Below, piece after piece: positions 1 through 64,000 of a stretch of DNA of 64,000 nucleotides. Numbering within the stretch: position 1 is the first letter of the stretch; every line of letters begins with the position of its first letter. This stretch comes from Roseimaritima ulvae (GTDB taxonomy: Bacteria > Planctomycetota > Planctomycetia > Pirellulales > Pirellulaceae): positions 6,987,404 to 7,051,403 of the forward strand of contig NZ_CP042914.1 in the NCBI RefSeq assembly GCF_008065135.1. The letters run 5' to 3'. A program made the position numbers and the translations under genes. The notes below the pieces were generated by a model. That model was not told the origin of the DNA. It saw nothing but the letters and a program-made list of their open reading frames with translations, and did not search any database.

Positions 1-542
1 TGTGGCGGCGTGGGCGATTGCAACTTGGGATCATGCTCTTGCATCTGAGCCCAGATGTCGTTGCTGACCGTAATCCCGTTGCCGTTGTAGTCCAAGCTGT
101 AAGCCGTGATGATCGGCGCTTTGGTGCCATAGCCAATCGTGGCCCCGATGGGCTGGCCGGCCAACATATGCGCCCCATCCAACTGGCCGTCGATGACGCG
201 GTCTAACAGCACCTTCCAGTTCGACTGCGGTTCGATTTCAACATTCAAACCTTCGTCGTCGAAATAGCCCTTCTCTTTGGCGATCACCAAGGGCGCACAG
301 TCGGTCAGCTTGATAAAACCAAACTTCAGATTCGGCTTTTCGACGACCAATCCCGCAGCCGGTACATCCGTCCAATCACGAGCCTCCTGCGCACCTTTAT
401 CGCCGCTGGCTGTGTTGGCCAGCACCTTCTCGGCCGCCGCCACCAAATCGGCTTCGGTAATCTTCGAGGGCCCGCAACCGAGCATGGTCAGGGCGACCAA
501 TGCCAATGACGAGAGGATCCAGGGACGGCGCGACTGCAGCAT
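1..542 (-). CDS. NrtA/CmpA-type ABC transporter substrate-binding lipoprotein (3' end outside window)
   Basis: The visible 180 residues are the N-terminal part of a periplasmic binding protein of the nitrate/bicarbonate/taurine ABC type. A hydrophobic leader ends in a lipobox (LTMLGC, Cys near residue 23), so the protein should be a membrane-anchored lipoprotein. Residues about 70-160 carry the expected fold signals: [33 protein letters not shown] and [14 protein letters not shown] resemble NrtA/CmpA. The ATG at 540-542 has GGAG seven bases upstream, which supports this start. The C-terminus runs off the left edge. It is divergent from the porin at 1057, which suggests a shared role in taking up a small anion, but the substrate (nitrate, bicarbonate or other) cannot be read from this fragment. 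Confidence 0.8.
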
Positions 543-1056
543 GAATAGGCTCCGTGGGGAGGCAACACCGCGATCAGGCATCACGGCTCTCAATTGTCAA
601 AATGCCGATATGCAGGTCGTATGCCAAAGGGGCCGCCACACCCGTTTTTGGTGCCGGGCAAAACCGTTCACCCCCCAGAAAGCCAGCGATAAGGCACCTT
701 CCACGCCATAAATATATATTTTTCCTGCATCAATCCAGGCTCGATGGGCCAGCCCACTCGAGCCGACAGAGGGGACAGACTGCGACATTTCTATGCACCC
801 TGCCCATCCAGCAGGCACAATTGCCCGGCGATGTTGCGGGTTGCATGCGTTAATCTTGTAGGGCGGGTGAACCGGTTTGCAACGTCTATAGCTGCCCAGG
901 CGTTGGGCCTGCAGCGGGGGGGACGGCCGCGCCGATGAGAGCCCTACGTGCCGACGGTCCCCGAGTACCGCTGGCGCCCTCGTGCAAACATCCAACCAGC
1001 AGCTGACGGCGGCAACCGCTGGTGCATCCCCATCTCTAACCCAGAGTGTTCGCGCC
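543..1056. other. Divergent intergenic region, promoter-bearing
   Basis: This gap of about 510 bases separates two divergently transcribed genes, so it must hold both promoters. An AT-rich patch around 708-725 (AAATATATATTTTTCC) stands out in GC-rich surroundings and is a plausible promoter or regulator site. I see no clear -35/-10 pair, no tRNA and no convincing ORF. The open frame of 266 codons on the minus strand over 597-1397 is antisense to the porin start and lacks coding character. Confidence 0.4.
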
Positions 1057-2709
1057 ATGTCCTGCATCGCCCGTCGAGCCCCCTTCACCGCTGTTGTGTT
1101 CGCAGCGGCCCTGTTGATGGTCCCCTCTTCTCTCGCCCAAGCGCAGCAGTCGATCGTCGAAGCTGCCGCGGTGAACCCGGCACCGGCCCCGGCGGCCAAT
1201 ACGGAGGTTGAGGGTACAGCGGAGGTTGGGGGTGCAGCGGAGGTTGGGGGTGCAGCGGAGCTTGAGAGTACAGCGGCCCCCGTGCCGCCGCCGGTGCTGG
1301 ACAGCCCCTCGGTGTCCCCGGCTGGGACGTTGCACTGCGGTTGCCACCACCACTGTTGCTGCAGCAAGCAGGACAAGGCGGCCGCGATGGCAGCCATGCG
1401 AGGGGCCTATAAAGGCGTGTTCTATGCGAACGACTACAGCTACCTGAACGACCCTTGTTACGATGGCCCGTCGTTTTGCGGCGACTCGCTCAAAGGCCTG
1501 TGCGACGGCAAGCTGGATCTGGGTGGCGAATTCCGCGTTCGCTACCACGATGAGGACGGCATTCGCAGGGCCGGTCTGACGGGCGTCGATGACAATTTCT
1601 GGCTGACCCGTTATCGGCTGTTTGCCAATTATCGATTCAACGATACGTTCCGCTTCTACGGCGAATATCTGTACGCCGATTCGGCCGGGGAGCGGGTCGA
1701 AAACCGGCCGATCGAAGAGAATCGTGGCGAAGCTCAAAACCTATTCTTGGACATCAAACTGCTCGACGGCGAACACGGCAAATTGATCGGCCGCTTTGGA
1801 CGCCAGGAACTATTATTCGGCGACCAGCGCTTGGTGTCTCCGCTGGACTGGGCCAACACGCGTCGTACCTTCGACGGTTACCGGGGAACCTGGACCAAGG
1901 GCAAATACACCCTGGATGGATTCTACGTCAATCCGCTCAACCGCGACGCCGCTCACGAAGGCCGCTGGGACAGCACCAACGACGACGTCCATTTCTATGG
2001 AGCCTACTTGTCCAACAAAGACCATTGGTTGGGAACGGTGGATCGATACTATCTGGGTCTGACCAACGAAGCCCTGGATTTCGACTATCACACGATCGGA
2101 TCGCGAGTCGTCGGCACGGGCTGGCACAATATTCAATACGTCTATGAAGGCGGCTTCCAGTTCGGCACCAACAGCCCTGGTTTCGGCGATCATGACGCGG
2201 GCTATGCCACGGGCGGCTTGGGCAAAAAACTGTCCATCGCTGGCCACAAGCCCATGCTTTGGTTCTGGTACGACTACGCATCGGGCGGCAATGATTTTCC
2301 CGCTGCCCGCGGCGACGATAGCTTTGACCACCTGTTTCCGTTAGCTCACAAATACCTGGGCTTTATGGATCTGTTCGGCCGTCGCAACATCCATGACCTG
2401 AATGTTCAATACATCATGCCGCTGCACGACAAAGTCAGTCTGTTGCTGTGGTATCACTACTTTATGCTGGACGAAAAAACCACGCCCTACAGCGTCACCA
2501 TGGCTCCTTACAATAACGTCGCCGCGGCGGAAGACCGCGAGCTTGGACACGAGATCGACGTTTTGTTCAACATCACGCTGAACGCTCGCAATAACGTCTT
2601 GCTGGGCTACTCGCACTTCAACGCCGGCGACTACTACGACCTGACGCCGGGCGTGCAGAGCAACGCGGACGCGGACTTCTTCTACTTCCAATACCAATCG
2701 CGTTTCTAG
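1057..2709 (+). CDS. Alginate-export-family outer-membrane porin with Cys/His-rich N-terminal segment
   Basis: Predicted secreted protein of 550 residues. An open frame begins at 982, but the ATG at 1057 starts a typical signal peptide (MSCIARRAPFTAVVFAAALL, cleavage after AQA). Residues about 50-75 come from four 18-base repeats. Next is a Cys/His cluster (HCGCHHHCCCSK) and an acidic, Cys-containing stretch (NDPCYDGPSFCGDS). From about residue 160 to the end the sequence has the alternating aromatic pattern of a beta-barrel (FRVRYHDEDG, FGRQELLFGDQRLVSPLDW, NVQYIMPLHDKVSLLLWYH) typical of the AlgE-like alginate_exp family, and it ends in the outer-membrane signature YFQYQSRF. Planctomycete members need not export alginate; the neighbouring binding protein suggests a small-solute channel. 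The Cys/His cluster could bind metal or form disulphides. Confidence 0.8.
   Translation: MSCIARRAPFTAVVFAAALLMVPSSLAQAQQSIVEAAAVNPAPAPAANTEVEGTAEVGGAAEVGGAAELESTAAPVPPPVLDSPSVSPAGTLHCGCHHHCCCSKQDKAAAMAAMRGAYKGVFYANDYSYLNDPCYDGPSFCGDSLKGLCDGKLDLGGEFRVRYHDEDGIRRAGLTGVDDNFWLTRYRLFANYRFNDTFRFYGEYLYADSAGERVENRPIEENRGEAQNLFLDIKLLDGEHGKLIGRFGRQELLFGDQRLVSPLDWANTRRTFDGYRGTWTKGKYTLDGFYVNPLNRDAAHEGRWDSTNDDVHFYGAYLSNKDHWLGTVDRYYLGLTNEALDFDYHTIGSRVVGTGWHNIQYVYEGGFQFGTNSPGFGDHDAGYATGGLGKKLSIAGHKPMLWFWYDYASGGNDFPAARGDDSFDHLFPLAHKYLGFMDLFGRRNIHDLNVQYIMPLHDKVSLLLWYHYFMLDEKTTPYSVTMAPYNNVAAAEDRELGHEIDVLFNITLNARNNVLLGYSHFNAGDYYDLTPGVQSNADADFFYFQYQSRF
1204..1275 (+). repeat. Four tandem 18-bp repeats inside the porin gene
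   Basis: Four in-frame copies of an 18-mer (GAGGTTGGGGGTGCAGCG and variants) start at 1204, 1222, 1240 and 1258. The middle two are identical and the outer two differ at a few bases. They encode the hexamer EVGGAA and variants, just after the signal peptide, as a flexible linker. Because the unit is a multiple of three, copy number could change without a frameshift. Confidence 0.9.
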
Positions 2710-2746
2710 AACCCGGCGACCAAAAGCCAAATTCTTGCACTCGTCG

Positions 2747-2783
2747 AACCCGCAGTCCATTTTATAAATGGGCTGCGGGTTTT
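2747..2783 (+). terminator. Rho-independent terminator after the porin gene
   Basis: A strong hairpin pairs ACCCGCAGTCCAT with ATGGGCTGCGGGT around a short TTTATAA loop, with one G-T wobble, and is followed by TTTTCGTGTT. It lies about 40 bases after the porin stop codon and 60 bases before the next start. Confidence 0.85.
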
Positions 2784-2843
2784 CGTGTTAAACTACAGCC
2801 CCTGCATGCCGATATCCCCGCCTTACAACGCTCTGAAAACACT

Positions 2844-5800
2844 GTGCACCGAATTGCTTTCTCCTTCGCCTGTCTGTTTGCTTTTGCACTCCCTTGCCTC
2901 GGCGAAACCCTGCGTCATCCCGCCGGACTGCACCAACAATTGTTGGCCGCCGACAGCGCTTACCTAGCGGAGCAGGTTCGCGTGCGGGGCGACGCCCAGC
3001 GTGGGGCGCTGGTGTTTTACAAATCGGCCGCCGCCTGCGTGCTCTGCCATAGCAGCGGCGGCGAACGGTCGCCGCTGGGCCCCAACCTGGCCAAACTCGA
3101 CCCCCAGACCGATATCCCGGCCGTGCTGGACGCGCTGCTGCGGCCCTCCAAGACGATCGCCAAGGGCTACGAAACGCTGACCGTGGTTACGGTCGATGGC
3201 GAAGTCCACCGCGGATTGTTGGTCAGCCAGTCGGATGCCGCCGTCACGCTACGCGATGCCGCGGATCTTACCAACGAGCGGGTGATCGCGAGGGACGACA
3301 TCGAAGTCATGAAGGCGTCGTCGCAATCGATGATGCCCGACGGCCTGATGTCCACGTTGCCCGACCAACGACAGTTTTTGGACTTGGTCGCGTACGTGAC
3401 GGCCGTGGCTCAGGGAGGCCCACCAGCAGCGGAGCGCCTGCAGCCGACGGCGGAACAGTTGAAGGTCCACGACGACTCGGTCGACCTCGATCACGCCGGC
3501 ATTATCAAAGGCCTCGGCCGCCGCGACCTGGAGGCCGGCCAGACGATCTACCACGGCTACTGCGTCGAATGCCACGGCCCCGATGGCAACCGCCCCTCCC
3601 TGCCCACCGCGCGAGCCTTCGGGACTCAAAAACTGCGGTTCGGCGCCGATCCCTACGCGATGTTCATGACCCTCACGCGGGGCAATGGACTGATGGCGCC
3701 GATGTCGCACTTGACGCCCAAAGAACGCTACCAGGTCGTTCATTACATTCGCGAAACCTTCATGCGAAAGTCCAATCCCGGCTACCGCAAACCCGATGCG
3801 GCTTACCTGGCCTCGCTGCCCAAAGGCACCAAAAGCGGAGACGAAGTGCCCATCATCCACCGTGATTTTGGTCCCGCCCTGGCCTCCCAGTTACGCCGCG
3901 ACTTCCCCAGCGTGCTGTCGGTCCACCTGGGCGAGCACACGATCGCGTACAACACCCACACCATGGACCAAGCCGATCTGTGGAGCGGCGACTTTGTGGA
4001 CACCAGCCAAACGCAGCACAACCGCGACCGCGGCGAGGGCACCGTTAACCCCGGCGGAGCTGCGCTCGCAGGTCTGGCCGGCTGGCGGTGGGGACACGAC
4101 GGTGCATTGGACTACCCGCAAACCGGCCTGCTGCCCCGCGGACCGCTGCCGAGCAAATGGTTGCGCTATCGCGGCTACCATCTGCACGGCCGACGCGTGG
4201 TGCTGGACTACAGCATCGACGACCGACCGATTCTGGAAACGCCACTGGCCTCCGCTTCAGGCCTGCCCGGCGTCCGACAGCGTCTCCGCATCGGCGCGGG
4301 CCAAGCCCTGGTGTTGGCCGTGACGCAGCGGCCCGGCGCGAGCGCTGGCGGTGTACTGATCGACACTCAACCGCTGACCGACCGCGGTCCCGCCTCGCAT
4401 GCCGTGGCAGTCGTGGGAACTCGCGGCGCCGACCGCTGGCAGTCATTGTCCGCCGCCGTGGTTCGCGGCGACACCGAGGGGCTGAGCTGGTCGGTCGACG
4501 CCCGCCAACGTCTGGTACTGTCCATTCCCGCCGATACGCAATCCCGCCTGATCGAGATCGAACGGCTGACCGCCACCGATGCCACGACCGCCGCCACCGC
4601 GTTGGACGCCTTGCAAGCCAGTGTCTCGGAGCAAGGGTCCGACGCCGCCATCGAAGATCCAGCGACACTCATCGGCGGCGGGCCGGCGAATTGGCCCGAC
4701 GTGTTGCAGACGACCGGATACCTGGGACTGGAACGCGGTGCGTACGCGCTCGATACGATCACCATTCCCAGTCAGACGCCCTGGAACACCTGGTTCCGCA
4801 CCGCCGCGTTGGACTTTTTCTCCGACGGCCGGATGGCGGTTTCGACTTATGGTGGCGACGTCTGGATCATTTCGGGGATCGATCAGGAGTTGCGGTCGTT
4901 GCGTTGGAAACGCTTCGCCGGTGGCTTATACGAACCGTTGGGGCTGAAGATCGTCGACGATGTGATCTATCTGACTTGCAAAGATCGCGTCACACGCCTG
5001 CACGACCGCAACGCCGACGGGGAAGCCGATTTCTACGAAAGCTTTAGCGCCGACGACGACGTGTCGATTCATTTCCACGCCTTTAATTTTGACCTGCAGC
5101 ACGACGCCGAGGGCAACTTTTATTACGCCAAGGCCGGTCACGGCGCGGACTACGCGCTGCCCGGTGCGATCATTCAGATCTCTCCCGACGGATCACAGCG
5201 ATCCATCTATTGCACCGGATTCCGCTCGCCCAACGGGATGGGAATCCTGCCCGATGGCCGGCTGACCGTCAGCGACAACCAGGGTCAATGGACGCCGGCT
5301 TCGAAAATCAACCTGCTGCGACGCGGCGGCTTTTATGGCTGGGTTCCGAGCTACAACCTGCCTGGCAAATGGGCTCCCGATGGTGGCCGGCTGGACCTGG
5401 ACAGCGTGGTGCCGCCCAAGACCTACGATCCGCCGCTGGTTTCGATGCCGCAAGAATTCGATAACTCCTCCGGAGGCCAACTATGGGTCGACGATCCGCG
5501 TTGGGGTCCGCTGTCAGGGCATCTGCTGCATACCAGTTTCGGCAAAGGCTGGATGTCGTACTTGATGATGCAAGAGGTGGACGGCATGGATCAAGCGGCG
5601 ATTATCAAGCTGCCCTTTGACTGGCAATCCGGCATCATGCGAGCCCGAGTAAATCCGCAAGACGGTCAGGTCTACGCCGTGGGACTGCAAGGCTGGAACG
5701 GAGGCGGCCGCATAGGGCTGCAGGACAAGGGCATCCAAAGGTTGCGATACACGGGCCGGCCGGAGTGGATGGTGACCGACGCCCAAGTCACCGCCGACGG

Positions 5801-6119
5801 ACTGCACCTGCGTTTCACCCAGCCCATCGATGCCGCCTCCGCCGCACTGCCCGACGCGTTTGCGATCCGTCATTGGAACTACCGCTGGCAAGCCTCCTAC
5901 GGCTCGGAAATGTACTCACCGACAACCGACAAGGTGGGACCGGAAACCTTGGATGTCGCCACGGTGCACGTCGATGACGATCGGCAAGGCGTCCGTTTGG
6001 TGATCCCCAAATTGCAGCCCGTCGATCAGTTGCATTTGATCACGAAACTAAAAGACGACGCCGGCGAACCGTTGCTCGAAGAAATCTACTGGACGATCCA
6101 CGCGATCCCATCGGAGTAG
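2844..6119 (+). CDS. Di-haem cytochrome c / beta-propeller dehydrogenase fusion
   Basis: Large secreted protein of 1091 residues. It starts at GTG 2844 directly ahead of a signal peptide (MHRIAFSFACLFAFALPCLG). CVLCH at 65-69 lies in the PVC-type 'haem-binding' domain (SKTIAKGYETLTVVTVDGEV follows). CVECH at 240-244 lies in a second cytochrome c domain with its distal Met region (MAPMSH). Residues about 340-560 form a domain shared with the protein at 48683 (TIAYNTHTMDQADLWSGDF). Residues about 620-1010 form a glucose/sorbosone-dehydrogenase-like beta-propeller (GFRSPNGMGILPDG, SDNQGQW). The likely role is periplasmic oxidation of a sugar-like substrate with electron transfer to the haems. 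It reads as a fusion of what are two adjacent genes at 48683-52776. The substrate is unknown. Confidence 0.8.
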   Translation: MHRIAFSFACLFAFALPCLGETLRHPAGLHQQLLAADSAYLAEQVRVRGDAQRGALVFYKSAAACVLCHSSGGERSPLGPNLAKLDPQTDIPAVLDALLRPSKTIAKGYETLTVVTVDGEVHRGLLVSQSDAAVTLRDAADLTNERVIARDDIEVMKASSQSMMPDGLMSTLPDQRQFLDLVAYVTAVAQGGPPAAERLQPTAEQLKVHDDSVDLDHAGIIKGLGRRDLEAGQTIYHGYCVECHGPDGNRPSLPTARAFGTQKLRFGADPYAMFMTLTRGNGLMAPMSHLTPKERYQVVHYIRETFMRKSNPGYRKPDAAYLASLPKGTKSGDEVPIIHRDFGPALASQLRRDFPSVLSVHLGEHTIAYNTHTMDQADLWSGDFVDTSQTQHNRDRGEGTVNPGGAALAGLAGWRWGHDGALDYPQTGLLPRGPLPSKWLRYRGYHLHGRRVVLDYSIDDRPILETPLASASGLPGVRQRLRIGAGQALVLAVTQRPGASAGGVLIDTQPLTDRGPASHAVAVVGTRGADRWQSLSAAVVRGDTEGLSWSVDARQRLVLSIPADTQSRLIEIERLTATDATTAATALDALQASVSEQGSDAAIEDPATLIGGGPANWPDVLQTTGYLGLERGAYALDTITIPSQTPWNTWFRTAALDFFSDGRMAVSTYGGDVWIISGIDQELRSLRWKRFAGGLYEPLGLKIVDDVIYLTCKDRVTRLHDRNADGEADFYESFSADDDVSIHFHAFNFDLQHDAEGNFYYAKAGHGADYALPGAIIQISPDGSQRSIYCTGFRSPNGMGILPDGRLTVSDNQGQWTPASKINLLRRGGFYGWVPSYNLPGKWAPDGGRLDLDSVVPPKTYDPPLVSMPQEFDNSSGGQLWVDDPRWGPLSGHLLHTSFGKGWMSYLMMQEVDGMDQAAIIKLPFDWQSGIMRARVNPQDGQVYAVGLQGWNGGGRIGLQDKGIQRLRYTGRPEWMVTDAQVTADGLHLRFTQPIDAASAALPDAFAIRHWNYRWQASYGSEMYSPTTDKVGPETLDVATVHVDDDRQGVRLVIPKLQPVDQLHLITKLKDDAGEPLLEEIYWTIHAIPSE

Positions 6120-6426
6120 TTCCCGCCGACGCGCCCGTCCCTCTAGGCTTGCTGGCTGTCAATTTAATCGTTTAACCCGTAGCCGCAGGCGCCGGCGAAT
6201 ACGTTAACCCCAAACAGGGGCCGTCACTCGCACCTCACGCTCCAACGCAGCCATTAAAACGACAGCCTGCTTGCCTCGTCAGGGCGAGATCGCGTAAGGA
6301 TTTTTCCCACTCAAGAATCCGGAGATTTGCACTGCCCGGCAGGGCAGGACACGGCAACAATTAGCTCATCGCTATTGGCCGTGCCAACCTCCCCCCCTCC
6401 CTCCGAAACAACTCCGGAACGACTTT
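6120..6426. repeat. Intergenic region with a degenerate family C terminal-repeat copy
   Basis: There is no gene between the dehydrogenase stop and the BON gene. At about 6168-6200 the sequence GTTTAACCCGTAGCCGCAGG is followed by CGCCGGCG and then a partial inverse (GTTAACCCC). This is the terminal motif of the long repeat family that forms the arrays at 16382 and 19995, here with almost no interior, so it may be a minimal or deleted copy. The remainder shows no feature I can name. Confidence 0.6.
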
Positions 6427-6747
6427 ATGCTTTCTGCTTCCACGGAATTGGAAACTACCTCAACCGCATCCCCTACCACCGCTTTGCTGCCGCTGCCGAC
6501 AGCGGATTCGCCCAGCCGCGAAGCTTCGCCGACCGCCGAAGTTGCAGTGGAAACGGTGATTCAACATCATCTGCGTCGCAGCAGTTACGCCTCGCTGCGT
6601 TCGATTGACTGCCAGGTTTCCGCGGGCACGGCTCGGCTCAGCGGCCAGCTGCCCTCCTTCTTTCTGAAGCAGACCGCGCAGGAAATCGTCCGCCGCATCG
6701 CCGGCGTCGAGCAGGTCCACAACCATCTGGAAGTGATCGAGCACTAG
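6427..6747 (+). CDS. BON-domain protein
   Basis: Small protein of 106 residues. A low-complexity Ser/Thr/Pro N-terminus (about 1-40) precedes one BON domain (residues about 40-105): VETVIQHHLRRSSYASLRSI, CQVSAGTARLSGQLPSFFLK and IAGVEQVHNHLEV match the usual alpha-beta pattern ending in V-x-N-x-L. BON domains bind phospholipid or other surfaces and are common in envelope stress proteins. I see no clear signal peptide, so location is open. GGAA seven bases before the ATG supports the start. It stands alone between convergent neighbours. Confidence 0.75.
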   Translation: MLSASTELETTSTASPTTALLPLPTADSPSREASPTAEVAVETVIQHHLRRSSYASLRSIDCQVSAGTARLSGQLPSFFLKQTAQEIVRRIAGVEQVHNHLEVIEH

Positions 6748-6756
6748 CCGGCAATT

Positions 6757-6798
6757 CGCTCAGGGCGAATCGCTCAGGGCGAATCGCTCAGGGCAGTT
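6757..6798. repeat. Three tandem 14-bp repeats
   Basis: CGCTCAGGGCGAAT occurs at 6757 and 6771, with a diverged third copy at 6785. The array sits between two convergent genes and covers the stop codon of the AhpD-like gene on the minus strand, so the last residues of that protein (IELP) come from repeat sequence. Confidence 0.85.
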
Positions 6799-7303
6799 CG
6801 ATATCCAGGCCGTGATTGACACGGTTGGTGAAATTCGCCAGCGCCACCGTGGCGGCCAACGTCACCAACTGGGTATCGTTCAACGACTCTTTCAGCTTGG
6901 CGACGGTCTGGGCATCGACCGCCGCTGTCTTGGTCAGTTGTTCCGCGTACGCCAGCACGGCTTTTTCTTGGTCATCAAAGGCGTCGCTACCGGCGTAGTC
7001 ATCGATCGCGTTCAACTGTGCGTCGGACGCCCCCGCTTTCTTGGCGGCCTGCTTGTGATAGTGGGAACAATACTCACAGCCGTTGACCTGCGATGATTTG
7101 AAGTAGGCCAGCTCGCGCAGCTTGTCGGGCAGATCGTTTTGGATGCCATCGTTAATCTGCGTGGTGCCGCCGAGCACATCGGGCTGATGAGCAAGGGTGC
7201 TGAAAATATTCAGCGACTGCCCAAACTTTTTCTCAATCGCCGCCAGGATCGGCTGCGCGTCGGCGGGAGCGTCGGATTGCTTGAGAGGTTGAACATGAGG
7301 CAT
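6788..7303 (-). CDS. Carboxymuconolactone decarboxylase / AhpD-like protein
   Basis: Protein of 171 residues without a signal peptide. It is an all-helical AhpD-like protein with the redox pair C76-x-x-C79 followed by H83 (CEYCSHYH), the pattern used by AhpD and related alkylhydroperoxidase-like enzymes for thiol-based peroxide reduction. Helices before and after (LRELAYFKSSQVNG, DQEKAVLAYAEQLTK, LVTLAATVALANFTNRVNHG) fit the CMD family. AAGGA before the ATG supports the start. A cytoplasmic antioxidant role is likely; the true substrate is unknown. Confidence 0.85.
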   Translation of the reverse strand: MPHVQPLKQSDAPADAQPILAAIEKKFGQSLNIFSTLAHQPDVLGGTTQINDGIQNDLPDKLRELAYFKSSQVNGCEYCSHYHKQAAKKAGASDAQLNAIDDYAGSDAFDDQEKAVLAYAEQLTKTAAVDAQTVAKLKESLNDTQLVTLAATVALANFTNRVNHGLDIELP

Positions 7304-7754
7304 GGTAAAACCGGGTCCTTATTGGGTGATGGAAGTATCGAATTCCCTCACAACGGGTGCAAATCCGATGCCGCTGCAGCCAAACAACGTTCATTGGTTC
7401 CCCCACCAGCCTCCCATCATTCGGTTCATCATCATGCGATAGACCGGCTAGAAGACACCGACGAGTAAAGACGCGACCGCCATGTATGACGGCTGTTGGC
7501 AGCTAGCCCCAAACCACGCAGGAGCCACACCTCGCCCAAGAATCACCCGCCCCCCCAACCCAACTTTCCTTACCCCGCAGAATTCGCTACCATCTCCCCA
7601 TAGAGCGGGGAAGCCCGCCCGCCGGTTGGACCAGCATCGCTGGCATGAACCTATGTGCGAGAGTCCGGTTCAAACATGGTCGCTTTGTAATTCGTGTTTC
7701 AGAGCGATACAGGTCATTTGATTTGATTACTTTGGCAAGGAAAGGAACTTCGCA
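7304..7754. other. Intergenic region without a recognised gene
   Basis: About 450 bases lie between the divergent AhpD-like and PEP-CTERM genes. Open frames of 79-109 codons pass through it but show no family resemblance or signal peptide. The stretch 7600-7680 contains several short GC-rich inverted segments and GTGCGAGAGTCCGGTTC, which could be part of a structured RNA, but I cannot assign it. AAGGAAAGGAA at 7737-7747 is the ribosome-binding site of the next gene. Confidence 0.35.
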
Positions 7755-8417
7755 ATGACGCGAACTCTAACTTTTTCGCTTTGGACGTTGTTTATCCTGG
7801 CAGTCGCAACCGAAGCACGAGCGGGAACGATCTACTTAGAAACGATTCCCGCACCAGTAAACGCTGGTTCGACTGGCAATATTTTGAACATCATGATTGA
7901 CCTCGATGCTACAGACATGCCTAGTGAGATAATAAACGGTTATGAATTTGAATTAGAATTCGCCTCAGGCACCGGCATTGATTTGGACTACGGAACGTTT
8001 CGGTCCGATACATTTTCCGACTTACTACCGCGCCCGTTGATCGGTGGTGGAGCTGACCCGACCCCTACGATAACTTCGTTTACGGCATCAGGAACGTTCA
8101 AATTGTCCCCGGGCAGCCCCGATAACCCGGCTCCAGGATCCTATGGTTTGGCCAGTATTTTTTTTGACGTCGACCCGTCCGCAACCAGTGGATTCATAAC
8201 TCCAACATTGTTGACCGGTACACTATTGACCTCCGAGGGTGCTACCTTATTGACATTAGACAGCAGCGACCCCGGTGGGATTACGATCTCGGGCGCTAGC
8301 GGTCCTGGTTCTGGCGGTTCGGTTCCGGAACCGGCTTCTCTTGCGGTTTGGTCGGTCTTGGGTCTGGTCGGTATGGCTCGGGCGCGGCGGCGCAAGAGCA
8401 AATTGGCGGCTGCCTGA
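7755..8417 (+). CDS. PEP-CTERM sorting-domain exported protein
   Basis: Protein of 220 residues with the three parts of an exosortase substrate. It has an N-terminal signal peptide (MTRTLTFSLWTLFILAVATE), a beta-rich cohesin-like middle (VNAGSTGNILNIMIDLDATD, GYEFELEFASG) and a C-terminal tripartite signal: VPEPASLAVW, a hydrophobic helix (VLGLVGMA) and a basic tail (RARRRKSK). Such proteins are cleaved and anchored by an exosortase/archaeosortase-type protease, often with extracellular polysaccharide. A strong AAGGAA site precedes the ATG. No exosortase gene is in the window. Confidence 0.88.
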   Translation: MTRTLTFSLWTLFILAVATEARAGTIYLETIPAPVNAGSTGNILNIMIDLDATDMPSEIINGYEFELEFASGTGIDLDYGTFRSDTFSDLLPRPLIGGGADPTPTITSFTASGTFKLSPGSPDNPAPGSYGLASIFFDVDPSATSGFITPTLLTGTLLTSEGATLLTLDSSDPGGITISGASGPGSGGSVPEPASLAVWSVLGLVGMARARRRKSKLAAA

Positions 8418-8601
8418 TCCGTACGCTCGGAAACCCGCTTTTCAACACTTGCCGACGTCACCATGGCGGCAAGCTGTGGTGGCGTTCAGCGCCCGATGGA
8501 ATTCACAAACCCCGGTTGAATCCACAAATTTGACTTGGGTTTGCTGGCCGAGGACAATGTGGCCGAAACATTCTTTGGACCACACTGTCGGGAAATTTGT
8601 A

Positions 8602-10794
8602 ATGCCCTTGTCTCGTTCCCTGACCGTATGCGTAACCCTCGTCGGCATTGCGTTCACAGCCCTACTGGCTAGCGCCCACCGCGTCGCAGCCGACGACCGG
8701 CCGAATATTATTTACATCATGTCCGATGACATGGGGTACTCGGATATCGGCTGCTATGGCAGCGAGATCGACACGCCGAACCTGAATCGGTTAGCCGATA
8801 ATGGGTTGCGGTTTACGCAGTTCTACAACACGGCTCGCTGCTGTCCGACGCGTGCCAGCTTGTTGACCGGCTTGTATCCTCACCAAGCCGGTATCGGTCA
8901 CATGATGCAAGACCGTGGACATGATGGGTATCGCGGCGACCTAAACCGCCAGTCGGTGACGATCGCCGAAGTTCTTAAAGCTGCCGGCTACCGAACCTAT
9001 ATGTCAGGCAAGTGGCATGTTACCAAGACCACGGCTCCTCAAAACGAAGCCGACAAACACAATTGGCCACGGCAACGCGGGTTCGATCGGTTTTACGGCA
9101 CCATTCACGGCGCGGGCAGCTTCTTTGATCCCAACACACTGACCCGCGACAATCAATTCATCTCGCCTATTACGGATCCGCTGTATCCGACCGAGCAGTA
9201 TTACTACACCGACGCCATCGCCGACCACGCCAGCCGCTACATCCAAGACCATCATCAACAAACCGGCGACCAACCCTTCTTTCTATACGTCAGCTTTACT
9301 GCCGCGCATTGGCCGATGCATGCCAAACCCGCAGACATCGCAAAGTACCGGGGTAAATACGACGCCGGCTATGACGCCATCCGCGACGCCCGCTACCAAC
9401 GCATGCTCGAGCTGGGCGTGATCGACGCGGCCAGCACGGTCAACTGGCCGATCCCCGCAGCCTGGAAGGAAACCAAAGACTGGGAGTGGGACAAACGCAA
9501 TATGGAAGTTTACGCGGCCATGATCGACAGCATGGACCAAGGTATCGGACGCATCCTTGAGACGCTGCAAGCCACCGGCCAATACGAAAATACCTTAATC
9601 TGTTTCCTCCAGGACAACGGCGGCTGCGCCGAAACGTACGGTCGAGGCGGACAAGGCCCGCAGCGCGCCGACAAGCCGTCTCTGCCCCGCTTGCCGGATG
9701 ATTATCTTCAACCCGATATGCAACCCAAGCAGACGCGCGATGGCTACCCGGTGCGAACCGGCAAAGGCGTCATGGCCGGACCGGCGGACACCTACATCGG
9801 CTACGGCCGCGGCTGGGCGACGGTCTCCAACACTCCCTTTCGCGAATACAAACATTGGGTTCACGAAGGCGGCATTTCCACGCCGCTGATTATGCACTGG
9901 CCCGCGAAGATGAGCCGCGGCGGCGAACTGGAATCGACGCCCGGTCACCTGATCGATTTGATGGCCACGGCTGTCGACGCCGCCGAAGCCGCTTACCCGC
10001 AAACCTTTCACGACGACCAGCCGATCAAACCCATGGAAGGCAAAAGCCTGCTGCCGACGTTAGCGGGAGAACCGATCGAGCGAGATGCTATTTACTGGGA
10101 ACACGAAGGCAACCGCGCCGTGCGGATGGGCGACTTTAAATTGGTCGCCAAAGGCGCCAAGGGCCGGTGGGAGCTGTACAACATCGCGACCGACCGCAGC
10201 GAACAGCAAGACCTGAGCGAACAGTACCCGCAGCGTGTCGCTCAACTGGCCGCAATGTGGGACGCCTACGCCCGGCGAGCCAACGTGCTGCCGCTGAACC
10301 CACGCGTCAAACGCAGCGAAGAATTTAATACCAAGCAGCGCAGGTTCGAACTAAAGCACGGAGATCAAGTCTCGCGAAATCAAGGGCCTTATGTGCAGCA
10401 GCGCGGCTTCAACGTGGCAGTCACCGCGGACATTCAAGGCGATGGCGTGCTAGTCGCGCAAGGCGGCACCTCTCACGGTTGGTCGCTGTACGTGCGGAAC
10501 GGGAAACTGCGTTTCGCCCTCACCGCGCATGGCAAACGCAGCACCCTCGACACCAAACTGGCGGTATCGGGCCCCAGTGACATTCAAGCCGCTTTGGCCA
10601 AAGACGGTCGGCTGAGCGTGACGGTCAGCGGACAACCGCCCTTCGTCGGAGAACTGCCCAGCATCGTTGTCGAACAACCGCTCGATGAACTGCAAGTCGG
10701 CCGGGACGACAAAGGGCCGGTCGGCGACTATCCGGTCGGCTTCCCCCTAAAAGGCACCGTAAAACGGGTGGTGATCGAAGTCGACCACGGTTGA
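8602..10794 (+). CDS. Arylsulfatase (formylglycine-dependent), secreted
   Basis: Predicted exported sulfatase of 730 residues. The frame is open from 8275, but the ATG at 8602 has GGAAA upstream and begins a signal peptide (MPLSRSLTVCVTLVGIAFTA, cleavage near ASAHRVAA). The metal site starts with DDRPNIIYIMSDDMGYSD. The sulfatase signature CCPTRASLLTG at about residue 80 has the Cys converted to formylglycine and the Arg at 84. GKWHV and the later Asp-Asn pair (FLQDNGG) complete the active site. After the catalytic domain, residues about 595-730 form a beta-rich C-terminal domain (VSGPSDIQAALAKDGRLSV). It hydrolyses sulfate esters, probably on algal polysaccharides, as expected for marine planctomycetes. 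Specificity is not readable. Confidence 0.92.
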   Translation: MPLSRSLTVCVTLVGIAFTALLASAHRVAADDRPNIIYIMSDDMGYSDIGCYGSEIDTPNLNRLADNGLRFTQFYNTARCCPTRASLLTGLYPHQAGIGHMMQDRGHDGYRGDLNRQSVTIAEVLKAAGYRTYMSGKWHVTKTTAPQNEADKHNWPRQRGFDRFYGTIHGAGSFFDPNTLTRDNQFISPITDPLYPTEQYYYTDAIADHASRYIQDHHQQTGDQPFFLYVSFTAAHWPMHAKPADIAKYRGKYDAGYDAIRDARYQRMLELGVIDAASTVNWPIPAAWKETKDWEWDKRNMEVYAAMIDSMDQGIGRILETLQATGQYENTLICFLQDNGGCAETYGRGGQGPQRADKPSLPRLPDDYLQPDMQPKQTRDGYPVRTGKGVMAGPADTYIGYGRGWATVSNTPFREYKHWVHEGGISTPLIMHWPAKMSRGGELESTPGHLIDLMATAVDAAEAAYPQTFHDDQPIKPMEGKSLLPTLAGEPIERDAIYWEHEGNRAVRMGDFKLVAKGAKGRWELYNIATDRSEQQDLSEQYPQRVAQLAAMWDAYARRANVLPLNPRVKRSEEFNTKQRRFELKHGDQVSRNQGPYVQQRGFNVAVTADIQGDGVLVAQGGTSHGWSLYVRNGKLRFALTAHGKRSTLDTKLAVSGPSDIQAALAKDGRLSVTVSGQPPFVGELPSIVVEQPLDELQVGRDDKGPVGDYPVGFPLKGTVKRVVIEVDHG

Positions 10795-10884
10795 TACCGG
10801 GGCGGCGGCGGAGACTTTGCCTTGGCCCCATTATTGGTGCTACAATGGGACCCTGCATTACGCTGCGGGATATCCTCCCAGCTG

Positions 10885-10984
10885 TCCAAACTCTGGCGAG
10901 TTCGGCTACGTGAGTCCTGTGTCCAAACTCTGGCGAGTTCGGCTACGTGGGTCCTGTGTCCAAACTCTGGCGAGTTCGGCTACG
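10885..10984 (+). repeat. Three tandem copies of stem-loop family A
   Basis: Three identical 26-base cores start at 10885, 10922 and 10959, a period of 37. Each holds the hairpin AACTC-TGGC-GAGTT followed by CGGCTACG, the complement of the GTAGCCG head seen in other orientations. The 11-base spacers differ by a single base (TGAGTCCTGTG versus TGGGTCCTGTG). The array lies about 70 bases upstream of the cytochrome operon start at 11052, so it is in its promoter or leader region. Confidence 0.9.
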
Positions 10985-11051
10985 GGATTAGTTGATATTC
11001 GGTGGCGTTGCCTCCCCTACCCTCCCCCCCCCACCTGCCCTCCTGAGTCCA

Positions 11052-13250
11052 ATGCTGCGTCGTACCAGACCTGGTTGGTTGCTGCTGCTGGCTGTGCTGT
11101 CCGCCGGTTTGGCTGGACCCACGCATGCCGTCCAGCCGGTTAGCTTCGAACTGGACGTCCAGCCGCTGTTGACCTCCACCGGTTGCAATGCCGGCGCCTG
11201 CCACGGCAAACAACGCGGCCAGAACGGCTTCCAACTTTCGCTGCTGGGCTTTGACCCTGAATACGATTACCACGCCGTCGCCGTGGAGGCTCGCGGCCGA
11301 CGATTGTCTCATGGAGCTCCGGGGCAGAGCCTGCTGCTGCAGAAAGCGACCGCGGAGGTGCCCCATGGCGGCGGGCGGCGGTTTACCGTGGGGTCCGCGG
11401 AATACGAAACCCTGTACCGCTGGATCGAACAGGGAGCCCTGCGACGGCTGCCGGGCGAACCCACGCTGCAACAGGTGGAATTGGTCGAATCCCAATTTTC
11501 ACTGCTCCCCGGCCAACAACAATCCTTAAAGGTGATGGCCACCTACAGCGACCACACGCAACGCGACGTAACGGCCCAAACCACCTACCTCTCCAACGAT
11601 GCGACCGTGGTCTCGGCGGCCGCCGATGGCACGATGACGGCGGGCAAACTGCCTGGCGAAACCGCCGTGATGGCGCGTTACATGAACCGCATCTGTGTCG
11701 CCGAAGTGGTGATCCCGCAAGACGAAATGGTGCCGGCGGAATTCTACGCGGATCTGCCTCGTAACAATTTCATCGACGATTTGGTGTATGCCAAGTTGCA
11801 AAAGCTGGGCATCCGACCATCCGAACCGATCGACGACGCCACGTTTTTGCGGCGGGTCAGCACCGATCTGATCGGTCGCGTGCCGACGGCCGAAGAGGTG
11901 GCCGACTTTGTGCAATCGAGCGATCCCAACAAACGCGAAGCCTGCGTCGATCGCTTACTCCAGCACCCCGCGTACGTCGATCATTGGTCGAATATGTGGG
12001 CGGATCTTTTGCGTCCCAATCCCTACCGTGTGGGCATCAAAGCGGTCTTCAATTATGACCATTGGATTCGCCAGCAGTTTCGCGACGACGTGCCTTACGA
12101 TGAATTTGTCCGCAAACTGGTGACGGCCAAAGGCAGCACTTGGCACAACGGCGCCGTCACACTGTACCGCGACCGCCGCAGTCCCGATGAAATGGCCACG
12201 CTGATCAGTCAGTTGTTCCTCGGCGTGCGGCTGGAATGCGCAAAATGCCACCACCATGTTTTTGAAAAATGGAGCCAGCAGGACTTTTATCAATTTGCGG
12301 CGTTTTTTGCCAAAGTCAAACACAAGGGAACCGGACTATCGCCGCCCATTTCCGGCAGTGAAGAATTGGTTTACGTAGGCACCAGCGGGACGGTCAAACA
12401 TCCCGTCAGCGGCGAAGTCATGACTCCGCGGCCGCTGTTCGGTGAGTTGCCGGAATCCGTTGAGGCGAACGCGGATCCGCGTGAAGCCTTGGCGGCTTGG
12501 ATGACCACTAAAGACAACGATTATTTTGCCGGCGTGCAGGTCAACCGTTTGTGGGCCGCCTTGATGGGCCGTGGTTTGGTCGACCCGGTGGATGACTTGC
12601 GGAGCACCAACCCGCCCAGCAATCCCGCACTGCTGGACGCTCTGGTGCAACACTTCCAAGACATCAACTTTGATAATAAACAACTGCTAAAAACCATCGC
12701 CCTGTCGAACGTGTACTCCCTGTCATCGTTGCCCAACGAAAGCAACGTCGGCGATCGGCTAAATTATTCTCGCCACTATCGCCACCGGCTCCGCGCCGAA
12801 GTCTTGATGGACTCGATCGCTCAGATCACCGAAACGCCGCACTCGCTATCCGGGATGCCCGCCGGGTCACGAGCCAATCAGGTCTGGACGCACCGCGTCG
12901 ATTCGTTCTTCCTGGATACCTTCGGCCGACCGAATGAAAACCAGGACCCTCCCTGCGAGCGGCTGGCCGATTCGACGGTCACCCAAGCCCTGCATTTGAT
13001 GAACAGCAGCGACATCGACGCGCGGATCCGCAGCGATTCCGGCCGCGCCGCTCGACTGGCTGCAAGCGACCTGTCTAGCGCCGAGGTCGCGCAGCAACTG
13101 TACCTGACGATTTACTCCCGGATGCCTACCGATGCCGAACGCCAGTACGTCGTCGAAGCCCTCGATGCTGCACAAGACAAACGTCGCGCGGTGATCGAAG
13201 ACCTGATGTGGGCAATGCTCAACACGCCCGAATTCTCCATTCAAAATTGA
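11052..13250 (+). CDS. DUF1549/DUF1553 planctomycete cytochrome-type protein with Ig-like domain
   Basis: Secreted protein of 732 residues; the ATG at 11052 starts a signal peptide (MLRRTRPGWLLLLAVLSAGL). Residues 45-51 (CNAGACH) are a spaced CxxxxCH variant of a haem-binding motif in the PSCyt-like domain. A Big_2-like bacterial Ig domain follows at about 140-225 (YSDHTQRDVTAQTTYLSNDA). DUF1549 covers about 240-440 (NFIDDLVYAKLQKLGIRPSE, RVSTDLIGRVPTAEEV) and includes CAKCH at about 396. DUF1553 fills the C-terminus (VNRLWAALMGRGLVDPVDDL). It is first of a three-gene set with the DUF1501 and PPC genes, a common planctomycete arrangement. Role proposed in the literature: periplasmic complex for breakdown of complex substrates; unproven. 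Confidence 0.88.
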   Translation: MLRRTRPGWLLLLAVLSAGLAGPTHAVQPVSFELDVQPLLTSTGCNAGACHGKQRGQNGFQLSLLGFDPEYDYHAVAVEARGRRLSHGAPGQSLLLQKATAEVPHGGGRRFTVGSAEYETLYRWIEQGALRRLPGEPTLQQVELVESQFSLLPGQQQSLKVMATYSDHTQRDVTAQTTYLSNDATVVSAAADGTMTAGKLPGETAVMARYMNRICVAEVVIPQDEMVPAEFYADLPRNNFIDDLVYAKLQKLGIRPSEPIDDATFLRRVSTDLIGRVPTAEEVADFVQSSDPNKREACVDRLLQHPAYVDHWSNMWADLLRPNPYRVGIKAVFNYDHWIRQQFRDDVPYDEFVRKLVTAKGSTWHNGAVTLYRDRRSPDEMATLISQLFLGVRLECAKCHHHVFEKWSQQDFYQFAAFFAKVKHKGTGLSPPISGSEELVYVGTSGTVKHPVSGEVMTPRPLFGELPESVEANADPREALAAWMTTKDNDYFAGVQVNRLWAALMGRGLVDPVDDLRSTNPPSNPALLDALVQHFQDINFDNKQLLKTIALSNVYSLSSLPNESNVGDRLNYSRHYRHRLRAEVLMDSIAQITETPHSLSGMPAGSRANQVWTHRVDSFFLDTFGRPNENQDPPCERLADSTVTQALHLMNSSDIDARIRSDSGRAARLAASDLSSAEVAQQLYLTIYSRMPTDAERQYVVEALDAAQDKRRAVIEDLMWAMLNTPEFSIQN

Positions 13251-13258
13251 GACCTGTG

Positions 13259-14593
13259 ATGAATGCCTTGCATCGAAATCGAAATTGTGAAGGACTGGCC
13301 CGCCGCGATTGCCTGCGACTGGGCTTGAGCGGATTGATCGCGGGCGGACTGAGTGGTGCTTTGCGCTCGCAAGCCCAAGCCTCCGCGACGGGCCCCACCA
13401 CCGCGTCGGCCGACGCCTGCATCTTGGTTTGGCTCGATGGAGGCCCCAGCCATTATGAGACCTTCGACCCCAAGCCTGACGCTCCGGTAGAAATTCGCGG
13501 GGAATACAGCACGCTGCAAACCCAAACGCCGGGCGTGCGGTTTTCCGAACCCATGAAGCGTCTGGCCGCGATTTCGGATTCGCTGGCGATCGTTCGCTCG
13601 ATCCGTCATAACCAAGGGAATCACGGCGCCGGCAATCACTACATGATGACCGGTGCCCCGCCCCGCATCCCGGTCGGCTGCGGCGCCTTTGTCAGCTTCC
13701 ACCCCAGCTTGGGCAGTGCGGTGGCCAAGCAAGTTGGGGCGCCACACGGCATCCCCGCCTACTTCTCGCTGCCCAGCATGACGCGTTCGGGCGGGCCCAA
13801 TTTCCTGGGTGCCAAGTATGCTCCCTTTGTGGTGCCCGGAAATCCCAACAGCAGCGGTTTCCAAGTTCGCGACGTGACGCTTCCCTCGGCGATTAGCGAA
13901 GGCCGCTTTACCACGCGACAGCAGTTGCGCAAAGACATCGACCGCATGCTGCGAATCGAAGACGAAGTGGCCGCCGATCCTGTATTGGCCGCCGATGAAT
14001 TTTTCGGTCAAAGCATGCAGTTGATCACCAGCCAGGAAGCTCAAACGGCGTTTGACATCCACCAGGAAAGCGACGAAACCCGCGACGCTTACGGCCGCCA
14101 CACGTTTGGTCAACAAGCTCTACTGGCTCGTCGGTTGGTCACCGCCGGAGTCCCCTTCGTCACGCTGAACCACGGCGGTTGGGATCACCACACCGATATC
14201 TTCGACCGCTTGAACACCAAACTTCCTCCCGTGGAAGCCACCGTGGCGGCCCTGATCGAAGACCTCGAACAGCGCGGCATGCTGGAACGCACGCTGGTGG
14301 TGATGCTGGGCGAATTCGGCCGCACGCCGCAAATCAATAAACGCGGCGGACGCGATCACTGGTCCAATGCGATGAGCGTGATGTTTGCCGGAGGCGGAAC
14401 GCCAGGCGGCCAAGTAATCGGCGCCACCGACCGCTTGGGATACTCGGCCGTCGAACGCGTGCTGTCCCCCGAAAACTTCGTCTCAACGATTTACCGAAAA
14501 CTGGGCATGGACCCGGGACAAATTCTATTGACGCCGGAAGGACGTCCCACTCACCTGGTCAGCGACGCCACGCCGATCTCCGAGTTGATGTAA
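13259..14593 (+). CDS. DUF1501-domain protein with Tat-like signal
   Basis: Protein of 444 residues starting eight bases after the previous stop, so probably co-transcribed. The N-terminus contains a twin-arginine-like motif (ARRDCLRLGLSG) and a hydrophobic stretch, as usual for DUF1501 proteins exported by Tat. The family is related to the alkaline phosphatase/sulfatase fold: DACILVWLDGGPSHYETFDP near the start, HNQGNHGAGNHYMMTG with metal-type His residues, TLNHGGWDHHTDIFDRL, and VVMLGEFGRTPQINKRGGRD. It lacks a sulfatase CxPxR motif. It probably acts with the adjacent DUF1549/1553 protein. Substrate unknown. Confidence 0.88.
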   Translation: MNALHRNRNCEGLARRDCLRLGLSGLIAGGLSGALRSQAQASATGPTTASADACILVWLDGGPSHYETFDPKPDAPVEIRGEYSTLQTQTPGVRFSEPMKRLAAISDSLAIVRSIRHNQGNHGAGNHYMMTGAPPRIPVGCGAFVSFHPSLGSAVAKQVGAPHGIPAYFSLPSMTRSGGPNFLGAKYAPFVVPGNPNSSGFQVRDVTLPSAISEGRFTTRQQLRKDIDRMLRIEDEVAADPVLAADEFFGQSMQLITSQEAQTAFDIHQESDETRDAYGRHTFGQQALLARRLVTAGVPFVTLNHGGWDHHTDIFDRLNTKLPPVEATVAALIEDLEQRGMLERTLVVMLGEFGRTPQINKRGGRDHWSNAMSVMFAGGGTPGGQVIGATDRLGYSAVERVLSPENFVSTIYRKLGMDPGQILLTPEGRPTHLVSDATPISELM

Positions 14594-14597
14594 GCCA

Positions 14598-16370
14598 ATG
14601 GAAAAGTATCACAGTCGCCATTCGCTCCATGGTCGTCATTCGCTCCGCGAATGGTACGATGGTCGTCATTCGCTCCGCGAATGGTACGCGCAACGCTACT
14701 TTCGCGGAGCGAAAGGCGACCATAAAGCGAAAGGCGACCTTGCGTTGTTCGTTGCCTGGCTGCTTGTCCTGGCGGCGCCATCACTTGCCCAAGCCCAAAT
14801 CACGGTCGACCGCCTATTCCCGCCCGTGGTCGCTCGCGATCAGCAAACGACCGTCGTCGCCGAAGGAAAACTGGACAGCTGGCCGGTGGAAGTCAGCGCC
14901 GACCGTTCGTCGGTGACAATCACCGCCGGCGAGAAAAAAGGCGAACTGCAGATCCAGGTCCCCGCCGACCAGCCACCCGGTGTGCTTTGGCTGCGACTGC
15001 GGGACCAGGCCGCGGCCAGCGGCTGGACGCCCCTGCTGATCGCGTCACATGCGGTGGCGGTGGAAAGCGAACCGAATAACGCTCCGCCCGAAGCCACGCC
15101 CGTCGACTTGCCCGCGGCGGTCGCGGGACGATTAGCCAAAAGCGGCGACGTCGATTGCTTTCGCATCCATGCCGCGCCGGGCACCACCCTGGTGGCCTCG
15201 CTGACAGCCCAGCAAATTTTAAAATCACCCATGGATGCCGTCCTGCAGATCGTGGATGCCCAGGGCAACGTGTTAGCACAGAACGATGACCTGCATGGCC
15301 GCGATCCGCAGATCGTCATGCAAACTCCCCAGGCGAGCGAATTATTTGTTCGCGTGTTCGCCTTTCCCGAAACTCCCAACAGCACGATCGGGTTCGCCGG
15401 CGGCGCGGCGTATACCTACGCATTAAACCTAACCACAGGCCCCTTTCTGGACCACGCGTTGCCGCTGCGTGGCGACATGCAAGCGGCCGATGGCGGCGCG
15501 GCGGCGTTTGGCTGGAATTTGACCGAACGCTCGCCGCTGTTGTTTGCCGCCGCCACCGCGGTCAGCCCCCCAACGGCCTATCGCGACGATGCCAGCGGCT
15601 GGCAGTGGCAGGATTCAACCGATCTTCAAACTCCCGCAATCAGTGAAAACGAAGACCTCGCGGATGCTCCCTTGTTGAGCCTACCGGTGCAATACAGCGG
15701 ACATCTGCGGAGTCCTGACGAAGTGGACCGGATTCGGTTTGCCGTGCAGGCTTCTCAACGTTACCGAGTTGTGCTGGCATCGCAACACTACGGGTTCCCA
15801 CTGGATGCAGCGATCGAGGTGGTCAATGCAGAGGATGGCACGGCGATCGCCAACAACGACGACCGGGCGCGCACCGAGTTCGATCCCACTCTGGAGTTCG
15901 TTGCCAAGCAGGACATGACTGTGGAGCTACGAATCAAAGACATGGCGAATCAAGGCGGTCCCTACCACGCCTACGCCGTGACCGTGCACCCCGCGGTGCC
16001 CGCGGTGCAACTGACCTTGGCTGCGGATCACTACCGCGTCACCGCGGGGGAAACGCTGGACATTCCCATTACCGTGTCGCGTGAATTCAAGTATGTCGAC
16101 AAGTTGCAAGTCTCCATCGAAGGCTTGCCAGAAGGCGTCGACTGTCCGCCCCTCACCTCGGTGGCCGACGGGGACACGTCGAAGTTGGTGACGCTCAAGC
16201 TGACCGCCAACGCCGACGCCGCCTTTCAAGGCAACATCCGCGTGATTGCGCAGCCCGTGGACGAAGCGGATAAGCCGCTCGACCAGCCGCCACGACGCGC
16301 CGTGCATCGCTTGCGACCACAGGTCGTCGTCGACCAAGTCTGGTTAACCGTCGCCCCCAAGAAAAAGTAG
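14598..16370 (+). CDS. PPC-domain secreted protein with repeat-derived N-terminus
   Basis: Protein of 590 residues, third in the cytochrome-type operon, starting four bases after the DUF1501 stop. Residues 1-45 are unusual: they are encoded by copies of stem-loop family H and read RHSLREWY twice, then RYFRGAKGD. A normal signal peptide follows only at about 48-66 (LALFVAWLLVLAAPSLAQAQ). Two pre-peptidase C-terminal (PPC) domains are visible, at about 155-280 (ESEPNNAPPEATPVDLP, GDVDCFRIHAAPGTTL) and 365-455 (GHLRSPDEVDRIRFAVQASQ). A final beta domain ends in PKKK. Translation might start instead at TTG 14742, just before the signal peptide. The role is probably extracellular binding or scaffolding. 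Confidence 0.75.
   Translation: MEKYHSRHSLHGRHSLREWYDGRHSLREWYAQRYFRGAKGDHKAKGDLALFVAWLLVLAAPSLAQAQITVDRLFPPVVARDQQTTVVAEGKLDSWPVEVSADRSSVTITAGEKKGELQIQVPADQPPGVLWLRLRDQAAASGWTPLLIASHAVAVESEPNNAPPEATPVDLPAAVAGRLAKSGDVDCFRIHAAPGTTLVASLTAQQILKSPMDAVLQIVDAQGNVLAQNDDLHGRDPQIVMQTPQASELFVRVFAFPETPNSTIGFAGGAAYTYALNLTTGPFLDHALPLRGDMQAADGGAAAFGWNLTERSPLLFAAATAVSPPTAYRDDASGWQWQDSTDLQTPAISENEDLADAPLLSLPVQYSGHLRSPDEVDRIRFAVQASQRYRVVLASQHYGFPLDAAIEVVNAEDGTAIANNDDRARTEFDPTLEFVAKQDMTVELRIKDMANQGGPYHAYAVTVHPAVPAVQLTLAADHYRVTAGETLDIPITVSREFKYVDKLQVSIEGLPEGVDCPPLTSVADGDTSKLVTLKLTANADAAFQGNIRVIAQPVDEADKPLDQPPRRAVHRLRPQVVVDQVWLTVAPKKK
14626..14745. repeat. Stem-loop family H copies overlapping the PPC gene start
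   Basis: Two direct copies of GTCGTCATTCGCTCCGCGAA (start about 14631 and 14661) and one inverted, diverged copy at about 14694-14723 form the 5' part of the coding region. On the reverse strand the stems are CATTCGC-GGA-GCGAATG in the direct copies, while the inverted copy reads CTTTCGC-GGA-GCGAAAG on the plus strand. The stem differs between the two types but remains fully paired, and the GGA loop is constant. A truncated copy lies upstream (14614). Confidence 0.8.
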
Positions 16371-16381
16371 GGGCGGCCTGA

Positions 16382-17021
16382 CTCGTTTAACCCGTAGCCG
16401 CAGGAGCCTCAAACAGCTCTGTCCGCACCCTCACGCCAGCCAGGCTCCGTAGGCGCAGGCGTCGTCCGCCATAGCGTCGCAATCGAAGCGAACAGGTAGC
16501 GTTCACCGATGGGCACGCTAACATCCGCGGCAGCCCGCTACCTCGTTTAACCCGTAGCCGCAGGAGCCTCAAACAGCTCTGTCCGCACCCTCACGCCAGC
16601 CAAGCTCCGTAGGCGCAGGCGTCGTCCGCCATAGCGTCGCAATCGAAGCGAACAGGTAGCGTTCACCGATGGGCACGCAAACATCCGCGGCAGCCCGCTA
16701 CCTCGTTTAACCCGTAGCCGCAGGAGCCTCAAACAGCTCTGTCCGCACCCTCACGCCAGCCAGGCTCCGTAGGCGTAGGCGTCGTCCGCCATAGCGTCGC
16801 AATCGAAGCGAACAGGTAGCGTGCACCGATGGGCACGCTAACATCAGCGGCAGCCCGCTACCTCGTTTAACCCGTAGCCGCAGGAGCCTCAAACAGCTCT
16901 GTCCGCACCCTCACGCCAGCCAGGCTCCGTAGGCGCAGGCGTCGTCCGCCATAGCGTCGCAATCGAAGCGAACAGGTAGCGTTCACCGATGGGCACGCAA
17001 ACATCCGCGGCAGCCCGCGCC
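16382..17021. repeat. Array 1: four tandem 160-bp units of repeat family C
   Basis: Four nearly identical units start at 16382, 16542, 16702 and 16862, exact period 160. Each begins CTCGTTTAACCCGTAGCCGC and ends near GCACGC(T/A)AACATCCGCGGC. Copies differ by a few substitutions only. On the minus strand each of the first three units leaves a 61-codon frame open, but those frames have no start context and simply follow the repeat. A full family C element ends in an inverted copy of its first 25 or so bases (seen at 20325-20347 and 60143-60167); here internal units lack that end and the last unit's end is interrupted by the element at 17040. Confidence 0.95.
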
Positions 17022-17039
17022 GGCGCCTGCGGAGACTAC

Positions 17040-17250
17040 TAACTTAGTAGCATTGAAGAGAGAGCAGACGGCACTTCACCCTCCCCCTGGGAGGGTCGAG
17101 CCTTAGCGAGGGGAGGGTTTCTCGGCTGCCGACAATAGTTCTGACGACCTGCAAGTCCAACGCCCCCTCCCCGCTCGTCCCTCGCGACCCTCCCAGAGGG
17201 GCGGGTGTAATGCTATTAAGTCAGCCGTCTCCTGCGGCTACCGTTAAAAC
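17040..17250. repeat. Family E palindromic element inserted in a family C terminus
   Basis: ACTTAGTAGCATT (about 17041) and AATGCTATTAAGT (17209-17221) bracket an element with its own inverted ends, CACCCTCCCCCTGGGAGGGT and ACCCTCCCAGAGGGGCGGGTG. The core reads CGGCTGCCGACAATAGTTCT and on. To the right, TCTCCTGCGGCTACCGTTAA is a slightly diverged family C terminal repeat. So E lies inside the right end of the fourth array unit. A second copy, in the opposite orientation, is at 41930-42178. Confidence 0.85.
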
Positions 17251-17260
17251 AAATGCGCTT

Positions 17261-17297
17261 GAAAAAACACGCCCCAGCGTGCTGGGGCGTGTTTTGT
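17261..17297. terminator. Bidirectional Rho-independent terminator
   Basis: A perfect 12-base-pair stem ACACGCCCCAGC / GCTGGGGCGTGT with a two-base loop is flanked by AAAAAA on the left and TTTTGTTT on the right. It lies 35 bases downstream of the minus-strand gene ending at 17332 and would also stop transcripts coming from the repeat array. Confidence 0.9.
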
Positions 17298-17331
17298 TTA
17301 TCGTGATTCAGTAGCTCGATCGCGACTTGGA

Positions 17332-17931
17332 TCAGGAAGCGTCGTCGTCGTCGTCATCCAAAGCCAAGGGGATGGCGATTGCTGCGGCAACCGCAGCTGC
17401 ACCCAGGACAACCACGTTGGGGTTGGCCAGGCAGCCAGACAGCTTGCCGCCGCCACCACCGATGCCGTCACAACCGTCACAGCCGCCGTCACAACCCGGA
17501 TCCGAGCAACCATGAGCGCCACGGATGACGTCTTCGCTGGCGACTTGGATGATGCCCTTGTCGGCGGTTTGGGGAGCGTTGCTGGCATCCCACACGCGGT
17601 AGGTCTGGATACCGGCATACGTAGCGACTTGGTAGACGCCCGGTTGCAGGTTTTCAAAGCTGTAGCGGCCTTGGGCATCGGTCGATTTGACAGCCAAGGT
17701 TTTTCCCTGTTGGGCGATCACGGCGGGCTGTCCGGCCAGCGGCTTGCCGTTCGGGTCCACCAAAGCACCTTGAACAGTGCCCTGGTGCATCACCAGATCT
17801 TTAATGGTGGTGCTAACCGTCACGCCATCGACCTTCATGGTAGTTGCGCGAGCAGCCTGGACGGCTTGAGGGCACGCCATAGCAACGCTCATTGCAATGG
17901 CAAGCACCGAGTGGATTAGTTTACGTGTCAT
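17332..17931 (-). CDS. Secreted CarboxypepD_reg-like (Ig-type beta-sandwich) protein
   Basis: Protein of 199 residues. A signal peptide (MTRKLIHSVLAIAMSVAMAC, cleavage near AVQA) precedes a carboxypeptidase regulatory-like domain at about 50-115 (GTVQGALVDPNGKPLAGQPA, DAQGRYSFENLQPGVYQVAT). Then comes a Cys/Gly/Asp-rich stretch (CSDPGCDGGCDGCDG), a hydrophobic helix at about 170-190 (VVVLGAAAVAAAIAIPLAL) and a tail of six Asp (DDDDDD). The helix and acidic tail suggest a C-terminal membrane anchor. Enzymatic activity is not expected; a surface structural or binding role is likely. Related small proteins recur in planctomycete genomes. Confidence 0.75.
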   Translation of the reverse strand: MTRKLIHSVLAIAMSVAMACPQAVQAARATTMKVDGVTVSTTIKDLVMHQGTVQGALVDPNGKPLAGQPAVIAQQGKTLAVKSTDAQGRYSFENLQPGVYQVATYAGIQTYRVWDASNAPQTADKGIIQVASEDVIRGAHGCSDPGCDGGCDGCDGIGGGGGKLSGCLANPNVVVLGAAAVAAAIAIPLALDDDDDDAS

Positions 17932-18168
17932 CGTGTTCGAACTCCGCGTTCAGTTGGTTGATCGTTTTATCGCAACCAATCGCACGCGTCTGAGCTTGCA
18001 CCCGAAACGTTGCCGCGATTGGTATATGTCCGTCCACCTCACCGCCTAACGGGTTTGGTGTGAAGCAAGGACACATTTGGGTCCCCCCAATCTCTTCGAC
18101 ATCGGGGGGGCAAGCGGCACAATCTGTTTGCGGGAAAATCCTTATTTTTTGCGTTGCCATGCGGAAGT

Positions 18169-18819
18169 CTAGGGGCAAAGTCGCTCGATGGCCCAGCCCT
18201 CGCCTCGACGGGTGTAACAAATACGGTCGTGGATCCGGTTCGGCCGCCCCTGCCAAAACTCGATCCGCTGGGGCTGCACCCGGTAGCCTCCCCAGTGCTC
18301 GGGACGCGGCACCGGACGCTCCTGATGCTGCTCACGCAGGCTTTCAAAGCGGGCTTCCAGGGTCGCCCGATCCGCCACCGCGGCGGATTGTTCACTCAAC
18401 AATGCCCCCAGTTGGCTGTCCCGCGGACGGCTTTGAAAGTATTCGTCCGAGACCGACGCCGCGACCGTCTGCACGGCCCCATCGATGCGAACCTGACGTT
18501 CCAAATGAGGCCAAAAGAAGCACAAGGAAGCTCGAGGATTAACCGCGAGCTGCCGACCTTTGATGCTTTGATAGTTGGTGAAGAAGGTAAATCCCTCGGG
18601 CTCGACGCTTTTCAACAACACGATCCGGCTGGTCACGTTTCCCTGCCGATCCGCCGTCGCCAAGGTCATCGCGTTAATCTCCAACCACTCCGGAGGCCCC
18701 GCCTGACGGGCAGCCTGAAACCACTCCCGAAACTGCTCGATCGGATCCGCTTGCACGTTTTCGGTATCAATACCGCCTAACGTGTAAGCCCGTCGCATGG
18801 CTTTGATATCACCAGTCAT
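18169..18819 (-). CDS. pdxH: Pyridoxamine 5'-phosphate oxidase
   Basis: Protein of 216 residues, the usual PdxH length. It oxidises pyridoxamine/pyridoxine 5'-phosphate to pyridoxal 5'-phosphate using FMN, in the cytoplasm. Characteristic blocks are MTLATADRQGNVTSRIVLLK (FMN and substrate binding), GFTFFTNYQSIKGRQLAVNP, ASLCFFWPHLERQVRIDGAV, SRPRDSQLGALLSEQS, and the C-terminal PEHWGGYRVQPQRIEFWQGR and NRIHDRICYTRRGEGWAIER LCP end that carries PLP-contacting residues. It is monocistronic and divergent from the AlgH-like gene. Confidence 0.96.
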   Translation of the reverse strand: MTGDIKAMRRAYTLGGIDTENVQADPIEQFREWFQAARQAGPPEWLEINAMTLATADRQGNVTSRIVLLKSVEPEGFTFFTNYQSIKGRQLAVNPRASLCFFWPHLERQVRIDGAVQTVAASVSDEYFQSRPRDSQLGALLSEQSAAVADRATLEARFESLREQHQERPVPRPEHWGGYRVQPQRIEFWQGRPNRIHDRICYTRRGEGWAIERLCP

Positions 18820-18992
18820 TTGCTTTCAACCCTTTACCAGATAACCAGTTATGAAGATCCGACTAAAATTTTTCGCCGTTTGGTCCAATTATTGCCTCTA
18901 AGGTGGTGTGTCCGATTTTCGCTGTCAACTTGGCCTGCCTACAGGACCAGAATCAGCAACGGTTTTTTGCCTGAAAGAAACTGGAAACTCAG

Positions 18993-19553
18993 ATGACGAA
19001 CTCACTAGCGGGAAACTTGTTGGTTGCTTCGACCGACCTGGATCATGAGATCTTTTCGCGGTCGGTGTGTTTGGTGGTCCACCACGATCACAATGGAGCG
19101 ATTGGATTAATGCTGAACCGGCCACTGCGGCCTCAGCCAGCGGAGTTGCTTTCGATGATCGGTGGCGAATCGCAGCGAAACGCCGAACCGGCTGGTGGGA
19201 CGGTTCACTTCGGAGGCCCTTTGTCGGGACCGGTGGTCGCCCTGCATGCCATGCCGACGCTCGCCGATTCGGAAACCATGGCAGGCGTCTACGTAGCCGC
19301 TCAAAAGGAACACCTCGAGCAACTGCTGCATCAGGCGACGCCGATGCGGCTGATCGTGGGGCATGCCGGTTGGGCCGCCGGACAGTTAGAATCGGAAATC
19401 CTGCTGGGTAGCTGGCACGTGGCGCCGGCCTCGCCCGACATTATCTTTAGCAGCGACGATGGGATGTGGTCGCAATCGATCCGCCAAGCTTGCGGTCGCT
19501 CGGTAGCCCGTTGGGTTGGTGCTCGCCCCGCAGCCAGCCCTGAGCTAAATTAG
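18993..19553 (+). CDS. YqgE/AlgH family protein
   Basis: Protein of 186 residues of the DUF179 (AlgH/YqgE) family. Typical blocks: LAGNLLVASTDLDHEIFSRS, VCLVVHHDHNGAIGLMLNRP, VHFGGPLSGPVVALHAM, and a C-terminal GHAGWAAGQLESEILLGSW followed by W-x-x-A-x-P-x-x-I. The family's molecular function is not settled; AlgH has been linked to alginate regulation in Pseudomonas. No signal peptide, so cytoplasmic. Confidence 0.9.
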   Translation: MTNSLAGNLLVASTDLDHEIFSRSVCLVVHHDHNGAIGLMLNRPLRPQPAELLSMIGGESQRNAEPAGGTVHFGGPLSGPVVALHAMPTLADSETMAGVYVAAQKEHLEQLLHQATPMRLIVGHAGWAAGQLESEILLGSWHVAPASPDIIFSSDDGMWSQSIRQACGRSVARWVGARPAASPELN

Positions 19554-19609
19554 AACGCGTCGGTTTGTTTATTGTTCTTCCGCTTTTTTCCGTTCCTGAG
19601 TCTTCCGCC

Positions 19610-19972
19610 GTGGCCGAATACGTCCCCCAGCCTGTCTACCACATCCAGCGTCGCCGGTTGGGTCGCATCAAGTTCGTTCAGGAAGAGGGCAAATTCGGCT
19701 TTATCGACGCTGAAGATTTTCGCGACGATGTGTTTTTCCATCAGAGCGTTTGGGAAAGCCGAGAACGGCGGCCTGAGGTCGATCTGTTTGTGGAATTCGA
19801 AATCGATGACGAATTCCAAAAGAAAGAGAAGAAGCTGCGGGCAACGGTGGTTCGCGAAACCACCCGTCCCGAGGGTGCGATGCTGGAACCTACGGTCGAC
19901 CCACACCTGCGAGCCAAGCATCATCCCAAAGCCCGCCGTCAACGCCCCAGCTGGCGCAATAAAGACAAGTAG
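19610..19972 (+). CDS. Cold-shock-domain-like protein
   Basis: Predicted protein of 120 residues starting at GTG 19610; the frame is open upstream to TTG 19565 but those codons look non-coding. Residues about 13-55 contain a CSD-like RNP1-type run (RLGRIKFVQEEGKFGFIDAE, DDVFFHQS). This is followed by a charged beta strand region (EVDLFVEFEIDDEFQKKEKK) and a basic tail (RAKHHPKARRQRPSWRNKDK). It probably binds single-stranded nucleic acid as an RNA chaperone or translation regulator. A parallel frame of equal length (19572-19979) is a shadow. Its stop lies about 20 bases before array 2. Confidence 0.75.
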   Translation: MAEYVPQPVYHIQRRRLGRIKFVQEEGKFGFIDAEDFRDDVFFHQSVWESRERRPEVDLFVEFEIDDEFQKKEKKLRATVVRETTRPEGAMLEPTVDPHLRAKHHPKARRQRPSWRNKDK

Positions 19973-19994
19973 TCTTTGACTCCGCGCCGGCTAG

Positions 19995-21115
19995 CTCGTT
20001 TAACCCGTAGCCGCAGGAGCCTCTGACAGCTCTGCACGCACCCTCGCCCTAGACAGGCTCCGTAGGCGCAGGCGTTGTCCGCCGGGGCGTGGTATCGAAG
20101 CGATCCGGCGAGGTGCATCGATCGGCACGCAAACATCCGCGGCAGCCCGCGCCGGCGGCTAGCTCGTTTAACCCGTAGCCGCAGGAGCCTCTGACAGCTC
20201 TGCACGCACCCTCGCCCTAGACAGGCTCCGTAGGCGCAGGCGTTGTCCGCCGGGGCGTGGTAATCGAAGCGATCCGGCGAGGTGTATCGATTGGCACGCA
20301 AACATCCGCGGCGGCCCGCGCCGGCGCCTGCGGCTACGGGTTAAACGATTGCGCCGCAGGAGCCTCAACAGCTCTGCACGCACCCTCGCCCTAGACAGGC
20401 TCCGTAGGCGCAGGCGTTGTCCGCCGGGGCGTGGTAATCGAAGCGATCCGGCGAGGTGCATCGATCGGCACGCAAACATCCGCGGCAGCCCGCGCCGGCG
20501 GCTAGCTCGTTTAACCCGTAGCCGCAGGAGCCTCTGACAGCTCTGCACGCACCCTCGCCCTAGACAGGCTCCGTAGGCGCAGGCGTTGTCCGCCGGGGCG
20601 TGGTAATCGAAGCGATCCGGCGAGGTGTATCGATTCGCACGCAAACATCAGTGGCAGCCCGCGCCGGCGGCTAGCTCGTTTAACCCGTAGCCGCAGGAGC
20701 CTCTGACAGCTCTGCACGCACCCTCGCCCTAGACAGGCTCCGTAGGCGCAGGCGTTGTCCGCCGGGGCGTGGTAATCGAAGCGATCCGGCGAGGTGTATC
20801 GATTCGCACGCAAACATCAGTGGCAGCCCGCGCCGGCGGCTAGCTCGTTTAACCCGTAGCCGCAGGAGCCTCTGACAGCTCTGCACGCACCCTCGCCCTA
20901 GACAGGCTCCGTAGGCGCAGGCGTTGTCCGCCGGGGCATTGTAATGGAAGCTATCCGGCGAGGTGCATCGATCGGCACGCAAACATCAGTGGCGGCCCGC
21001 GCCTGCGCCTGCGGCTACGGGTTAGACGATCGCGCCGCAGGAGCCTCTGACAGCGCTGCACGCACCCTCGCCCTAGACAGGCTCCGCAGCCACACGGGCC
21101 GGGGGCCCATGCTAC
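19995..21115. repeat. Array 2: tandem 168/169-bp units of repeat family C
   Basis: Units start at about 19995, 20163, 20348, 20506, 20675 and 20844, with a truncated seventh at 21028. Most begin GTTTAACCCGTAGCCGCAGG and share the interior GGCTCCGTAGGCGCAGGCGT, which is also present in array 1. Units 2 and 6 end with the inverted terminal repeat (CCTGCGGCTACGGGTTAAAC at 20328-20347 and a one-base variant at about 21008-21026), and the next unit begins directly with a partial left end (CGCCGCAGGAGCC). The last unit breaks off at 21089 and joins a family D stem-loop (21092-21115). Minus-strand frames of 100-158 codons here follow the repeat and are not genes. Confidence 0.95.
21092..21115 (-). 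repeat. Stem-loop family D copy covering a stop codon
   Basis: On the minus strand this reads GTAGCATGGGCCCCCGGCCC then GTGT: head GTAG, stem CATGGGCC, loop CCC, stem GGCCCGTG. The TAG of the head is the stop codon of the gene at 21112-23175. The same copy type, also providing a stop codon, is at 33541. Confidence 0.85.
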
Positions 21116-23175
21116 TCTTCTTCTTCGGCCGGTGGCTTGTAGGGCGTGCCGCCCTCGACGCTGGCCACATCCGCTTCCAACTCACGGATCGTTTTTTCAT
21201 CGATGTGTTTGACCAGCATCGTGCGGGTCTGGTCAAACAGCTGATTGATCATCGCTTGCTGTTGGCGGTTATTGGTTTCCATCTCTTTGCGTTTGTTGCG
21301 CATGTCCTGCGAGAGGATATCGTAGGTCGGTTGCTCGCGGAGTGCGTTGAGTAACTCGCGGGCTTCCTCCACCTTGCCTTTTTCAAGCCGCAAGCGAATC
21401 CGCGCGGCCAGCAATTGTCGCAGGGCCACCAGGTCGATAATCGCGTTCTGAATGCCACGGATATAGGCTTCGGCTTGCAGCCGCAGATCATCTCCGCGAA
21501 TGTCGGCCGTGCCCATCGCGTCTTGTCCGGGCACACAGGGCAAACGCGCCAAGATGGCGCCGCCGTTTTTGACGTACATCAAGCGCATTGGATGGTCGGT
21601 CTTTTCGACGACAAACCGTCCGTCCCAATCGGTGCGACCGACAAACGTGAACTCTTTGGTTTCCAAGTTCTTCTCGTAAAATTCGTATCCTTGCAGCGGT
21701 TCATCGGGTTTCTTTTGGGCGTGCAGCCGAATCACGGTGTTGTCGTGGTAGGGACGGATCTTGAAGGCCATCCGATGCGTGCGTTTGTTTTTGCGAGCCG
21801 GCAAGCCACCGATCCGGCCGGCATGCATCTTCATTTCCAACTTGGAGCCGTCTGCTTTCTGCACATGCAGGTACGACCAATCCAGCTTTTCCAAGATCAG
21901 CGGGTCGCCCATCCGGTCATCTTTACGCAATGCGGGTTGCAGCCAATCGTCTTCGTGAATGGCGGCCGGCGAATCAGGATCCATAATCAATCCTCCGGCT
22001 CGCACTCGCCCCGTGACGATTTCGGTGCCCACATCTTCGATTCGCACCGTGGGACCAAAAGCCTTGGTAATCGCTTCGCCGATCCCGGCCACCAAACGCT
22101 GTTCGGAAATCACGGTGCGTCGCACCAGAGGTCCGGGCATTCGCATCAAGCAATCGATTTCCATGGTTTCAATTTGAATCGGCAGCGTGTGGCTATCGAT
22201 GCGGACCACAAAAATCTTGTCATAGCGATCGAACACCGCTCCCATCAGATCGGCGATTTCGATGGGGATGATTTTGGGATCGGGATCATGCAGTTCAGTA
22301 GCCAAGCCGCGCGGCACCAACAGAGCTTCGGTGCCGTCTTTGGCCCAGGACTGCAGCACGGCATCTTGCGAAGTAAAGCCTTCGGTGACCAGCAGATCTT
22401 TCACGCCGTGCAAATTGGCGTTGTCGGTCACAGCGATGGCTTGAAAGGTTTCGAACAGCTTTTCCATCTCCGCCCGCAAGGTCCTGGCCTTCTCTTCAGC
22501 CAGCGGCGTTTCGTCCTCGGGCTGAACCATCGGCTCGATGGTTTTCCGCAGCGCTGCGATGTCAACGACCTTACGACCTTCCAAGATATCCAACATCTGC
22601 AGCGTCATTTCCCGCCACGTTGCCGGATCGATGCGAAGTTCGCGGAAACGCTCCAGGATGATTTGTTCCCAACGAGCACGTGTGGGCTGGATATCGATCG
22701 CCGCCCCGCGCGGCAACACGTTCTCCACCACGCTGGGTGTAGCGAAGATGCGTTTGACTTTGGCCGCCACATCATTGGCGGTACGAATTCGCGGTGCGTC
22801 CGGGTGGTCTTTGCGGACCGCCAACACCGGGTCGGCGGCGGTCAATTGATCGTAGGAGAAATCTTCCAGGCTGCGGAGCGCGGCGATCCGCGGTCCGGGC
22901 GGCGTGTCTTGGACGTCGACTCGCCACAGCGCCGAAAAGTCGTAGTCCAGATACTCCTTCAAGGGATCCGCCAACCGCGGAGCGACCGATGTTTGTTCGG
23001 TATCCAGCACCCACACCAACACGCGATAGGGAGAATAATCCCAAGCGGCTTCTTGTTGCCCATGGCAGACGGAGGGCGTCAGCGAGCCGGCCGCGGCGCA
23101 GCAGACGATCGCCGCCAACACAAATGGGGAAAATCGTAGCGAGCGATAAACGCGGTGGTGCAGCATGGGATCCAT
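21112..23175 (-). CDS. Secreted protein of unknown function, last gene of the ExbBD operon
   Basis: Protein of 687 residues; I do not recognise a family. ATG at 23175 is chosen (alternatives TTG 23181, ATG 23166). A signal peptide covers about 1-40 (FSPFVLAAIVCCAAAGSLTP). The body has no obvious enzyme motif; YRVLVWVLDTEQTSVAPRLA at the mature N-terminus, PRIAALRSLEDFSYDQLTAA and IEIADLMGAVFDRYDKIFVV look like alpha/beta segments. Residues about 560-670 are rich in Arg/Glu/Leu/Gln (LRLEKGKVEEARELLNALRE, KEMETNNRQQQAMINQLFDQ) and probably form long helices. The tail is acidic (PPAEEEE). It follows the family 5 binding protein by 15 bases and probably works with it in the periplasm. Confidence 0.7.
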   Translation of the reverse strand: MDPMLHHRVYRSLRFSPFVLAAIVCCAAAGSLTPSVCHGQQEAAWDYSPYRVLVWVLDTEQTSVAPRLADPLKEYLDYDFSALWRVDVQDTPPGPRIAALRSLEDFSYDQLTAADPVLAVRKDHPDAPRIRTANDVAAKVKRIFATPSVVENVLPRGAAIDIQPTRARWEQIILERFRELRIDPATWREMTLQMLDILEGRKVVDIAALRKTIEPMVQPEDETPLAEEKARTLRAEMEKLFETFQAIAVTDNANLHGVKDLLVTEGFTSQDAVLQSWAKDGTEALLVPRGLATELHDPDPKIIPIEIADLMGAVFDRYDKIFVVRIDSHTLPIQIETMEIDCLMRMPGPLVRRTVISEQRLVAGIGEAITKAFGPTVRIEDVGTEIVTGRVRAGGLIMDPDSPAAIHEDDWLQPALRKDDRMGDPLILEKLDWSYLHVQKADGSKLEMKMHAGRIGGLPARKNKRTHRMAFKIRPYHDNTVIRLHAQKKPDEPLQGYEFYEKNLETKEFTFVGRTDWDGRFVVEKTDHPMRLMYVKNGGAILARLPCVPGQDAMGTADIRGDDLRLQAEAYIRGIQNAIIDLVALRQLLAARIRLRLEKGKVEEARELLNALREQPTYDILSQDMRNKRKEMETNNRQQQAMINQLFDQTRTMLVKHIDEKTIRELEADVASVEGGTPYKPPAEEEE

Positions 23176-23190
23176 TCGCAATTTGTAAAA

Positions 23191-25698
23191 CTATAAAGCC
23201 AATCGCCAGCGACGCACGTTTTGATACAACGAAACGATGTCTTTGCCGATCCCGCCCACTTCGACACGATACGCGTAGGAATCCACCAATTGCCAGAGCG
23301 GCAGAATGGGCAATTCGTGATTGCAGGTGTGATGCAGATCGTGCAACCGCTGCGTGACTTCGCGCCAGTTGCGTGCCGATTCCAACCGTCGCAGCCCCAG
23401 CCCGACCAATTGATCATCACACTTGGCCAAACCATCGGGTCCCAACACACGGCGGGCATCGATACTGGGTTCCCATACCGACGCGGCCACGTAGACCAGG
23501 TCTGCAGTGCCTTCGGCGGGCATGGATTCACCGGGTGGCAGGTCGACGATTTCCACGTCAAAAACTTCCAACAACTCCAGTTGCGTCTTGATCGCTTCGG
23601 CGGCGATGGCGGCCACGTTGTCAGCCGGCACGGCCAAGCGGATGGGTTGCATTTCTGGAACCGTTTCCTTCTTGCGTTCCGCGGCGGCTTCCATCTGTTG
23701 GTGGTTCATCTCCATCAACAACTTTGCCAGTCGGGGCTGATAGGGACGCTCCGAGACATCTTCGTTGTAAGCGTATCCCAGCGGGTCGTCTTGCTCGAAA
23801 CCGGCCGGAAAGGGTCCCGAAATCACACGACAGCCGGGGACCTCGCGGTTCTCCAACAATTCGCCGTTGAGGATATCTTGGCGGTTGATCGCATACACCA
23901 ACGCTCGCCGAAACGTTCGTTCGGCCAAGTAGGGATGGTCGCTGCAAGGGATCAGCATGTGCACGCTGGGCAGCGGGTACTGCGCCACGCGGACTTTGCG
24001 TGAGCCTTTCAGACGTTCTGCATCGGCCGGAAACAGACGATCGACCACGTCCACATCGCCCCGCAACAGGGAACTGACCGCGTCGGAGGAGCTGGGCGTA
24101 TCCACCTCCACGATCTCACGTGGCTGGGTCGGATAGTCCGGTCGGACCTGTGTCAATACATACCGTGTCAAATCATCCTCGCGAACGTCACGCTTGTAGG
24201 CCCCGGTCGGCGTGTCAGCGCTATCGCTGATCCAAAGACCATCGACAAACACCTGCAGCAAACTGGCCGGCAACACGTGCGGACGTCGCAGCATGCATTC
24301 GATCGATCGCGGGCTGGTGACCGAAATGGTCGACACGGCGCTGGCCCAAGCCGGATCATACAGCGGCGAACCGCGCTGCGCCCGGGCAGTCAGCGCGTCG
24401 GCAACCTGATAGGCGTCCACGTTGTCCAGCGGCGGTTCGACCTTCTCCGGTTCAAACAGCAGATCGAACAACATGCGGTCATCGCTCTGTTCGGTACTGC
24501 CAAAGATAAAATCAAACTCACCGCCTTCGGGGCCGGCCCCGCGCATTTCAAACAGCGCCCGATAGACCAATCCACCGGCCCGACGAGCGGGCCAGTTATC
24601 GATCCGTGTGGGGTTCAACGTGGTGGCGGTCTGCAGCACGCCAACGCGAATCAACGGATACAGCGTGTCAATTTCTTTGACCAATTCGACGCCGCCCGGC
24701 ACATCGGGGTAGATATGCAGACTGTCGCGGGCCAACTTGCGGGCGGCGCGGTAATCCTTGCGGTCGCGGGCGTCAATCGCTTCGGCGTGTTTCTCTTGAG
24801 CCATCGTCAGGAACCGCTGGTTCCACTTGGCAATCGATTCGATTTCACGCGGGGTGTAGTCGTTGGAAATCCGCGTCAACAACTGCTGTGCTGTCTCCAG
24901 GTCACCGCTTTGCAGCATGGTCTGCATCAGCGTGTCGGTGATCTCACTGATCTTGGTCAGCACGGTGCTGGCTTTGTAATCCGGCGCAAAGCGTCGCAGT
25001 TCTTCAAGGATTGCCAAGGTATCTCGCCATTCCCGTTTGCTGTAATGCGAGGCTGCGTCGCGGAGCAAATAGTCACAGCGAATTTCGCGAACCCTGTCGG
25101 TCATTCCCAAGTCGCGCATCATCACGGCCAGGAAGGGATAGGCTCCGTCAAAATCTCCCGCCGCAATGCGTTCGCGAGTTTCGCGTTCCAGGCGTTCTTC
25201 CCACAACTCGATCGATTCGATGTCGTTCCATTTGATTTCGAATTTTTTGACCGGGATGCCTACGACTTGCACTTCCAGCGTTCCACTGGGCCGGGCCGGC
25301 ACCTTGCGTCCGGGAAAAGGCAGCGGATGCACTCGCACCCAACCGCCCTTGGCCGACTTTTTGATCCGAATCAGATCGTAGGGTTCGCTCTGCAGCAGTT
25401 CGATGCCTTCGACCTCGGGCTCACCTACCCGGGAATAATTCGCCGTCTGGGCCTGGACGGCCCCCGCATCGATCAGCAGCCCGCCCAGCACCAGCGCTAG
25501 TACCACGCACAGCCGACGACTAGCGTAGCTCCGGGGATAGGCCGTAGCCGAAGTCGCCAGACTTTGGACGGCGGAGTGGAAGAACCAAACTCTGGCGAGT
25601 TCGGCTACGAAAAGTGCGGAGCGGAAGAACCAAACTCTGGCGAGTTCGGCTACGAAAAGGGCTTGGCAGCGTTGGCTGAAGGGGTTCCGCTGATTCAT
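23191..25698 (-). CDS. Family 5 extracellular solute-binding protein with repeat-derived N-terminus
   Basis: Protein of 835 residues. The ATG overlaps the TGA of the upstream PQQ gene (ATGA), which points to coupled translation and fixes the start. Residues 15-53 are translated from stem-loop family A: FVAELARVWFF occurs twice, then QSLATSATA from an inverted copy. A signal-like hydrophobic segment follows at about 62-85 (LCVVLALVLGGLLIDAGAVQ). Residues about 150-310 are helical and TPR-like (YSKREWRDTLAILEELRRFA). From about 320 the SBP_bac_5 peptide/nickel-binding fold appears (RAGGLVYRALFEMRGAGPEG, LAERTFRRALVYAINRQDIL, DLHHTCNHELPILPLWQLVD). No ABC permease is adjacent; the operon context suggests a sensing or scaffolding role in an ExbBD-driven system. 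Confidence 0.75.
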   Translation of the reverse strand: MNQRNPFSQRCQALFVAELARVWFFRSALFVAELARVWFFHSAVQSLATSATAYPRSYASRRLCVVLALVLGGLLIDAGAVQAQTANYSRVGEPEVEGIELLQSEPYDLIRIKKSAKGGWVRVHPLPFPGRKVPARPSGTLEVQVVGIPVKKFEIKWNDIESIELWEERLERETRERIAAGDFDGAYPFLAVMMRDLGMTDRVREIRCDYLLRDAASHYSKREWRDTLAILEELRRFAPDYKASTVLTKISEITDTLMQTMLQSGDLETAQQLLTRISNDYTPREIESIAKWNQRFLTMAQEKHAEAIDARDRKDYRAARKLARDSLHIYPDVPGGVELVKEIDTLYPLIRVGVLQTATTLNPTRIDNWPARRAGGLVYRALFEMRGAGPEGGEFDFIFGSTEQSDDRMLFDLLFEPEKVEPPLDNVDAYQVADALTARAQRGSPLYDPAWASAVSTISVTSPRSIECMLRRPHVLPASLLQVFVDGLWISDSADTPTGAYKRDVREDDLTRYVLTQVRPDYPTQPREIVEVDTPSSSDAVSSLLRGDVDVVDRLFPADAERLKGSRKVRVAQYPLPSVHMLIPCSDHPYLAERTFRRALVYAINRQDILNGELLENREVPGCRVISGPFPAGFEQDDPLGYAYNEDVSERPYQPRLAKLLMEMNHQQMEAAAERKKETVPEMQPIRLAVPADNVAAIAAEAIKTQLELLEVFDVEIVDLPPGESMPAEGTADLVYVAASVWEPSIDARRVLGPDGLAKCDDQLVGLGLRRLESARNWREVTQRLHDLHHTCNHELPILPLWQLVDSYAYRVEVGGIGKDIVSLYQNVRRWRLAL
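25543..25654. repeat. Three stem-loop family A copies inside the binding-protein gene
   Basis: An inverted copy at 25543-25567 has the stem AAGTC-GCCA-GACTT, and two direct copies at 25585-25609 and 25630-25654 have AACTC-TGGC-GAGTT (plus-strand reading). The stem of the first differs from the others at two paired positions yet stays complementary. The spacing between the two direct copies is 45 bases, a multiple of three, so the frame of the minus-strand gene is kept. Confidence 0.9.
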
Positions 25699-28600
25699 GG
25701 CGAGGGGACCTCCGTGGGCACATCGGTGATATAGACCACGCCTTCGGAACCGGGCACAAACAACCGATTGGATCGTCCCACAGGCAGGGGTGCGGCTGAC
25801 AGGGGTTCGCCGATATTGGTTTGCCCACTGATGCTGCCGTCGCTGGGATTCATAGCAATCAACCAACCGGGCTCTCCGACCAGCATCCACTGTCCGTCAA
25901 CAGCAACCGGCAGGCCCACGGGTCGACCCGCAGGCAGATCGGCTTCCCACAGCGCCTTCGCGGCGCCATCGTAGGCTCGCAGTTTGCCGTCGTCGGTCCG
26001 CAGCAAGATTTTGTCTTCCACGCTGACCGGGCCCCATACGACGCGGCCTTCCAGCGTCAAGCGTTGGGTTTCTTGCAACGAGTTGATGTCGTAACGCAGC
26101 AACACGTCGGCGGCCGGTCCGGCGGTGGTGGCAAACAACGACTCGCCGATCGCCGCCATCGGCCCAAGCAGCTTGTTCGGATTGTCGACTTCGCTGAGCG
26201 ACCGCAATTGGTCGCCAGCACGAATCCGATACAGCTTACCGCGATCATCGCCGATTACGATCTGTTCCGGGTCACTGGGCAGCGGCACCATCTGGTACCA
26301 ATCGACTTTGCCTTCGGGAGCGGCTGCGGGTTGGAAAGGACTGCCGAGATCGGCGCCCGTGCGATGGTTTTTCAGTACGATGCGGCCATTGTCCAAAGCG
26401 ATCAACACTCCTCCAGCAGCAATCAGTGGCGGCGCGGTGGCTTTGTTGAAGCCCACTCCCAGTTTCACAATCCGCAATGTTTCGCGGCGACGTGTGGGGT
26501 TATACACCGCCAGTTGCCGGGAATCTTCGGCGTTCAACAACACCGTGATGTCTTCGTCCAACTGCAAAGGATCTTCAAACCGCAGCGTAAACCCGTCGGT
26601 GCCACCGGGATTTTCGATCGGGCTGCCGGTGATGCCCTGTTTGTAAGCGTCTCCGTCGAGCATATACAGGGCGGCTTGCGAAGTGATCGCGTGCACGCCG
26701 CCACTGGTGGGCGTCAGCATCGCCACGGGCACGCCGACGTCGGTCTGCCATCTCGTTTCCCCGGTGTCCGGATCCACCGCCGCCACTCGCACCCCCTTGG
26801 TGCCTTTTAACACCCTGGCATGGAACAGCACGCCATCGAGCAATTTGGGCGGAGCAATAAACGCGTCGCCGGCGTGCTTGGCCCAACTGAACACAATCCG
26901 TCCGGTATTGGCTTGCAACTGGTAACGATTGATCCGTGTTCCGGTAATCCACATCTGACTCTTATCGACGTCCATCTGCGTGGCCGTCGGATGATCGTAA
27001 GAGGCGACCTGCTGCGCGATCACGGTGACTTGTTCGTTTTCGGCGGCGGGGTCGACATCTAGAACTTTCACTTCGCCACGATCGGACAAGACAATCACTC
27101 GTCGTCGCTGGATTTTGGGTGGCGTGATCACGTTGCCCGTCATCAAGATCGGCGGTTGGGCCTGCTGCAGCCCCAAGCCTTTGTCATCCATTCGTAGGAT
27201 ATGAATCCGCGCGGTTTTGGGATCGATATTTTCGATCACAAACAGATGTCCCAGATGAGCCACCGGCGGCACGCGAATCGCCCCTTCGGCGTGCTGCGTA
27301 TAAAACGACTCGATGCATTTGCCGTTTTTGCCGTCGATGATGTACAGGTTACTGTGGTCCCCAACCTGGTAGATCCGGGACGCTTTGTCCGACACGCCGG
27401 GGCTAACCGGTGTGGGCTGCGGCAACTGAGTGGCCCATTTCACTTCGCCGTCGATCGCGTCGAGCGCCACCAAGCGGCCGCTCTCGGTGGACAGATAAAC
27501 GTCCTCGCCGTCGACCTGAGGCGCGTTAAACGGTTCTCCAATGACCGTTCGCCATTGCAGTTCGCCCTCGGTACCCGACAGACGCTGGACCTCTCCTCGC
27601 GCCCCGTCGCTGAGCAGAACGCCATCGACGGGCAGGTCTCCCAGCGGAGTGGGCAGGTGCGAATGCCGATAACCGACAAAGCGACGCCAGAGGTTTTTGC
27701 CGGTGTCGGCTTCGAAGGCCATCACCGACCCGCGAACCTGAAAATAGACAATCCGATTCACCAAACCGGGAGCTCCTGATCCGGCACGATTGGCCAACAC
27801 GATCGACTTCAGATCTTTGGTTTGCAGATCATCGCGAAAGGTTTCCGGGACGTCCGAGACAGCGGACACCAACTGTTGCTGAATCCCGCTGGCTTCGACG
27901 ATCAGTTTTTCAAGTTCCTCATCGTCGGTCAGTTCCGGATAGTCACGCAGCAATTGTTTGCGAGCGTCGTAGGCTTGTTTGGTTTGCTGCGCGTCGAGCG
28001 ACTCGCGCATGGCCACCAAGGTATCGGCCAGATGTACGTTACGATTAATCGTGCGATTGATCCGCGAGCGGTCTTCGCCCAGTTCGGCCAGGCGGGTAGC
28101 CAGGTTTTGTCGCAGCGACGAAGAAACGTACTTGGCGTTTTGAGTCAGCTCGATCAGTTCGTCCAAAGCTGCCAGCAGGGCTTTCTTCTCTTCTGTATCG
28201 CGAACCTTTTCCGCTTTACTGGCGATGTTCTCGCCCACGGTCACCAAGTTGTCCGCCAGAGCCGGCAGTTCGTCGCCCATGCCCTCTTCATCTTCGACGG
28301 TGGGCAGCAAACGTTTGGCTTCGGACAAGGCTTTGGTGGGGTCGCCACTGGTAACCGCTTCGTAGATCTGTGTGGTAGCGATCCGCACGCGGGCCTTGGA
28401 AGCGTTGACCGGGTCGGTGGAACCAAACTTGTAGACGAAGGTTTCGTACTGTTCGCGAGCGGCCGGAAAGCTGCTGGAGTCATACAAATCGTCAGCGTTG
28501 GCGATGTACTCGCTCGAATCCTGGCTGTTCAGGATCCACCACAGAGCAAAGCCACCGATCAGCAGCATCAGAATGATGCCGGCCACACCGTAGATTTTGA

Positions 28601-29171
28601 AAGAATCCCAGACGCTCTTTTCTTCTTGTGGTTTGCGGCGAGTGACCGGCGGGCGGGTTCCGCCACTGCCGTCATCCACCGGAACCGCTTCCATCACGTC
28701 GGCATCCACAGGCACGGCATCCACCGCGACCGCGTCCATCGGGACGGCGTCCACAGGTTCGGCGTCGACCGCCTCCGCCTCCATGACTTCGGCATCCATG
28801 GGAACGGCTTCGACAACCTCGGCATCCATCGGCAGAGCTTCGGCGACCTCGACCTCTTCGACCATATCGGCATCGACTGGCGAATCGGCTGCGTCATCAT
28901 CGGCCAGTTCCAGGTCATCGGCGATCGCGCCGGCGATGACTTCGGCTTCGTCCGCATTGGCGGCCTGACCGTATTCACCGGCTCGCAGTTCCCCGATCAG
29001 TTTGGTGGCCTGGAAGCGGGTCAGGTGTTCGTTATCGACCAGCAACTTCGCGACCGTTTCCGGCGTGACCTTCCTGCCGCTTTGAGCCAGTTGGTCGCGG
29101 AGCGCCTCGATAATTTCTTGGTCCAGCAACCCGCGTCGCTCTAACAAGTCGATCAGTTCGTGAGCCAGCAT
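25695..29171 (-). CDS. Membrane-anchored PQQ-like beta-propeller protein
   Basis: Protein of 1158 residues. Residues 1-65 form a small helical domain (MLAHELIDLLERRGLLDQEI, LVDNEHLTRFQATKLI) also found at the start of other planctomycete proteins. Residues about 75-175 are an acidic linker of imperfect units such as VEAVPMDAEVMEAEAVDAEP. One membrane helix follows at about 193-215 (YGVAGIILMLLIGGFALWWI). Residues about 220-440 are helical and TPR-like (AAREQYETFVYKFG). The rest is a PQQ-binding-type eight-bladed propeller with repeated blade motifs (MAFEADTGKNLWRRF, VALDAIDGEVKWATQ, AAVDPDTGETRWQTDVG, AMNPSDGSISGQT). It resembles BamB-like scaffolds. It sits between the ExbD pair and the binding protein and may couple the motor to the periplasmic partners. 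Confidence 0.8.
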   Translation of the reverse strand: MLAHELIDLLERRGLLDQEIIEALRDQLAQSGRKVTPETVAKLLVDNEHLTRFQATKLIGELRAGEYGQAANADEAEVIAGAIADDLELADDDAADSPVDADMVEEVEVAEALPMDAEVVEAVPMDAEVMEAEAVDAEPVDAVPMDAVAVDAVPVDADVMEAVPVDDGSGGTRPPVTRRKPQEEKSVWDSFKIYGVAGIILMLLIGGFALWWILNSQDSSEYIANADDLYDSSSFPAAREQYETFVYKFGSTDPVNASKARVRIATTQIYEAVTSGDPTKALSEAKRLLPTVEDEEGMGDELPALADNLVTVGENIASKAEKVRDTEEKKALLAALDELIELTQNAKYVSSSLRQNLATRLAELGEDRSRINRTINRNVHLADTLVAMRESLDAQQTKQAYDARKQLLRDYPELTDDEELEKLIVEASGIQQQLVSAVSDVPETFRDDLQTKDLKSIVLANRAGSGAPGLVNRIVYFQVRGSVMAFEADTGKNLWRRFVGYRHSHLPTPLGDLPVDGVLLSDGARGEVQRLSGTEGELQWRTVIGEPFNAPQVDGEDVYLSTESGRLVALDAIDGEVKWATQLPQPTPVSPGVSDKASRIYQVGDHSNLYIIDGKNGKCIESFYTQHAEGAIRVPPVAHLGHLFVIENIDPKTARIHILRMDDKGLGLQQAQPPILMTGNVITPPKIQRRRVIVLSDRGEVKVLDVDPAAENEQVTVIAQQVASYDHPTATQMDVDKSQMWITGTRINRYQLQANTGRIVFSWAKHAGDAFIAPPKLLDGVLFHARVLKGTKGVRVAAVDPDTGETRWQTDVGVPVAMLTPTSGGVHAITSQAALYMLDGDAYKQGITGSPIENPGGTDGFTLRFEDPLQLDEDITVLLNAEDSRQLAVYNPTRRRETLRIVKLGVGFNKATAPPLIAAGGVLIALDNGRIVLKNHRTGADLGSPFQPAAAPEGKVDWYQMVPLPSDPEQIVIGDDRGKLYRIRAGDQLRSLSEVDNPNKLLGPMAAIGESLFATTAGPAADVLLRYDINSLQETQRLTLEGRVVWGPVSVEDKILLRTDDGKLRAYDGAAKALWEADLPAGRPVGLPVAVDGQWMLVGEPGWLIAMNPSDGSISGQTNIGEPLSAAPLPVGRSNRLFVPGSEGVVYITDVPTEVPSP
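28681..28830. repeat. Degenerate 15-bp tandem repeats encoding an acidic linker
   Basis: Within the propeller gene, the minus strand reads imperfect 15-base units encoding variants of VPMDA, VEAVP and VDAEP. The repetition is visible on the plus strand as recurring GCATCCA and GCGTCCA blocks. It lengthens the cytoplasmic linker between the N-terminal helical domain and the membrane helix. Confidence 0.7.
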
Positions 29172-29235
29172 CAGCTTTCAGGAAATAAAGGGGGTGGGGA
29201 GGAGAAAGGAGGACACATGCGAATGGTACGCAGCG

Positions 29236-30021
29236 TCAATCGAGCTCTTCGACTTCGGTGATTTGGATTTCGCCGTAATTGGCCAGGGTGCCGGCATCCA
29301 TGACATCGACCAGGCTTTGCAGTTTGGCTTTTTCGTGACAAGTGATGGCCAATCGCATGCCTCCGGCACTGGCGTTAAAGGCTTCTTGCAGCCCCGACGT
29401 GATCGCCAGCTTGCTGGTGCATTCGCGTTCGAAATCCGAGGCGATGATCAGGTAGCCGTTGAATTCGTCGATTTCCACGGTGACGGTTTCGAAATCGTCT
29501 TCTTCCTGTTCTTCGGTATTCGTACTGGGTTGCTCGCTTTGCGAGCGCGGCATGGGGATCGATTTTTGCAGGCTGAACGAAGCGGTAACCATAAAAAAGA
29601 TCAGCAGCAAAAAGGTCACGTCCACCATGGGGGTCATGTCCAGTTCGCCATCGTCGCGTTTTTTACGCTCCAGCGGCGCGGCTTCGACATCGTCGTCATC
29701 CCCCGCTCCCTCGCCCACGGTGGCGTGGTGTTCCAGGTCCATGGCCAATACGGGCTGGTCGTCGTCGGCCCCTTCAGCGGCGGCCTGCTGACTGACAACC
29801 TGGGGCTCCCCGACCTCTAGCGCCGTGGCGTCCAAGAGCCCATTTTCGTCATCCCCTTGGGGCGGGAAGACGTCGGTATCGCGCAACCCATCCTCCAGTT
29901 CGGCGACCGTAGGTAGTTGAATTTGCTGGCCACATTGCGGGCAGTTCAGCGTATGACCGAGCATGCGCTCGACGACGCGGTGCTTAGTCCCACAACCGGG
30001 GCATTCGATTTGAGTCGACAT
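29236..30021 (-). CDS. ExbD/TolR-type protein fused to an N-terminal zinc ribbon
   Basis: Protein of 261 residues. Residues 7-30 hold a zinc ribbon, C7-x2-C10 and C27-x2-C30 (CPGCGTKHR, NCPQCGQQIQLP). An acidic, disordered segment follows at about 40-120. The ExbD signature, with the PMF-critical Asp, is DMTPMVDVTFLLLIFFMVTA at about 128-148. The periplasmic domain occupies the rest (CTSKLAITSGLQEAFNASAG). The normal ExbD is about 140 residues, so the ribbon and linker are additions on the cytoplasmic side. It is the second ExbD of the operon and probably forms the rod of a proton-driven motor with ExbB. A zinc-ribbon-linked ExbD suggests a cytoplasmic control or docking function. Confidence 0.85.
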   Translation of the reverse strand: MSTQIECPGCGTKHRVVERMLGHTLNCPQCGQQIQLPTVAELEDGLRDTDVFPPQGDDENGLLDATALEVGEPQVVSQQAAAEGADDDQPVLAMDLEHHATVGEGAGDDDDVEAAPLERKKRDDGELDMTPMVDVTFLLLIFFMVTASFSLQKSIPMPRSQSEQPSTNTEEQEEDDFETVTVEIDEFNGYLIIASDFERECTSKLAITSGLQEAFNASAGGMRLAITCHEKAKLQSLVDVMDAGTLANYGEIQITEVEELD

Positions 30022-30029
30022 AGGCGCCG

Positions 30030-30509
30030 TTACTCCTCCTTGACCGCAATGTAGGTCTCGACGTCGTCAAAGTTGTCCCCGACCATTTTTCGCACCCGCC
30101 CGACTTCGCCGACGGAAACGTCGAAATCGCCGAGGATCATGACCTGCTGTTTGCCGTCGTCGATTTCTTTTTGCACATAGTCGACCACTTCGGTGATCTG
30201 GGCATCTTCGTCGTCGATGAACTTGCTGTCATCGAGTCGTTTCAGGATGGCTTTGTCGCCGCTGCCGCGTTGCACAAAAATGACCGCGGAATCTTTGGCC
30301 GAAACGGCCAAGCCGTTGTCGGCCGTGGGTGTGCGTCCGGTTTGCGTGGGGTCCATTTTGGAGGCCACCACGAAGAAGATCAGCAGCAGGAAGGTGATGT
30401 CGATCATCGGCGTGATGTCCATCTCCTCATCGATGCGGTTGCCCTTGGACATCCGCATCGGAGCTTCCTCTTCGTCGCTATCGTCGAAGGGATCGATTTC
30501 CGAAGCCAT
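30030..30509 (-). CDS. ExbD/TolR-type biopolymer transport protein
   Basis: Protein of 159 residues. A short acidic cytoplasmic tail (DPFDDSDEEEAPMRMSKGNR) precedes the membrane helix with the conserved Asp (EMDITPMIDITFLLLIFFVV, about 30-49). The periplasmic part has the ExbD pattern (DSAVIFVQRGSGDKAILKRL, QVMILGDFDVSVGEVGRVRK). It is separated by eight bases from the zinc-ribbon ExbD and by about 90 from ExbB. Two ExbD types beside one ExbB suggest a heterodimeric rod, since ExbD acts as a dimer inside the ExbB pentamer. Confidence 0.9.
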   Translation of the reverse strand: MASEIDPFDDSDEEEAPMRMSKGNRIDEEMDITPMIDITFLLLIFFVVASKMDPTQTGRTPTADNGLAVSAKDSAVIFVQRGSGDKAILKRLDDSKFIDDEDAQITEVVDYVQKEIDDGKQQVMILGDFDVSVGEVGRVRKMVGDNFDDVETYIAVKEE

Positions 30510-30596
30510 ATTGGGGACTTAATTAAGGATGAACAGTCGAATCGAAAAGCGTACTACCGGTGGCGCCGGAGCTCACCGCGGCGGTGAGCCAGAGCC

Positions 30597-31259
30597 TTAG
30601 CGTGGGTTGCGTTGCATGCCTTCTTTGAGTGCCGCGAAGGCCCGCGTCAGCCCGGTGCCGACCAGGTCTTCCATTTTGCTGATTTTGATATTGATGTTGG
30701 CGACCAGGATCATCAGGGGAATGGCGATCGCCAGCCCAGAGGCGGTGGTCACCAGGGCCACCTGAATGTCACCGGCCAATGCCGACGGTTCGACGCTCTC
30801 GGCCGTAGCCAGCGTTTTAAAGGCCCCCATCATGCCGAACACCGTGCCGAACAACCCGATCATCGGAGCGCTTTTGATCACCGTACTGACCCAGCTGAGC
30901 CGATACTCCAGATCGGACAGCACGTCGCGTTGGAAGCGGTCGAGCACCACTTGGCGGACGCGGCCGTAGCCCATTTCGCGATTGGCGACCGCCAGATCGA
31001 CCATTTGCGGCACGGCTCGCGAATCGCCTTCGCACAGCATGGCGGCTTCCTCAAACCGGCCAGCCCGCAGCGTCGGTTCCAGCTCGTCCAAAAAGACATC
31101 CTGAGCGGCTTCGTTCTTGAAGCGCTTGCTACCGACACGCGTCCAAATGACAACGATGCAGTACAACCCCCACAAAGCCACCAACCCGAGGGCGAGATAG
31201 GTGGAATTGGAGATCAGCATGTAAAGGTTCAGACCACCTTCGTCCGCGGCAAACAACAT
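30597..31259 (-). CDS. ExbB/TolQ/MotA-type proton channel protein
   Basis: Protein of 220 residues. The ATG at 31259 has AAGGA eight bases upstream and is preferred over the upstream TTG at 31301. A first membrane helix lies at about 13-36 (STYLALGLVALWGLYCIVVI). The family core, APMIGLFGTVFGMMGAFKTL and VALVTTASGLAIAIPLMILV, holds the second and third helices with the conserved Gly/Thr residues of the ion path. First gene of the operon. It should form the pentameric stator-like channel using proton motive force to move the ExbD dimer. No TonB or TonB-dependent receptor gene is nearby. Confidence 0.9.
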   Translation of the reverse strand: MLFAADEGGLNLYMLISNSTYLALGLVALWGLYCIVVIWTRVGSKRFKNEAAQDVFLDELEPTLRAGRFEEAAMLCEGDSRAVPQMVDLAVANREMGYGRVRQVVLDRFQRDVLSDLEYRLSWVSTVIKSAPMIGLFGTVFGMMGAFKTLATAESVEPSALAGDIQVALVTTASGLAIAIPLMILVANINIKISKMEDLVGTGLTRAFAALKEGMQRNPR

Positions 31260-31478
31260 GCAGTCGGTTCCTTGGGTAAACACAGAGTTGGAGAAAAACA
31301 AGAGGAAAAGCAGGGCTAAAAGATCAGGCGACGTTTGCCCTGCGAAGCGAACGCTCGCCCTTCAGCTGCTACCATTGTAGTGGATTTTCTTCTTATTGTA
31401 TTTGGGCCACACGCTACTCAACGTGGCCACGAGCAATTTACAGCATTTTTACAGGACCGCGTCGGTTGGAAACATGGC

Positions 31479-32561
31479 ATGACGGATAACGGGAATAAAC
31501 GCCAGAGCCTGCACTGCCGGATTTGCCGAAACGAAGCCGGTACGCGCTACACGGTCCGCGAGATGATGTTCGGTTCGCGGCTGACGTTTCCTTACTTCCA
31601 GTGTGCAGCCTGCGGCTGCCTGCAACTGATCGAGCCCCCTGCCGACCCGGCGGCCCACTACCCTTCCGGCGGATACTATGCCTATGACGCCCAACCACCA
31701 CTGCTGCCAGCCACCACTGCAGGCCGACAGTGGCTGAAACGACGCCGTGATGCCGCCATCTTGTTTCGCCGAGGCAGAATTTTTTCATGCCTGGCGCGGC
31801 GGTACCCCAACCCCGGCATCGCCGACCTGGCCGCGATGCTGGGCCACCATCCCCGGGCCCACTACAACATGCAGATCCTGGACGTGGGCTGCGGCAGCGG
31901 AGCGCTGCTGCAGCGTCTGCACGACCTGGGCTTCCAATCCCTGACCGGCGTTGATCCCTACCTGGGTGAATCCCGCACCTCCGGAGCGGTCCGCCTGCTC
32001 GCCGATCGCTTCGATTCGCTGCCCCCCCAACGGTACGACCTGATCATGATGCACCACGCCTTTGAACACATGGAGTCGCCGCGGCGGGTCCTGCGGCAGG
32101 TGCACAGCCGACTGAGACCCAGCGGGCAGTGCTATATCCGCATCCCAATCGTCTCGCGGGGCCCCTGGAAAACCTTTGGCGTCGACTGGGCCGAAATCGA
32201 CGCTCCGCGACATTACTTCCTGCACAGCGAACGCAGCATGCAGATCCTGGCCGAATCGGCGGGCCTGAAAATCGTCCACATCGCCTACGAATCGGAAGCC
32301 TTCACCTACGCAGCCAGCGAACTTTATCGCCGCGACATCCCGCTGAACGATCCCCAACAATCGGAACCAACGCCCCTGGAGTCGCGGTTCGAACAAGCCG
32401 AGTGGCAAGCTTTTGAACAAGCCGCTCAGCGAGATCTACGACCGGGCTGGGCGGGCCGCGCCGCATTCACATTGGCCTTGGCCTCCGCACCGCTGGCCTC
32501 GGTCGAAATCCCCGATCCCCCAACCGACACAGCTTCCGATAAGAGGACGCAGCAAGGATGA
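31479..32561 (+). CDS. SAM-dependent methyltransferase with N-terminal zinc ribbon
   Basis: Protein of 360 residues; the frame is open upstream but ATG 31479 fits the domain start. A zinc ribbon is formed by C13-x2-C16 (CRIC) and C42-x2-C45 (CAAC). The methyltransferase domain follows: motif I ILDVGCGSGALLQRL at about 132, then GVDPYLGE, and YDLIMMHHAFEHMESPRRVL. This layout is typical of surface polysaccharide and sugar-modifying methyltransferases near glycosyltransferases. The gene overlaps the glycosyltransferase by four bases (ATGA), so they are coupled. The acceptor is unknown. Confidence 0.85.
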   Translation: MTDNGNKRQSLHCRICRNEAGTRYTVREMMFGSRLTFPYFQCAACGCLQLIEPPADPAAHYPSGGYYAYDAQPPLLPATTAGRQWLKRRRDAAILFRRGRIFSCLARRYPNPGIADLAAMLGHHPRAHYNMQILDVGCGSGALLQRLHDLGFQSLTGVDPYLGESRTSGAVRLLADRFDSLPPQRYDLIMMHHAFEHMESPRRVLRQVHSRLRPSGQCYIRIPIVSRGPWKTFGVDWAEIDAPRHYFLHSERSMQILAESAGLKIVHIAYESEAFTYAASELYRRDIPLNDPQQSEPTPLESRFEQAEWQAFEQAAQRDLRPGWAGRAAFTLALASAPLASVEIPDPPTDTASDKRTQQG

Positions 32562-33544
32562 GCCGTCCCCGCATCACGGCGATCGTTCCCGGCTATAACC
32601 ACGCCGTCTACCTGCCGGCCCGTCTGGACAGCGTGTATGGCCAGCGAGGCGTGGAGTTCGAAGTGCTGTTGCTGGACGATGCCTCGACGGACAACAGCCT
32701 GGACGTGCTTCGCCGCTACGCCGATCGCCCTCACACACGTCTGATCACCAACGCAACCAACTCCGGCTCGCCCTTCGCGCAGTGGAATCGCGGGGTCGAA
32801 CTGGCACAAGGAGAATTCATTTGGCTGGCGGAATCCGATGACCTGGCCGCCCCGGACCTGCTGCAGCGACTGACCGAGATGCTGATCCAGCATCCCCAGG
32901 CCGCGCTGGCCTACTGCCAATCCATCAAGATCGATGCCCACAACCAGGCCGGCGGGCCGATCGAAAACGATCTGTTTCGCGGCACGCCTGCGGCCCATCG
33001 CTGGGAACAGGACTTCTGCAACTCGGGTGATGACGAGATCGCCAACTACCTGTATTTCCAAAACACGATCCCCAGCGCCAGCGCGGTCGTGTTCCGCCGC
33101 GATCGTTATCTGGCAGTCGGCGGCGCAGACCCTTCCTACCGCATCTCCGGCGATTGGCTGCACTGGATTCGCATGCTGGCCGGCCAGCAACTGTGCTACA
33201 CCGCTATGCCGCTCAGCCAAAGCCGTTTCCATCCGCAAAGCCAACGTTTCAGCACGGCTTGTAACGGTCAACGAGAACTGGAAAGCTTGCGAGTCCAAGC
33301 CGCTACGCGCGCATTGGTTGATATAAACCCGGCAGCCATCCGCACGGCCGCCCAGCAGCAGATGACAACTTGGTTGCAACAGCTTCGCGCCGGTCGGTAC
33401 AGCGGCGAGCGGCTGGACCACCTGCGGTTTGCGCGACTACTGCGTCAAGCCAACGCAGCCACCGCGGCCAAGTTCGCCCTGCACCTGCCCCGAGCCCTAG
33501 CGACCTGGCAAGCCAAACGCTGGCTAAGCCCCGCCGCCAAGTAG
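32558..33544 (+). CDS. Glycosyltransferase family 2
   Basis: Protein of 328 residues. The GT-A fold opens with ITAIVPGYNHAVYLPARLDS; LLLDDASTDNSLDVLRRYAD carries the nucleotide-binding Asp pair; GEFIWLAESDDLAAPDLLQR contains the metal-binding E-S-D-D motif. It transfers a sugar from a nucleotide donor to a cell-surface glycan at the membrane's inner face. The TAG stop codon is the TAG of a GTAGCATG repeat (family D, 33541), so the repeat abuts or sets the 3' end of the protein. It is the last gene before a Wzt/Wzm exporter on the opposite strand. Confidence 0.9.
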   Translation: MSRPRITAIVPGYNHAVYLPARLDSVYGQRGVEFEVLLLDDASTDNSLDVLRRYADRPHTRLITNATNSGSPFAQWNRGVELAQGEFIWLAESDDLAAPDLLQRLTEMLIQHPQAALAYCQSIKIDAHNQAGGPIENDLFRGTPAAHRWEQDFCNSGDDEIANYLYFQNTIPSASAVVFRRDRYLAVGGADPSYRISGDWLHWIRMLAGQQLCYTAMPLSQSRFHPQSQRFSTACNGQRELESLRVQAATRALVDINPAAIRTAAQQQMTTWLQQLRAGRYSGERLDHLRFARLLRQANAATAAKFALHLPRALATWQAKRWLSPAAK

Positions 33545-33624
33545 CATGGGCCCCCGGCCCGTGTAGACACGTAGCATGGCTCTCCGAGCCGTGTAAGAAC
33601 GTAGCATGACTCGGGGGACGTGAA
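33541..33624 (+). repeat. Family D stem-loops, three tandem copies
   Basis: Copies start at 33541, 33571 and 33601. The first is GTAG plus stem CATGGGCC, loop CCC, stem GGCCCGTG. The second has stem CATGGCTC, loop TCC, stem GAGCCGTG. The third is broken after GTAGCATGACTCGGGGG. The first two differ at two stem positions that change together. The first copy overlaps the stop codon of the glycosyltransferase. Confidence 0.9.
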
Positions 33625-33648
33625 TTGAATAAGGGACGTCATTCTGGT

Positions 33649-33919
33649 CCCCCCTCCCCCAAATGTTTCGCGCATCACGTTATCCATGATCGTCAAAATT
33701 GGTCGCGAAACATTTGGGGGAGGGGGTTAGGGGGAGGGGCCGATGCGAGCAAGCCTCACCACATCCACAGTCCTCTATCCGCGTGTATCCGGGGGCCATT
33801 ATTGGACGATCAATCCGTGGCGCCGTGTGCCCCTCCCCCTAACCCCCTCCCCCGAAACGGTCGCGGTCACATCTGTTGAGATGGAGAACTCTGCCGCGAC
33901 CATTTCGGGGAAGGGGGGG
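33649..33919. repeat. Nested palindromic element with 90-bp non-coding core
   Basis: Left hairpin arms 33649-33672 and 33704-33726 (CCCCTCCCCCAAATGTTTCG paired with CGAAACATTTGGGGGAGGGG). Inner arms 33716-33740 (GGGGGAGGGGGTTAGGGGGA) and 33829-33853 (TCCCCCTAACCCCCTCCCCC) are exact complements. Right hairpin arms 33844-33867 and 33893-33919 (GAAACGGTCGCGG with CCGCGACCATTTC). The 88-base core 33741-33828 has no ORF or motif I recognise. The architecture is hairpin, inner arm, core, inner arm, hairpin, the same as around the DUF559 gene at 36228-36891. Confidence 0.85.
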
Positions 33920-33963
33920 ACACGTTTCGGGCACTTATTCTTTATACGACTCGAAGAGGGGCG

Positions 33964-35280
33964 CTACAGGGTTTCGGTCTGCCACTGCAGCGCGGGGCGG
34001 ATCACGCCGGGGACGTGCCCGGCATAGGGTCCCCGAGCGGCACCGGGCTGCGGCTCGATCACTCGAAAGCCCACCGTGTCGCGTTCGTAGAAATGCACCA
34101 CAAAGGGATGGTAACTGGACATCGCAATGCCCACGCTGATCTCGCCCTCGTTCAAAAAATCCGCAGGCAGCTCGACCCCTGTCCGATAACGGCCTTGCGG
34201 GCGCGGCGTCGAGTTCCACTTTGGATCCAGATCATGGCCGACAAAGATGCATGTCCCGTCGGCGGTAAAAAAATGAAAGTTGGGTACCAGAGCATGCCCC
34301 GCCGTCAGCACGTCGTACTCGATCTCCACCCGCACGGCCGCTTGAATTCGGTGCTCGGCGCTGACCTGCCCTTGGGGATCCAGAATCTGCACCGAACGCA
34401 ACCGCACAATGTCGTTGCCCGGAGCCGAACCGCTGCCTTCGTCAGCACCGCTGCTTGCCGTGGGCCACTGCCGCTGGGGCTGCGCCACGTTTTGCAGATA
34501 GGCATCGATGGCCTGTTCCACACTGCCATCGACGATCAACCGACCTTCGTGCAGCGTCATCGCTCGCGAACACAAGCGACTGATCGATTCCATGTTGTGG
34601 CTGACGAACAATACCGTCCGTCCGCTGGAAGCCACGCTTCGCATTTTCCCCAAACATTTCTTTTGGAATTCCGCGTCGCCCACCGCCAGCACTTCGTCGA
34701 TGATCAGGATCTCCGGTTCCAGATGAGCCGCCACGGCAAACGCCAGTCGCACCTGCATTCCGGATGAGTAGCGTTTGGTGGGGGTATCGAGAAACCGGCT
34801 GACTCCGGCAAACTCCACGATCGCATCGAACTTCTGATCGATCTCCGCTTTGCTCATCCCCAGCAGCGTGCCGTTCATATACACGTTTTCGCGGCCGCTC
34901 AGTTCGGGATGAAAGCCCGTGCCGACCTCCAACAAACTGGACACCCGCCCGTCGATCACGGCGCCTCCGGACGTGGGTTCGGTGATCCGCGACAGGACTT
35001 TTAACAGCGTCGATTTGCCGGCTCCGTTGCGGCCCACGATGCCCACCACGTCGCCTTCGTTGACTTCAAAAGAAACGTCGCGGAGCGCCCAAAACAAATC
35101 GTCTTCGGCGGCCTGGGCGCTGGCCCCACGAGTATCCAATCGCCGCAGATTGCGGAGCCCTCGCAGCGGCGCCGCAGCCCAATGCTTGACGGCCCCAAAC
35201 AGCGTATCGGGCGTGCCAGCCAGTTGCCCCAGGCGGTAAGCCTTGCTGAGCGATTCGACAGTCATGATGGGCGTGGACAC
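33964..35280 (-). CDS. ABC transporter ATPase of polysaccharide export (Wzt-like)
   Basis: Protein of 438 residues. Walker A GRNGAGKS at 83-90; the Q-loop region is replaced by the Wzt-type LLEVGTGFHPELSGRENVYM; signature YSSGMQVRLAFAVA; Walker B EILIIDEVLAVGD followed by a switch His (SHNMESISRLC). From about residue 290 a Wzt C-terminal-like beta-sandwich domain (VRLRSVQILDPQGQVSAEHR) probably recognises the glycan end. With the permease just upstream it exports O-antigen-like or teichoic-acid-like polymers. The permease ends nine bases before this gene starts, so they form one operon. Confidence 0.92.
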   Translation of the reverse strand: MSTPIMTVESLSKAYRLGQLAGTPDTLFGAVKHWAAAPLRGLRNLRRLDTRGASAQAAEDDLFWALRDVSFEVNEGDVVGIVGRNGAGKSTLLKVLSRITEPTSGGAVIDGRVSSLLEVGTGFHPELSGRENVYMNGTLLGMSKAEIDQKFDAIVEFAGVSRFLDTPTKRYSSGMQVRLAFAVAAHLEPEILIIDEVLAVGDAEFQKKCLGKMRSVASSGRTVLFVSHNMESISRLCSRAMTLHEGRLIVDGSVEQAIDAYLQNVAQPQRQWPTASSGADEGSGSAPGNDIVRLRSVQILDPQGQVSAEHRIQAAVRVEIEYDVLTAGHALVPNFHFFTADGTCIFVGHDLDPKWNSTPRPQGRYRTGVELPADFLNEGEISVGIAMSSYHPFVVHFYERDTVGFRVIEPQPGAARGPYAGHVPGVIRPALQWQTETL

Positions 35281-35289
35281 GAGCGAAAC

Positions 35290-36165
35290 CTAAGCGACGT
35301 CGGCGAAGATGCGTTCTTTGCCGCGAAAATACAGCAAGCCGGTAAACAGAATCACCACCGCCGAAACACTTCCCACGGCAATCAAGTCCCAAGGTATCGC
35401 AAACGTGCCCAGCACCGCAGCGCGAAACCCATCGGCCACGCCAGCCATGGGATTCAACCCATAAATCAACCGCGGGTTAAAGGTCACGCCCAGGACCGTC
35501 AGCGAATCGGGAATCCGCGATGCGGAATAGATCACCGGCGAAAGATACATCAACAACTGGACGACAAACGTAATCGCGTACTTAACGTCACGGTACTGGA
35601 TCGCCAGCGCTGTCAGCCACAGCCCCAACCCGGCCGCGGCCACCAGCATCAAGACCGTCAACAGGGGCAACACCAACAGTGAGACATTCAGCGACACGCC
35701 TTCGATTACCAGCAAAGCGGCCAGCAGCACCAGCGCCACAAAAAAATCCAGCAACCGAGCCGTGGTGGCAGCCAGCGGCAACAGCACCCGCGGGAAGTAG
35801 ACCTTGCTGAGCATCGAAGCGTTGCTGACCAGGCTGGCCGTGCCGTCGGTCAAGGCATTGGCAAAGCAGGTCCAGGGAACCAGCGGACAGAAGTAGAACA
35901 AGAATTTGGATGCCCCATCGGTGCTCATCCCCGCCACATAGCCGAACACAATCATCATGATGATCGCCGACACCAAGGGCTGGATGATGGCCCAGCTGAT
36001 CCCCAGCGCGCTTTGGGCATAGCGGACCTTGATCTCACGCCACACCAAAAACCGGAACAGATCGCGAAACGCGTACAACTCCCCCAACCGCATCCGCGAC
36101 GCCGACTGCGCATGACCGATCACCGTGCGGTAGGGAGACGAACGCTGGCCGACGGAGTTATCCAT
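35290..36165 (-). CDS. ABC-2 type polysaccharide export permease (Wzm/TagG-like)
   Basis: Protein of 291 residues with six predicted membrane helices. Typical blocks: FLVWREIKVRYAQSALGISW before helix 1, PLVSAIIMMIVFGYVAGM, VPWTCFANALTDGTASLVSN, SKVYFPRVLLPLAATTARLL, and AITFVVQLLMYLSPVIYSAS. These match the Wzm/TagG permease family that pairs with Wzt ATPases to export polysaccharide chains. First gene of the two-gene exporter operon. Confidence 0.92.
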   Translation of the reverse strand: MDNSVGQRSSPYRTVIGHAQSASRMRLGELYAFRDLFRFLVWREIKVRYAQSALGISWAIIQPLVSAIIMMIVFGYVAGMSTDGASKFLFYFCPLVPWTCFANALTDGTASLVSNASMLSKVYFPRVLLPLAATTARLLDFFVALVLLAALLVIEGVSLNVSLLVLPLLTVLMLVAAAGLGLWLTALAIQYRDVKYAITFVVQLLMYLSPVIYSASRIPDSLTVLGVTFNPRLIYGLNPMAGVADGFRAAVLGTFAIPWDLIAVGSVSAVVILFTGLLYFRGKERIFADVA

Positions 36166-36227
36166 GCCGTAGTCTACGTCGAATACCGGCCTAGGGTTCT
36201 GTAAGTCAATAACTACAGAAGGTGTTG

Positions 36228-36891
36228 CTCCCCTCTCCCTTAAGCAAGCCCATTGTGGCGGAGGAGTTTCAAATCGACGTATCCGTCCCCCTCGCGTTCT
36301 TCTTCGATTTCCCGCAGCTTGCTTGGGGGAGAGGGGCTGGGGGTGAGGGGGCTGGATCTAGGCCTACGAGCATTCGTTAATCGCGGCTTCAATGCGGCGA
36401 ATCACGCTACGGCTATCACGCAGAATGTCATAGCCAGGTATGCGCAGCACCTTGTACCCGAGTCCGCCCAGGTATTCATCCCTCTTTTGATCGTAAACGC
36501 GACCTTCCGGGGTGAAATGCTCGTCACCATCGACTTCCACAACCAGCTTCAACTCGACGCAACAAAAATCCACTGTGTAAGGCAGAATCGGATATTCGCG
36601 GCGAAATTTTTTGTGACCGCACTGACGATTCCTGAGCAATTGCCAGAGAGCTTCCGCAAATTCGTTAGCGCGATGGCGTTGCTCTCTTGCAAAGGCGGTC
36701 GCGTCAGGCGTTTTTCGGACGCGACGTGTTCGCTTGGGCTGGCCGCTGGTCATGCGTATCCTGTCGCCCCCTCACCCCCAGCCCCTCTCCCCCGAAACAA
36801 GCCTTTGCAACAATGTCGATCGAATTAGAAGATCAAACGGTTGGATTGATATCCAACCCATCTTTGACGAGCTTGTTTCGGGGGAGAGGGG
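36228..36891. mobile_element. Nested palindromic element carrying a DUF559 nuclease gene
   Basis: Outer left hairpin: 36228-36249 (CCCCTCTCCCTTAAGCAAGC) with 36317-36337 (GCTTGCTTGGGGGAGAGGGG). Inner arms: 36325-36351 (GGGGCTGGGGGTGAGGGGG) with 36767-36793 (CCCCCTCACCCCCAGCCCC), exact complements over about 27 bases. Outer right hairpin: 36782-36802 (CTCTCCCCCGAAACAAGC) with 36871-36891 (GCTTGTTTCGGGGGAGAG). The only gene inside is the DUF559 ORF 36364-36753. The layout is symmetrical around that gene. No target-site duplication is evident to me. The call as mobile element is inference from the symmetry and from a gene-free relative at 33649. Confidence 0.65.
36364..36753 (-). CDS. DUF559-domain endonuclease-like protein
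   Basis: Protein of 129 residues. A basic N-terminus (MTSGQPKRTRRVRKTP) precedes a PD-(D/E)XK-type nuclease core: LWQLLRNRQCGHKKFRREYP, then YTVDFCCVELKLVVEVDGDE with D62 and E73/D75 as likely catalytic residues, and YDQKRDEYLGGLGYKVLRIP with the usual conserved Arg and Lys region. DUF559 proteins relate to Vsr-type repair endonucleases, but no biochemical role is established for the stand-alone form. It sits alone inside inverted G-rich arms, unrelated to the polysaccharide operon on one side and the toroid operon on the other. Confidence 0.85.
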   Translation of the reverse strand: MTSGQPKRTRRVRKTPDATAFAREQRHRANEFAEALWQLLRNRQCGHKKFRREYPILPYTVDFCCVELKLVVEVDGDEHFTPEGRVYDQKRDEYLGGLGYKVLRIPGYDILRDSRSVIRRIEAAINECS

Positions 36892-36925
36892 AGCCAGATT
36901 TTCCTTGATAATACGCCTCACATCC

Positions 36926-37858
36926 CTACTTCCGCCGATACCGTTGCTCCACAACAACAAAGTCATAGCCGCTGCCGGAGGCCTGGGATTCGAACACCGT
37001 CTTGGCGATCTCCGTCACGCTGGAATGGCCCTTCTCCTTGGCGTACTCCAGCTCGTAGTGGGCCAGCTTGTTTTCCAAATCTTGTGGGATGAACTGAATC
37101 CGCATTCGGTTGTTGCCCAGCGGCACGCCGGCTTTTTGCAGAAGCTGCTGGTCCCAGCGGGCAAAGTTGACGCTGGGGTCGACCCAGGAGAAGTACAACC
37201 GCTTGGCCTTTTCATGCTCGCTGCTGTAGCGTTGTTGCCGGATCCCGCCACTCAGGTTCGAAGCGATATCGACGCCCTGAATGCCGCCCCCGACGGCCCC
37301 TAGTTCGATCCCATAGTGATCCAATTGTTTGGCGTAGCCGCCGACGTCCTTGGCCACAAAGTTCAACCGCCAGCGTTCGAATCGGGGGATGATGTCTTCG
37401 CCTTCGCCTTCGGGGCCCGGCGGCCGACTGTCGCCCATCCCCGTGCCGGCCGTGCTGGCCGGAGCGTTGGTGTTCATTGTGTCCAGCGAGGCGGCCACGC
37501 TGCTGACCGCATCGGTGACCGCTTCCAAGGTGTCTTCCAGTGTCGGTTCGGTCAGCTCTTCGACCTCCTCGGCTCCGGGCGGTTCAAAATCGCGTTCAAA
37601 GCCTTCCGCGTTCTCACCGCGGCCGGCCGCGTTTTCGACGATCGGCGGAAAGGGCTTGGCGGAGAATTTTAAATTTCGCGTCAGCCAGATCAAAAACAGC
37701 ATCAGCACAAAGATACCGATAAACAGCGCCAACGCCATTAACCAGGAGCTGACCGTGTCGAACTTGGACGTCCGCAGGTTGGGTCCCTCGGTGGGCTTCA
37801 GCGGCTTGACGGGTTCCTCTTCGGCGACCGCCAGGACTTCGATGTCAGAACTGCTCAT
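36926..37858 (-). CDS. Single-pass membrane protein of unknown function
   Basis: Protein of 310 residues, start ATG 37858 one base after the upstream stop. The N-terminal cytoplasmic part is acidic (MSSSDIEVLAVAEEEPVKPL). A single membrane helix at about 39-62 (WLMALALFIGIFVLMLFLIW) precedes a Pro/Glu/Ala-rich periplasmic stalk (GAEEVEELTEPTLEDTLEAV, STAGTGMGDSRPPGPEGEGE). A folded C-terminal domain spans about 155-310 (RWRLNFVAKDVGGYAKQLDH, KGHSSVTEIAKTVFESQASG). The layout recalls TonB/TolA-like linkers, but I see no homology to them. Coupled to the toroid protein upstream, so it probably acts with it. Confidence 0.6.
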   Translation of the reverse strand: MSSSDIEVLAVAEEEPVKPLKPTEGPNLRTSKFDTVSSWLMALALFIGIFVLMLFLIWLTRNLKFSAKPFPPIVENAAGRGENAEGFERDFEPPGAEEVEELTEPTLEDTLEAVTDAVSSVAASLDTMNTNAPASTAGTGMGDSRPPGPEGEGEDIIPRFERWRLNFVAKDVGGYAKQLDHYGIELGAVGGGIQGVDIASNLSGGIRQQRYSSEHEKAKRLYFSWVDPSVNFARWDQQLLQKAGVPLGNNRMRIQFIPQDLENKLAHYELEYAKEKGHSSVTEIAKTVFESQASGSGYDFVVVEQRYRRK

Positions 37859-37859
37859 C

Positions 37860-39545
37860 TCAAGCACCCTCATCCAGAAAGACGTAACCGGGATCCAAAC
37901 TCAGGTACCACTCTCTCCAGGCTTGCTGGGCGGCACGCATCTCTTGCTCGTTGGGTTTATCGGGCATTTCAAAGCCGTCAAAGCGGCGACTGATGAACCG
38001 CAGCCCGTCGCGAGCAAAACGCTTGACCTTGGTATCGGGATCGCTGAGCGCAAAAATCAGGGCCGGCACCACTTTTAATTCTCCGCTCTGCCCCAACACT
38101 CGTGCCGCCACGCGACGAGCTTGATAAGACTGGCTGCCGCGAACCAAACGTATCAGCCGGTCCAGTTGCTTGCGGCGTTCTTCCGGATCCTCGGCCAATT
38201 TCAGATCGTCGGGAATGGATTTGGCATCCAGCTCGTCGGCCCCATCGGCTTCCAACAAGCCCAGCAATCCGTCGATGGCTCCGGCCACCTGCTTGCCCTT
38301 GACCTGCCCGCCTTCCATGCGGATTTCCGTGGTGTCTTTGGGGATCGAATGACCGCCCCGCATCGTCCCTTGACTAACCGTCGCGATCGATTTTTTGGTG
38401 CTGCGGATCAGGAACAACACGGCAAAGGCGGTGGCCACGCCGGGTTCGTCGTTGTGCTGCGACCCCATATTGTATTTGTCGACGATGCCCCAGCCGCCCG
38501 AGGGCGCCTGTTTGCTGCGGAGATCGTTGACGCCCTGGTTGTACCAGGCCGGTTCGGGTTCGACCTTGCCGCTGGCGATTTCCAAAAAGCTCTCAAACCG
38601 CTCTTGAGTGTAAATCTTGTAGTAATCGCGGTACTTAAAATCGCTCGACGGATTGTCCAGCCAGCGGTCCGCCTGCACCACGCGGGACAGGATTGCGTTT
38701 TCGGTCAGCCCGGCCTTCTCGGCGGCTTTGCGAATTTTGTCCATATCCTTGCGAACCGGACGCAACGCCAAGGGCAAATCTTTCATGCCGTCGCCGTCTT
38801 GACCCAGCGACCAATGCCCAAACAATTCGCCGGAGATCAGCAGGCTGCCCGCCCCGCCCATCGTTAAAGTCGGACTGATCCGATTATCCTGCGGGACCCG
38901 CGCGCTCAGACTGGGGGCGACGTTGCCCTTATAGCCCCAGCCGCCATTGGGCGCCTGCGTCAACATGAAGAAGCGGCTGACGCCGACGACCACATTTTGT
39001 GGGATTTCAAAGTCGTTTTTCGCCAACGTCCAGAGTGCCAACATCACGTACTGGGTTTGCGAGATATCGCCCTGCTGTTCGGTGTAGTAGCCATAACCGC
39101 CATGAGATCGCTGGCCAGATAGAAACATGTCGCGGAGCCGCCGGATCTCGCCCTCGTACTTAATCGCATCGACTTCGGCCAGCAAAATGATCGACACCGC
39201 CATCTCATAGTTGGCGTACGTCCGCCCCCGCATCTTGGAAACGCCCAGATTCGAAAACGCTTGGGCGTGGTGAATGCCGCGGACCACCACCGGATCGGCG
39301 GGTACATGGTCGACCTTAAAGACGGCATAAGCCATCAAGATTTCCGAACCCTCCTTTTCTCGCAGCCCCTTGGTGGCATCGGGCGAGTGCAAGAACTTCA
39401 GCCCCGCCTTAATCATCCGCTGCACATCAGGGTCGGTGGGCTTGGCGGCCGACAAGGGACCGCTTGGGCACAGCACGCCCCCTAGGAAGATTCCCCAGCA
39501 GATGGCCAGGACCGGACGCCGGACGCCGCGCGATAACCATTTCAT
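37860..39545 (-). CDS. Prenyltransferase/squalene-cyclase-fold (alpha-alpha toroid) secreted protein with HEAT-like C-terminus
   Basis: Protein of 561 residues. ATG 39545 is chosen, just before a signal peptide (RRPVLAICWGIFLGGVLCPS). The toroid repeats of the squalene-cyclase/prenyltransferase fold recur as SHGGYGYYTEQQGDISQTQY, APNGGWGYKG and APSGGWGIVDKY (QxxxGGW-like). The catalytic DxDD of true cyclases is not visible, so this is more likely a binding protein. A HEAT-like segment follows at about 480-530 (ARRVAARVLGQSGELKVVPA, ALSDPDTKVKRFARDGLRFI). The related gene at 36926 follows by one base. Exported location and fold suggest a structural or complement-like role; substrate unknown. 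Confidence 0.75.
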   Translation of the reverse strand: MKWLSRGVRRPVLAICWGIFLGGVLCPSGPLSAAKPTDPDVQRMIKAGLKFLHSPDATKGLREKEGSEILMAYAVFKVDHVPADPVVVRGIHHAQAFSNLGVSKMRGRTYANYEMAVSIILLAEVDAIKYEGEIRRLRDMFLSGQRSHGGYGYYTEQQGDISQTQYVMLALWTLAKNDFEIPQNVVVGVSRFFMLTQAPNGGWGYKGNVAPSLSARVPQDNRISPTLTMGGAGSLLISGELFGHWSLGQDGDGMKDLPLALRPVRKDMDKIRKAAEKAGLTENAILSRVVQADRWLDNPSSDFKYRDYYKIYTQERFESFLEIASGKVEPEPAWYNQGVNDLRSKQAPSGGWGIVDKYNMGSQHNDEPGVATAFAVLFLIRSTKKSIATVSQGTMRGGHSIPKDTTEIRMEGGQVKGKQVAGAIDGLLGLLEADGADELDAKSIPDDLKLAEDPEERRKQLDRLIRLVRGSQSYQARRVAARVLGQSGELKVVPALIFALSDPDTKVKRFARDGLRFISRRFDGFEMPDKPNEQEMRAAQQAWREWYLSLDPGYVFLDEGA

Positions 39546-39732
39546 TTTTTCTGGAATCACGATGATTCGATATCGATTTGTACGAGGGGGCTGAAAAGGG
39601 TTCCGCTGGCCGGTGACCAAGCAAAACACGCCAAAGGAAACGATTGAGGGTGTATAGAATAGACGACAATCATGTTTCTGATCGAACCGATTGACAAATA
39701 ACTCTGCTCCTGCCTAGTATAGCAGCCCACTT

Positions 39733-39805
39733 GGTCGGGTAGCTCAGTTGGTAGAGCAACGGATTGAAAATCCGTGTGTCGGCGGTTCGAGCCCGCCCCT
39801 GACCA
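39733..39805 (+). tRNA. tRNA-Phe (GAA)
   Basis: A 73-base cloverleaf. Acceptor GGTCGGG pairs with CCTGACC (one G-T). D arm GCTC AGTTGGTA GAGC. Anticodon arm ACGGA with loop TTGAAAA and TCCGT; the anticodon is GAA, phenylalanine. T arm GGCGG TTCGAGC CCGCC. Discriminator A; CCA is not encoded. No other tRNA is nearby. Confidence 0.95.
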
Positions 39806-40094
39806 CTTCTTCATTTCCTCAGTCCTCGACGGACGGAGGCTTCCCAGGCGGCGTTCAACCTTCGTGTTGGATTTGCGGAGCCACCATGGCAACCCAATGG
39901 GTTGCCGCTTCGTGGGCACATCGGTTCTCCCCTTGTAAAACGTCCAGCCGTTGCCACACGCGCAGAAATTCGCGTTAAACTTTGCCGTTCGATGCTGTAA
40001 CATCCGGACTGCGGCGGCGCTGATAGTTAGTAAAGCCCCTTCAACCGTCCCTACCGCTATGCTCCAACCGGCTCCTGTCCGAGGCCCCAAATCA

Positions 40095-41885
40095 ATGAAG
40101 CCCCCATTCGCGAGCGTCTTCTTATGGATCTGTGTGGCCACCGCCGGCATCGCGCTGTTCAACGGCCGGCCGGCGATGAGCCAAACAGCGGCCGACCCTC
40201 CCGCTGCGGTAACCGACGCCCCGCTAGCGGACAGCAACGAAGCGGACAGTGATGAAACGGAAGCCGCCGTGGCGGGCGAAGCCGTCGAGCCCGTGGCTGC
40301 GGCGATAGAGAGTGAAACGGCCGAAGCGAACAGCGTGGAGCCCGATTCGGATGCCGCCGTGGCATCCAATTGGCAGGAGCGAGTCGATGCCTTTTTTGGC
40401 GACTATGTGGTTTCCCCGATCGCGTCGGTGATCTTTTTCGATTTCTGGACGGGTCCCTGGACCGACAGCGAGGGCGTGGAGCATTCCGGCTGGCTGGGTG
40501 GCAGTATTCCGTTTGTGGTCGCCTGGTTGCTGGCCGCCGGCTTGTTTCTCACTCTGCGGATGGCTTTTATCAATATCCGCGGATTTTGGCACGCGCTCCG
40601 CCTGACCGCCGGACACTACGACGACCCCACTCAACCCGGTGAAGTCACGCATTTCCAAGCCTTATCCGCGGCCCTCTCGGCCACCGTGGGTCTGGGCAAC
40701 ATCGGCGGCGTAGCGGTCGCCATCGGATTGGGCGGTCCCGGCGCAACGTTCTGGATGATCCTGGTAGGGCTGCTAGGAATGAGCACCAAATTTGCCGAAT
40801 GCACCCTGGGGCAACTTTACCGTACCGTCGACGAACGCGGACACGTGCTCGGCGGGCCGATGCGTTACATCAACTCGGGGCTTACCGAACTGGGACTCAA
40901 ACCCCTGGGCGTAGCCTTGGGCTTTATTTTTGCAGTGCTTTGCATCGGAGCCAGCTTTGGCGGCGGCAACGCTTACCAAATCAACCAATCCTTGGCGGCC
41001 ATCCGCGGCTCGGTGCCGGTCATCGACGCCTACCCCTGGATCTACGGGCTGGTGATGTCGCTGTTGGTGGGCGTGGTGATCGTCGGCGGCATCCGCTCGA
41101 TCGGCCGCGTGGCCGGGGCGATCGTGCCCTTCATGTGCGCCGCGTACATGCTGTCGGCGCTATACATCCTAATTACCAACGCGGGCAACCTGCCCACCGC
41201 GGTCGCCTCGATCTTTCAGCAAGCCTTCACGATGGATGCCGGCATCGGCGGCTTTATAGGCGTGATGGTGATCGGCATTCAGCGAGCCGTGTTCAGTAAC
41301 GAAGCCGGCGTCGGTTCGGCCCCGATCGCTCACAGTGCGGCCAAAACCGACGAACCGGTCAGCGAAGGTATTGTGGCCCTGCTGGAACCCTTCATCGACA
41401 CTGTGCTGGTCTGTACGACCACGGCCCTGGTGATCCTGGTCAGCCAAGCTCACGTCGATCCGGCCAACGCCGAAATCATCGAAAACAGAGAAGGCGCCGC
41501 ATTGACCCTGGCTGCCTTTAAAGCCGGCGGTCACGAATGGTTCGGTTACCTGCTGTACGTGGCCGTGGTGCTGTTTGCCTTCAGCACCTGCATCTCCTGG
41601 TCTTATTACGGGGAACGCTGCTTCGTGCAACTGTTCGGCGCCGCCAGTTCGATCATCTACAAAATTATCTTCCTGATCTTCACCTTCTTGGGTTCGGTCA
41701 TCACAGCCACCAACGTGCTGGATTTTTCGGACTTAATGATCCTGGGCATGAGCCTACCCAACCTGCTGGGCGTGTTCTTATTAAGCGGCGTGGTGCGTCG
41801 CGCCCTGACGGAATATTGGAACAAATACGAATCCGGTGAGCTGGACCGGCTCGCCGACGAGTACCACGCCGAGCACGACAAGTAA
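40095..41885 (+). CDS. Sodium:alanine symporter (AGCS) family transporter with N-terminal extension
   Basis: Protein of 596 residues. The chosen ATG 40095 starts a hydrophobic leader (MKPPFASVFLWICVATAGIA); ATG 40059 is an alternative. A long acidic Ala/Glu/Asp segment at about 30-95 (ADSNEADSDETEAAVAGEAV) has no counterpart in typical AGCS proteins. The transporter core then begins, with AGCS motifs GNIGGVAVAIGLGGPGATFW, FAECTLGQLYRT, GGPMRYI and the conserved RAVFSNEAGVGSAPIAHSAA. It should take up alanine or glycine with Na+ at the inner membrane. The leader and acidic region suggest an extra extracytoplasmic segment before the first helix. It is flanked by tRNA-Phe and a repeat region. 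Confidence 0.9.
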   Translation: MKPPFASVFLWICVATAGIALFNGRPAMSQTAADPPAAVTDAPLADSNEADSDETEAAVAGEAVEPVAAAIESETAEANSVEPDSDAAVASNWQERVDAFFGDYVVSPIASVIFFDFWTGPWTDSEGVEHSGWLGGSIPFVVAWLLAAGLFLTLRMAFINIRGFWHALRLTAGHYDDPTQPGEVTHFQALSAALSATVGLGNIGGVAVAIGLGGPGATFWMILVGLLGMSTKFAECTLGQLYRTVDERGHVLGGPMRYINSGLTELGLKPLGVALGFIFAVLCIGASFGGGNAYQINQSLAAIRGSVPVIDAYPWIYGLVMSLLVGVVIVGGIRSIGRVAGAIVPFMCAAYMLSALYILITNAGNLPTAVASIFQQAFTMDAGIGGFIGVMVIGIQRAVFSNEAGVGSAPIAHSAAKTDEPVSEGIVALLEPFIDTVLVCTTTALVILVSQAHVDPANAEIIENREGAALTLAAFKAGGHEWFGYLLYVAVVLFAFSTCISWSYYGERCFVQLFGAASSIIYKIIFLIFTFLGSVITATNVLDFSDLMILGMSLPNLLGVFLLSGVVRRALTEYWNKYESGELDRLADEYHAEHDK

Positions 41886-41893
41886 GCGTAGCC

Positions 41894-41917
41894 GTAGCAT
41901 GACTCTCCGAGTCGTGC
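41894..41917 (+). repeat. Family D stem-loop copy after the symporter gene
   Basis: GTAG followed by stem CATGACTC, loop TCC and stem GAGTCGTG, eight base pairs with one T-G wobble. It lies nine bases after the symporter stop codon and could act in transcript end formation, though no T-run follows. Confidence 0.8.
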
Positions 41918-41929
41918 CGACACGCCGCG

Positions 41930-42178
41930 CATCGTTTACCCCGCAGCCGCAGGAGCCGCCTGACTTAGTAGCATTGCACCCTCCCTCTGGGAGGGTCGCG
42001 AGGAACGAGCGGGGAGGGTGCGTTGGACTTGCAGGTCGTCAGAACCATTGTCGGCAGCCGAAAAACCCTCCCCTCGCTGACGCTCGACCCTCCCAGGGGG
42101 AGGGTGAAGTGAGGCCGCACGGGCAATTTAATGCCACTAAGTAAGGCGTCTCCTCCGGCTACGGGTTAAACGAGCGCA
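41930..42178. repeat. Minimal family C ends enclosing an inverted family E element
   Basis: The left end ATCGTTTACCCCGCAGCCGC and right end CGGCTACGGGTTAAACGAG are family C terminal repeats with almost no interior. Between them lie CTTAGTAGCATT and AATGCCACTAAGT, then the E ends CACCCTCCCTCTGGGAGGGT and ACCCTCCCAGGGGGAGGGTG. The E core is the reverse complement of the copy at 17040-17250 (here GACTTGCAGGTCGTCAGAAC, there ACGACCTGCAAGTC). Confidence 0.85.
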
Positions 42179-42187
42179 GCTCAACAG

Positions 42188-43216
42188 CTAGTCGACCGGA
42201 AAATATTCTTCGACGACCGCGTAGAACTCGGCGGCTGTCGAAACCTTTGCCACGTGGGTGCGAAAATGCCTTGCTCCACGCTTTCCGTGCGCATAGCAAC
42301 AGGCATATTTGCGCATTAACAGCGTGCCTTTGTCTTCACCAAACCGGTCGACGACCAGACGAAAATGGTGCAGCATGCAATCGCGCTGCTCGGTCAGCGT
42401 GGGATCCGACGGCACCGCTTCGCCACGCAGGGCCGCGGCGGCTTGCGCGAACAACCAAGGCCGACCCAGACAAGCTCGCGCGATCATCACCCCATCGACG
42501 TCGTAACGCCGAAACGCTTCGACGACCTTCTCGGCCGAATCCAAATCGCCGTTGCCAATCAAAGGGATGTCGCGGAGATGTGACTTGATTTCGGAGATCC
42601 GCTCCCAGTCGGCCGAGCCTTTGAAAAAGTCCTGCGCCGTGCGACCGTGTACGGTCAGCGCCGCGGCGCCAGCGTCTTCGACCACCCGAGCCACTTCGTT
42701 GCAATTGATTTTGTCGCGAGTGCAGCCCAGCCGAATCTTGGCCGTCACCGGCGTGGGCGCGCAAGCAGCGACCAGTTGCTCGATGATCTGATACATCCGG
42801 TTGGGTTCCCGCAGCAGGTAGCTGCCGCTGTGCGCTTTTTCAGTCACCTGCCGGACCGGGCAACCAAAATTGATATCGACCACGCTGACTCGATAATCCT
42901 CAACCAGGCGGCGACCGACTTTGGCCATCGTCTCGGGTTGGTTATCCCAAATCTGTACGGCCAGCGGTCGCGGCTCTTCGGCCACGCCCCACAGCCGATC
43001 CGGGTGCTCCGCTTCGTGCTCGTCCAGCCACACAAATCCGCGGGCATTGACCATCTCGGTGGCTTGCAGCCCCGAACCACCGAATTCCCGCACGATCTGC
43101 CGGAAAGCGGCGTTGGTGAACCCCGCCATGGGAGCCTGCAAAATCGGAGGATCGACCACCACGTCGCCGATCATCAGCGGCGGCGGTGGCAGGACGCGAG
43201 CGGACAAGTCGGTCAT
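42188..43216 (-). CDS. tRNA-dihydrouridine synthase (DusB-like)
   Basis: Protein of 342 residues, an FMN-dependent TIM-barrel enzyme that reduces uridine to dihydrouridine in tRNA D-loops. Key blocks: LQAPMAGFTNAAFRQIVREF near the N-terminus, the catalytic Cys in VDINFGCPVRQVTEKAHSGS, AKIRLGCTRDKINCNEVARV, LTVHGRTAQDFFKGSADWER, and FMN phosphate binding at IGNGDLDSAEKV followed by GVMIARACLGRPWLF. These fit the DusB branch. Monocistronic. Confidence 0.92.
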   Translation of the reverse strand: MTDLSARVLPPPPLMIGDVVVDPPILQAPMAGFTNAAFRQIVREFGGSGLQATEMVNARGFVWLDEHEAEHPDRLWGVAEEPRPLAVQIWDNQPETMAKVGRRLVEDYRVSVVDINFGCPVRQVTEKAHSGSYLLREPNRMYQIIEQLVAACAPTPVTAKIRLGCTRDKINCNEVARVVEDAGAAALTVHGRTAQDFFKGSADWERISEIKSHLRDIPLIGNGDLDSAEKVVEAFRRYDVDGVMIARACLGRPWLFAQAAAALRGEAVPSDPTLTEQRDCMLHHFRLVVDRFGEDKGTLLMRKYACCYAHGKRGARHFRTHVAKVSTAAEFYAVVEEYFPVD

Positions 43217-43509
43217 GGGTTAAGAGTGGTTCCGGGAGCGGTTGGGGACGGTTGCGGACAGCCCGTCGGTTATACACCAATTTGTTATCCGCCCAAGGTG
43301 CAGAGATACACGACTCAGCGAGTCATGCTGAGAAATTAAGCCACGACTCGGAGAGTCATGCTACGCAGTTGAGCCGCGACTCGGAGCTTCCCGTTACTGA
43401 AAGGAGTTACAGAAATCAGCCACAGAATGGACTAAGGGAGTAAACTCCTTCCCATGTTACGTGTACAATGGGGCCCTCGTCACCCCAGCACCCTCGACAC
43501 GGGTATCCC
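43217..43509. repeat. Intergenic region with three family D-like stem-loops
   Basis: Copies lie at 43309-43330, 43341-43364 (ACGACTCGGAGAGTCATGCT then AC, a full inverted copy) and 43374-43393 (truncated). In the first, the loop has changed to AGC (minus-strand GCT) while the stem is intact. The remainder of this gap between the divergent dus and sulfatase genes shows no gene. Confidence 0.75.
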
Positions 43510-45381
43510 ATGCGTCCCCTGCCCTCCCCTGCCCTGTTGGTTTTGCTCGTCCTGCTGGCCATTTCGGCCCGCCTGCAAGCCCAGGTATCCGCCGCCGACC
43601 GACCCAACATTGTTTGGATCATGTCGGAGGACAATTCCAAACACTACCTGCGTCTGTTTGATCCGGCCGGCGCCGCCACTCCGCAGATCGAAAAACTAGC
43701 TCAGTCCGGCGTGGTGTTCGACCGCGCCTTCTCCAACGCTCCGGTGTGTTCGGTTGCCCGCACCACGCTGATCACGTCCTGCTACGGTCCCCGGATAGGC
43801 ACCCAGTTCCACCGCCGCTCAAAATTGGCCGCCATGCCCGAGGGGCTGCAAATGTTTCCGGCTTACCTGCGAGCCGCCGGATATTACACGACCAACAACA
43901 GCAAGAAAGACTATAACGCAATCGAAGGGGCGGAGGTCTGGGATGCATCCAGCGGCAAGGCGTCGTGGCGCAACCGGCCCAGCGACGAGACGCCCTTTTT
44001 TCACGTCCAGACCTTCGGCATGTCACACGAAAGCAGTCTGCACTTCGGCGCCGCCAAGATGCAGTCCGAAGCGACCCAACACGATCCCGACGCCGTCCAG
44101 CTGGCACCTTATTTTCCGGACACGCCCACCTTCCGGTACACCCACGCGCGGTACCTCGACCGCATGCAGACCATCGATACGTCGGTCGGCCAATTGATTG
44201 CCAAACTGGAAGCCGACGGAGTGCTGGAAGACACCTTTGTGTTTTACTTCGGCGACCACGGCGGCGTGTTGCCGCGCAGCAAAGGTTACGTCTACGAATC
44301 CGGTTTACACGTGCCGTTGGTGGTGCGTATTCCCAAGAACTTTAAATCGCTGTCCGCCTTTGCGGCCGGCAGTCGCACCGCGGGGTTTGTGGAGTTCGTG
44401 GACTTCGGTCCCACGGTGCTCAGTTTGGCGGGCGTGGAAGTTCCGGAGGGCGTCGATGGCAAACCGTTCTTGGGAAAATCCATCACCGCGGCGGAAGTGA
44501 ACGCTCGCGACGAAACGTTGGGCTACGCCGACCGGTTCGACGAGAAATACGACTTCGTGCGTTCGTTGCGAGTCGGCCCGTTTAAGTACATCCGCAACTA
44601 CGAAGCCTTCCAGCCCGACGGTCTGCAGAACAACTACCGCTACCGGATGCTGGCCTACCAGGACTGGCGAACACGTTATCACGCGGGTGAACTGAACGAC
44701 ATGCAAAGCCAATTCTTTCGCAGCAAGCCGGTCGAAGCGCTGTACGACATCGAAAACGATCCGCACGAAACCCGCAACTTGGCGGCTGATCCACAACATC
44801 GGGAAACCCTGCTGCGGCTTCGCGGCCGACTGCAACAACGCATGAAAGCGATGCCCGATTTGAGCTTGTTCCCCGAGAGCGAGCTAGTGCAGCAGGCGAT
44901 GGATAATCCTGTGGCCTTTGGTCAACAGCAACAACCGCGAATCTCGCGTTTGCTCGACACCGTTGATGCTTGCCTGCTGCCCGCACCGCAGGCGGTGGAC
45001 ACTTTGCGGACGGCTCTGGATTCCACTGATCCGCTGCAGCGGATGTGGGCTCTGGTAGCCTGCAGCAGCATGGGCACCGACGCCGCGGCGCTCGCGGAGA
45101 TCGCGAAACGGTTGCACACCGACGACCCGCATCGTTTAACTCGCGTGCGGGCGGCCCAGTTCTTGGCGATCCTTGGCAGGCTCGATCCGGCCCCCACAAT
45201 CTACCGCGAACTGGCCAGCACCAACTCCGAAGTGGAAGCGTTGGAAATCCTCAACGTCGCCGTGTTCTGCCGCGATGCCCTGCCGTCGCCGCAGACCATC
45301 GACGCGGATCGCCTGCGTTTCAGCTTCAAGGTATCGCCGAAAAGCGAAGTGCAACGCCGGGTGGAATACTTGCAGCGTTAA
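43510..45381 (+). CDS. Sulfatase with variant CSVAR active-site motif, secreted
   Basis: Protein of 623 residues; ATG 43510 starts a signal peptide (MRPLPSPALLVLLVLLAISA). Metal-binding start ADRPNIVWIMSEDNSKHYLR. The formylglycine position is C80 in PVCSVARTTLITSC: the usual Pro at the third motif position is Val, and the usual TG after the motif is TS. A late Asp-His pair (FYFGDHGGVLPRSKGYVYES) fits the heparan-N-sulfatase-like branch. Residues about 480-620 resemble HEAT-type helices (LQRMWALVACSSMGTDAAAL). Target probably a sulfated glycan. Related CSVAR sulfatases seem to occur in planctomycetes, but maturation of this motif should not be assumed. Confidence 0.85.
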   Translation: MRPLPSPALLVLLVLLAISARLQAQVSAADRPNIVWIMSEDNSKHYLRLFDPAGAATPQIEKLAQSGVVFDRAFSNAPVCSVARTTLITSCYGPRIGTQFHRRSKLAAMPEGLQMFPAYLRAAGYYTTNNSKKDYNAIEGAEVWDASSGKASWRNRPSDETPFFHVQTFGMSHESSLHFGAAKMQSEATQHDPDAVQLAPYFPDTPTFRYTHARYLDRMQTIDTSVGQLIAKLEADGVLEDTFVFYFGDHGGVLPRSKGYVYESGLHVPLVVRIPKNFKSLSAFAAGSRTAGFVEFVDFGPTVLSLAGVEVPEGVDGKPFLGKSITAAEVNARDETLGYADRFDEKYDFVRSLRVGPFKYIRNYEAFQPDGLQNNYRYRMLAYQDWRTRYHAGELNDMQSQFFRSKPVEALYDIENDPHETRNLAADPQHRETLLRLRGRLQQRMKAMPDLSLFPESELVQQAMDNPVAFGQQQQPRISRLLDTVDACLLPAPQAVDTLRTALDSTDPLQRMWALVACSSMGTDAAALAEIAKRLHTDDPHRLTRVRAAQFLAILGRLDPAPTIYRELASTNSEVEALEILNVAVFCRDALPSPQTIDADRLRFSFKVSPKSEVQRRVEYLQR

Positions 45382-45475
45382 GCGACCGCCACATTCGGTA
45401 ATGCGGGCTGCGGTCGACAGCCCGAGCCCGCAAAACACGGTTCCTTTTCATTCCTTTTCTTCATAGACAGTTATC

Positions 45476-45913
45476 ATGAAAGCCAATCGCAACATCACAC
45501 GAATCGAGCGGCAAACCACCGGCGGGTATCTGGTACGGATCATGCGCCGCGGCAAGTTACACTCCGCGTTCTTCTCCTTCAACGAGTACGGTGGCAAGCG
45601 CAAGGCGCTGCTCGCGGCCCGCGAACATCGCGACGCTTTGGAACAAAAGCTGCGTGGGATCTCACGAAAAAAACGAGCTCAAACCCTCCGTGCCAACAAC
45701 ACCTCCGGCGTCCCCGGCGTGCGGCTGGTCAAAGAAACCGACCCGCGTTGGAAGTCGCGTCCGACCTACCACTGCTGGGTGGCGCAGTGGAGTCCCAGCA
45801 AGGGCGTGAGGAAAACCAAGCGATTTTCGGTGGAAAAATACGGCAACGAAGAAGCCTATCGGCTGGCCGTCCGGGCACGCAAACGCGGTGTCGCCGAGAT
45901 GGGCAAGGAATAA
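45476..45913 (+). CDS. AP2/ERF-type DNA-binding domain protein
   Basis: Protein of 145 residues with two AP2-like units. The N-terminal one (about 5-55: GGYLVRIMRRGKLHSAFFSF, YGGKRKALLAAREHRDALEQ) and the C-terminal one (about 77-140: NTSGVPGVRLVKETDPRWKS, YHCWVAQWSP, KTKRFSVEKYGNEEAYRLAV) each show the three-strand-plus-helix pattern. In bacteria AP2 domains are usually attached to HNH homing endonucleases; here no nuclease domain is present. It probably binds DNA as a regulator or is derived from a mobile endonuclease. Basic throughout (KKRAQTLRANNT). Confidence 0.8.
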   Translation: MKANRNITRIERQTTGGYLVRIMRRGKLHSAFFSFNEYGGKRKALLAAREHRDALEQKLRGISRKKRAQTLRANNTSGVPGVRLVKETDPRWKSRPTYHCWVAQWSPSKGVRKTKRFSVEKYGNEEAYRLAVRARKRGVAEMGKE

Positions 45914-46163
45914 CCCCGGGTCGGGCTGTAGCGGCGGATCATGTCGTTCCGGTGGTAGCGGTTGTTCCATCATACAGTGTTAAGATCATCCGAAGACGGG
46001 GGTGCCGACTTGCAATGGTAGGGAGAATGTGCCGAGTTCTGGGTTAGGGCGGTAATGCCTCAACAACCCGCCAATTCAGAACTAAGCACCAGCCCCCCCC
46101 TGTCTCCGGCCAGGGCAGGCTGCTCCACCCCGAGCACGATGCTCGTGTTGAAAGGACCCAACC

Positions 46164-47750
46164 GTGACTTCAAGGATGAAAAAGAAGCTGCTCTACAGCG
46201 GACTGGTATTGGCCCTGTGGGGCGGCCAGGCCATGGCGGACGACCCCTACGATGACTGGGGGCTCGACACACCGCTCCGCACCGCTCGCCTGATCGAAGA
46301 CGATACCGCCGGCTCCGATATCCTGTCCAATGACGACGAAGCCTCGCTGAAGGATCGCGTAGCCAAACTGGAAGCCCTGCTGGCCGACAAAAGCGAAGAC
46401 GATGGCGAAGATCCCGTGGAAGAATTGTCCGGCACGGTCGACGACCTTTCGGATTCCTTCAAAAAATTCTCCGGCGATAAAAGCATCGTGCACTCCGGAT
46501 CGTCCAAGTCGACGATGAAGGTTTCCGGCCGTGTGCACGTCGACGGCTGGGGCTTCGCCGACTCCGATGACAACATCAGCATCTTCAATGGTGGCGGCGA
46601 CGTCGACGACGCTCTGGACCCGCAAAACCGACTGGGCTTCCGCCGCTTGCGGTTTGGTGTCAAAGGCGACATCAAGGACAACATGATCTACAAGATCGAA
46701 ATGGAGTTCGCCGGCGGGAACGATTCGGAATTCCGCGATGCCTACCTGGGCTGGGAAGAATTGCCCTTCCTGCAAACGCTGCTGATCGGTAACCAAAAAC
46801 GCCCCTACGGCTTAGATCACCTCAACAGCTCGCGGTTTAACGTCTTCATCGAACGCCCCTTCGTGATCGAATCCTTTAACCAGGACGCGCGACGCCTGGG
46901 CATCGCCTCTTACGGCTACGACGACGCTCAACTGTTCAACTGGCGTTATGGCGTCTACAACCAACGCAATGTGCAAAGCCTGGGCAACTACATCGACGAC
47001 CACCTGCAACTGGAACTGACCGGTCGCCTGGCCTCGACGCCTTGGTACGACGAAGTCTCCGGCGGACGCGGTTACGCTCACTTCGCGATTTCCGGAACCG
47101 TCGCCGACACCGATCCCGATGCCATCAACGGTAACGAAGCTCGCTTTCGTTCGCGTCCCGAAGCTCGCTCCAGCGGTCGCTGGATCGATACCGGTCGAAT
47201 CGCCAGCGCGGACGCCTTCCAGATGATGGGCGTGGAAGCCGTGATCAACCTGGGTGCGTTGCAACTGGTGGGTGAATACCAAACCATGAACGTCGATCGT
47301 ATCGACGGTTTCAGCGACGCGAATCTGGACGGTGGGTACGTCTATGCGTCGTACTTCCTGACCGGCGAACACATGCCCTGGGATCGCAAATCCGGCACGC
47401 TGGCTCGGATCACGCCCTTCCAAAACTTCTGGTCGGTGCGGCGATGTGACGGAGGTGTGGAACGCGGCTGGGGTGCATGGCAGGTGGCCGTTCGCTACTC
47501 CACCGCCGACTTCAACGACGGCGTCATTAACGACGGGGTGTTCGGTGGCCAAGGCGACGCCTGGACGTTCGGCCTGAACTGGTACTGGAACCCCAACGCT
47601 CGGATGCAGTTCAACTACATCAATGGCCAGATCGCCAATCGCATCGTCAGCGATCCCGCCGACCCACCGGCACCGGCCGGCCCGCTGGACAACACGCTGC
47701 AAACCGGCGACTACTCGATCTACGGCGTGCGATTTATGGTCGACTTCTAG
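46164..47750 (+). CDS. OprP/OprO-type phosphate-selective porin
   Basis: Protein of 528 residues. The start is GTG 46164, supported by AAAGGA seven bases upstream; ATG 46176 is the alternative but has no spaced site. Signal peptide about 5-25 (KKLLYSGLVLALWGGQAMA). A coiled-coil-like trimerisation region follows (SLKDRVAKLEALLADKSEDD). The barrel begins near STMKVSGRVHVDGWGFADSD, with FRRLRFGVKGDIKDNMIYKI and FRDAYLGWEELPFLQTLLIG as in OprO/P porins, and ends YSIYGVRFMVDF, the outer-membrane C-terminal signature. It probably takes up anions such as phosphate or polyphosphate. The Cys-rich gene follows after a hairpin. Confidence 0.88.
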   Translation: MTSRMKKKLLYSGLVLALWGGQAMADDPYDDWGLDTPLRTARLIEDDTAGSDILSNDDEASLKDRVAKLEALLADKSEDDGEDPVEELSGTVDDLSDSFKKFSGDKSIVHSGSSKSTMKVSGRVHVDGWGFADSDDNISIFNGGGDVDDALDPQNRLGFRRLRFGVKGDIKDNMIYKIEMEFAGGNDSEFRDAYLGWEELPFLQTLLIGNQKRPYGLDHLNSSRFNVFIERPFVIESFNQDARRLGIASYGYDDAQLFNWRYGVYNQRNVQSLGNYIDDHLQLELTGRLASTPWYDEVSGGRGYAHFAISGTVADTDPDAINGNEARFRSRPEARSSGRWIDTGRIASADAFQMMGVEAVINLGALQLVGEYQTMNVDRIDGFSDANLDGGYVYASYFLTGEHMPWDRKSGTLARITPFQNFWSVRRCDGGVERGWGAWQVAVRYSTADFNDGVINDGVFGGQGDAWTFGLNWYWNPNARMQFNYINGQIANRIVSDPADPPAPAGPLDNTLQTGDYSIYGVRFMVDF

Positions 47751-47778
47751 TCGACGCAGTGGATTCCCCAAATCCTGC

Positions 47779-47803
47779 GGGCCCCGGAGCCGCTCCGGGG
47801 CCC
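47779..47803 (+). terminator. GC-rich hairpin between porin and Cys-rich genes
   Basis: GGGCCCCGGAG and CTCCGGGGCCC pair perfectly around a three-base loop, 28 bases after the porin stop. No T-run follows, so it may attenuate transcription or protect the porin mRNA rather than terminate fully. Confidence 0.6.
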
Positions 47804-47840
47804 CCGTACAACACAACCAAATCACGGACGGAACCAAATC

Positions 47841-48491
47841 ATGAAGACGATCTCGAAACTAATGCTCACGATCGCGTTGCTGCTGCCGGCCGCCGCGCTG
47901 ACACAAACGTCGGTCGCTCAAGCCGGTGGACTGGACTGCCTGGGCTGCAGCCTGTGCCCCAAGTGCGACAACTGCTGCTCGCTGTCGGTCGACCAAGTCG
48001 ACGTGGAAAAACATTGCTGGGAAATCGAATGCAAACAAATCTGCATCCCCAAAATTGTGTTCCCCTGGCAGAAAGCCGATTGCTGCGGACAATGCGTCGA
48101 AAATGGGGCTCGCATCAAAACCATCAAGGTGTTGAAGAAGCACAAGTACACCTGCCCCGAATGTGAATACACCTGGACGCCCAGCGCCGCCGGTTGCTGC
48201 GGAGCGTGCTGTGGAAGCAAGTGCTGCGACAGCGGTTGCGGACACGGCTGCGACAGCGGCTGCGACTCGGCTTGCTGTGCCGCACCGATGGGCATCGAAA
48301 TGGGCCCCTCAGTCCCGGTTCCCGCTCCAGCGCCCCAGGGGCTAGCCCCCCAGCCCTACGATGCCCCGGTCCACGCCGACCCGGCGCCCTCGGTCCTCAA
48401 TCCCCAGTCCGCCGAAGCACCTTCGGCATCGATGCTGAAGGTCAAGAAAGTCCAGGCCGTTAGCTTCGTGCGTGAATTGTTCGCACGATAG
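47841..48491 (+). CDS. Cys-rich secreted protein of unknown function
   Basis: Protein of 216 residues. Signal peptide about 1-28 (MKTISKLMLTIALLLPAAAL, cleavage near AQA). The mature part is very rich in Cys, with CxxC, CxxxC and CC pairs: CLGCSLCPKCDNCC at about 33-46, CWEIECKQICIP, CCGQC, CPECEY with a zinc-ribbon look, then GCCGACCGSKCCDSGCGHGC and on. A Pro/Ala linker (PVPAPAPQGLAPQPYDAPVH) leads to the C-terminus MLKVKKVQAVSFVRELFAR. Likely metal-binding or a disulphide-stabilised surface layer protein. It follows the porin by 90 bases in the same direction. Confidence 0.7.
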   Translation: MKTISKLMLTIALLLPAAALTQTSVAQAGGLDCLGCSLCPKCDNCCSLSVDQVDVEKHCWEIECKQICIPKIVFPWQKADCCGQCVENGARIKTIKVLKKHKYTCPECEYTWTPSAAGCCGACCGSKCCDSGCGHGCDSGCDSACCAAPMGIEMGPSVPVPAPAPQGLAPQPYDAPVHADPAPSVLNPQSAEAPSASMLKVKKVQAVSFVRELFAR

Positions 48492-48682
48492 CCAGAGTTT
48501 GGAGGTGTCCCGCGTTTCCGCGTCAGGCTTTCCAGTCTGACGGGAACCGGTCGCTAGTCTCTCAGTTGTTCGCTCCCCCGGGGCAAGCCCGGGAGGAAGC
48601 GGGAGCGGTGGCGGCCCCACGAGCTGAAGAAAGCAACCATAATAGGAGGCCTCCCCCACTGCCTCCCTCCTGTGTATTGCTT
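48492..48682. other. Intergenic region with partial repeat copies
   Basis: TAGCCAGAGTTTGG at about 48489-48502 is half of a family A stem-loop, again overlapping a stop codon (GATAG). GTCAGGCTTTCCAGTCTGAC at 48522-48541 is a separate small hairpin. CCCCCGGGGCAAGCCCGGG lies at about 48577-48593. Nothing else is recognised. Confidence 0.45.
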
Positions 48683-51181
48683 ATGTTGCCCCGCTGTTTC
48701 TTTCCCCTGCTCGTATTCACAGCTTGTTTGCCTGCGATAGCGCAAGACAATCCCGCCCCCCCCGTCGTCGCCGGCTTCGAACGCTTTGCCGGGTCCGATG
48801 CCCTCGAGCCGGTCCAAGCCGGCCAACTGCTGATCGGCGAACTGCGCTGCACGGCCTGTCACGCTGACGGCAACGCGTCGCCGCTCCCCGGACCGAACCT
48901 GCAGGCCGCCGGCCTGCGTTTGCGTTCGCAGTGGATGCTGCAATTCATCGAAGATCCGCAAGCAGTCAAACCCGGCACCACCATGCCCAACTTGCTGGGA
49001 CAATTCACCGCCAAAGAAAAACGCAGCATCGCCGAATCCATCGTGGCGTTCCTGCGATCGCAACGCCGGCCTTACCAGGAAATCAAAGCCACGGGAGCCC
49101 AACCGGTTCCTTACCGGTTTTGGGAACGCGGCAATCCACAGCACGGCGCCGAACTGTATCACCAATCGGGCTGCGTCGCCTGCCATGCGGCCGATCAAAA
49201 CTACCAACCCGACGGCGGGCCCGCCGCGGCGGCCGACGATCGTCTGGCTCAACTATTGGAAGAACTGGATCCGGAAGAGCTGGCCGAACTGGGCCTGGAC
49301 GACATCGTCTCCGAAGCTTTCTCGATCCCTCACGCTGATCTCGCCCAAAAATATACCTCCCTCGGCCTGACCCGTTTTCTGCTGGACCCGCTATCGACGC
49401 GTCCCGGCGGCCGCATGCCCGACATGAAACTGGCCCCCGTCGAAGCTGCGGACTTGGCGGCTTACCTGATCGAACGTGATGACGCGGCAGGTGACGATGG
49501 CACAACCGCTCCCGCCCGAAGCGTTCCGACCGCCGATGCACAACGCATCGCCGATGGCAAAAAATGGTTCCGCGAATTGCGCTGTGTGCAATGCCATGCG
49601 GCCGATGGCGTCACGCCTCCCACCGACACCGGCCTGGTGACGCTGGCCGCATTACGCTCCGCTGAAACCGCTCGTTGCAGCGACAGCTCGGCCGATCGCG
49701 ACTCTGCGGCGCGACACCGGCCGGATTATTCTTTAAACGAGGCTCAGCAACAGGCGATCCTCGCGGCCCTCCGCACAGCGGGCTCGCCGCAACCGGAAGC
49801 GACCGCCGCACAACGCGTACACCAGGAGCTGCTGCGTCAAAACTGTTACGCCTGTCACCGCCGCGACTCAGTCGGCGGCGTGGGACGCGATCGCCGGGGC
49901 TATTTTGCCACCGTCGACCATATTGATTTAGGCGACGAGGGCCGTTTGCCTCCGCCACTGACCGCCGTCGGTCGCAAGCTGACCGTGCCTTGGATGTCCA
50001 AAGTACTGAAGGGCCAAAAGGCCGACGTGCGACCGCACATGTTGGCCCGCATGCCTGTGTTTGCCACCGAGGCCACCAAGACCCTGCCCGCGCTGTTTGC
50101 CGCCGCGGACGAAGCTTCCCAGGCAACCTCCAAAACCGTTTTTGGAGACACGGCCCAGCTGGCCGACGCGGGCCGCCAACTGATGGACACCGGCTGTGTC
50201 CAATGCCATGCCTTTGACGGCCAGAGCATGCCCGGCGTGATGGGCGTGGATATCCGCGGCATCGGCCAGCGTATGCATCCGCAGTGGTTCGCCGATTTCC
50301 TGATGAACCCGGGCAAGCTGAAACCGCGAACACGGATGCCCACGTTTTTTCAGAACGGAGAAAGCCAGGACAAACAATTGCTCGGCGGTGATCCCCAGCG
50401 TCAGATCGCGGCGATGTGGACCTACCTGAACGCGTCTGGAAAACCGCGGCTGCCGGAAAAACTGGAAACGGCTCGAGCCACCAACTACGAACTGATCCCC
50501 AACAAGCGGCCCGTCGTGCTGCGAACCTTTATGCGCGAAGCCGGTACGCATGCCATCGCGGTAGGTTATCCGCACCAAGTTCACCTCGCCTACGATGCCT
50601 TGAATTGCCGCCCTGCCCTGTTGTGGCGAGGTCGCTTTCTGGACGCCCAGGGAACCTGGTTTGTGCGATTCACTCCGCCCGCCGATCCGCTGGGCAGCGA
50701 CCCCGTACCACTGCCCGATGACTTTCCCATCATCTCGCTGCGTTCGCCGCAGAAAACGTCGGCTACCAATGCCCAAACCGATACCAATACCGCTCCGCGA
50801 TTCGACGGCTATCGCTTGGACTCACACGGCACGCCCACCTTCCTGTCTCATGGACACGGGCTGCGGCTGAGTGAACGCTGGGAACCTCATGAGCAAGGCT
50901 TCCGGCGGACGCTGACCATCGAAGGACTCACAGCTCAAACCGCCGCTCAACAACTGGCCTTGCGACTGCACGGCGGACCGGGTCTGACCAGCAAAACGCC
51001 GTATGCGGCCAAAGACGAATCGGGGCTCCAACTGCGACTGCTGGACGCCTCAAACTTAAAGAATCAAGGACTTGCACCGGAACTGCAAGAGCGAGCAGGA
51101 CAATCCCAGTGGCTGCTCCCCCTCGCTCCCGCCGCCTCCGAGCAAGCCTCCGCAACCATCGTCATTCAATACTCATGGTAA
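48683..51181 (+). CDS. Penta-haem c-type cytochrome, secreted
   Basis: Protein of 832 residues; the frame is open from 48566 but ATG 48683 begins the signal peptide (MLPRCFFPLLVFTACLPAIA). Five CxxCH haem motifs: CTACH 56-60, CVACH 164-168, CVQCH 301-305, CYACH 388-392, CVQCH 505-509. Possible Met axial regions follow some of them (TTMPNLLGQF, GRMPDMKLAP, TRMPTFFQNG). From about 590 a domain shared with residues 340-560 of the protein at 2844 (HQVHLAYDALNCRPALLWRG). Its stop overlaps the start of the propeller dehydrogenase, so the two form an operon and probably one electron-transfer complex. Confidence 0.85.
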   Translation: MLPRCFFPLLVFTACLPAIAQDNPAPPVVAGFERFAGSDALEPVQAGQLLIGELRCTACHADGNASPLPGPNLQAAGLRLRSQWMLQFIEDPQAVKPGTTMPNLLGQFTAKEKRSIAESIVAFLRSQRRPYQEIKATGAQPVPYRFWERGNPQHGAELYHQSGCVACHAADQNYQPDGGPAAAADDRLAQLLEELDPEELAELGLDDIVSEAFSIPHADLAQKYTSLGLTRFLLDPLSTRPGGRMPDMKLAPVEAADLAAYLIERDDAAGDDGTTAPARSVPTADAQRIADGKKWFRELRCVQCHAADGVTPPTDTGLVTLAALRSAETARCSDSSADRDSAARHRPDYSLNEAQQQAILAALRTAGSPQPEATAAQRVHQELLRQNCYACHRRDSVGGVGRDRRGYFATVDHIDLGDEGRLPPPLTAVGRKLTVPWMSKVLKGQKADVRPHMLARMPVFATEATKTLPALFAAADEASQATSKTVFGDTAQLADAGRQLMDTGCVQCHAFDGQSMPGVMGVDIRGIGQRMHPQWFADFLMNPGKLKPRTRMPTFFQNGESQDKQLLGGDPQRQIAAMWTYLNASGKPRLPEKLETARATNYELIPNKRPVVLRTFMREAGTHAIAVGYPHQVHLAYDALNCRPALLWRGRFLDAQGTWFVRFTPPADPLGSDPVPLPDDFPIISLRSPQKTSATNAQTDTNTAPRFDGYRLDSHGTPTFLSHGHGLRLSERWEPHEQGFRRTLTIEGLTAQTAAQQLALRLHGGPGLTSKTPYAAKDESGLQLRLLDASNLKNQGLAPELQERAGQSQWLLPLAPAASEQASATIVIQYSW

Positions 51182-52776
51182 GCCCGATACTGATGTTAAA
51201 ACGTGTGTTCATTAACCCTCCGCAAATGTTCGTCTGCGCAGCCGCCTGGCTGAGCCTGCTGGCCGTCACTGCATCGGCCACCGCTCAGGGCACCGAAGAC
51301 GATTATTATCCGCTGCTGTCGGTGGCGATCAGTAAGACCCAAACCGAATCGCGTTCGGCCGTTTGGAAACCGGCTCCCGATGGTTTACCGCTGGAGATCA
51401 GCGGGATCGCGGTGCTGGACGATTCCAAGATCGCCGTGGCCATCCGCAAAGGCGAAGTCTGGATCATGGACGGCGTGTACGCCAACCCGCCAGGCGAAAT
51501 CACTTACCACCGCTTCGCTTCGGCCCTGCATGAACCGCTGGGACTGCTCGAGCACAACGGCAGCCTGTATACGACTCAGCGAACCGAACTGACGCGTCTG
51601 ACCGACACCGATGGCGACCAAATCGCCGATGAATACGCCACGGTGGCCAAGGGCTGGGGCGTCACCGGACACTACCACGAGTACGCGTATGGCCCCAAAC
51701 TTGACGGCCAGGGAAACCTCTGGGTGACGCTGAACATCGGGCTGGGATTGAAGGGCGAGCAACTGGAGCACGCGATTCGAAACCCACAACTCGGTTACCG
51801 ACAAGGTCGCTGGCGCGGCTGGGGCATGCGGATCGGCAAGGACGGCGAATTGATCCCCGTGTGCGCCGGCATGCGATCGCCCTCGGGCCTCGGCGCCAAT
51901 GCCGACGGTGACATGTTTTACACCGACCAACAAGGTAATTGGGTAGCCACCAACACACTGCATCACATGCGTCGCGGAGCCTTCTTTCATCATGCCGAGG
52001 CACTGGCGTCGATGGACGAACCCGGCTCGCCGATCCAAGGCGTTCAGTCCGTCCCCAACGGACTGCCTTTCCCGCAAGCGGTCAAGCAATTCCCGCAGCT
52101 GGTGCCGCCGGCCGTGTGGTTCCCCTACAAAAAGATGGGCCAGTCGACGACCGATATTTTGTTGGATTCCAGCGATGGGAAATTTGGTCCATTTGCCGGT
52201 CAATTGTTTGTCGGCGAATTTACACAGGCGGGCATCCAACGCGTGTTTTTAGAACGTGTCAACGGGCAGTATCAAGGCGCGTGTTTTCCATTTCGATCCG
52301 GGTGTGCGTCGGCCGTGCTGCGACTGGCGCAGGGCACTGATGGCAGCCTGTTCGTGGGGCTGACCAATCGTGGCTGGAGCAGTTTGGGAGCCGCCTCGTA
52401 CGGACTGCAACGGGTGGTGTGGAGCGGCGAGACGCCGTTTGAAATCAAAGAGATGCGTGCCCGAGCCGACGGCTTTGAGCTGGAGTTCACTCGTCCGGTC
52501 GACCCCCGTACCGCCGCCGATCCCCGCTCGTATTCGCTCAGCAGTTACACCTACCAGTATCATTCGGCTTACGGCAGCGACGAGATCCAAACCAAGGATT
52601 TGTCGATCACCGCCGCCACGGTCAGTGAAGATGGACGGCGCGTGCACTTGCAAGTCGAGGGCCTGCGAAAGTTATTCGTGCATGAACTGTCAGCCGCCGG
52701 CGTGCGAGATGCCAACGGCCATCCGCTGCTGCACGCCGAGGCCTATTACACGTTGAACGAGATCCCGGCGCGGTAG
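51175..52776 (+). CDS. Glucose/sorbosone-dehydrogenase-like beta-propeller protein, secreted
   Basis: Protein of 533 residues if started at ATG 51175, which overlaps the upstream stop (ATGGTAA); ATG 51193 is an equally good start and gives a cleaner signal peptide (MLKRVFINPPQMFVCAAAWL). The propeller shows SGIAVLDDSKIAVAIRKGEV, HEPLGLLEHNGSLYTTQRTE, CAGMRSPSGLGANADGDMFY and TDQQGNWVATNTLHHMRRGA. The C-terminus (HPLLHAEAYYTLNEIPAR) matches the end of the fused protein at 2844 (EEIYWTIHAIP). It probably oxidises a sugar-type substrate and passes electrons to the upstream penta-haem cytochrome. Cofactor (PQQ or Ca only) is not certain. Confidence 0.82.
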   Translation: MVSPILMLKRVFINPPQMFVCAAAWLSLLAVTASATAQGTEDDYYPLLSVAISKTQTESRSAVWKPAPDGLPLEISGIAVLDDSKIAVAIRKGEVWIMDGVYANPPGEITYHRFASALHEPLGLLEHNGSLYTTQRTELTRLTDTDGDQIADEYATVAKGWGVTGHYHEYAYGPKLDGQGNLWVTLNIGLGLKGEQLEHAIRNPQLGYRQGRWRGWGMRIGKDGELIPVCAGMRSPSGLGANADGDMFYTDQQGNWVATNTLHHMRRGAFFHHAEALASMDEPGSPIQGVQSVPNGLPFPQAVKQFPQLVPPAVWFPYKKMGQSTTDILLDSSDGKFGPFAGQLFVGEFTQAGIQRVFLERVNGQYQGACFPFRSGCASAVLRLAQGTDGSLFVGLTNRGWSSLGAASYGLQRVVWSGETPFEIKEMRARADGFELEFTRPVDPRTAADPRSYSLSSYTYQYHSAYGSDEIQTKDLSITAATVSEDGRRVHLQVEGLRKLFVHELSAAGVRDANGHPLLHAEAYYTLNEIPAR

Positions 52777-52787
52777 CGAGTACTTCT

Positions 52788-52942
52788 CGTAGCTACCGTC
52801 GCCAGACGGTGGATTCGGGGGCGCAAATTAACCCCCATTTTCGGAGCAGGCGCTGGAGTCCAGGCTTCAGCCGTCACAAACGCATCCTCGAAGGCGCCTA
52901 AAGGCTGGACTCCAGCGCCCACGCTCTGGCGAGCGTAGCTAC
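52788..52942. repeat. Nested inverted-repeat element with family B ends
   Basis: The left end 52788-52812 is a family B stem-loop with head GTAGC, stem TACCGTC, loop GCCA, stem GACGGTG. The right end 52919-52942 is the inverse orientation with stem CGCTC. Between them an inner inverted repeat GGCGCTGGAGTCCAG (52849-52863) pairs with CTGGACTCCAGCGCC (52905-52919). No ORF inside. It lies between the dehydrogenase operon and the convergent YebC gene. Confidence 0.85.
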
Positions 52943-52953
52943 AAGAGGATTGC

Positions 52954-53697
52954 CTAATCCTCGCTCATCGCTTCGTCGGTGATGTTTAGATTCGTGCTGA
53001 CGTTTTGCACATCGTCGTGGTCGTCGAGGGCTTCGAGCAATCGCAGGGCCTGCTTGGCATCGCCGGGTTCGACGTCGACGGTGGTTTGCGGGATCTGCGT
53101 AACTTCGCTGAATTCCATCTCCAGCTCCTTGGAGCGAAACGCATCCAAGAGCTCTTGAAAATCATTTGGATCGCAGGTCACGTCCAAGGTTCCATCGGCG
53201 GCGGCCACGTCGTCGGCTCCGTTTTCCAGAGCGATTTCGGTAATCATCTCTTCGTCGTACTTTTCCGCATCGAACTGGATCAGGCCTTTGCGATCGAACA
53301 GATAGGCGACGCAACCGGTGCTGCCCAGATTGCCGCCATGTTTGGAGAACAGGGAACGCAGTTCGGGCGCCGTGCGATTGCGATTGTCGGTCATGATTTC
53401 GCACATCACGGCCACGCCCGCGGGCCCATAACCTTCGTAGATCAATTCTTCGACCGGCCCACCGCCCAGCTCGCCGGTGCCGCGTTTGATGGCCCGCGTG
53501 ATGTTGTCTTTGGGCATACTGACGGCTTTGGCATCGTCCACCGCTTTGCGCAGCCGAAAATTGGCATCGGGGTCGCCTCCCCCCATTTGTGCGGCCACAA
53601 TGATGGCCTTGCTCAATTTGCTCCAAATCTTTGCACGCTGCGCGTCCACCCGGCCCTTACGGTGCTGAATGTTCGCCCATTTTGAATGGCCTGCCAT
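52954..53697 (-). CDS. YebC/PmpR family transcriptional regulator or translation factor
   Basis: Protein of 247 residues, the standard YebC length. It begins MAGHSKWANIQHRKGRVDAQ and shows GGGDPDANFRLRKAVDDAKA, NMP-type KDNITRAIKRGTG, GYGPAGVAVMCEIMTDNRNR and the acidic C-terminus (ALDDHDDVQNVSTNLNITDE). The family was annotated as transcription regulators; some members act on ribosomes stalled at proline stretches. Cytoplasmic, monocistronic. Confidence 0.95.
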   Translation of the reverse strand: MAGHSKWANIQHRKGRVDAQRAKIWSKLSKAIIVAAQMGGGDPDANFRLRKAVDDAKAVSMPKDNITRAIKRGTGELGGGPVEELIYEGYGPAGVAVMCEIMTDNRNRTAPELRSLFSKHGGNLGSTGCVAYLFDRKGLIQFDAEKYDEEMITEIALENGADDVAAADGTLDVTCDPNDFQELLDAFRSKELEMEFSEVTQIPQTTVDVEPGDAKQALRLLEALDDHDDVQNVSTNLNITDEAMSED

Positions 53698-53837
53698 AGA
53701 AAAAGACTATGAAAATAAGAGGAAAGCTGCGATTTTGCAGCCGGAAGTAAGTCTGATTGCAGCCCTCATTGTGTACCAAAAACCGCCCATTTTGCTAGTC
53801 CGGATCAATTTCTGCCCCTAACCCCTCGAGCCTTGCC

Positions 53838-55541
<1,704 letters not shown>

Positions 55542-55542
55542 C

Positions 55543-56199
55543 ATGGCCAAGAAGAAGCCCAAGTTTTACGTCGTCTGGCAGGGCCGGACGCCCGGCGTGT
55601 ACACCAGCTGGGACGCCTGCCAGCGGCAAATCAGCGGATACTCCGACGCCAAATACAAATCCTTCCCTTCCCGGGCCGCTGCCGAAACCGCGTTTGGGCA
55701 AGACGCCAACCAGCACTGGGGCCAAGGCGGCACCAGCCGCAAGAAGTCGCCCACGCCGGTGCGGGACCGCGACGAACTGGCCGGCCTGGGCGTCGACATG
55801 ACGGCCTGGTGTGTCGATGCCGCCTGCAAGGGCAACCCCGGCGAACTGGAATACCAAGGCGTCGAATTATCCTCGGGCATCAACCTGTTCCACCAGGGCC
55901 CCTACCCCGAGGGCACGGTCAACATCGGTGAATTCCTGGCGATCGTGCACGCTCTGGCCCTGCTCGAGCACGGCAACCTGCCCGACACGCCGATCTATTC
56001 CGACTCGCGGATCGGCATCAGCTGGACCAAACAGGGCAAGTGCAAAACCAAATTGCCGCAAACGACCAACAACCAGCGGCTGTTCCGGTTAATCGCCCGC
56101 GCCGAAAAATGGTTGGCCGAACACAATTGGAAAAACCCGATTCTCAAATGGGAAACCAAACACTGGGGCGAAATCCCCGCCGACTTCGGCCGCAAATAG
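55543..56199 (+). CDS. RNase H-like protein with N-terminal viroplasmin domain
   Basis: Protein of 218 residues; the frame is open far upstream but ATG 55543, one base after the previous stop, matches the domain start. Residues about 5-50 form a viroplasmin/caulimovirus-type RNA:DNA-hybrid-binding domain (FYVVWQGRTPGVYTSWDACQ, YKSFPSRAAAETAF). The RNase H fold follows: first Asp in MTAWCVDAACKGNPGELEYQ, Glu in NIGEFLAIVHALALLEHGNL, second Asp in TPIYSDSRIGISWTK, and a final catalytic-site Asp candidate in IPADFGRK. Compared with E. coli RNase HI the first motif has a small insertion-like change (VDAACKGNPG). It should cleave RNA in RNA:DNA hybrids in the cytoplasm. Confidence 0.85.
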   Translation: MAKKKPKFYVVWQGRTPGVYTSWDACQRQISGYSDAKYKSFPSRAAAETAFGQDANQHWGQGGTSRKKSPTPVRDRDELAGLGVDMTAWCVDAACKGNPGELEYQGVELSSGINLFHQGPYPEGTVNIGEFLAIVHALALLEHGNLPDTPIYSDSRIGISWTKQGKCKTKLPQTTNNQRLFRLIARAEKWLAEHNWKNPILKWETKHWGEIPADFGRK

Positions 56200-56235
56200 C
56201 GCGGACGCTCGGGCCCGTAACTCCCCACGCCTCCC

Positions 56236-56439
56236 CGTAGCTACGCTCGCCAGAGCGTGGGAACCATCCTCCATCCCCGTAGCCGAACTAGCCAGAGTTT
56301 GGACTCCCGTGCCTGATCTACGAAGCTTGGCCCCCGTAGCTACGCTCGCCAGAGCGTGGTCCCCCGCGCCGCCCCACGCTCTGGCGAGCGTAGCTACGTG
56401 TTTTGCTGCCTAAATCCAAACTCTGTCGAGTTCGGCTAC
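56236..56439. repeat. Cluster of five stem-loops, families A and B
   Basis: Family B (stem CGCTC, loop GCCA, stem GAGCG) at 56236-56260, 56336-56359 and inverted at 56374-56397. Family A (stem AACTC or its near copy) at 56279-56302 and inverted at 56416-56439. All have GTAGCY as head and end in TGG. The A copy at 56279 has one unpaired stem base (AACTA). The last copy lies about 50 bases upstream of the NDH-2 start, in its leader. Confidence 0.9.
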
Positions 56440-56489
56440 AATGGTTGCTTCTCTGCTGCGATGCTGCTCCTCATTTCGGAGACGTTGAC

Positions 56490-58118
56490 ATGGCGACCGC
56501 GACAGCAAACCGACCCGTCCAACGCATCGTGATCCTGGGCGGCGGGTTTGCCGGCGTGCACACCGCGCGTTGCCTGGAACGTCGCTTAAAACATCAGCCG
56601 GATGTGGAACTGGTATTGGTCAACCAGGAAAACTATCTGGTCTTCCAGCCGCTGTTGGCCGAAGTGGTTTCGGGAAACATCGGCCTGTTGGACACGGTCA
56701 ATCCGATCCGCCGAATGTTAAAACGCACACGGCTTTACGTGCGAGAAATCGACGGCATCAACTTGGACGAACAAACCGTCACGCTCACGCCCGGCTTCCG
56801 TCCCCGGCCCGACGTGCTGCATTACGACCATCTGGTGCTGGCCCTTGGCAACGTAACCGATTTCCGTGGCATTCCCGGCTTGCCCGAACACGCCCTACCC
56901 TTCAAAACCCTGGCCGATGCAGTATGCCTGCGGAATCATCTGTTGCATGCTTTGGAAGAAGCCAGCATCGAGACCGATCCGGACGTGCGTGCCAGCTTGC
57001 TGACGTTTGTGATCGCCGGTGGTGGCTTTTCTGGCGTCGAAGTAGCGGCGGAGATGAATGACTTCCTGCGGCGGATCGCCGGCGAGTACCGGCAAATCGA
57101 TCCGGCAGCGATCCGTGTGATCCTGGTTCATACCGGTGACCAAGTGTTGCACCGCGAGCTGGGAGCCGAGTTGAGCAAGTACGCGACCAACGTGCTCCGC
57201 AAGCGAGGCGTGGAGTTGATTCTGGGACATCGCTTAACGGCCGCCAGTCGAGATGCGGCGATCCTGGACGACGGCCGGCGCATCCTCACTCGCACTCTGG
57301 TGTCCACCGTTCCCTCGTCTCCCAATCCGTTGATCGACGCTTTGCAGGTTCCCAAGCAGCGAGGGCGTCCGCTGGTGGATCGCTATTTATCGTTGAACGG
57401 CCACGCCCACGTCTGGGCGTTGGGCGATTGTGCTCTGGTGCCGATGGCTGGAGAGGGTGAATTCTGTCCGCCCACGGCGCAACACGCGATCCGCCAGGCC
57501 ACTACGGTGGCGCAGAACATCGCCGCCAAGCTGAAGGGCGAACCGCTGAGCGAATTTAGTTTTCAGGGACTGGGGAAAATGGGTTCGCTCGGCCACCGCT
57601 GCGCGGTCGCGGAGTTATTCAATCGGTTTCGCTTTTCCGGATTTGTTGCCTGGCTGATGTGGCGAACGGTGTACTGGTGGAAACTGCCCGGAGCGGCTCG
57701 CAAAGCACGCGTGGGGATCGCTTGGTTTCTAGACTTGATCATGCCGCCGGACACCGTTGAGCTGAAAATCCACCCAGCCGGCGGCGTCGCCCAAGCTCAT
57801 TTCGAAGCCGGCGAGATCATCTTTCGTCAGGGCGACCTGGGCGATGCCCTGTACATCATTCTGAATGGTGAAGTCGATGTGATCATCGAATCCGAAGACA
57901 CATCCCACGTGGTGGCCGTGTTGACGGCCGGCGACTATTTCGGCGAGCTCGCCTTGTTGAACGATCATCACCGTTCGGCCACCATCCAGTGCAAGACACC
58001 CGTGGATGTGCTGACCATGCACCGCGCCGACTTTGCCGCACTGACAACCAACCTGCCCGAGCTGAAGAAGAGTTTTCAGCACCCCGACCGCGAGAACGCT
58101 TCACCGCTTCCCCATTAG
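56490..58118 (+). CDS. Type II NADH dehydrogenase fused to a cyclic-nucleotide-binding domain
   Basis: Protein of 542 residues; ATG 56490 has GGAGA upstream. FAD-binding GGGFAG at 17-22 (VQRIVILGGGFAGVHTARCL), quinone-side helix region EENYLVFQPLLAEVVSG-like, NAD-binding AGGGFSG at about 176 (TFVIAGGGFSGVEVAAEMND), and the second FAD contact WALGDCALVPM. Two membrane-associating helices near 375-410 are as in NDH-2 (WLMWRTVYWWKLPGAARKAR). From about 420 a Crp-type cNMP-binding beta-roll (EIIFRQGDLGDALYIILNGE, GDYFGELALLNDHHRSATIQ) with the phosphate-binding-cassette FGELALL and Arg. It oxidises NADH and reduces quinone without pumping protons; the fused domain suggests control by a nucleotide or a redox ligand. 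Confidence 0.9.
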   Translation: MATATANRPVQRIVILGGGFAGVHTARCLERRLKHQPDVELVLVNQENYLVFQPLLAEVVSGNIGLLDTVNPIRRMLKRTRLYVREIDGINLDEQTVTLTPGFRPRPDVLHYDHLVLALGNVTDFRGIPGLPEHALPFKTLADAVCLRNHLLHALEEASIETDPDVRASLLTFVIAGGGFSGVEVAAEMNDFLRRIAGEYRQIDPAAIRVILVHTGDQVLHRELGAELSKYATNVLRKRGVELILGHRLTAASRDAAILDDGRRILTRTLVSTVPSSPNPLIDALQVPKQRGRPLVDRYLSLNGHAHVWALGDCALVPMAGEGEFCPPTAQHAIRQATTVAQNIAAKLKGEPLSEFSFQGLGKMGSLGHRCAVAELFNRFRFSGFVAWLMWRTVYWWKLPGAARKARVGIAWFLDLIMPPDTVELKIHPAGGVAQAHFEAGEIIFRQGDLGDALYIILNGEVDVIIESEDTSHVVAVLTAGDYFGELALLNDHHRSATIQCKTPVDVLTMHRADFAALTTNLPELKKSFQHPDRENASPLPH

Positions 58119-58163
58119 CCGTTAGGGCGCTAGCCCACGGTTCCATCAGCCGCATCGCGCTAG
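58117..58163. repeat. Left part of palindromic repeat family G, interrupted by the IS
   Basis: CCGTTAGGGCGCTAGCCCAC continues as GGTTCC, and the right part after the IS (59896-59955) contains GGAACCGTGGGCTAACGCCC, its inverse. Joining the two sides at a single CTAG gives a palindromic element of about 110 bases. Confidence 0.75.
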
Positions 58164-59891
58164 CCCGGATTATGCATCCGCCCGTTGTTGACGCGGGCAG
58201 TTGGGCTCGCTACTTCCTGCGACGGGGTGGGAGGCGTTTTGAGGGGCTTGGGCCGGCGGTCAGCGCAGAAGCTCCCCCTCCCCAAATCGATGTCGCTCGC
58301 TCTGAGTGTCGCCTCGCGGGGAGTTGGGGAGGCGTTAATCGCTGCGGCACAGACGCTGCATGACGTGCTCGTACAGAGCTTCGGAGGGACAATGGCTCGC
58401 CATGTGAAAGACCACACGGCGGCTGGTCACCCGAACGCGAGCGGCGATCTTGAGAAGCCGCAGACGGATGGTATCGACGCGCAGGCGTGCTGCCTTCGTG
58501 TCAGAAAGTCCCAGGCGACGCACGCCATCGAGCAACACGTATGCAAAGGACGAAAGCATCAAGCGGAACTGGTTGGCCACGAACCTGCTACAACTGGTGC
58601 GGTCGGCAAACAGCCCCAATTGTGTCTCCTTGATCCGGTTCTCCATCTCGCCGCGCGGGCAGTAGCGTGTGCGGTAGAACTCTTCCGGATTAATAGCCAC
58701 CGAGCAAAGCGTTCCCGCATCCTGCAACTGCCGCACCCGCTTGCCGTCGATAGTAACGCGACGATAAGTCGGATCAACGATGCCTTCCTCACTGGGGAGA
58801 TTCGTGACCACGAAACGCGGGTTGGTGCCCTGGCTGCTATATTCCGCCTTACCCACGACCCAGCGACTGCAATCCCAAGATTTTTGTGTGCGGTAGCGAA
58901 ACCACTTGAAGACGGACTGCGTGCCCCCATAGAGTCCGTGGCGAATCTGGGCTTGCGTCATTTCGCAAGCGATTTGCTTGTCTAAAACGTTGTTGTGCTG
59001 CAAGCCAAAGACGTATCCGACATCGTTTTTATCACACCAACGCATCAAGCGTTCGATGGCAAATCCGCTGTCGCCGCGAATGATGATTTTCACATCGGGC
59101 CAGCGGGAGCGGATCTTCTGGATCAGCAATTTGGTAATCGGCCGAGCATGATGGGCGGCCCCGACTTTGCTGGGGCGAAGGTGCGAAACCAACAGGTGGT
59201 CGTCACAGAAAACATACAGGGGAAGAAAGCAGTAGCCATCATAAAAGCCGTTGAAATGCCGTTGCTCTTGATTTCCGTGGATCGTGTCGTCGGTGGCATC
59301 GTAGTCCAAGATGATTTCTTCGGGCGGTTGCTCATAGCTTTCCAGAAACAGGTCCACAAGGAGCTCGTTCAACCGCAAGATTGTCTTGGTGTCGATCCTG
59401 TTCTCTAATCGGGAGTGCGTTGAGGGGCTGGCCAGCGGGGAGTGATCGCCGTCGTAATTGTGTTCCGCGGGAACCCGCCCGGCAGCGACTTGAAACGCCG
59501 GGTCGTGTCGCAGCGCGTCGTGGTCGTTGCCATCTTCGTAACCTGCGGCGATGGCAAAGATGCGGGAGGTGAGCAGTTCGGCTTGAGGGTGGACCGTGTG
59601 AAGCGGATCGCGAGGATCGGGGATGGCTTGATCGAGCCGTCGAATCAAATCGAGTCTTCGGTCGACCTCTCGCAGAAGCAGCAAGCCACCATCGGTGGTC
59701 AGCGTTCCGCCGTCGAAATCAAAATCGACCGCTTGTCGTCGGAGCCGTTTCAAAACGGGGCGTTTTCGTTTACGCTGTGCCATTGCAGAAGCCTCGGGCT
59801 TGTCGTGTATGAAGTGTCGTAACTCCAATACATAGCAGGGCTGAGGCTTTTGCGCTATAGGGGCAACCGATAAACGGGTGCATAATCCGGG
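58164..59891. mobile_element. IS1380-family insertion sequence, 1728 bp
   Basis: Terminal inverted repeats CCCGGATTATGCA (58164-58176) and TGCATAATCCGGG (59879-59891) match over 13 bases, with further partial matching inwards. CTAG flanks both sides (58160-58163 and 59892-59895), a four-base duplication as expected for IS1380. One transposase gene on the minus strand fills most of the element. It appears intact and recent. Confidence 0.92.
58335..59783 (-). CDS. IS1380 family transposase
   Basis: Protein of 482 residues from ATG 59783, which has GAGG eight bases upstream; an earlier TTG at 59828 is less likely. DDE motifs: D in IILDYDATDDTIHG, D in DVKIIIRGDSGFAIERLMRW, and E in RYCPRGEMENRIKETQLGLF. 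The N-terminus (VDFDFDGGTLTTDGGLLLLR) and the C-terminal SCSRFVANQFRLMLSSFAYV are typical of IS1380. It cuts and pastes the element. No frameshift or stop is seen, so it is probably active. Confidence 0.95.
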   Translation of the reverse strand: MAQRKRKRPVLKRLRRQAVDFDFDGGTLTTDGGLLLLREVDRRLDLIRRLDQAIPDPRDPLHTVHPQAELLTSRIFAIAAGYEDGNDHDALRHDPAFQVAAGRVPAEHNYDGDHSPLASPSTHSRLENRIDTKTILRLNELLVDLFLESYEQPPEEIILDYDATDDTIHGNQEQRHFNGFYDGYCFLPLYVFCDDHLLVSHLRPSKVGAAHHARPITKLLIQKIRSRWPDVKIIIRGDSGFAIERLMRWCDKNDVGYVFGLQHNNVLDKQIACEMTQAQIRHGLYGGTQSVFKWFRYRTQKSWDCSRWVVGKAEYSSQGTNPRFVVTNLPSEEGIVDPTYRRVTIDGKRVRQLQDAGTLCSVAINPEEFYRTRYCPRGEMENRIKETQLGLFADRTSCSRFVANQFRLMLSSFAYVLLDGVRRLGLSDTKAARLRVDTIRLRLLKIAARVRVTSRRVVFHMASHCPSEALYEHVMQRLCRSD

Positions 59892-59982
59892 CTAGCGACC
59901 GGTTCCCGCGCGCATCGACTAGGGTGGGAACCGTGGGCTAACGCCCGGCGGCTGATTTACGAACGTGCGGGCTGTTGGTTAG

Positions 59983-60167
59983 CCGCTTGACCCGTAGCCG
60001 CAGTAGCCTCCCGACGCTCTGCACCCACCGCTGGACGTGCCAGGCTCCGCAGGCGCAGGCGAGGTCCGCCCAGCCGTCTCAAGCGAAGCGATCAGGCAGG
60101 GCACACCAAACGTCCACGCAAACATCCGCGGCAGCTCGCGCCGGCGCCTGCGGCTACGGGTTAAACG
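59983..60167. repeat. Single complete family C element
   Basis: Left end CGCTTGACCCGTAGCCGCAG (slightly diverged) and right end CCTGCGGCTACGGGTTAAAC bracket about 140 bases that resemble one array unit (GGCTCCGCAGGCGCAGGCGA, then ACGCAAACATCCGCGGCAGC). It lies just downstream of the family G repeat and ends 12 bases before the exchanger's stop. Confidence 0.85.
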
Positions 60168-60179
60168 ATCTTCCCACGC

Positions 60180-61469
60180 CTATCCTACGACCGGCAACCA
60201 ATCCAACACCTGCTGCAATCGTTGCGACAATTTGATGGCGAGCGGATGCCCCTGGCTCCGCGTGACCACGTAGGCGACAAACAACGTATACATCGCCAAT
60301 AACAAAAACGCTTTGCCTCTTCCCATTTCCACATACTTAACGCCGGTGGCCGTTTGCCCACGCTTGCCGATGTAATAAACCAGAAAACCGAGGATCGTCA
60401 GGACCAGCAACAACAACCGCAATTCGCCGCTTTGCTCAACTACCGCCGGAGACATCTCGATCGCGCCGTGCAACAAGGTGTACAGGAACAGCGGAAACCC
60501 CAAGGCGAAACAGATGTCAAAGATATTGCTTCCCAAAGCGTTGGCGACCGCATCGTCGTAATCACCGTCGCGAGCATCGCGGATGGAAATCACGGTATCG
60601 GGAACACTGGTCGCCATCGAAGCAAAAATCACGGCGACAAACATCGCCGGCATCCCCAACCCGGTGAACTGTTGACCGAACAGCGTGTAGTGGGAGTGAG
60701 CCTGATTGCCTGGTCCCGTTCCCAACCATTCGCAAGCCAACACCAACAGATAACAGGCCGCGCCGATGACCGTCGTGGAAGCGAGCAATAAGCCCCAGCC
60801 GTTCCAGGTTTCCTGACGCATTTTTTCGCGGTGATGATCCTTGACGAACATACCTTCCAAGTCCAACAGCGGACCGCCCGAGATCCAGTAGAACGCGCTG
60901 CCAATCACACCCCGCGGCTCGTCGTCCGGCCGTTCTTCGTCCTCCTCGTCCGCAGCTTCCTGTTCGCCACTTTCCACCGCTTTCATGGTCTTCAGCATGT
61001 AAGTCAGATAGAAGGCATACAGCAGCATTAAAACCAGCCCCTGCCACCAATGCAGCCGCCCACCCTGCAACAGCACGATCAACACGAACTCGCAAAGAAT
61101 CAGCGCGATGCCGTCGCGCAGCAAGACTTTCGTGGAAACGTGTACTGCGGTCACGCGCACCCCCATCACCACAAACCCCACCACGCTGAGAATACAGGCG
61201 GCCGGAATGATCATGCCGTTGAACAGGGCACTGCCCGCCGTGGTTCCGATGCCCACTGAAAACCCCTCGGCGTCGGACAACACAAACAGCGCGATCAGAG
61301 TGGTGAACAACTCCGGCACCGAACTAGAGATCGCGTTAATGGTCCCGCCACGAACCCCCTCTGTCAGATTCCGGCCGATGTACTCGCTGGCGACCTCGAA
61401 TCCATCGCAGGCTCGCCAGATGATTAGGCAGGTGAAGAAAATTAGCGTCAAAGGAATGACGACGCCCAT
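60180..61469 (-). CDS. Sodium/calcium exchanger (CaCA) family protein
   Basis: Protein of 429 residues with about ten membrane helices. The alpha-repeats are GGTINAISSSVPELFTTLIA (helices 2-3) and ASMATSVPDTVISIRDARDG followed by ANALGSNIFDICFALGFPLF (helices 7-8), containing the S/T-x-P-E and S-x-P-D ion-site motifs. A cytoplasmic acidic loop lies between the halves (GEQEAADEEDEERPDDEPRG). It should exchange Ca2+ or another cation for Na+ or H+ across the inner membrane. Start near a TA-rich leader at 61470-61500; monocistronic. Confidence 0.9.
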   Translation of the reverse strand: MGVVIPLTLIFFTCLIIWRACDGFEVASEYIGRNLTEGVRGGTINAISSSVPELFTTLIALFVLSDAEGFSVGIGTTAGSALFNGMIIPAACILSVVGFVVMGVRVTAVHVSTKVLLRDGIALILCEFVLIVLLQGGRLHWWQGLVLMLLYAFYLTYMLKTMKAVESGEQEAADEEDEERPDDEPRGVIGSAFYWISGGPLLDLEGMFVKDHHREKMRQETWNGWGLLLASTTVIGAACYLLVLACEWLGTGPGNQAHSHYTLFGQQFTGLGMPAMFVAVIFASMATSVPDTVISIRDARDGDYDDAVANALGSNIFDICFALGFPLFLYTLLHGAIEMSPAVVEQSGELRLLLLVLTILGFLVYYIGKRGQTATGVKYVEMGRGKAFLLLAMYTLFVAYVVTRSQGHPLAIKLSQRLQQVLDWLPVVG

Positions 61470-61517
61470 ACAGTATACCTTTCCTTAGCGGGGGGGCTCC
61501 TCTGATAACAAGCTAGG

Positions 61518-62388
61518 TCAAATAGCAAAGCCGAGTGTATCGGTTGCCCATAAAACGGTCCACTGCATGCAACGTAGCGCCCGATCGCGAGCACGAGCAA
61601 GCGAGGCATCCGCTAAATGTTGTTTCGATGCCAACGTGTCCAGCAGCTTCTCTTCGATGGTGCCGGTGGTGACCAGTTTGTAAAGATGCACCGGGTTCTT
61701 TTGTCCCATCCGATAAGCGCGAGCGATCCGCTGCTCCAATACGGCGGGCTTCCAGGGCAGGTCTACGTTAATAACGGTATTAGCCGCCTGTAGGTTTAAG
61801 CCCGTCGAGCCTGGATTGGTCATCAAGATGAGGCGACATTCCGGATCGTCTTGCAAACGCGCCACGATTCCCGAACGTTTTTGTAATAGCAGGGCATCCA
61901 TTTCGGTCATGTAGCGTTTGGCGAGGATCTGCGCGACCGTCGCCATGTGGCCATCATGCACCTCCAACTGTTCCGCCGTCGGCGAGATTCGGACGATCTC
62001 GTCGGTGCGTTGATACCCCAGCGTCTTCCAGTGATCGTCCACGACATGGTGCTTATGAAAGAATTGATAAGCCGGCCCAAGTCGATTTTCGTCTACAAAC
62101 CGAGCGACCGTGAACAGTTCGCCCAAGCGGTTTTCCAACGGCGACCTGACAACACCAGCCGAAACGGACTCTCCAGAGAACGGATCAAATTGCTGGTTTT
62201 CGATTCCCAGTTTTTGATCCGTTGCCCCTCATCCAGAAGGAGATGTGCTTGCGAGCGTATGGAACCCGCAATTTGGCGGCAGTAAATCGCTTGCGAACTT
62301 TCTCTTGCACATGCAGGATATGTTTGCAGGTGCCCAACCGATTGGTACGAAAGTACTGGTCGTCCTTCCTAGCTTGGGTCCCTGACAC
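61518..62388 (-). pseudogene. SNF2/DEAD-type helicase remnant with frameshift and internal deletion
   Basis: On the minus strand three pieces of one SNF2 ATPase can be read in different frames. The N-terminal piece (62388 to about 62240) gives RTNRLGTCKHILHVQEKVRK. The middle piece reads AHLLLDEGQRIKNWESKTSN then SPFRLVLSG, a Walker B-type DEGQ box and motif III. The C-terminal piece (62138-61518) reads PLENRLGELFTVARFV, GSTGLNLQAANTVINVDLPW and RAYRMGQKNPVHLYKLVTTG. Between VLSG and PLENRL one base is missing (expected SGTPLENRL), so the frame breaks. The region between the N-terminal piece and the DEGQ box, which should hold the Walker A motif, is deleted. The C-terminus after HLADASL is also unusual. 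Confidence 0.85.
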
Positions 62389-62476
62389 GGATACGGATAG
62401 CTATAGATTATCAACTAGTGGGGTCTTACAATACAGGACCACCCCCGCCTGCTGTCGCCCTCGGAGGCGCCCTCCA

Positions 62477-62698
62477 TTGGAAAAAATCCTACACACTTTT
62501 TCGGACCATGAATCGGCCGCCGCGGCAGCCCGGTCCGACGACAATCGCCTAACCTATCAGCAGCGATTCGATGCCTTTATGGAACTCATGAGCCCCTACT
62601 ATGCAGCTGCCGGCGGACTTCAAAGAGTTTATCGAGTTGATGATCTCCGCCAACGTACGGTTTGTGATGACTGGAGTCCTCCGAAGTCGAAAGTTTAG
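62477..62698 (+). CDS. Small protein of unknown function
   Basis: Predicted protein of 73 residues starting at TTG 62477, with GGAGG about nine bases upstream. The sequence (EKILHTFSDHESAAAAARSD, RLTYQQRFDAFMELMSPYYA, LQRVYRVDDLRQRTVCDDW) is compositionally protein-like, with a helical look and a conserved-seeming VDD-RTV-DDW end. I do not recognise a family. It overlaps the possible start of the next gene (62667) and sits beside the SNF2 remnant, so it may itself be a leftover. Confidence 0.4.
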   Translation: MEKILHTFSDHESAAAAARSDDNRLTYQQRFDAFMELMSPYYAAAGGLQRVYRVDDLRQRTVCDDWSPPKSKV

Positions 62699-64000
62699 TG
62701 CCGTGTCGCAAACGAATAGAGATCACTGCAAGTACGACTCAGTAAATTTGCGTGTGCTTATTGGCCTTTTTCTCAGTTGCTTCGGTACGTTTGCCACACC
62801 GCAGGTGTTGCTCGCCGATCCAGTCGACGAGGACTTCTTCGAAACGCGGATTCGGCCTGTGCTGGTAGCTCATTGCCAGGAATGCCATGGCGCTAAGAAA
62901 CAGGAGTCCGGTCTGCGATTGGATTCTCGTGAAGGCTGGCTGTCCGGCGGCGACAGCGGGGCGGCGATCGTGCCCGGCGAGCCCGACAACAGCTTGGTCA
63001 TTCAAGCGGTGCGGCACAGCGATACCAATCTAGAAATGCCGCCGGACGAACCGCTGACCGATACTCAGATCGCCGACCTCGAAGCTTGGGTCGCCGGCGG
63101 CGCTCCGGATCCTCGCCAACCGCCCGCCACCGACGCGGCGTCGCAGCGCATGGACCTCGAGGCGGCGCAACATTTCTGGGCCTTTCAACCCGTCCGCTCA
63201 CCGCCGCTGCCGGTGCTGGCCGCTGAAGACGCGACGGCCCACCCGATCGATGCGTTCATCGCTCGCCAGCGCCGCGAACACGGTGTCACCGCCATCGCCG
63301 CCGCGGACAAGCGCACACTGATCCGCCGTGCAACGTTTGACTTAACCGGCCTGCCGCCGACGCCGACACAGATTGCAGACTTCTTAGCCGACGACTCCCC
63401 CGACGCATTTTCTTCCCTGATCGATCGCTTGCTGAATTCCCCAGCATACGGTCAGCGTTGGGGAAGGCATTGGTTGGACGTCGCTCGTTATGCGGACACC
63501 GCCGGCGATGGTGCGGATTACCCGGTACGCGAAGCCGGCAAGTATCGCGACTGGGTGGTCGACGCCTTCAACGCGGACATGCCTTACGACGAATTCATTC
63601 GCGAGCAGATCGCCGGCGATATCTTGGCCCAGCAAGGACCGCCGGAAAAATACGCCAGCCGAGTCATCGCGACGGGATTTTTGGCGATCGGCAAACGTTA
63701 TGGATACAAACCCTCGCCAGCTTTCCAACACCTCGACTTCGCCGATGCCATCGATTCGATCGGACGCTCACTGATGGGCCTGTCACTCGGCTGCGCCCGC
63801 TGTCACGACCACAAGTTCGATCCGGTTTCCGCCGCCGACTATTACGCTTTGTACGGGATCCTGCAGAGCACCGAGTGGGCGTTCCCGGGCGGCGAATCCC
63901 AAAAGCGACCATCGTCATTCCCGCCGTTGGTGCCTCCGAAGGAAGCCGCTCTGCTGAAACAACAGCGAGCGAGCGAACTGGCTCACCTGGACGCCGAATT
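62667..64000 (+). CDS. DUF1549-type cytochrome protein (3' end outside window)
   Basis: At least 444 residues, running off the right edge. The start is uncertain: ATG 62667, GTG 62703 or TTG 62748; the last lies directly before a signal peptide (RVLIGLFLSCFGTFATPQVL). CQECH at residue 70 (from 62667) lies in the planctomycete cytochrome C domain (FFETRIRPVLVAHCQECHGA, GLRLDSREGWLSGGDSGAAI). DUF1549 follows: HPIDAFIARQRREHGVTAIA, ADKRTLIRRATFDLTGLPPT, YGQRWGRHWLDVARYADTAG, and a second CARCH (LGCARCHDHKFDPVSAADYY). DUF1553 is expected beyond the edge. Functional group as for the gene at 11052. Confidence 0.88.
   Translation, partial: MTGVLRSRKFSAVSQTNRDHCKYDSVNLRVLIGLFLSCFGTFATPQVLLADPVDEDFFETRIRPVLVAHCQECHGAKKQESGLRLDSREGWLSGGDSGAAIVPGEPDNSLVIQAVRHSDTNLEMPPDEPLTDTQIADLEAWVAGGAPDPRQPPATDAASQRMDLEAAQHFWAFQPVRSPPLPVLAAEDATAHPIDAFIARQRREHGVTAIAAADKRTLIRRATFDLTGLPPTPTQIADFLADDSPDAFSSLIDRLLNSPAYGQRWGRHWLDVARYADTAGDGADYPVREAGKYRDWVVDAFNADMPYDEFIREQIAGDILAQQGPPEKYASRVIATGFLAIGKRYGYKPSPAFQHLDFADAIDSIGRSLMGLSLGCARCHDHKFDPVSAADYYALYGILQSTEWAFPGGESQKRPSSFPPLVPPKEAALLKQQRASELAHLDAE

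Follow-up and report, generated by a model that had tools for sequence, protein, structure and literature searches.

A DUF559 nuclease gene between mirrored triplex-type repeats in Roseimaritima ulvae, and the association of its family with such repeats across bacteria

Why should a small nuclease gene lie between two nested sets of inverted repeats that mirror each other on either side of it? The question arose from a preliminary description of a 64,000-nucleotide stretch of the Roseimaritima ulvae genome (the whole stretch analysed, here called the window), which placed a DUF559 gene between inverted arms and two mirrored hairpins. This architecture was confirmed, as the inner arms (36325-36352 and 36766-36793, 28 nt) are 100% complementary, while the left hairpin (36230-36336) has a 20-nt stem that is 90% paired and the right one (36782-36891) a 21-nt stem that is 100% paired. 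Folded as single-stranded DNA, the two hairpins gave z = -3.87 and -8.46, with equally good structures in 0 of 200 shuffles, and two copies of the arms' 23-mer are present in the window, against a mean of 0.00 in 100 shuffles. The gene had also been called the only open reading frame (ORF) between the arms; it is the sole recognised gene there, but mechanical overlapping ORFs exist, for example 36253-36828 on the plus strand.

Each side of the gene has the layout of a BoxC/PIT-like motif, which reads, toward the gene, a C-arm, then a long loop bearing an extra stem, the G-arm GGGGGAGAGGGG, the 3-nt linker CTG and a third, G-rich strand GGGGTGAGGGGG. On both sides the third strand mirrors the G-arm, T or A standing opposite A, which gives 12 of 12 possible purine-motif triads; in sequence, the ends have the capacity for an intrastrand DNA triplex. 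When the 25 nt that follow the left G-arm were shuffled, 12 triads were reached in 2 of 2000 trials, because this stretch is so G-rich. A third layer of weaker symmetry lies outside both hairpins and, since the symmetry continues outward, nearly the whole intergenic stretch (about 36167-36926) is one element. An Rfam search of the element returned no match over the gathering score, and weak matches of the stems to microRNA families were taken as chance. The parts are as follows.

36167..36926, unstranded: whole element, approximate ends, filling the intergenic region from the ABC2_membrane gene start (36165) to the next gene's stop (36926)
36173..36228, unstranded: left outer layer, class II type, with weak inverted symmetry to 36892-36926
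36229..36239, plus: left C-arm TCCCCTCTCCC, from hairpin and triad analysis
36240..36324, plus: left long loop, closed by the extra stem AAGCAAGC/GCTTGCTT; homologous loops occur in gene-less copies
36325..36336, plus: left G-arm GGGGGAGAGGGG, from hairpin and triad analysis
36337..36339, plus: left linker CTG, from triad analysis
36340..36351, plus: left third strand GGGGTGAGGGGG, 12/12 mirror triads, ending 12 nt from the stop codon
36364..36753, minus: DUF559 nuclease gene, 129 aa, with the conserved D62, E73, D75, H79, D88 and R104 present
36767..36778, minus: right third strand, GGGGTGAGGGGG on the minus strand, from triad analysis
36779..36781, minus: right linker, from triad analysis
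36782..36793, minus: right G-arm, from hairpin and triad analysis
36794..36879, minus: right long loop, closed by the extra stem CGAAACAAGC/GCTTGTTTCG, from hairpin analysis and folding
36880..36891, minus: right C-arm, from hairpin and triad analysis
36892..36926, unstranded: right outer layer, class II type, from weak inverted symmetry and alignment to gene-less copies

The product of the ORF at 36364-36753 (minus strand) matched DUF559 (PF04480) over residues 18-125 at 5.9e-27, with 94.1 bits against a cut-off of 20.6, and apart from this the profile search matched it just to MTES_1575, more weakly. In its AlphaFold model (pLDDT 89.5) a nuclease fold is preceded by a short N-terminal tail, and the closest structural neighbours were NGO0050 of gonococcus (PDB 3hrl; Z 15.2), the EDxHD homing endonuclease I-Bth0305I (Z 13.3) and Vsr (Z 11.1), with sequence matches to NGO0050 (3e-34) and I-Bth0305I (3r3p; 1e-5). 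As modelled, DUF559 is a single-domain nuclease of the Vsr/EDxHD fold. To our knowledge, neither I-Bth0305I nor Vsr has any tie to repeats, and we know of no strand-transfer activity for a single PD-(D/E)XK domain. The E, D, H, D set conserved in DUF559 family alignments appears to resemble that for which the EDxHD family is named (PMC3943268). EDxHD homing enzymes have an extended DNA-binding region (PMC3943268), which is absent from the model of the 129-residue window protein; unlike I-Bth0305I, the latter has no extra DNA-binding domain and no intron or intein. NGO0050 and E. coli YcjD, a predicted PD-(D/E)XK nuclease related to Vsr (PMC1189080), belong to the same DUF559 family.

A search of the 8.2-Mb genome with the 23-mer of the window arms, allowing up to 3 mismatches, revealed 38 places and none in the reversed control. 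These comprise 16 inverted pairs with a spacing of 113-118, the window pair with a spacing of 442, and 4 single motifs, two of which were looked at (L033 and L034 were left out). The window pair alone holds a gene. Among the gene-less pairs listed, the loops are homologous and the middle measures roughly 90 bp; alignment of the window sides to 8 gene-less copies gave 72.7-81.7% identity over 136-195 columns (scores 60.5-95.5), the maximum score being 20 in 200 shuffles of the window left part against one copy. Because 16 gene-less doublets with homologous ends occur in the same genome, the arms are part of a repeated element. To this extent the selfish element proposed in the preliminary description found support, although the third strand, the likeness to known repeats and the fact that most copies are gene-less had escaped it.

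The motif that the two ends resemble was described as the BoxC repeat of E. coli and later as the PIT element and the intrastrand triplex motif TM (Holder et al. 2015, PMC4666352); BoxC is also listed as a known stem-loop family (PMC2267715). Common to these repeats and the window element are the C-rich arm, the G-rich arm, the 3-nt linker and the third G-run, as well as an intergenic, multi-copy distribution, sometimes as inverted pairs of two types. The window hairpins, whose loops of about 85 nt compare with 1-6 nt in the ITxF definition of TM (PMC4666352), are BoxC-like and not strict TM. According to Holder et al., the motif is present in more than 260 genomes, including E. coli K-12, Neisseria and cyanobacteria, and is linked to genomic instability, for which a replication-based explanation without an enzyme is given; transposase or integrase remnants were, in their account, never found nearby (PMC4666352). 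As a single strand TM forms a stable triplex in vitro; in duplex TM DNA a triplex signal is absent, and in vivo footprinting gave no support for a stable triplex (PMC4666352). The main text of that paper contains no words beginning with DUF or nuclease, and it describes the repeats without an enzyme, whereas the window element carries a nuclease gene. In the literature searched, with subscription papers mostly outside it, no link between DUF559 and triplex-type repeats was found.

A second comparison is with the REP/REPIN and RAYT system, in which few enzyme genes accompany many short palindromic repeats, the repeats flank the enzyme gene, and gene-less doublets occur. All of these features recur in the window system, where the enzyme gene is likewise flanked by palindromic repeats of its genome. 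RAYT, however, is an HUH/Y1 enzyme; the window protein, with its DUF559 match, weaker MTES_1575 match and Vsr-type fold, does not qualify as an HUH/Y1 transposase but is of the PD-(D/E)XK type, and the window ends add a third strand, so the system works like REP/RAYT and is not a member of it. No RAYT-type fold stood among the VIA-align structural matches listed, which excludes nothing.

The arrangement is general among DUF559 genes. In 297 genomes searched, a mirrored repeat (score at least 16) flanks 63 of 75 DUF559 loci against 14 of 638 displaced windows. Seventy of these loci, all full-length matches (fragments, several contig-end matches and one in a long frame were left out), came from a phylum draw of 294 genomes, and 5, the window gene among them, from the genus. 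In a second set, the best 80 of at least 575 relatives less L172 (dropped for its short flank), which are mostly from Pseudomonadota with some from Chloroflexi, Nitrospiria, Planctomycetia and others, mirrored arms were present at 56 of 79 named loci against 9 of 1091 displaced windows. The preliminary description had held that arms equally common around other genes would speak against it; this check did not refute it, for mirrored arms are strongly enriched at DUF559 genes over displaced windows and also over gene boundaries of neighbouring ORFs, with counts for the latter comparison of 63/75 vs 9/124 in the genome-draw set and 64/79 vs 5/214 at the named loci. Scores below 16 were obtained at 12/75 and 23/79 DUF559 genes. 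A stricter three-block pattern was seen on both sides at 45/75 loci vs 2/361 controls; on at least one side it was seen at 61/75 vs 73/361, so that, unlike the mirrored pair, it is not rare in controls. Perfect third-strand triads favoured the gene side, with 66 there, 15 outside and 0 in shuffled sequence among 124 hairpins of the genome-draw set, and 55, 6 and 0, respectively, among 122 hairpins of the named loci. Many other DUF559 flanks, unlike the window copy, have short hairpin loops, and E. coli ycjD has a BoxC-type repeat downstream only, its upstream flank being without the motif. Inside an hpa catabolic gene cluster on a plasmid of Deinococcus sp. NW-56 there is a DUF559 gene, flanked by mirrored hairpins, that runs on the opposite strand, which may hint at mobility. 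Three records filed as plasmids (NZ_CP141089, NZ_CP119142 and NZ_CP119140) are of chromosome size (4.9 and 2.2 Mb).

The association extends to whole genomes. When the short-loop triplex pattern was counted in the 294 genomes and those with at least 10 matches were termed triplex-rich, a stand-alone DUF559 gene was present in 27 of 33 triplex-rich genomes and in 16 of 261 others (p = 1.7e-21), or, collapsed to families, in 12/14 vs 7/78 (p = 1e-8). One genome, G093, was removed from the triplex-rich set, as 15 matches in its reversed control stood beside its 18 matches, and the window's own genome was counted as triplex-poor because its loops are long. Taken together, these results give good support to an association between DUF559 and triplex-type repeats.

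Within the window's genome, a second stand-alone DUF559 gene (729107-729418) lies between copies of another triplex-type repeat, GGAGGGTCGCGAGGAACGAGCGGGGAGG, which occurs at 49 places, its own two flanks included, against 0 in the reversed control. One genome therefore holds two DUF559 genes, each with its own flanking repeat family, which is cognate matching. Two copies of the second family happen to lie inside the window, at 17166-17193 (minus) and 41990-42017 (plus). A sister species (G001) carries three DUF559 elements in tandem; their arms have CCCTCT in place of the CCCTCA of the window arms. Of the dispersed copies listed for this species, all but a handful share the T, and those of the window's genome mostly have A. 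Short tandem repeats, about 18 nt and similar to GGAGCGTCGACTGATGGT, are also present in the flanks of these three elements. Window-type repeats numbered 38, 126 and 162 in three genomes of the genus with DUF559 matches, including one (G002) in which the gene adjoining a window-type repeat is a partial match; the fourth congener, the one genome of the group in which no DUF559 match was found and whose assembly is 82% complete, had 0.

We hypothesize that DUF559 is the cognate enzyme of triplex-type repeats, in a partnership like that of RAYT and REP with an unrelated enzyme, and that the window holds the gene-carrying copy; we put the probability of this reading at roughly 0.6. That the protein acts on the repeats is the best explanation suggested by the patterns in the DNA. 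An element end would become single-stranded, for example on the lagging-strand template, and fold; DUF559 would recognise the hairpin or triplex and nick beside it; and host replication and repair would then copy, move or excise the segment, with the protein maintaining gene-less doublets and single repeats in trans. Binding, nicking, mobilisation and this route of copying are what we infer from the arrangement. The broader notion that BoxC, PIT and triplex repeats form one mobile-DNA superfamily, whose folded hairpin or triplex ends are recognised by a single-domain Vsr-like DUF559 nuclease, is in our judgement evenly balanced. If true, it would define a new class of repeat and nuclease, parallel but unrelated to REP/RAYT, and give a natural role to intrastrand DNA triplex. 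As the DUF559 pairing recurs across bacteria, the family may be the missing enzyme partner of the long-known orphan BoxC/triplex repeats; a nuclease family widespread under the label "unknown function" would gain one, as candidate reader of unusual DNA structure, and with a candidate enzyme also in E. coli K-12 (ycjD) the origin of BoxC/PIT/triplex repeats would be directly accessible.

A homing-type process, in which the nuclease cuts gene-less hairpin sites and recombination copies the gene in, so that it moves between alleles without transposition, overlaps with this explanation in that the enzyme still acts on the repeats; we consider it possible but doubtful. In its favour, I-Bth0305I, a homing endonuclease, is among the closest relatives with a solved structure and, counting for the main reading as well, a Xanthomonas locus (L193), whose flanks were matched in 35 of 35 genomes, has the gene present or absent at an orthologous site. 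Among 18 aligned sites (L304 was left out), 10 carry the gene between two hairpin-type ends, 7 have one hairpin and 1 neither, so 7 of 8 gene-less sites keep a single hairpin, which is of the same type, in some cases imperfect, and without a third strand. At the gene-carrying sites, L308 has an altered left end, and 1- or 8-nt gaps interrupt the gene span in L303, L305 and L310. The flank tree shows at least 5 changes in the gene/hairpin state, and the element tree conflicts with it: element data reject L309+L310 (AU p = 0.0044) while keeping L308 with its flank relatives (p = 0.096), and flank data reject L308+L310 (p = 1e-9) and L309+L311 (p = 0.001). The conflict could, however, come from ordinary recombination, and the groups were chosen after seeing the trees. 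The Xanthomonas pattern is compatible with repeated losses that left a hairpin behind, with re-entry at hairpins, or with recombination, and the gene-less sites may be deletion products. Against homing are the gene-less relatives at many unrelated places in the window's genome and the absence of the extra DNA-binding domain of EDxHD homing enzymes. Xanthomonas genomes with the gene had a median of 30 repeats (25 genomes) and those without it 8.5 (8 genomes; p = 3e-4), a difference that agreed in 3 of 5 independent pairs, not significantly, once phylogeny was respected; 33 of the 35 genomes were counted (G310 and G321 were ambiguous and left out), and the gene state of unaligned ones was read from the match table.

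Alternatively, DUF559 is a passenger riding between two copies of repeats that owe their spread to another enzyme, to slippage during replication or to recombination. Most repeats are indeed without a gene, six of the 33 triplex-rich genomes have no strong DUF559 match, and Holder et al. explain the instability by replication without an enzyme (PMC4666352). Moreover, between rhaA and rhaD of E. coli, a BoxC doublet present in 1 of 7 compared sequences (L343) and absent in the other six (L347-L352) replaces 17 bp, and its third strands point outward, opposite to DUF559 gene elements; other length variants at this site were accounted for by BIME/REP arrays. Nevertheless, no further gene would fit into the window element, each of the two DUF559 genes of one genome has its own repeat family, the co-occurrence persists at family level, and third strands lie toward the gene far oftener than away from it, all of which make the passenger reading unlikely. 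Among the sites compared, no insertion of a gene-carrying copy and no target duplication were found. The gene downstream of the window element was found in 41 of 41 family genomes, and an ABC2 homologue lay in the fetched flanks (up to 1.5 kb) of 0 of 9 relatives examined for an empty window site. E. coli ycjD was dropped as an empty-site case: strains without it carry the eefRABCD operon there, and ycjD is reported to occur in place of eefRABCD (PMC12817139). A further hint of mobility comes from Legionella anisa (L223, L245 and L252-L264), which has one full-length DUF559 element with long loops and a 148-bp terminal inverted repeat, 95% identical. The related copies, at 73-86% identity, are mostly fragments; three lie at contig ends, which suggests more copies than were assembled.

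Quite improbable, in our estimate, is that DUF559 performs very-short-patch-type repair and that the repeats are incidental or merely aid the spread of the gene. The modelled resemblance to Vsr (Z 11.1), a similarity of fold only, would accord with it, as would Caulobacter VsrA (CCNA_02930), which has a DUF559 domain and is needed for the SOS response when a cytosine methyltransferase is missing (PMC12907096), but mismatch repair predicts neither mirrored triplex-type flanks nor a tie to the genome-wide number of repeats; the two roles could coexist in different DUF559 members. Finally, that the arms act as RNA hairpins, terminators or protective ends, insulating a small toxic nuclease gene is very hard to credit: the third strands do lie 12-13 nt from both ORF ends and the window hairpins fold strongly, but PIT elements had no promoter or terminator activity in earlier work cited in PMC4666352, and the dispersed gene-less doublets with the same ends would be left unexplained.

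Two further observations concern the repeats of the window's genome. A near-palindrome of the GTGAAGTGTATTAATGACGGATTCACTTCAC type, mostly 31 nt long, occurs at 58 places genome-wide (3 in the reversed control) and borders triplex-type doublets in five loci read (among L336-L341); one part is similar to the outer layer of class II elements, and it looks as though the elements lay within the palindrome or next to it. In addition, loci L127, L337 and L338 show a third type of related repeat as well as doublets that mix two types, reminiscent of the pairs of type A and type B reported for E. coli.
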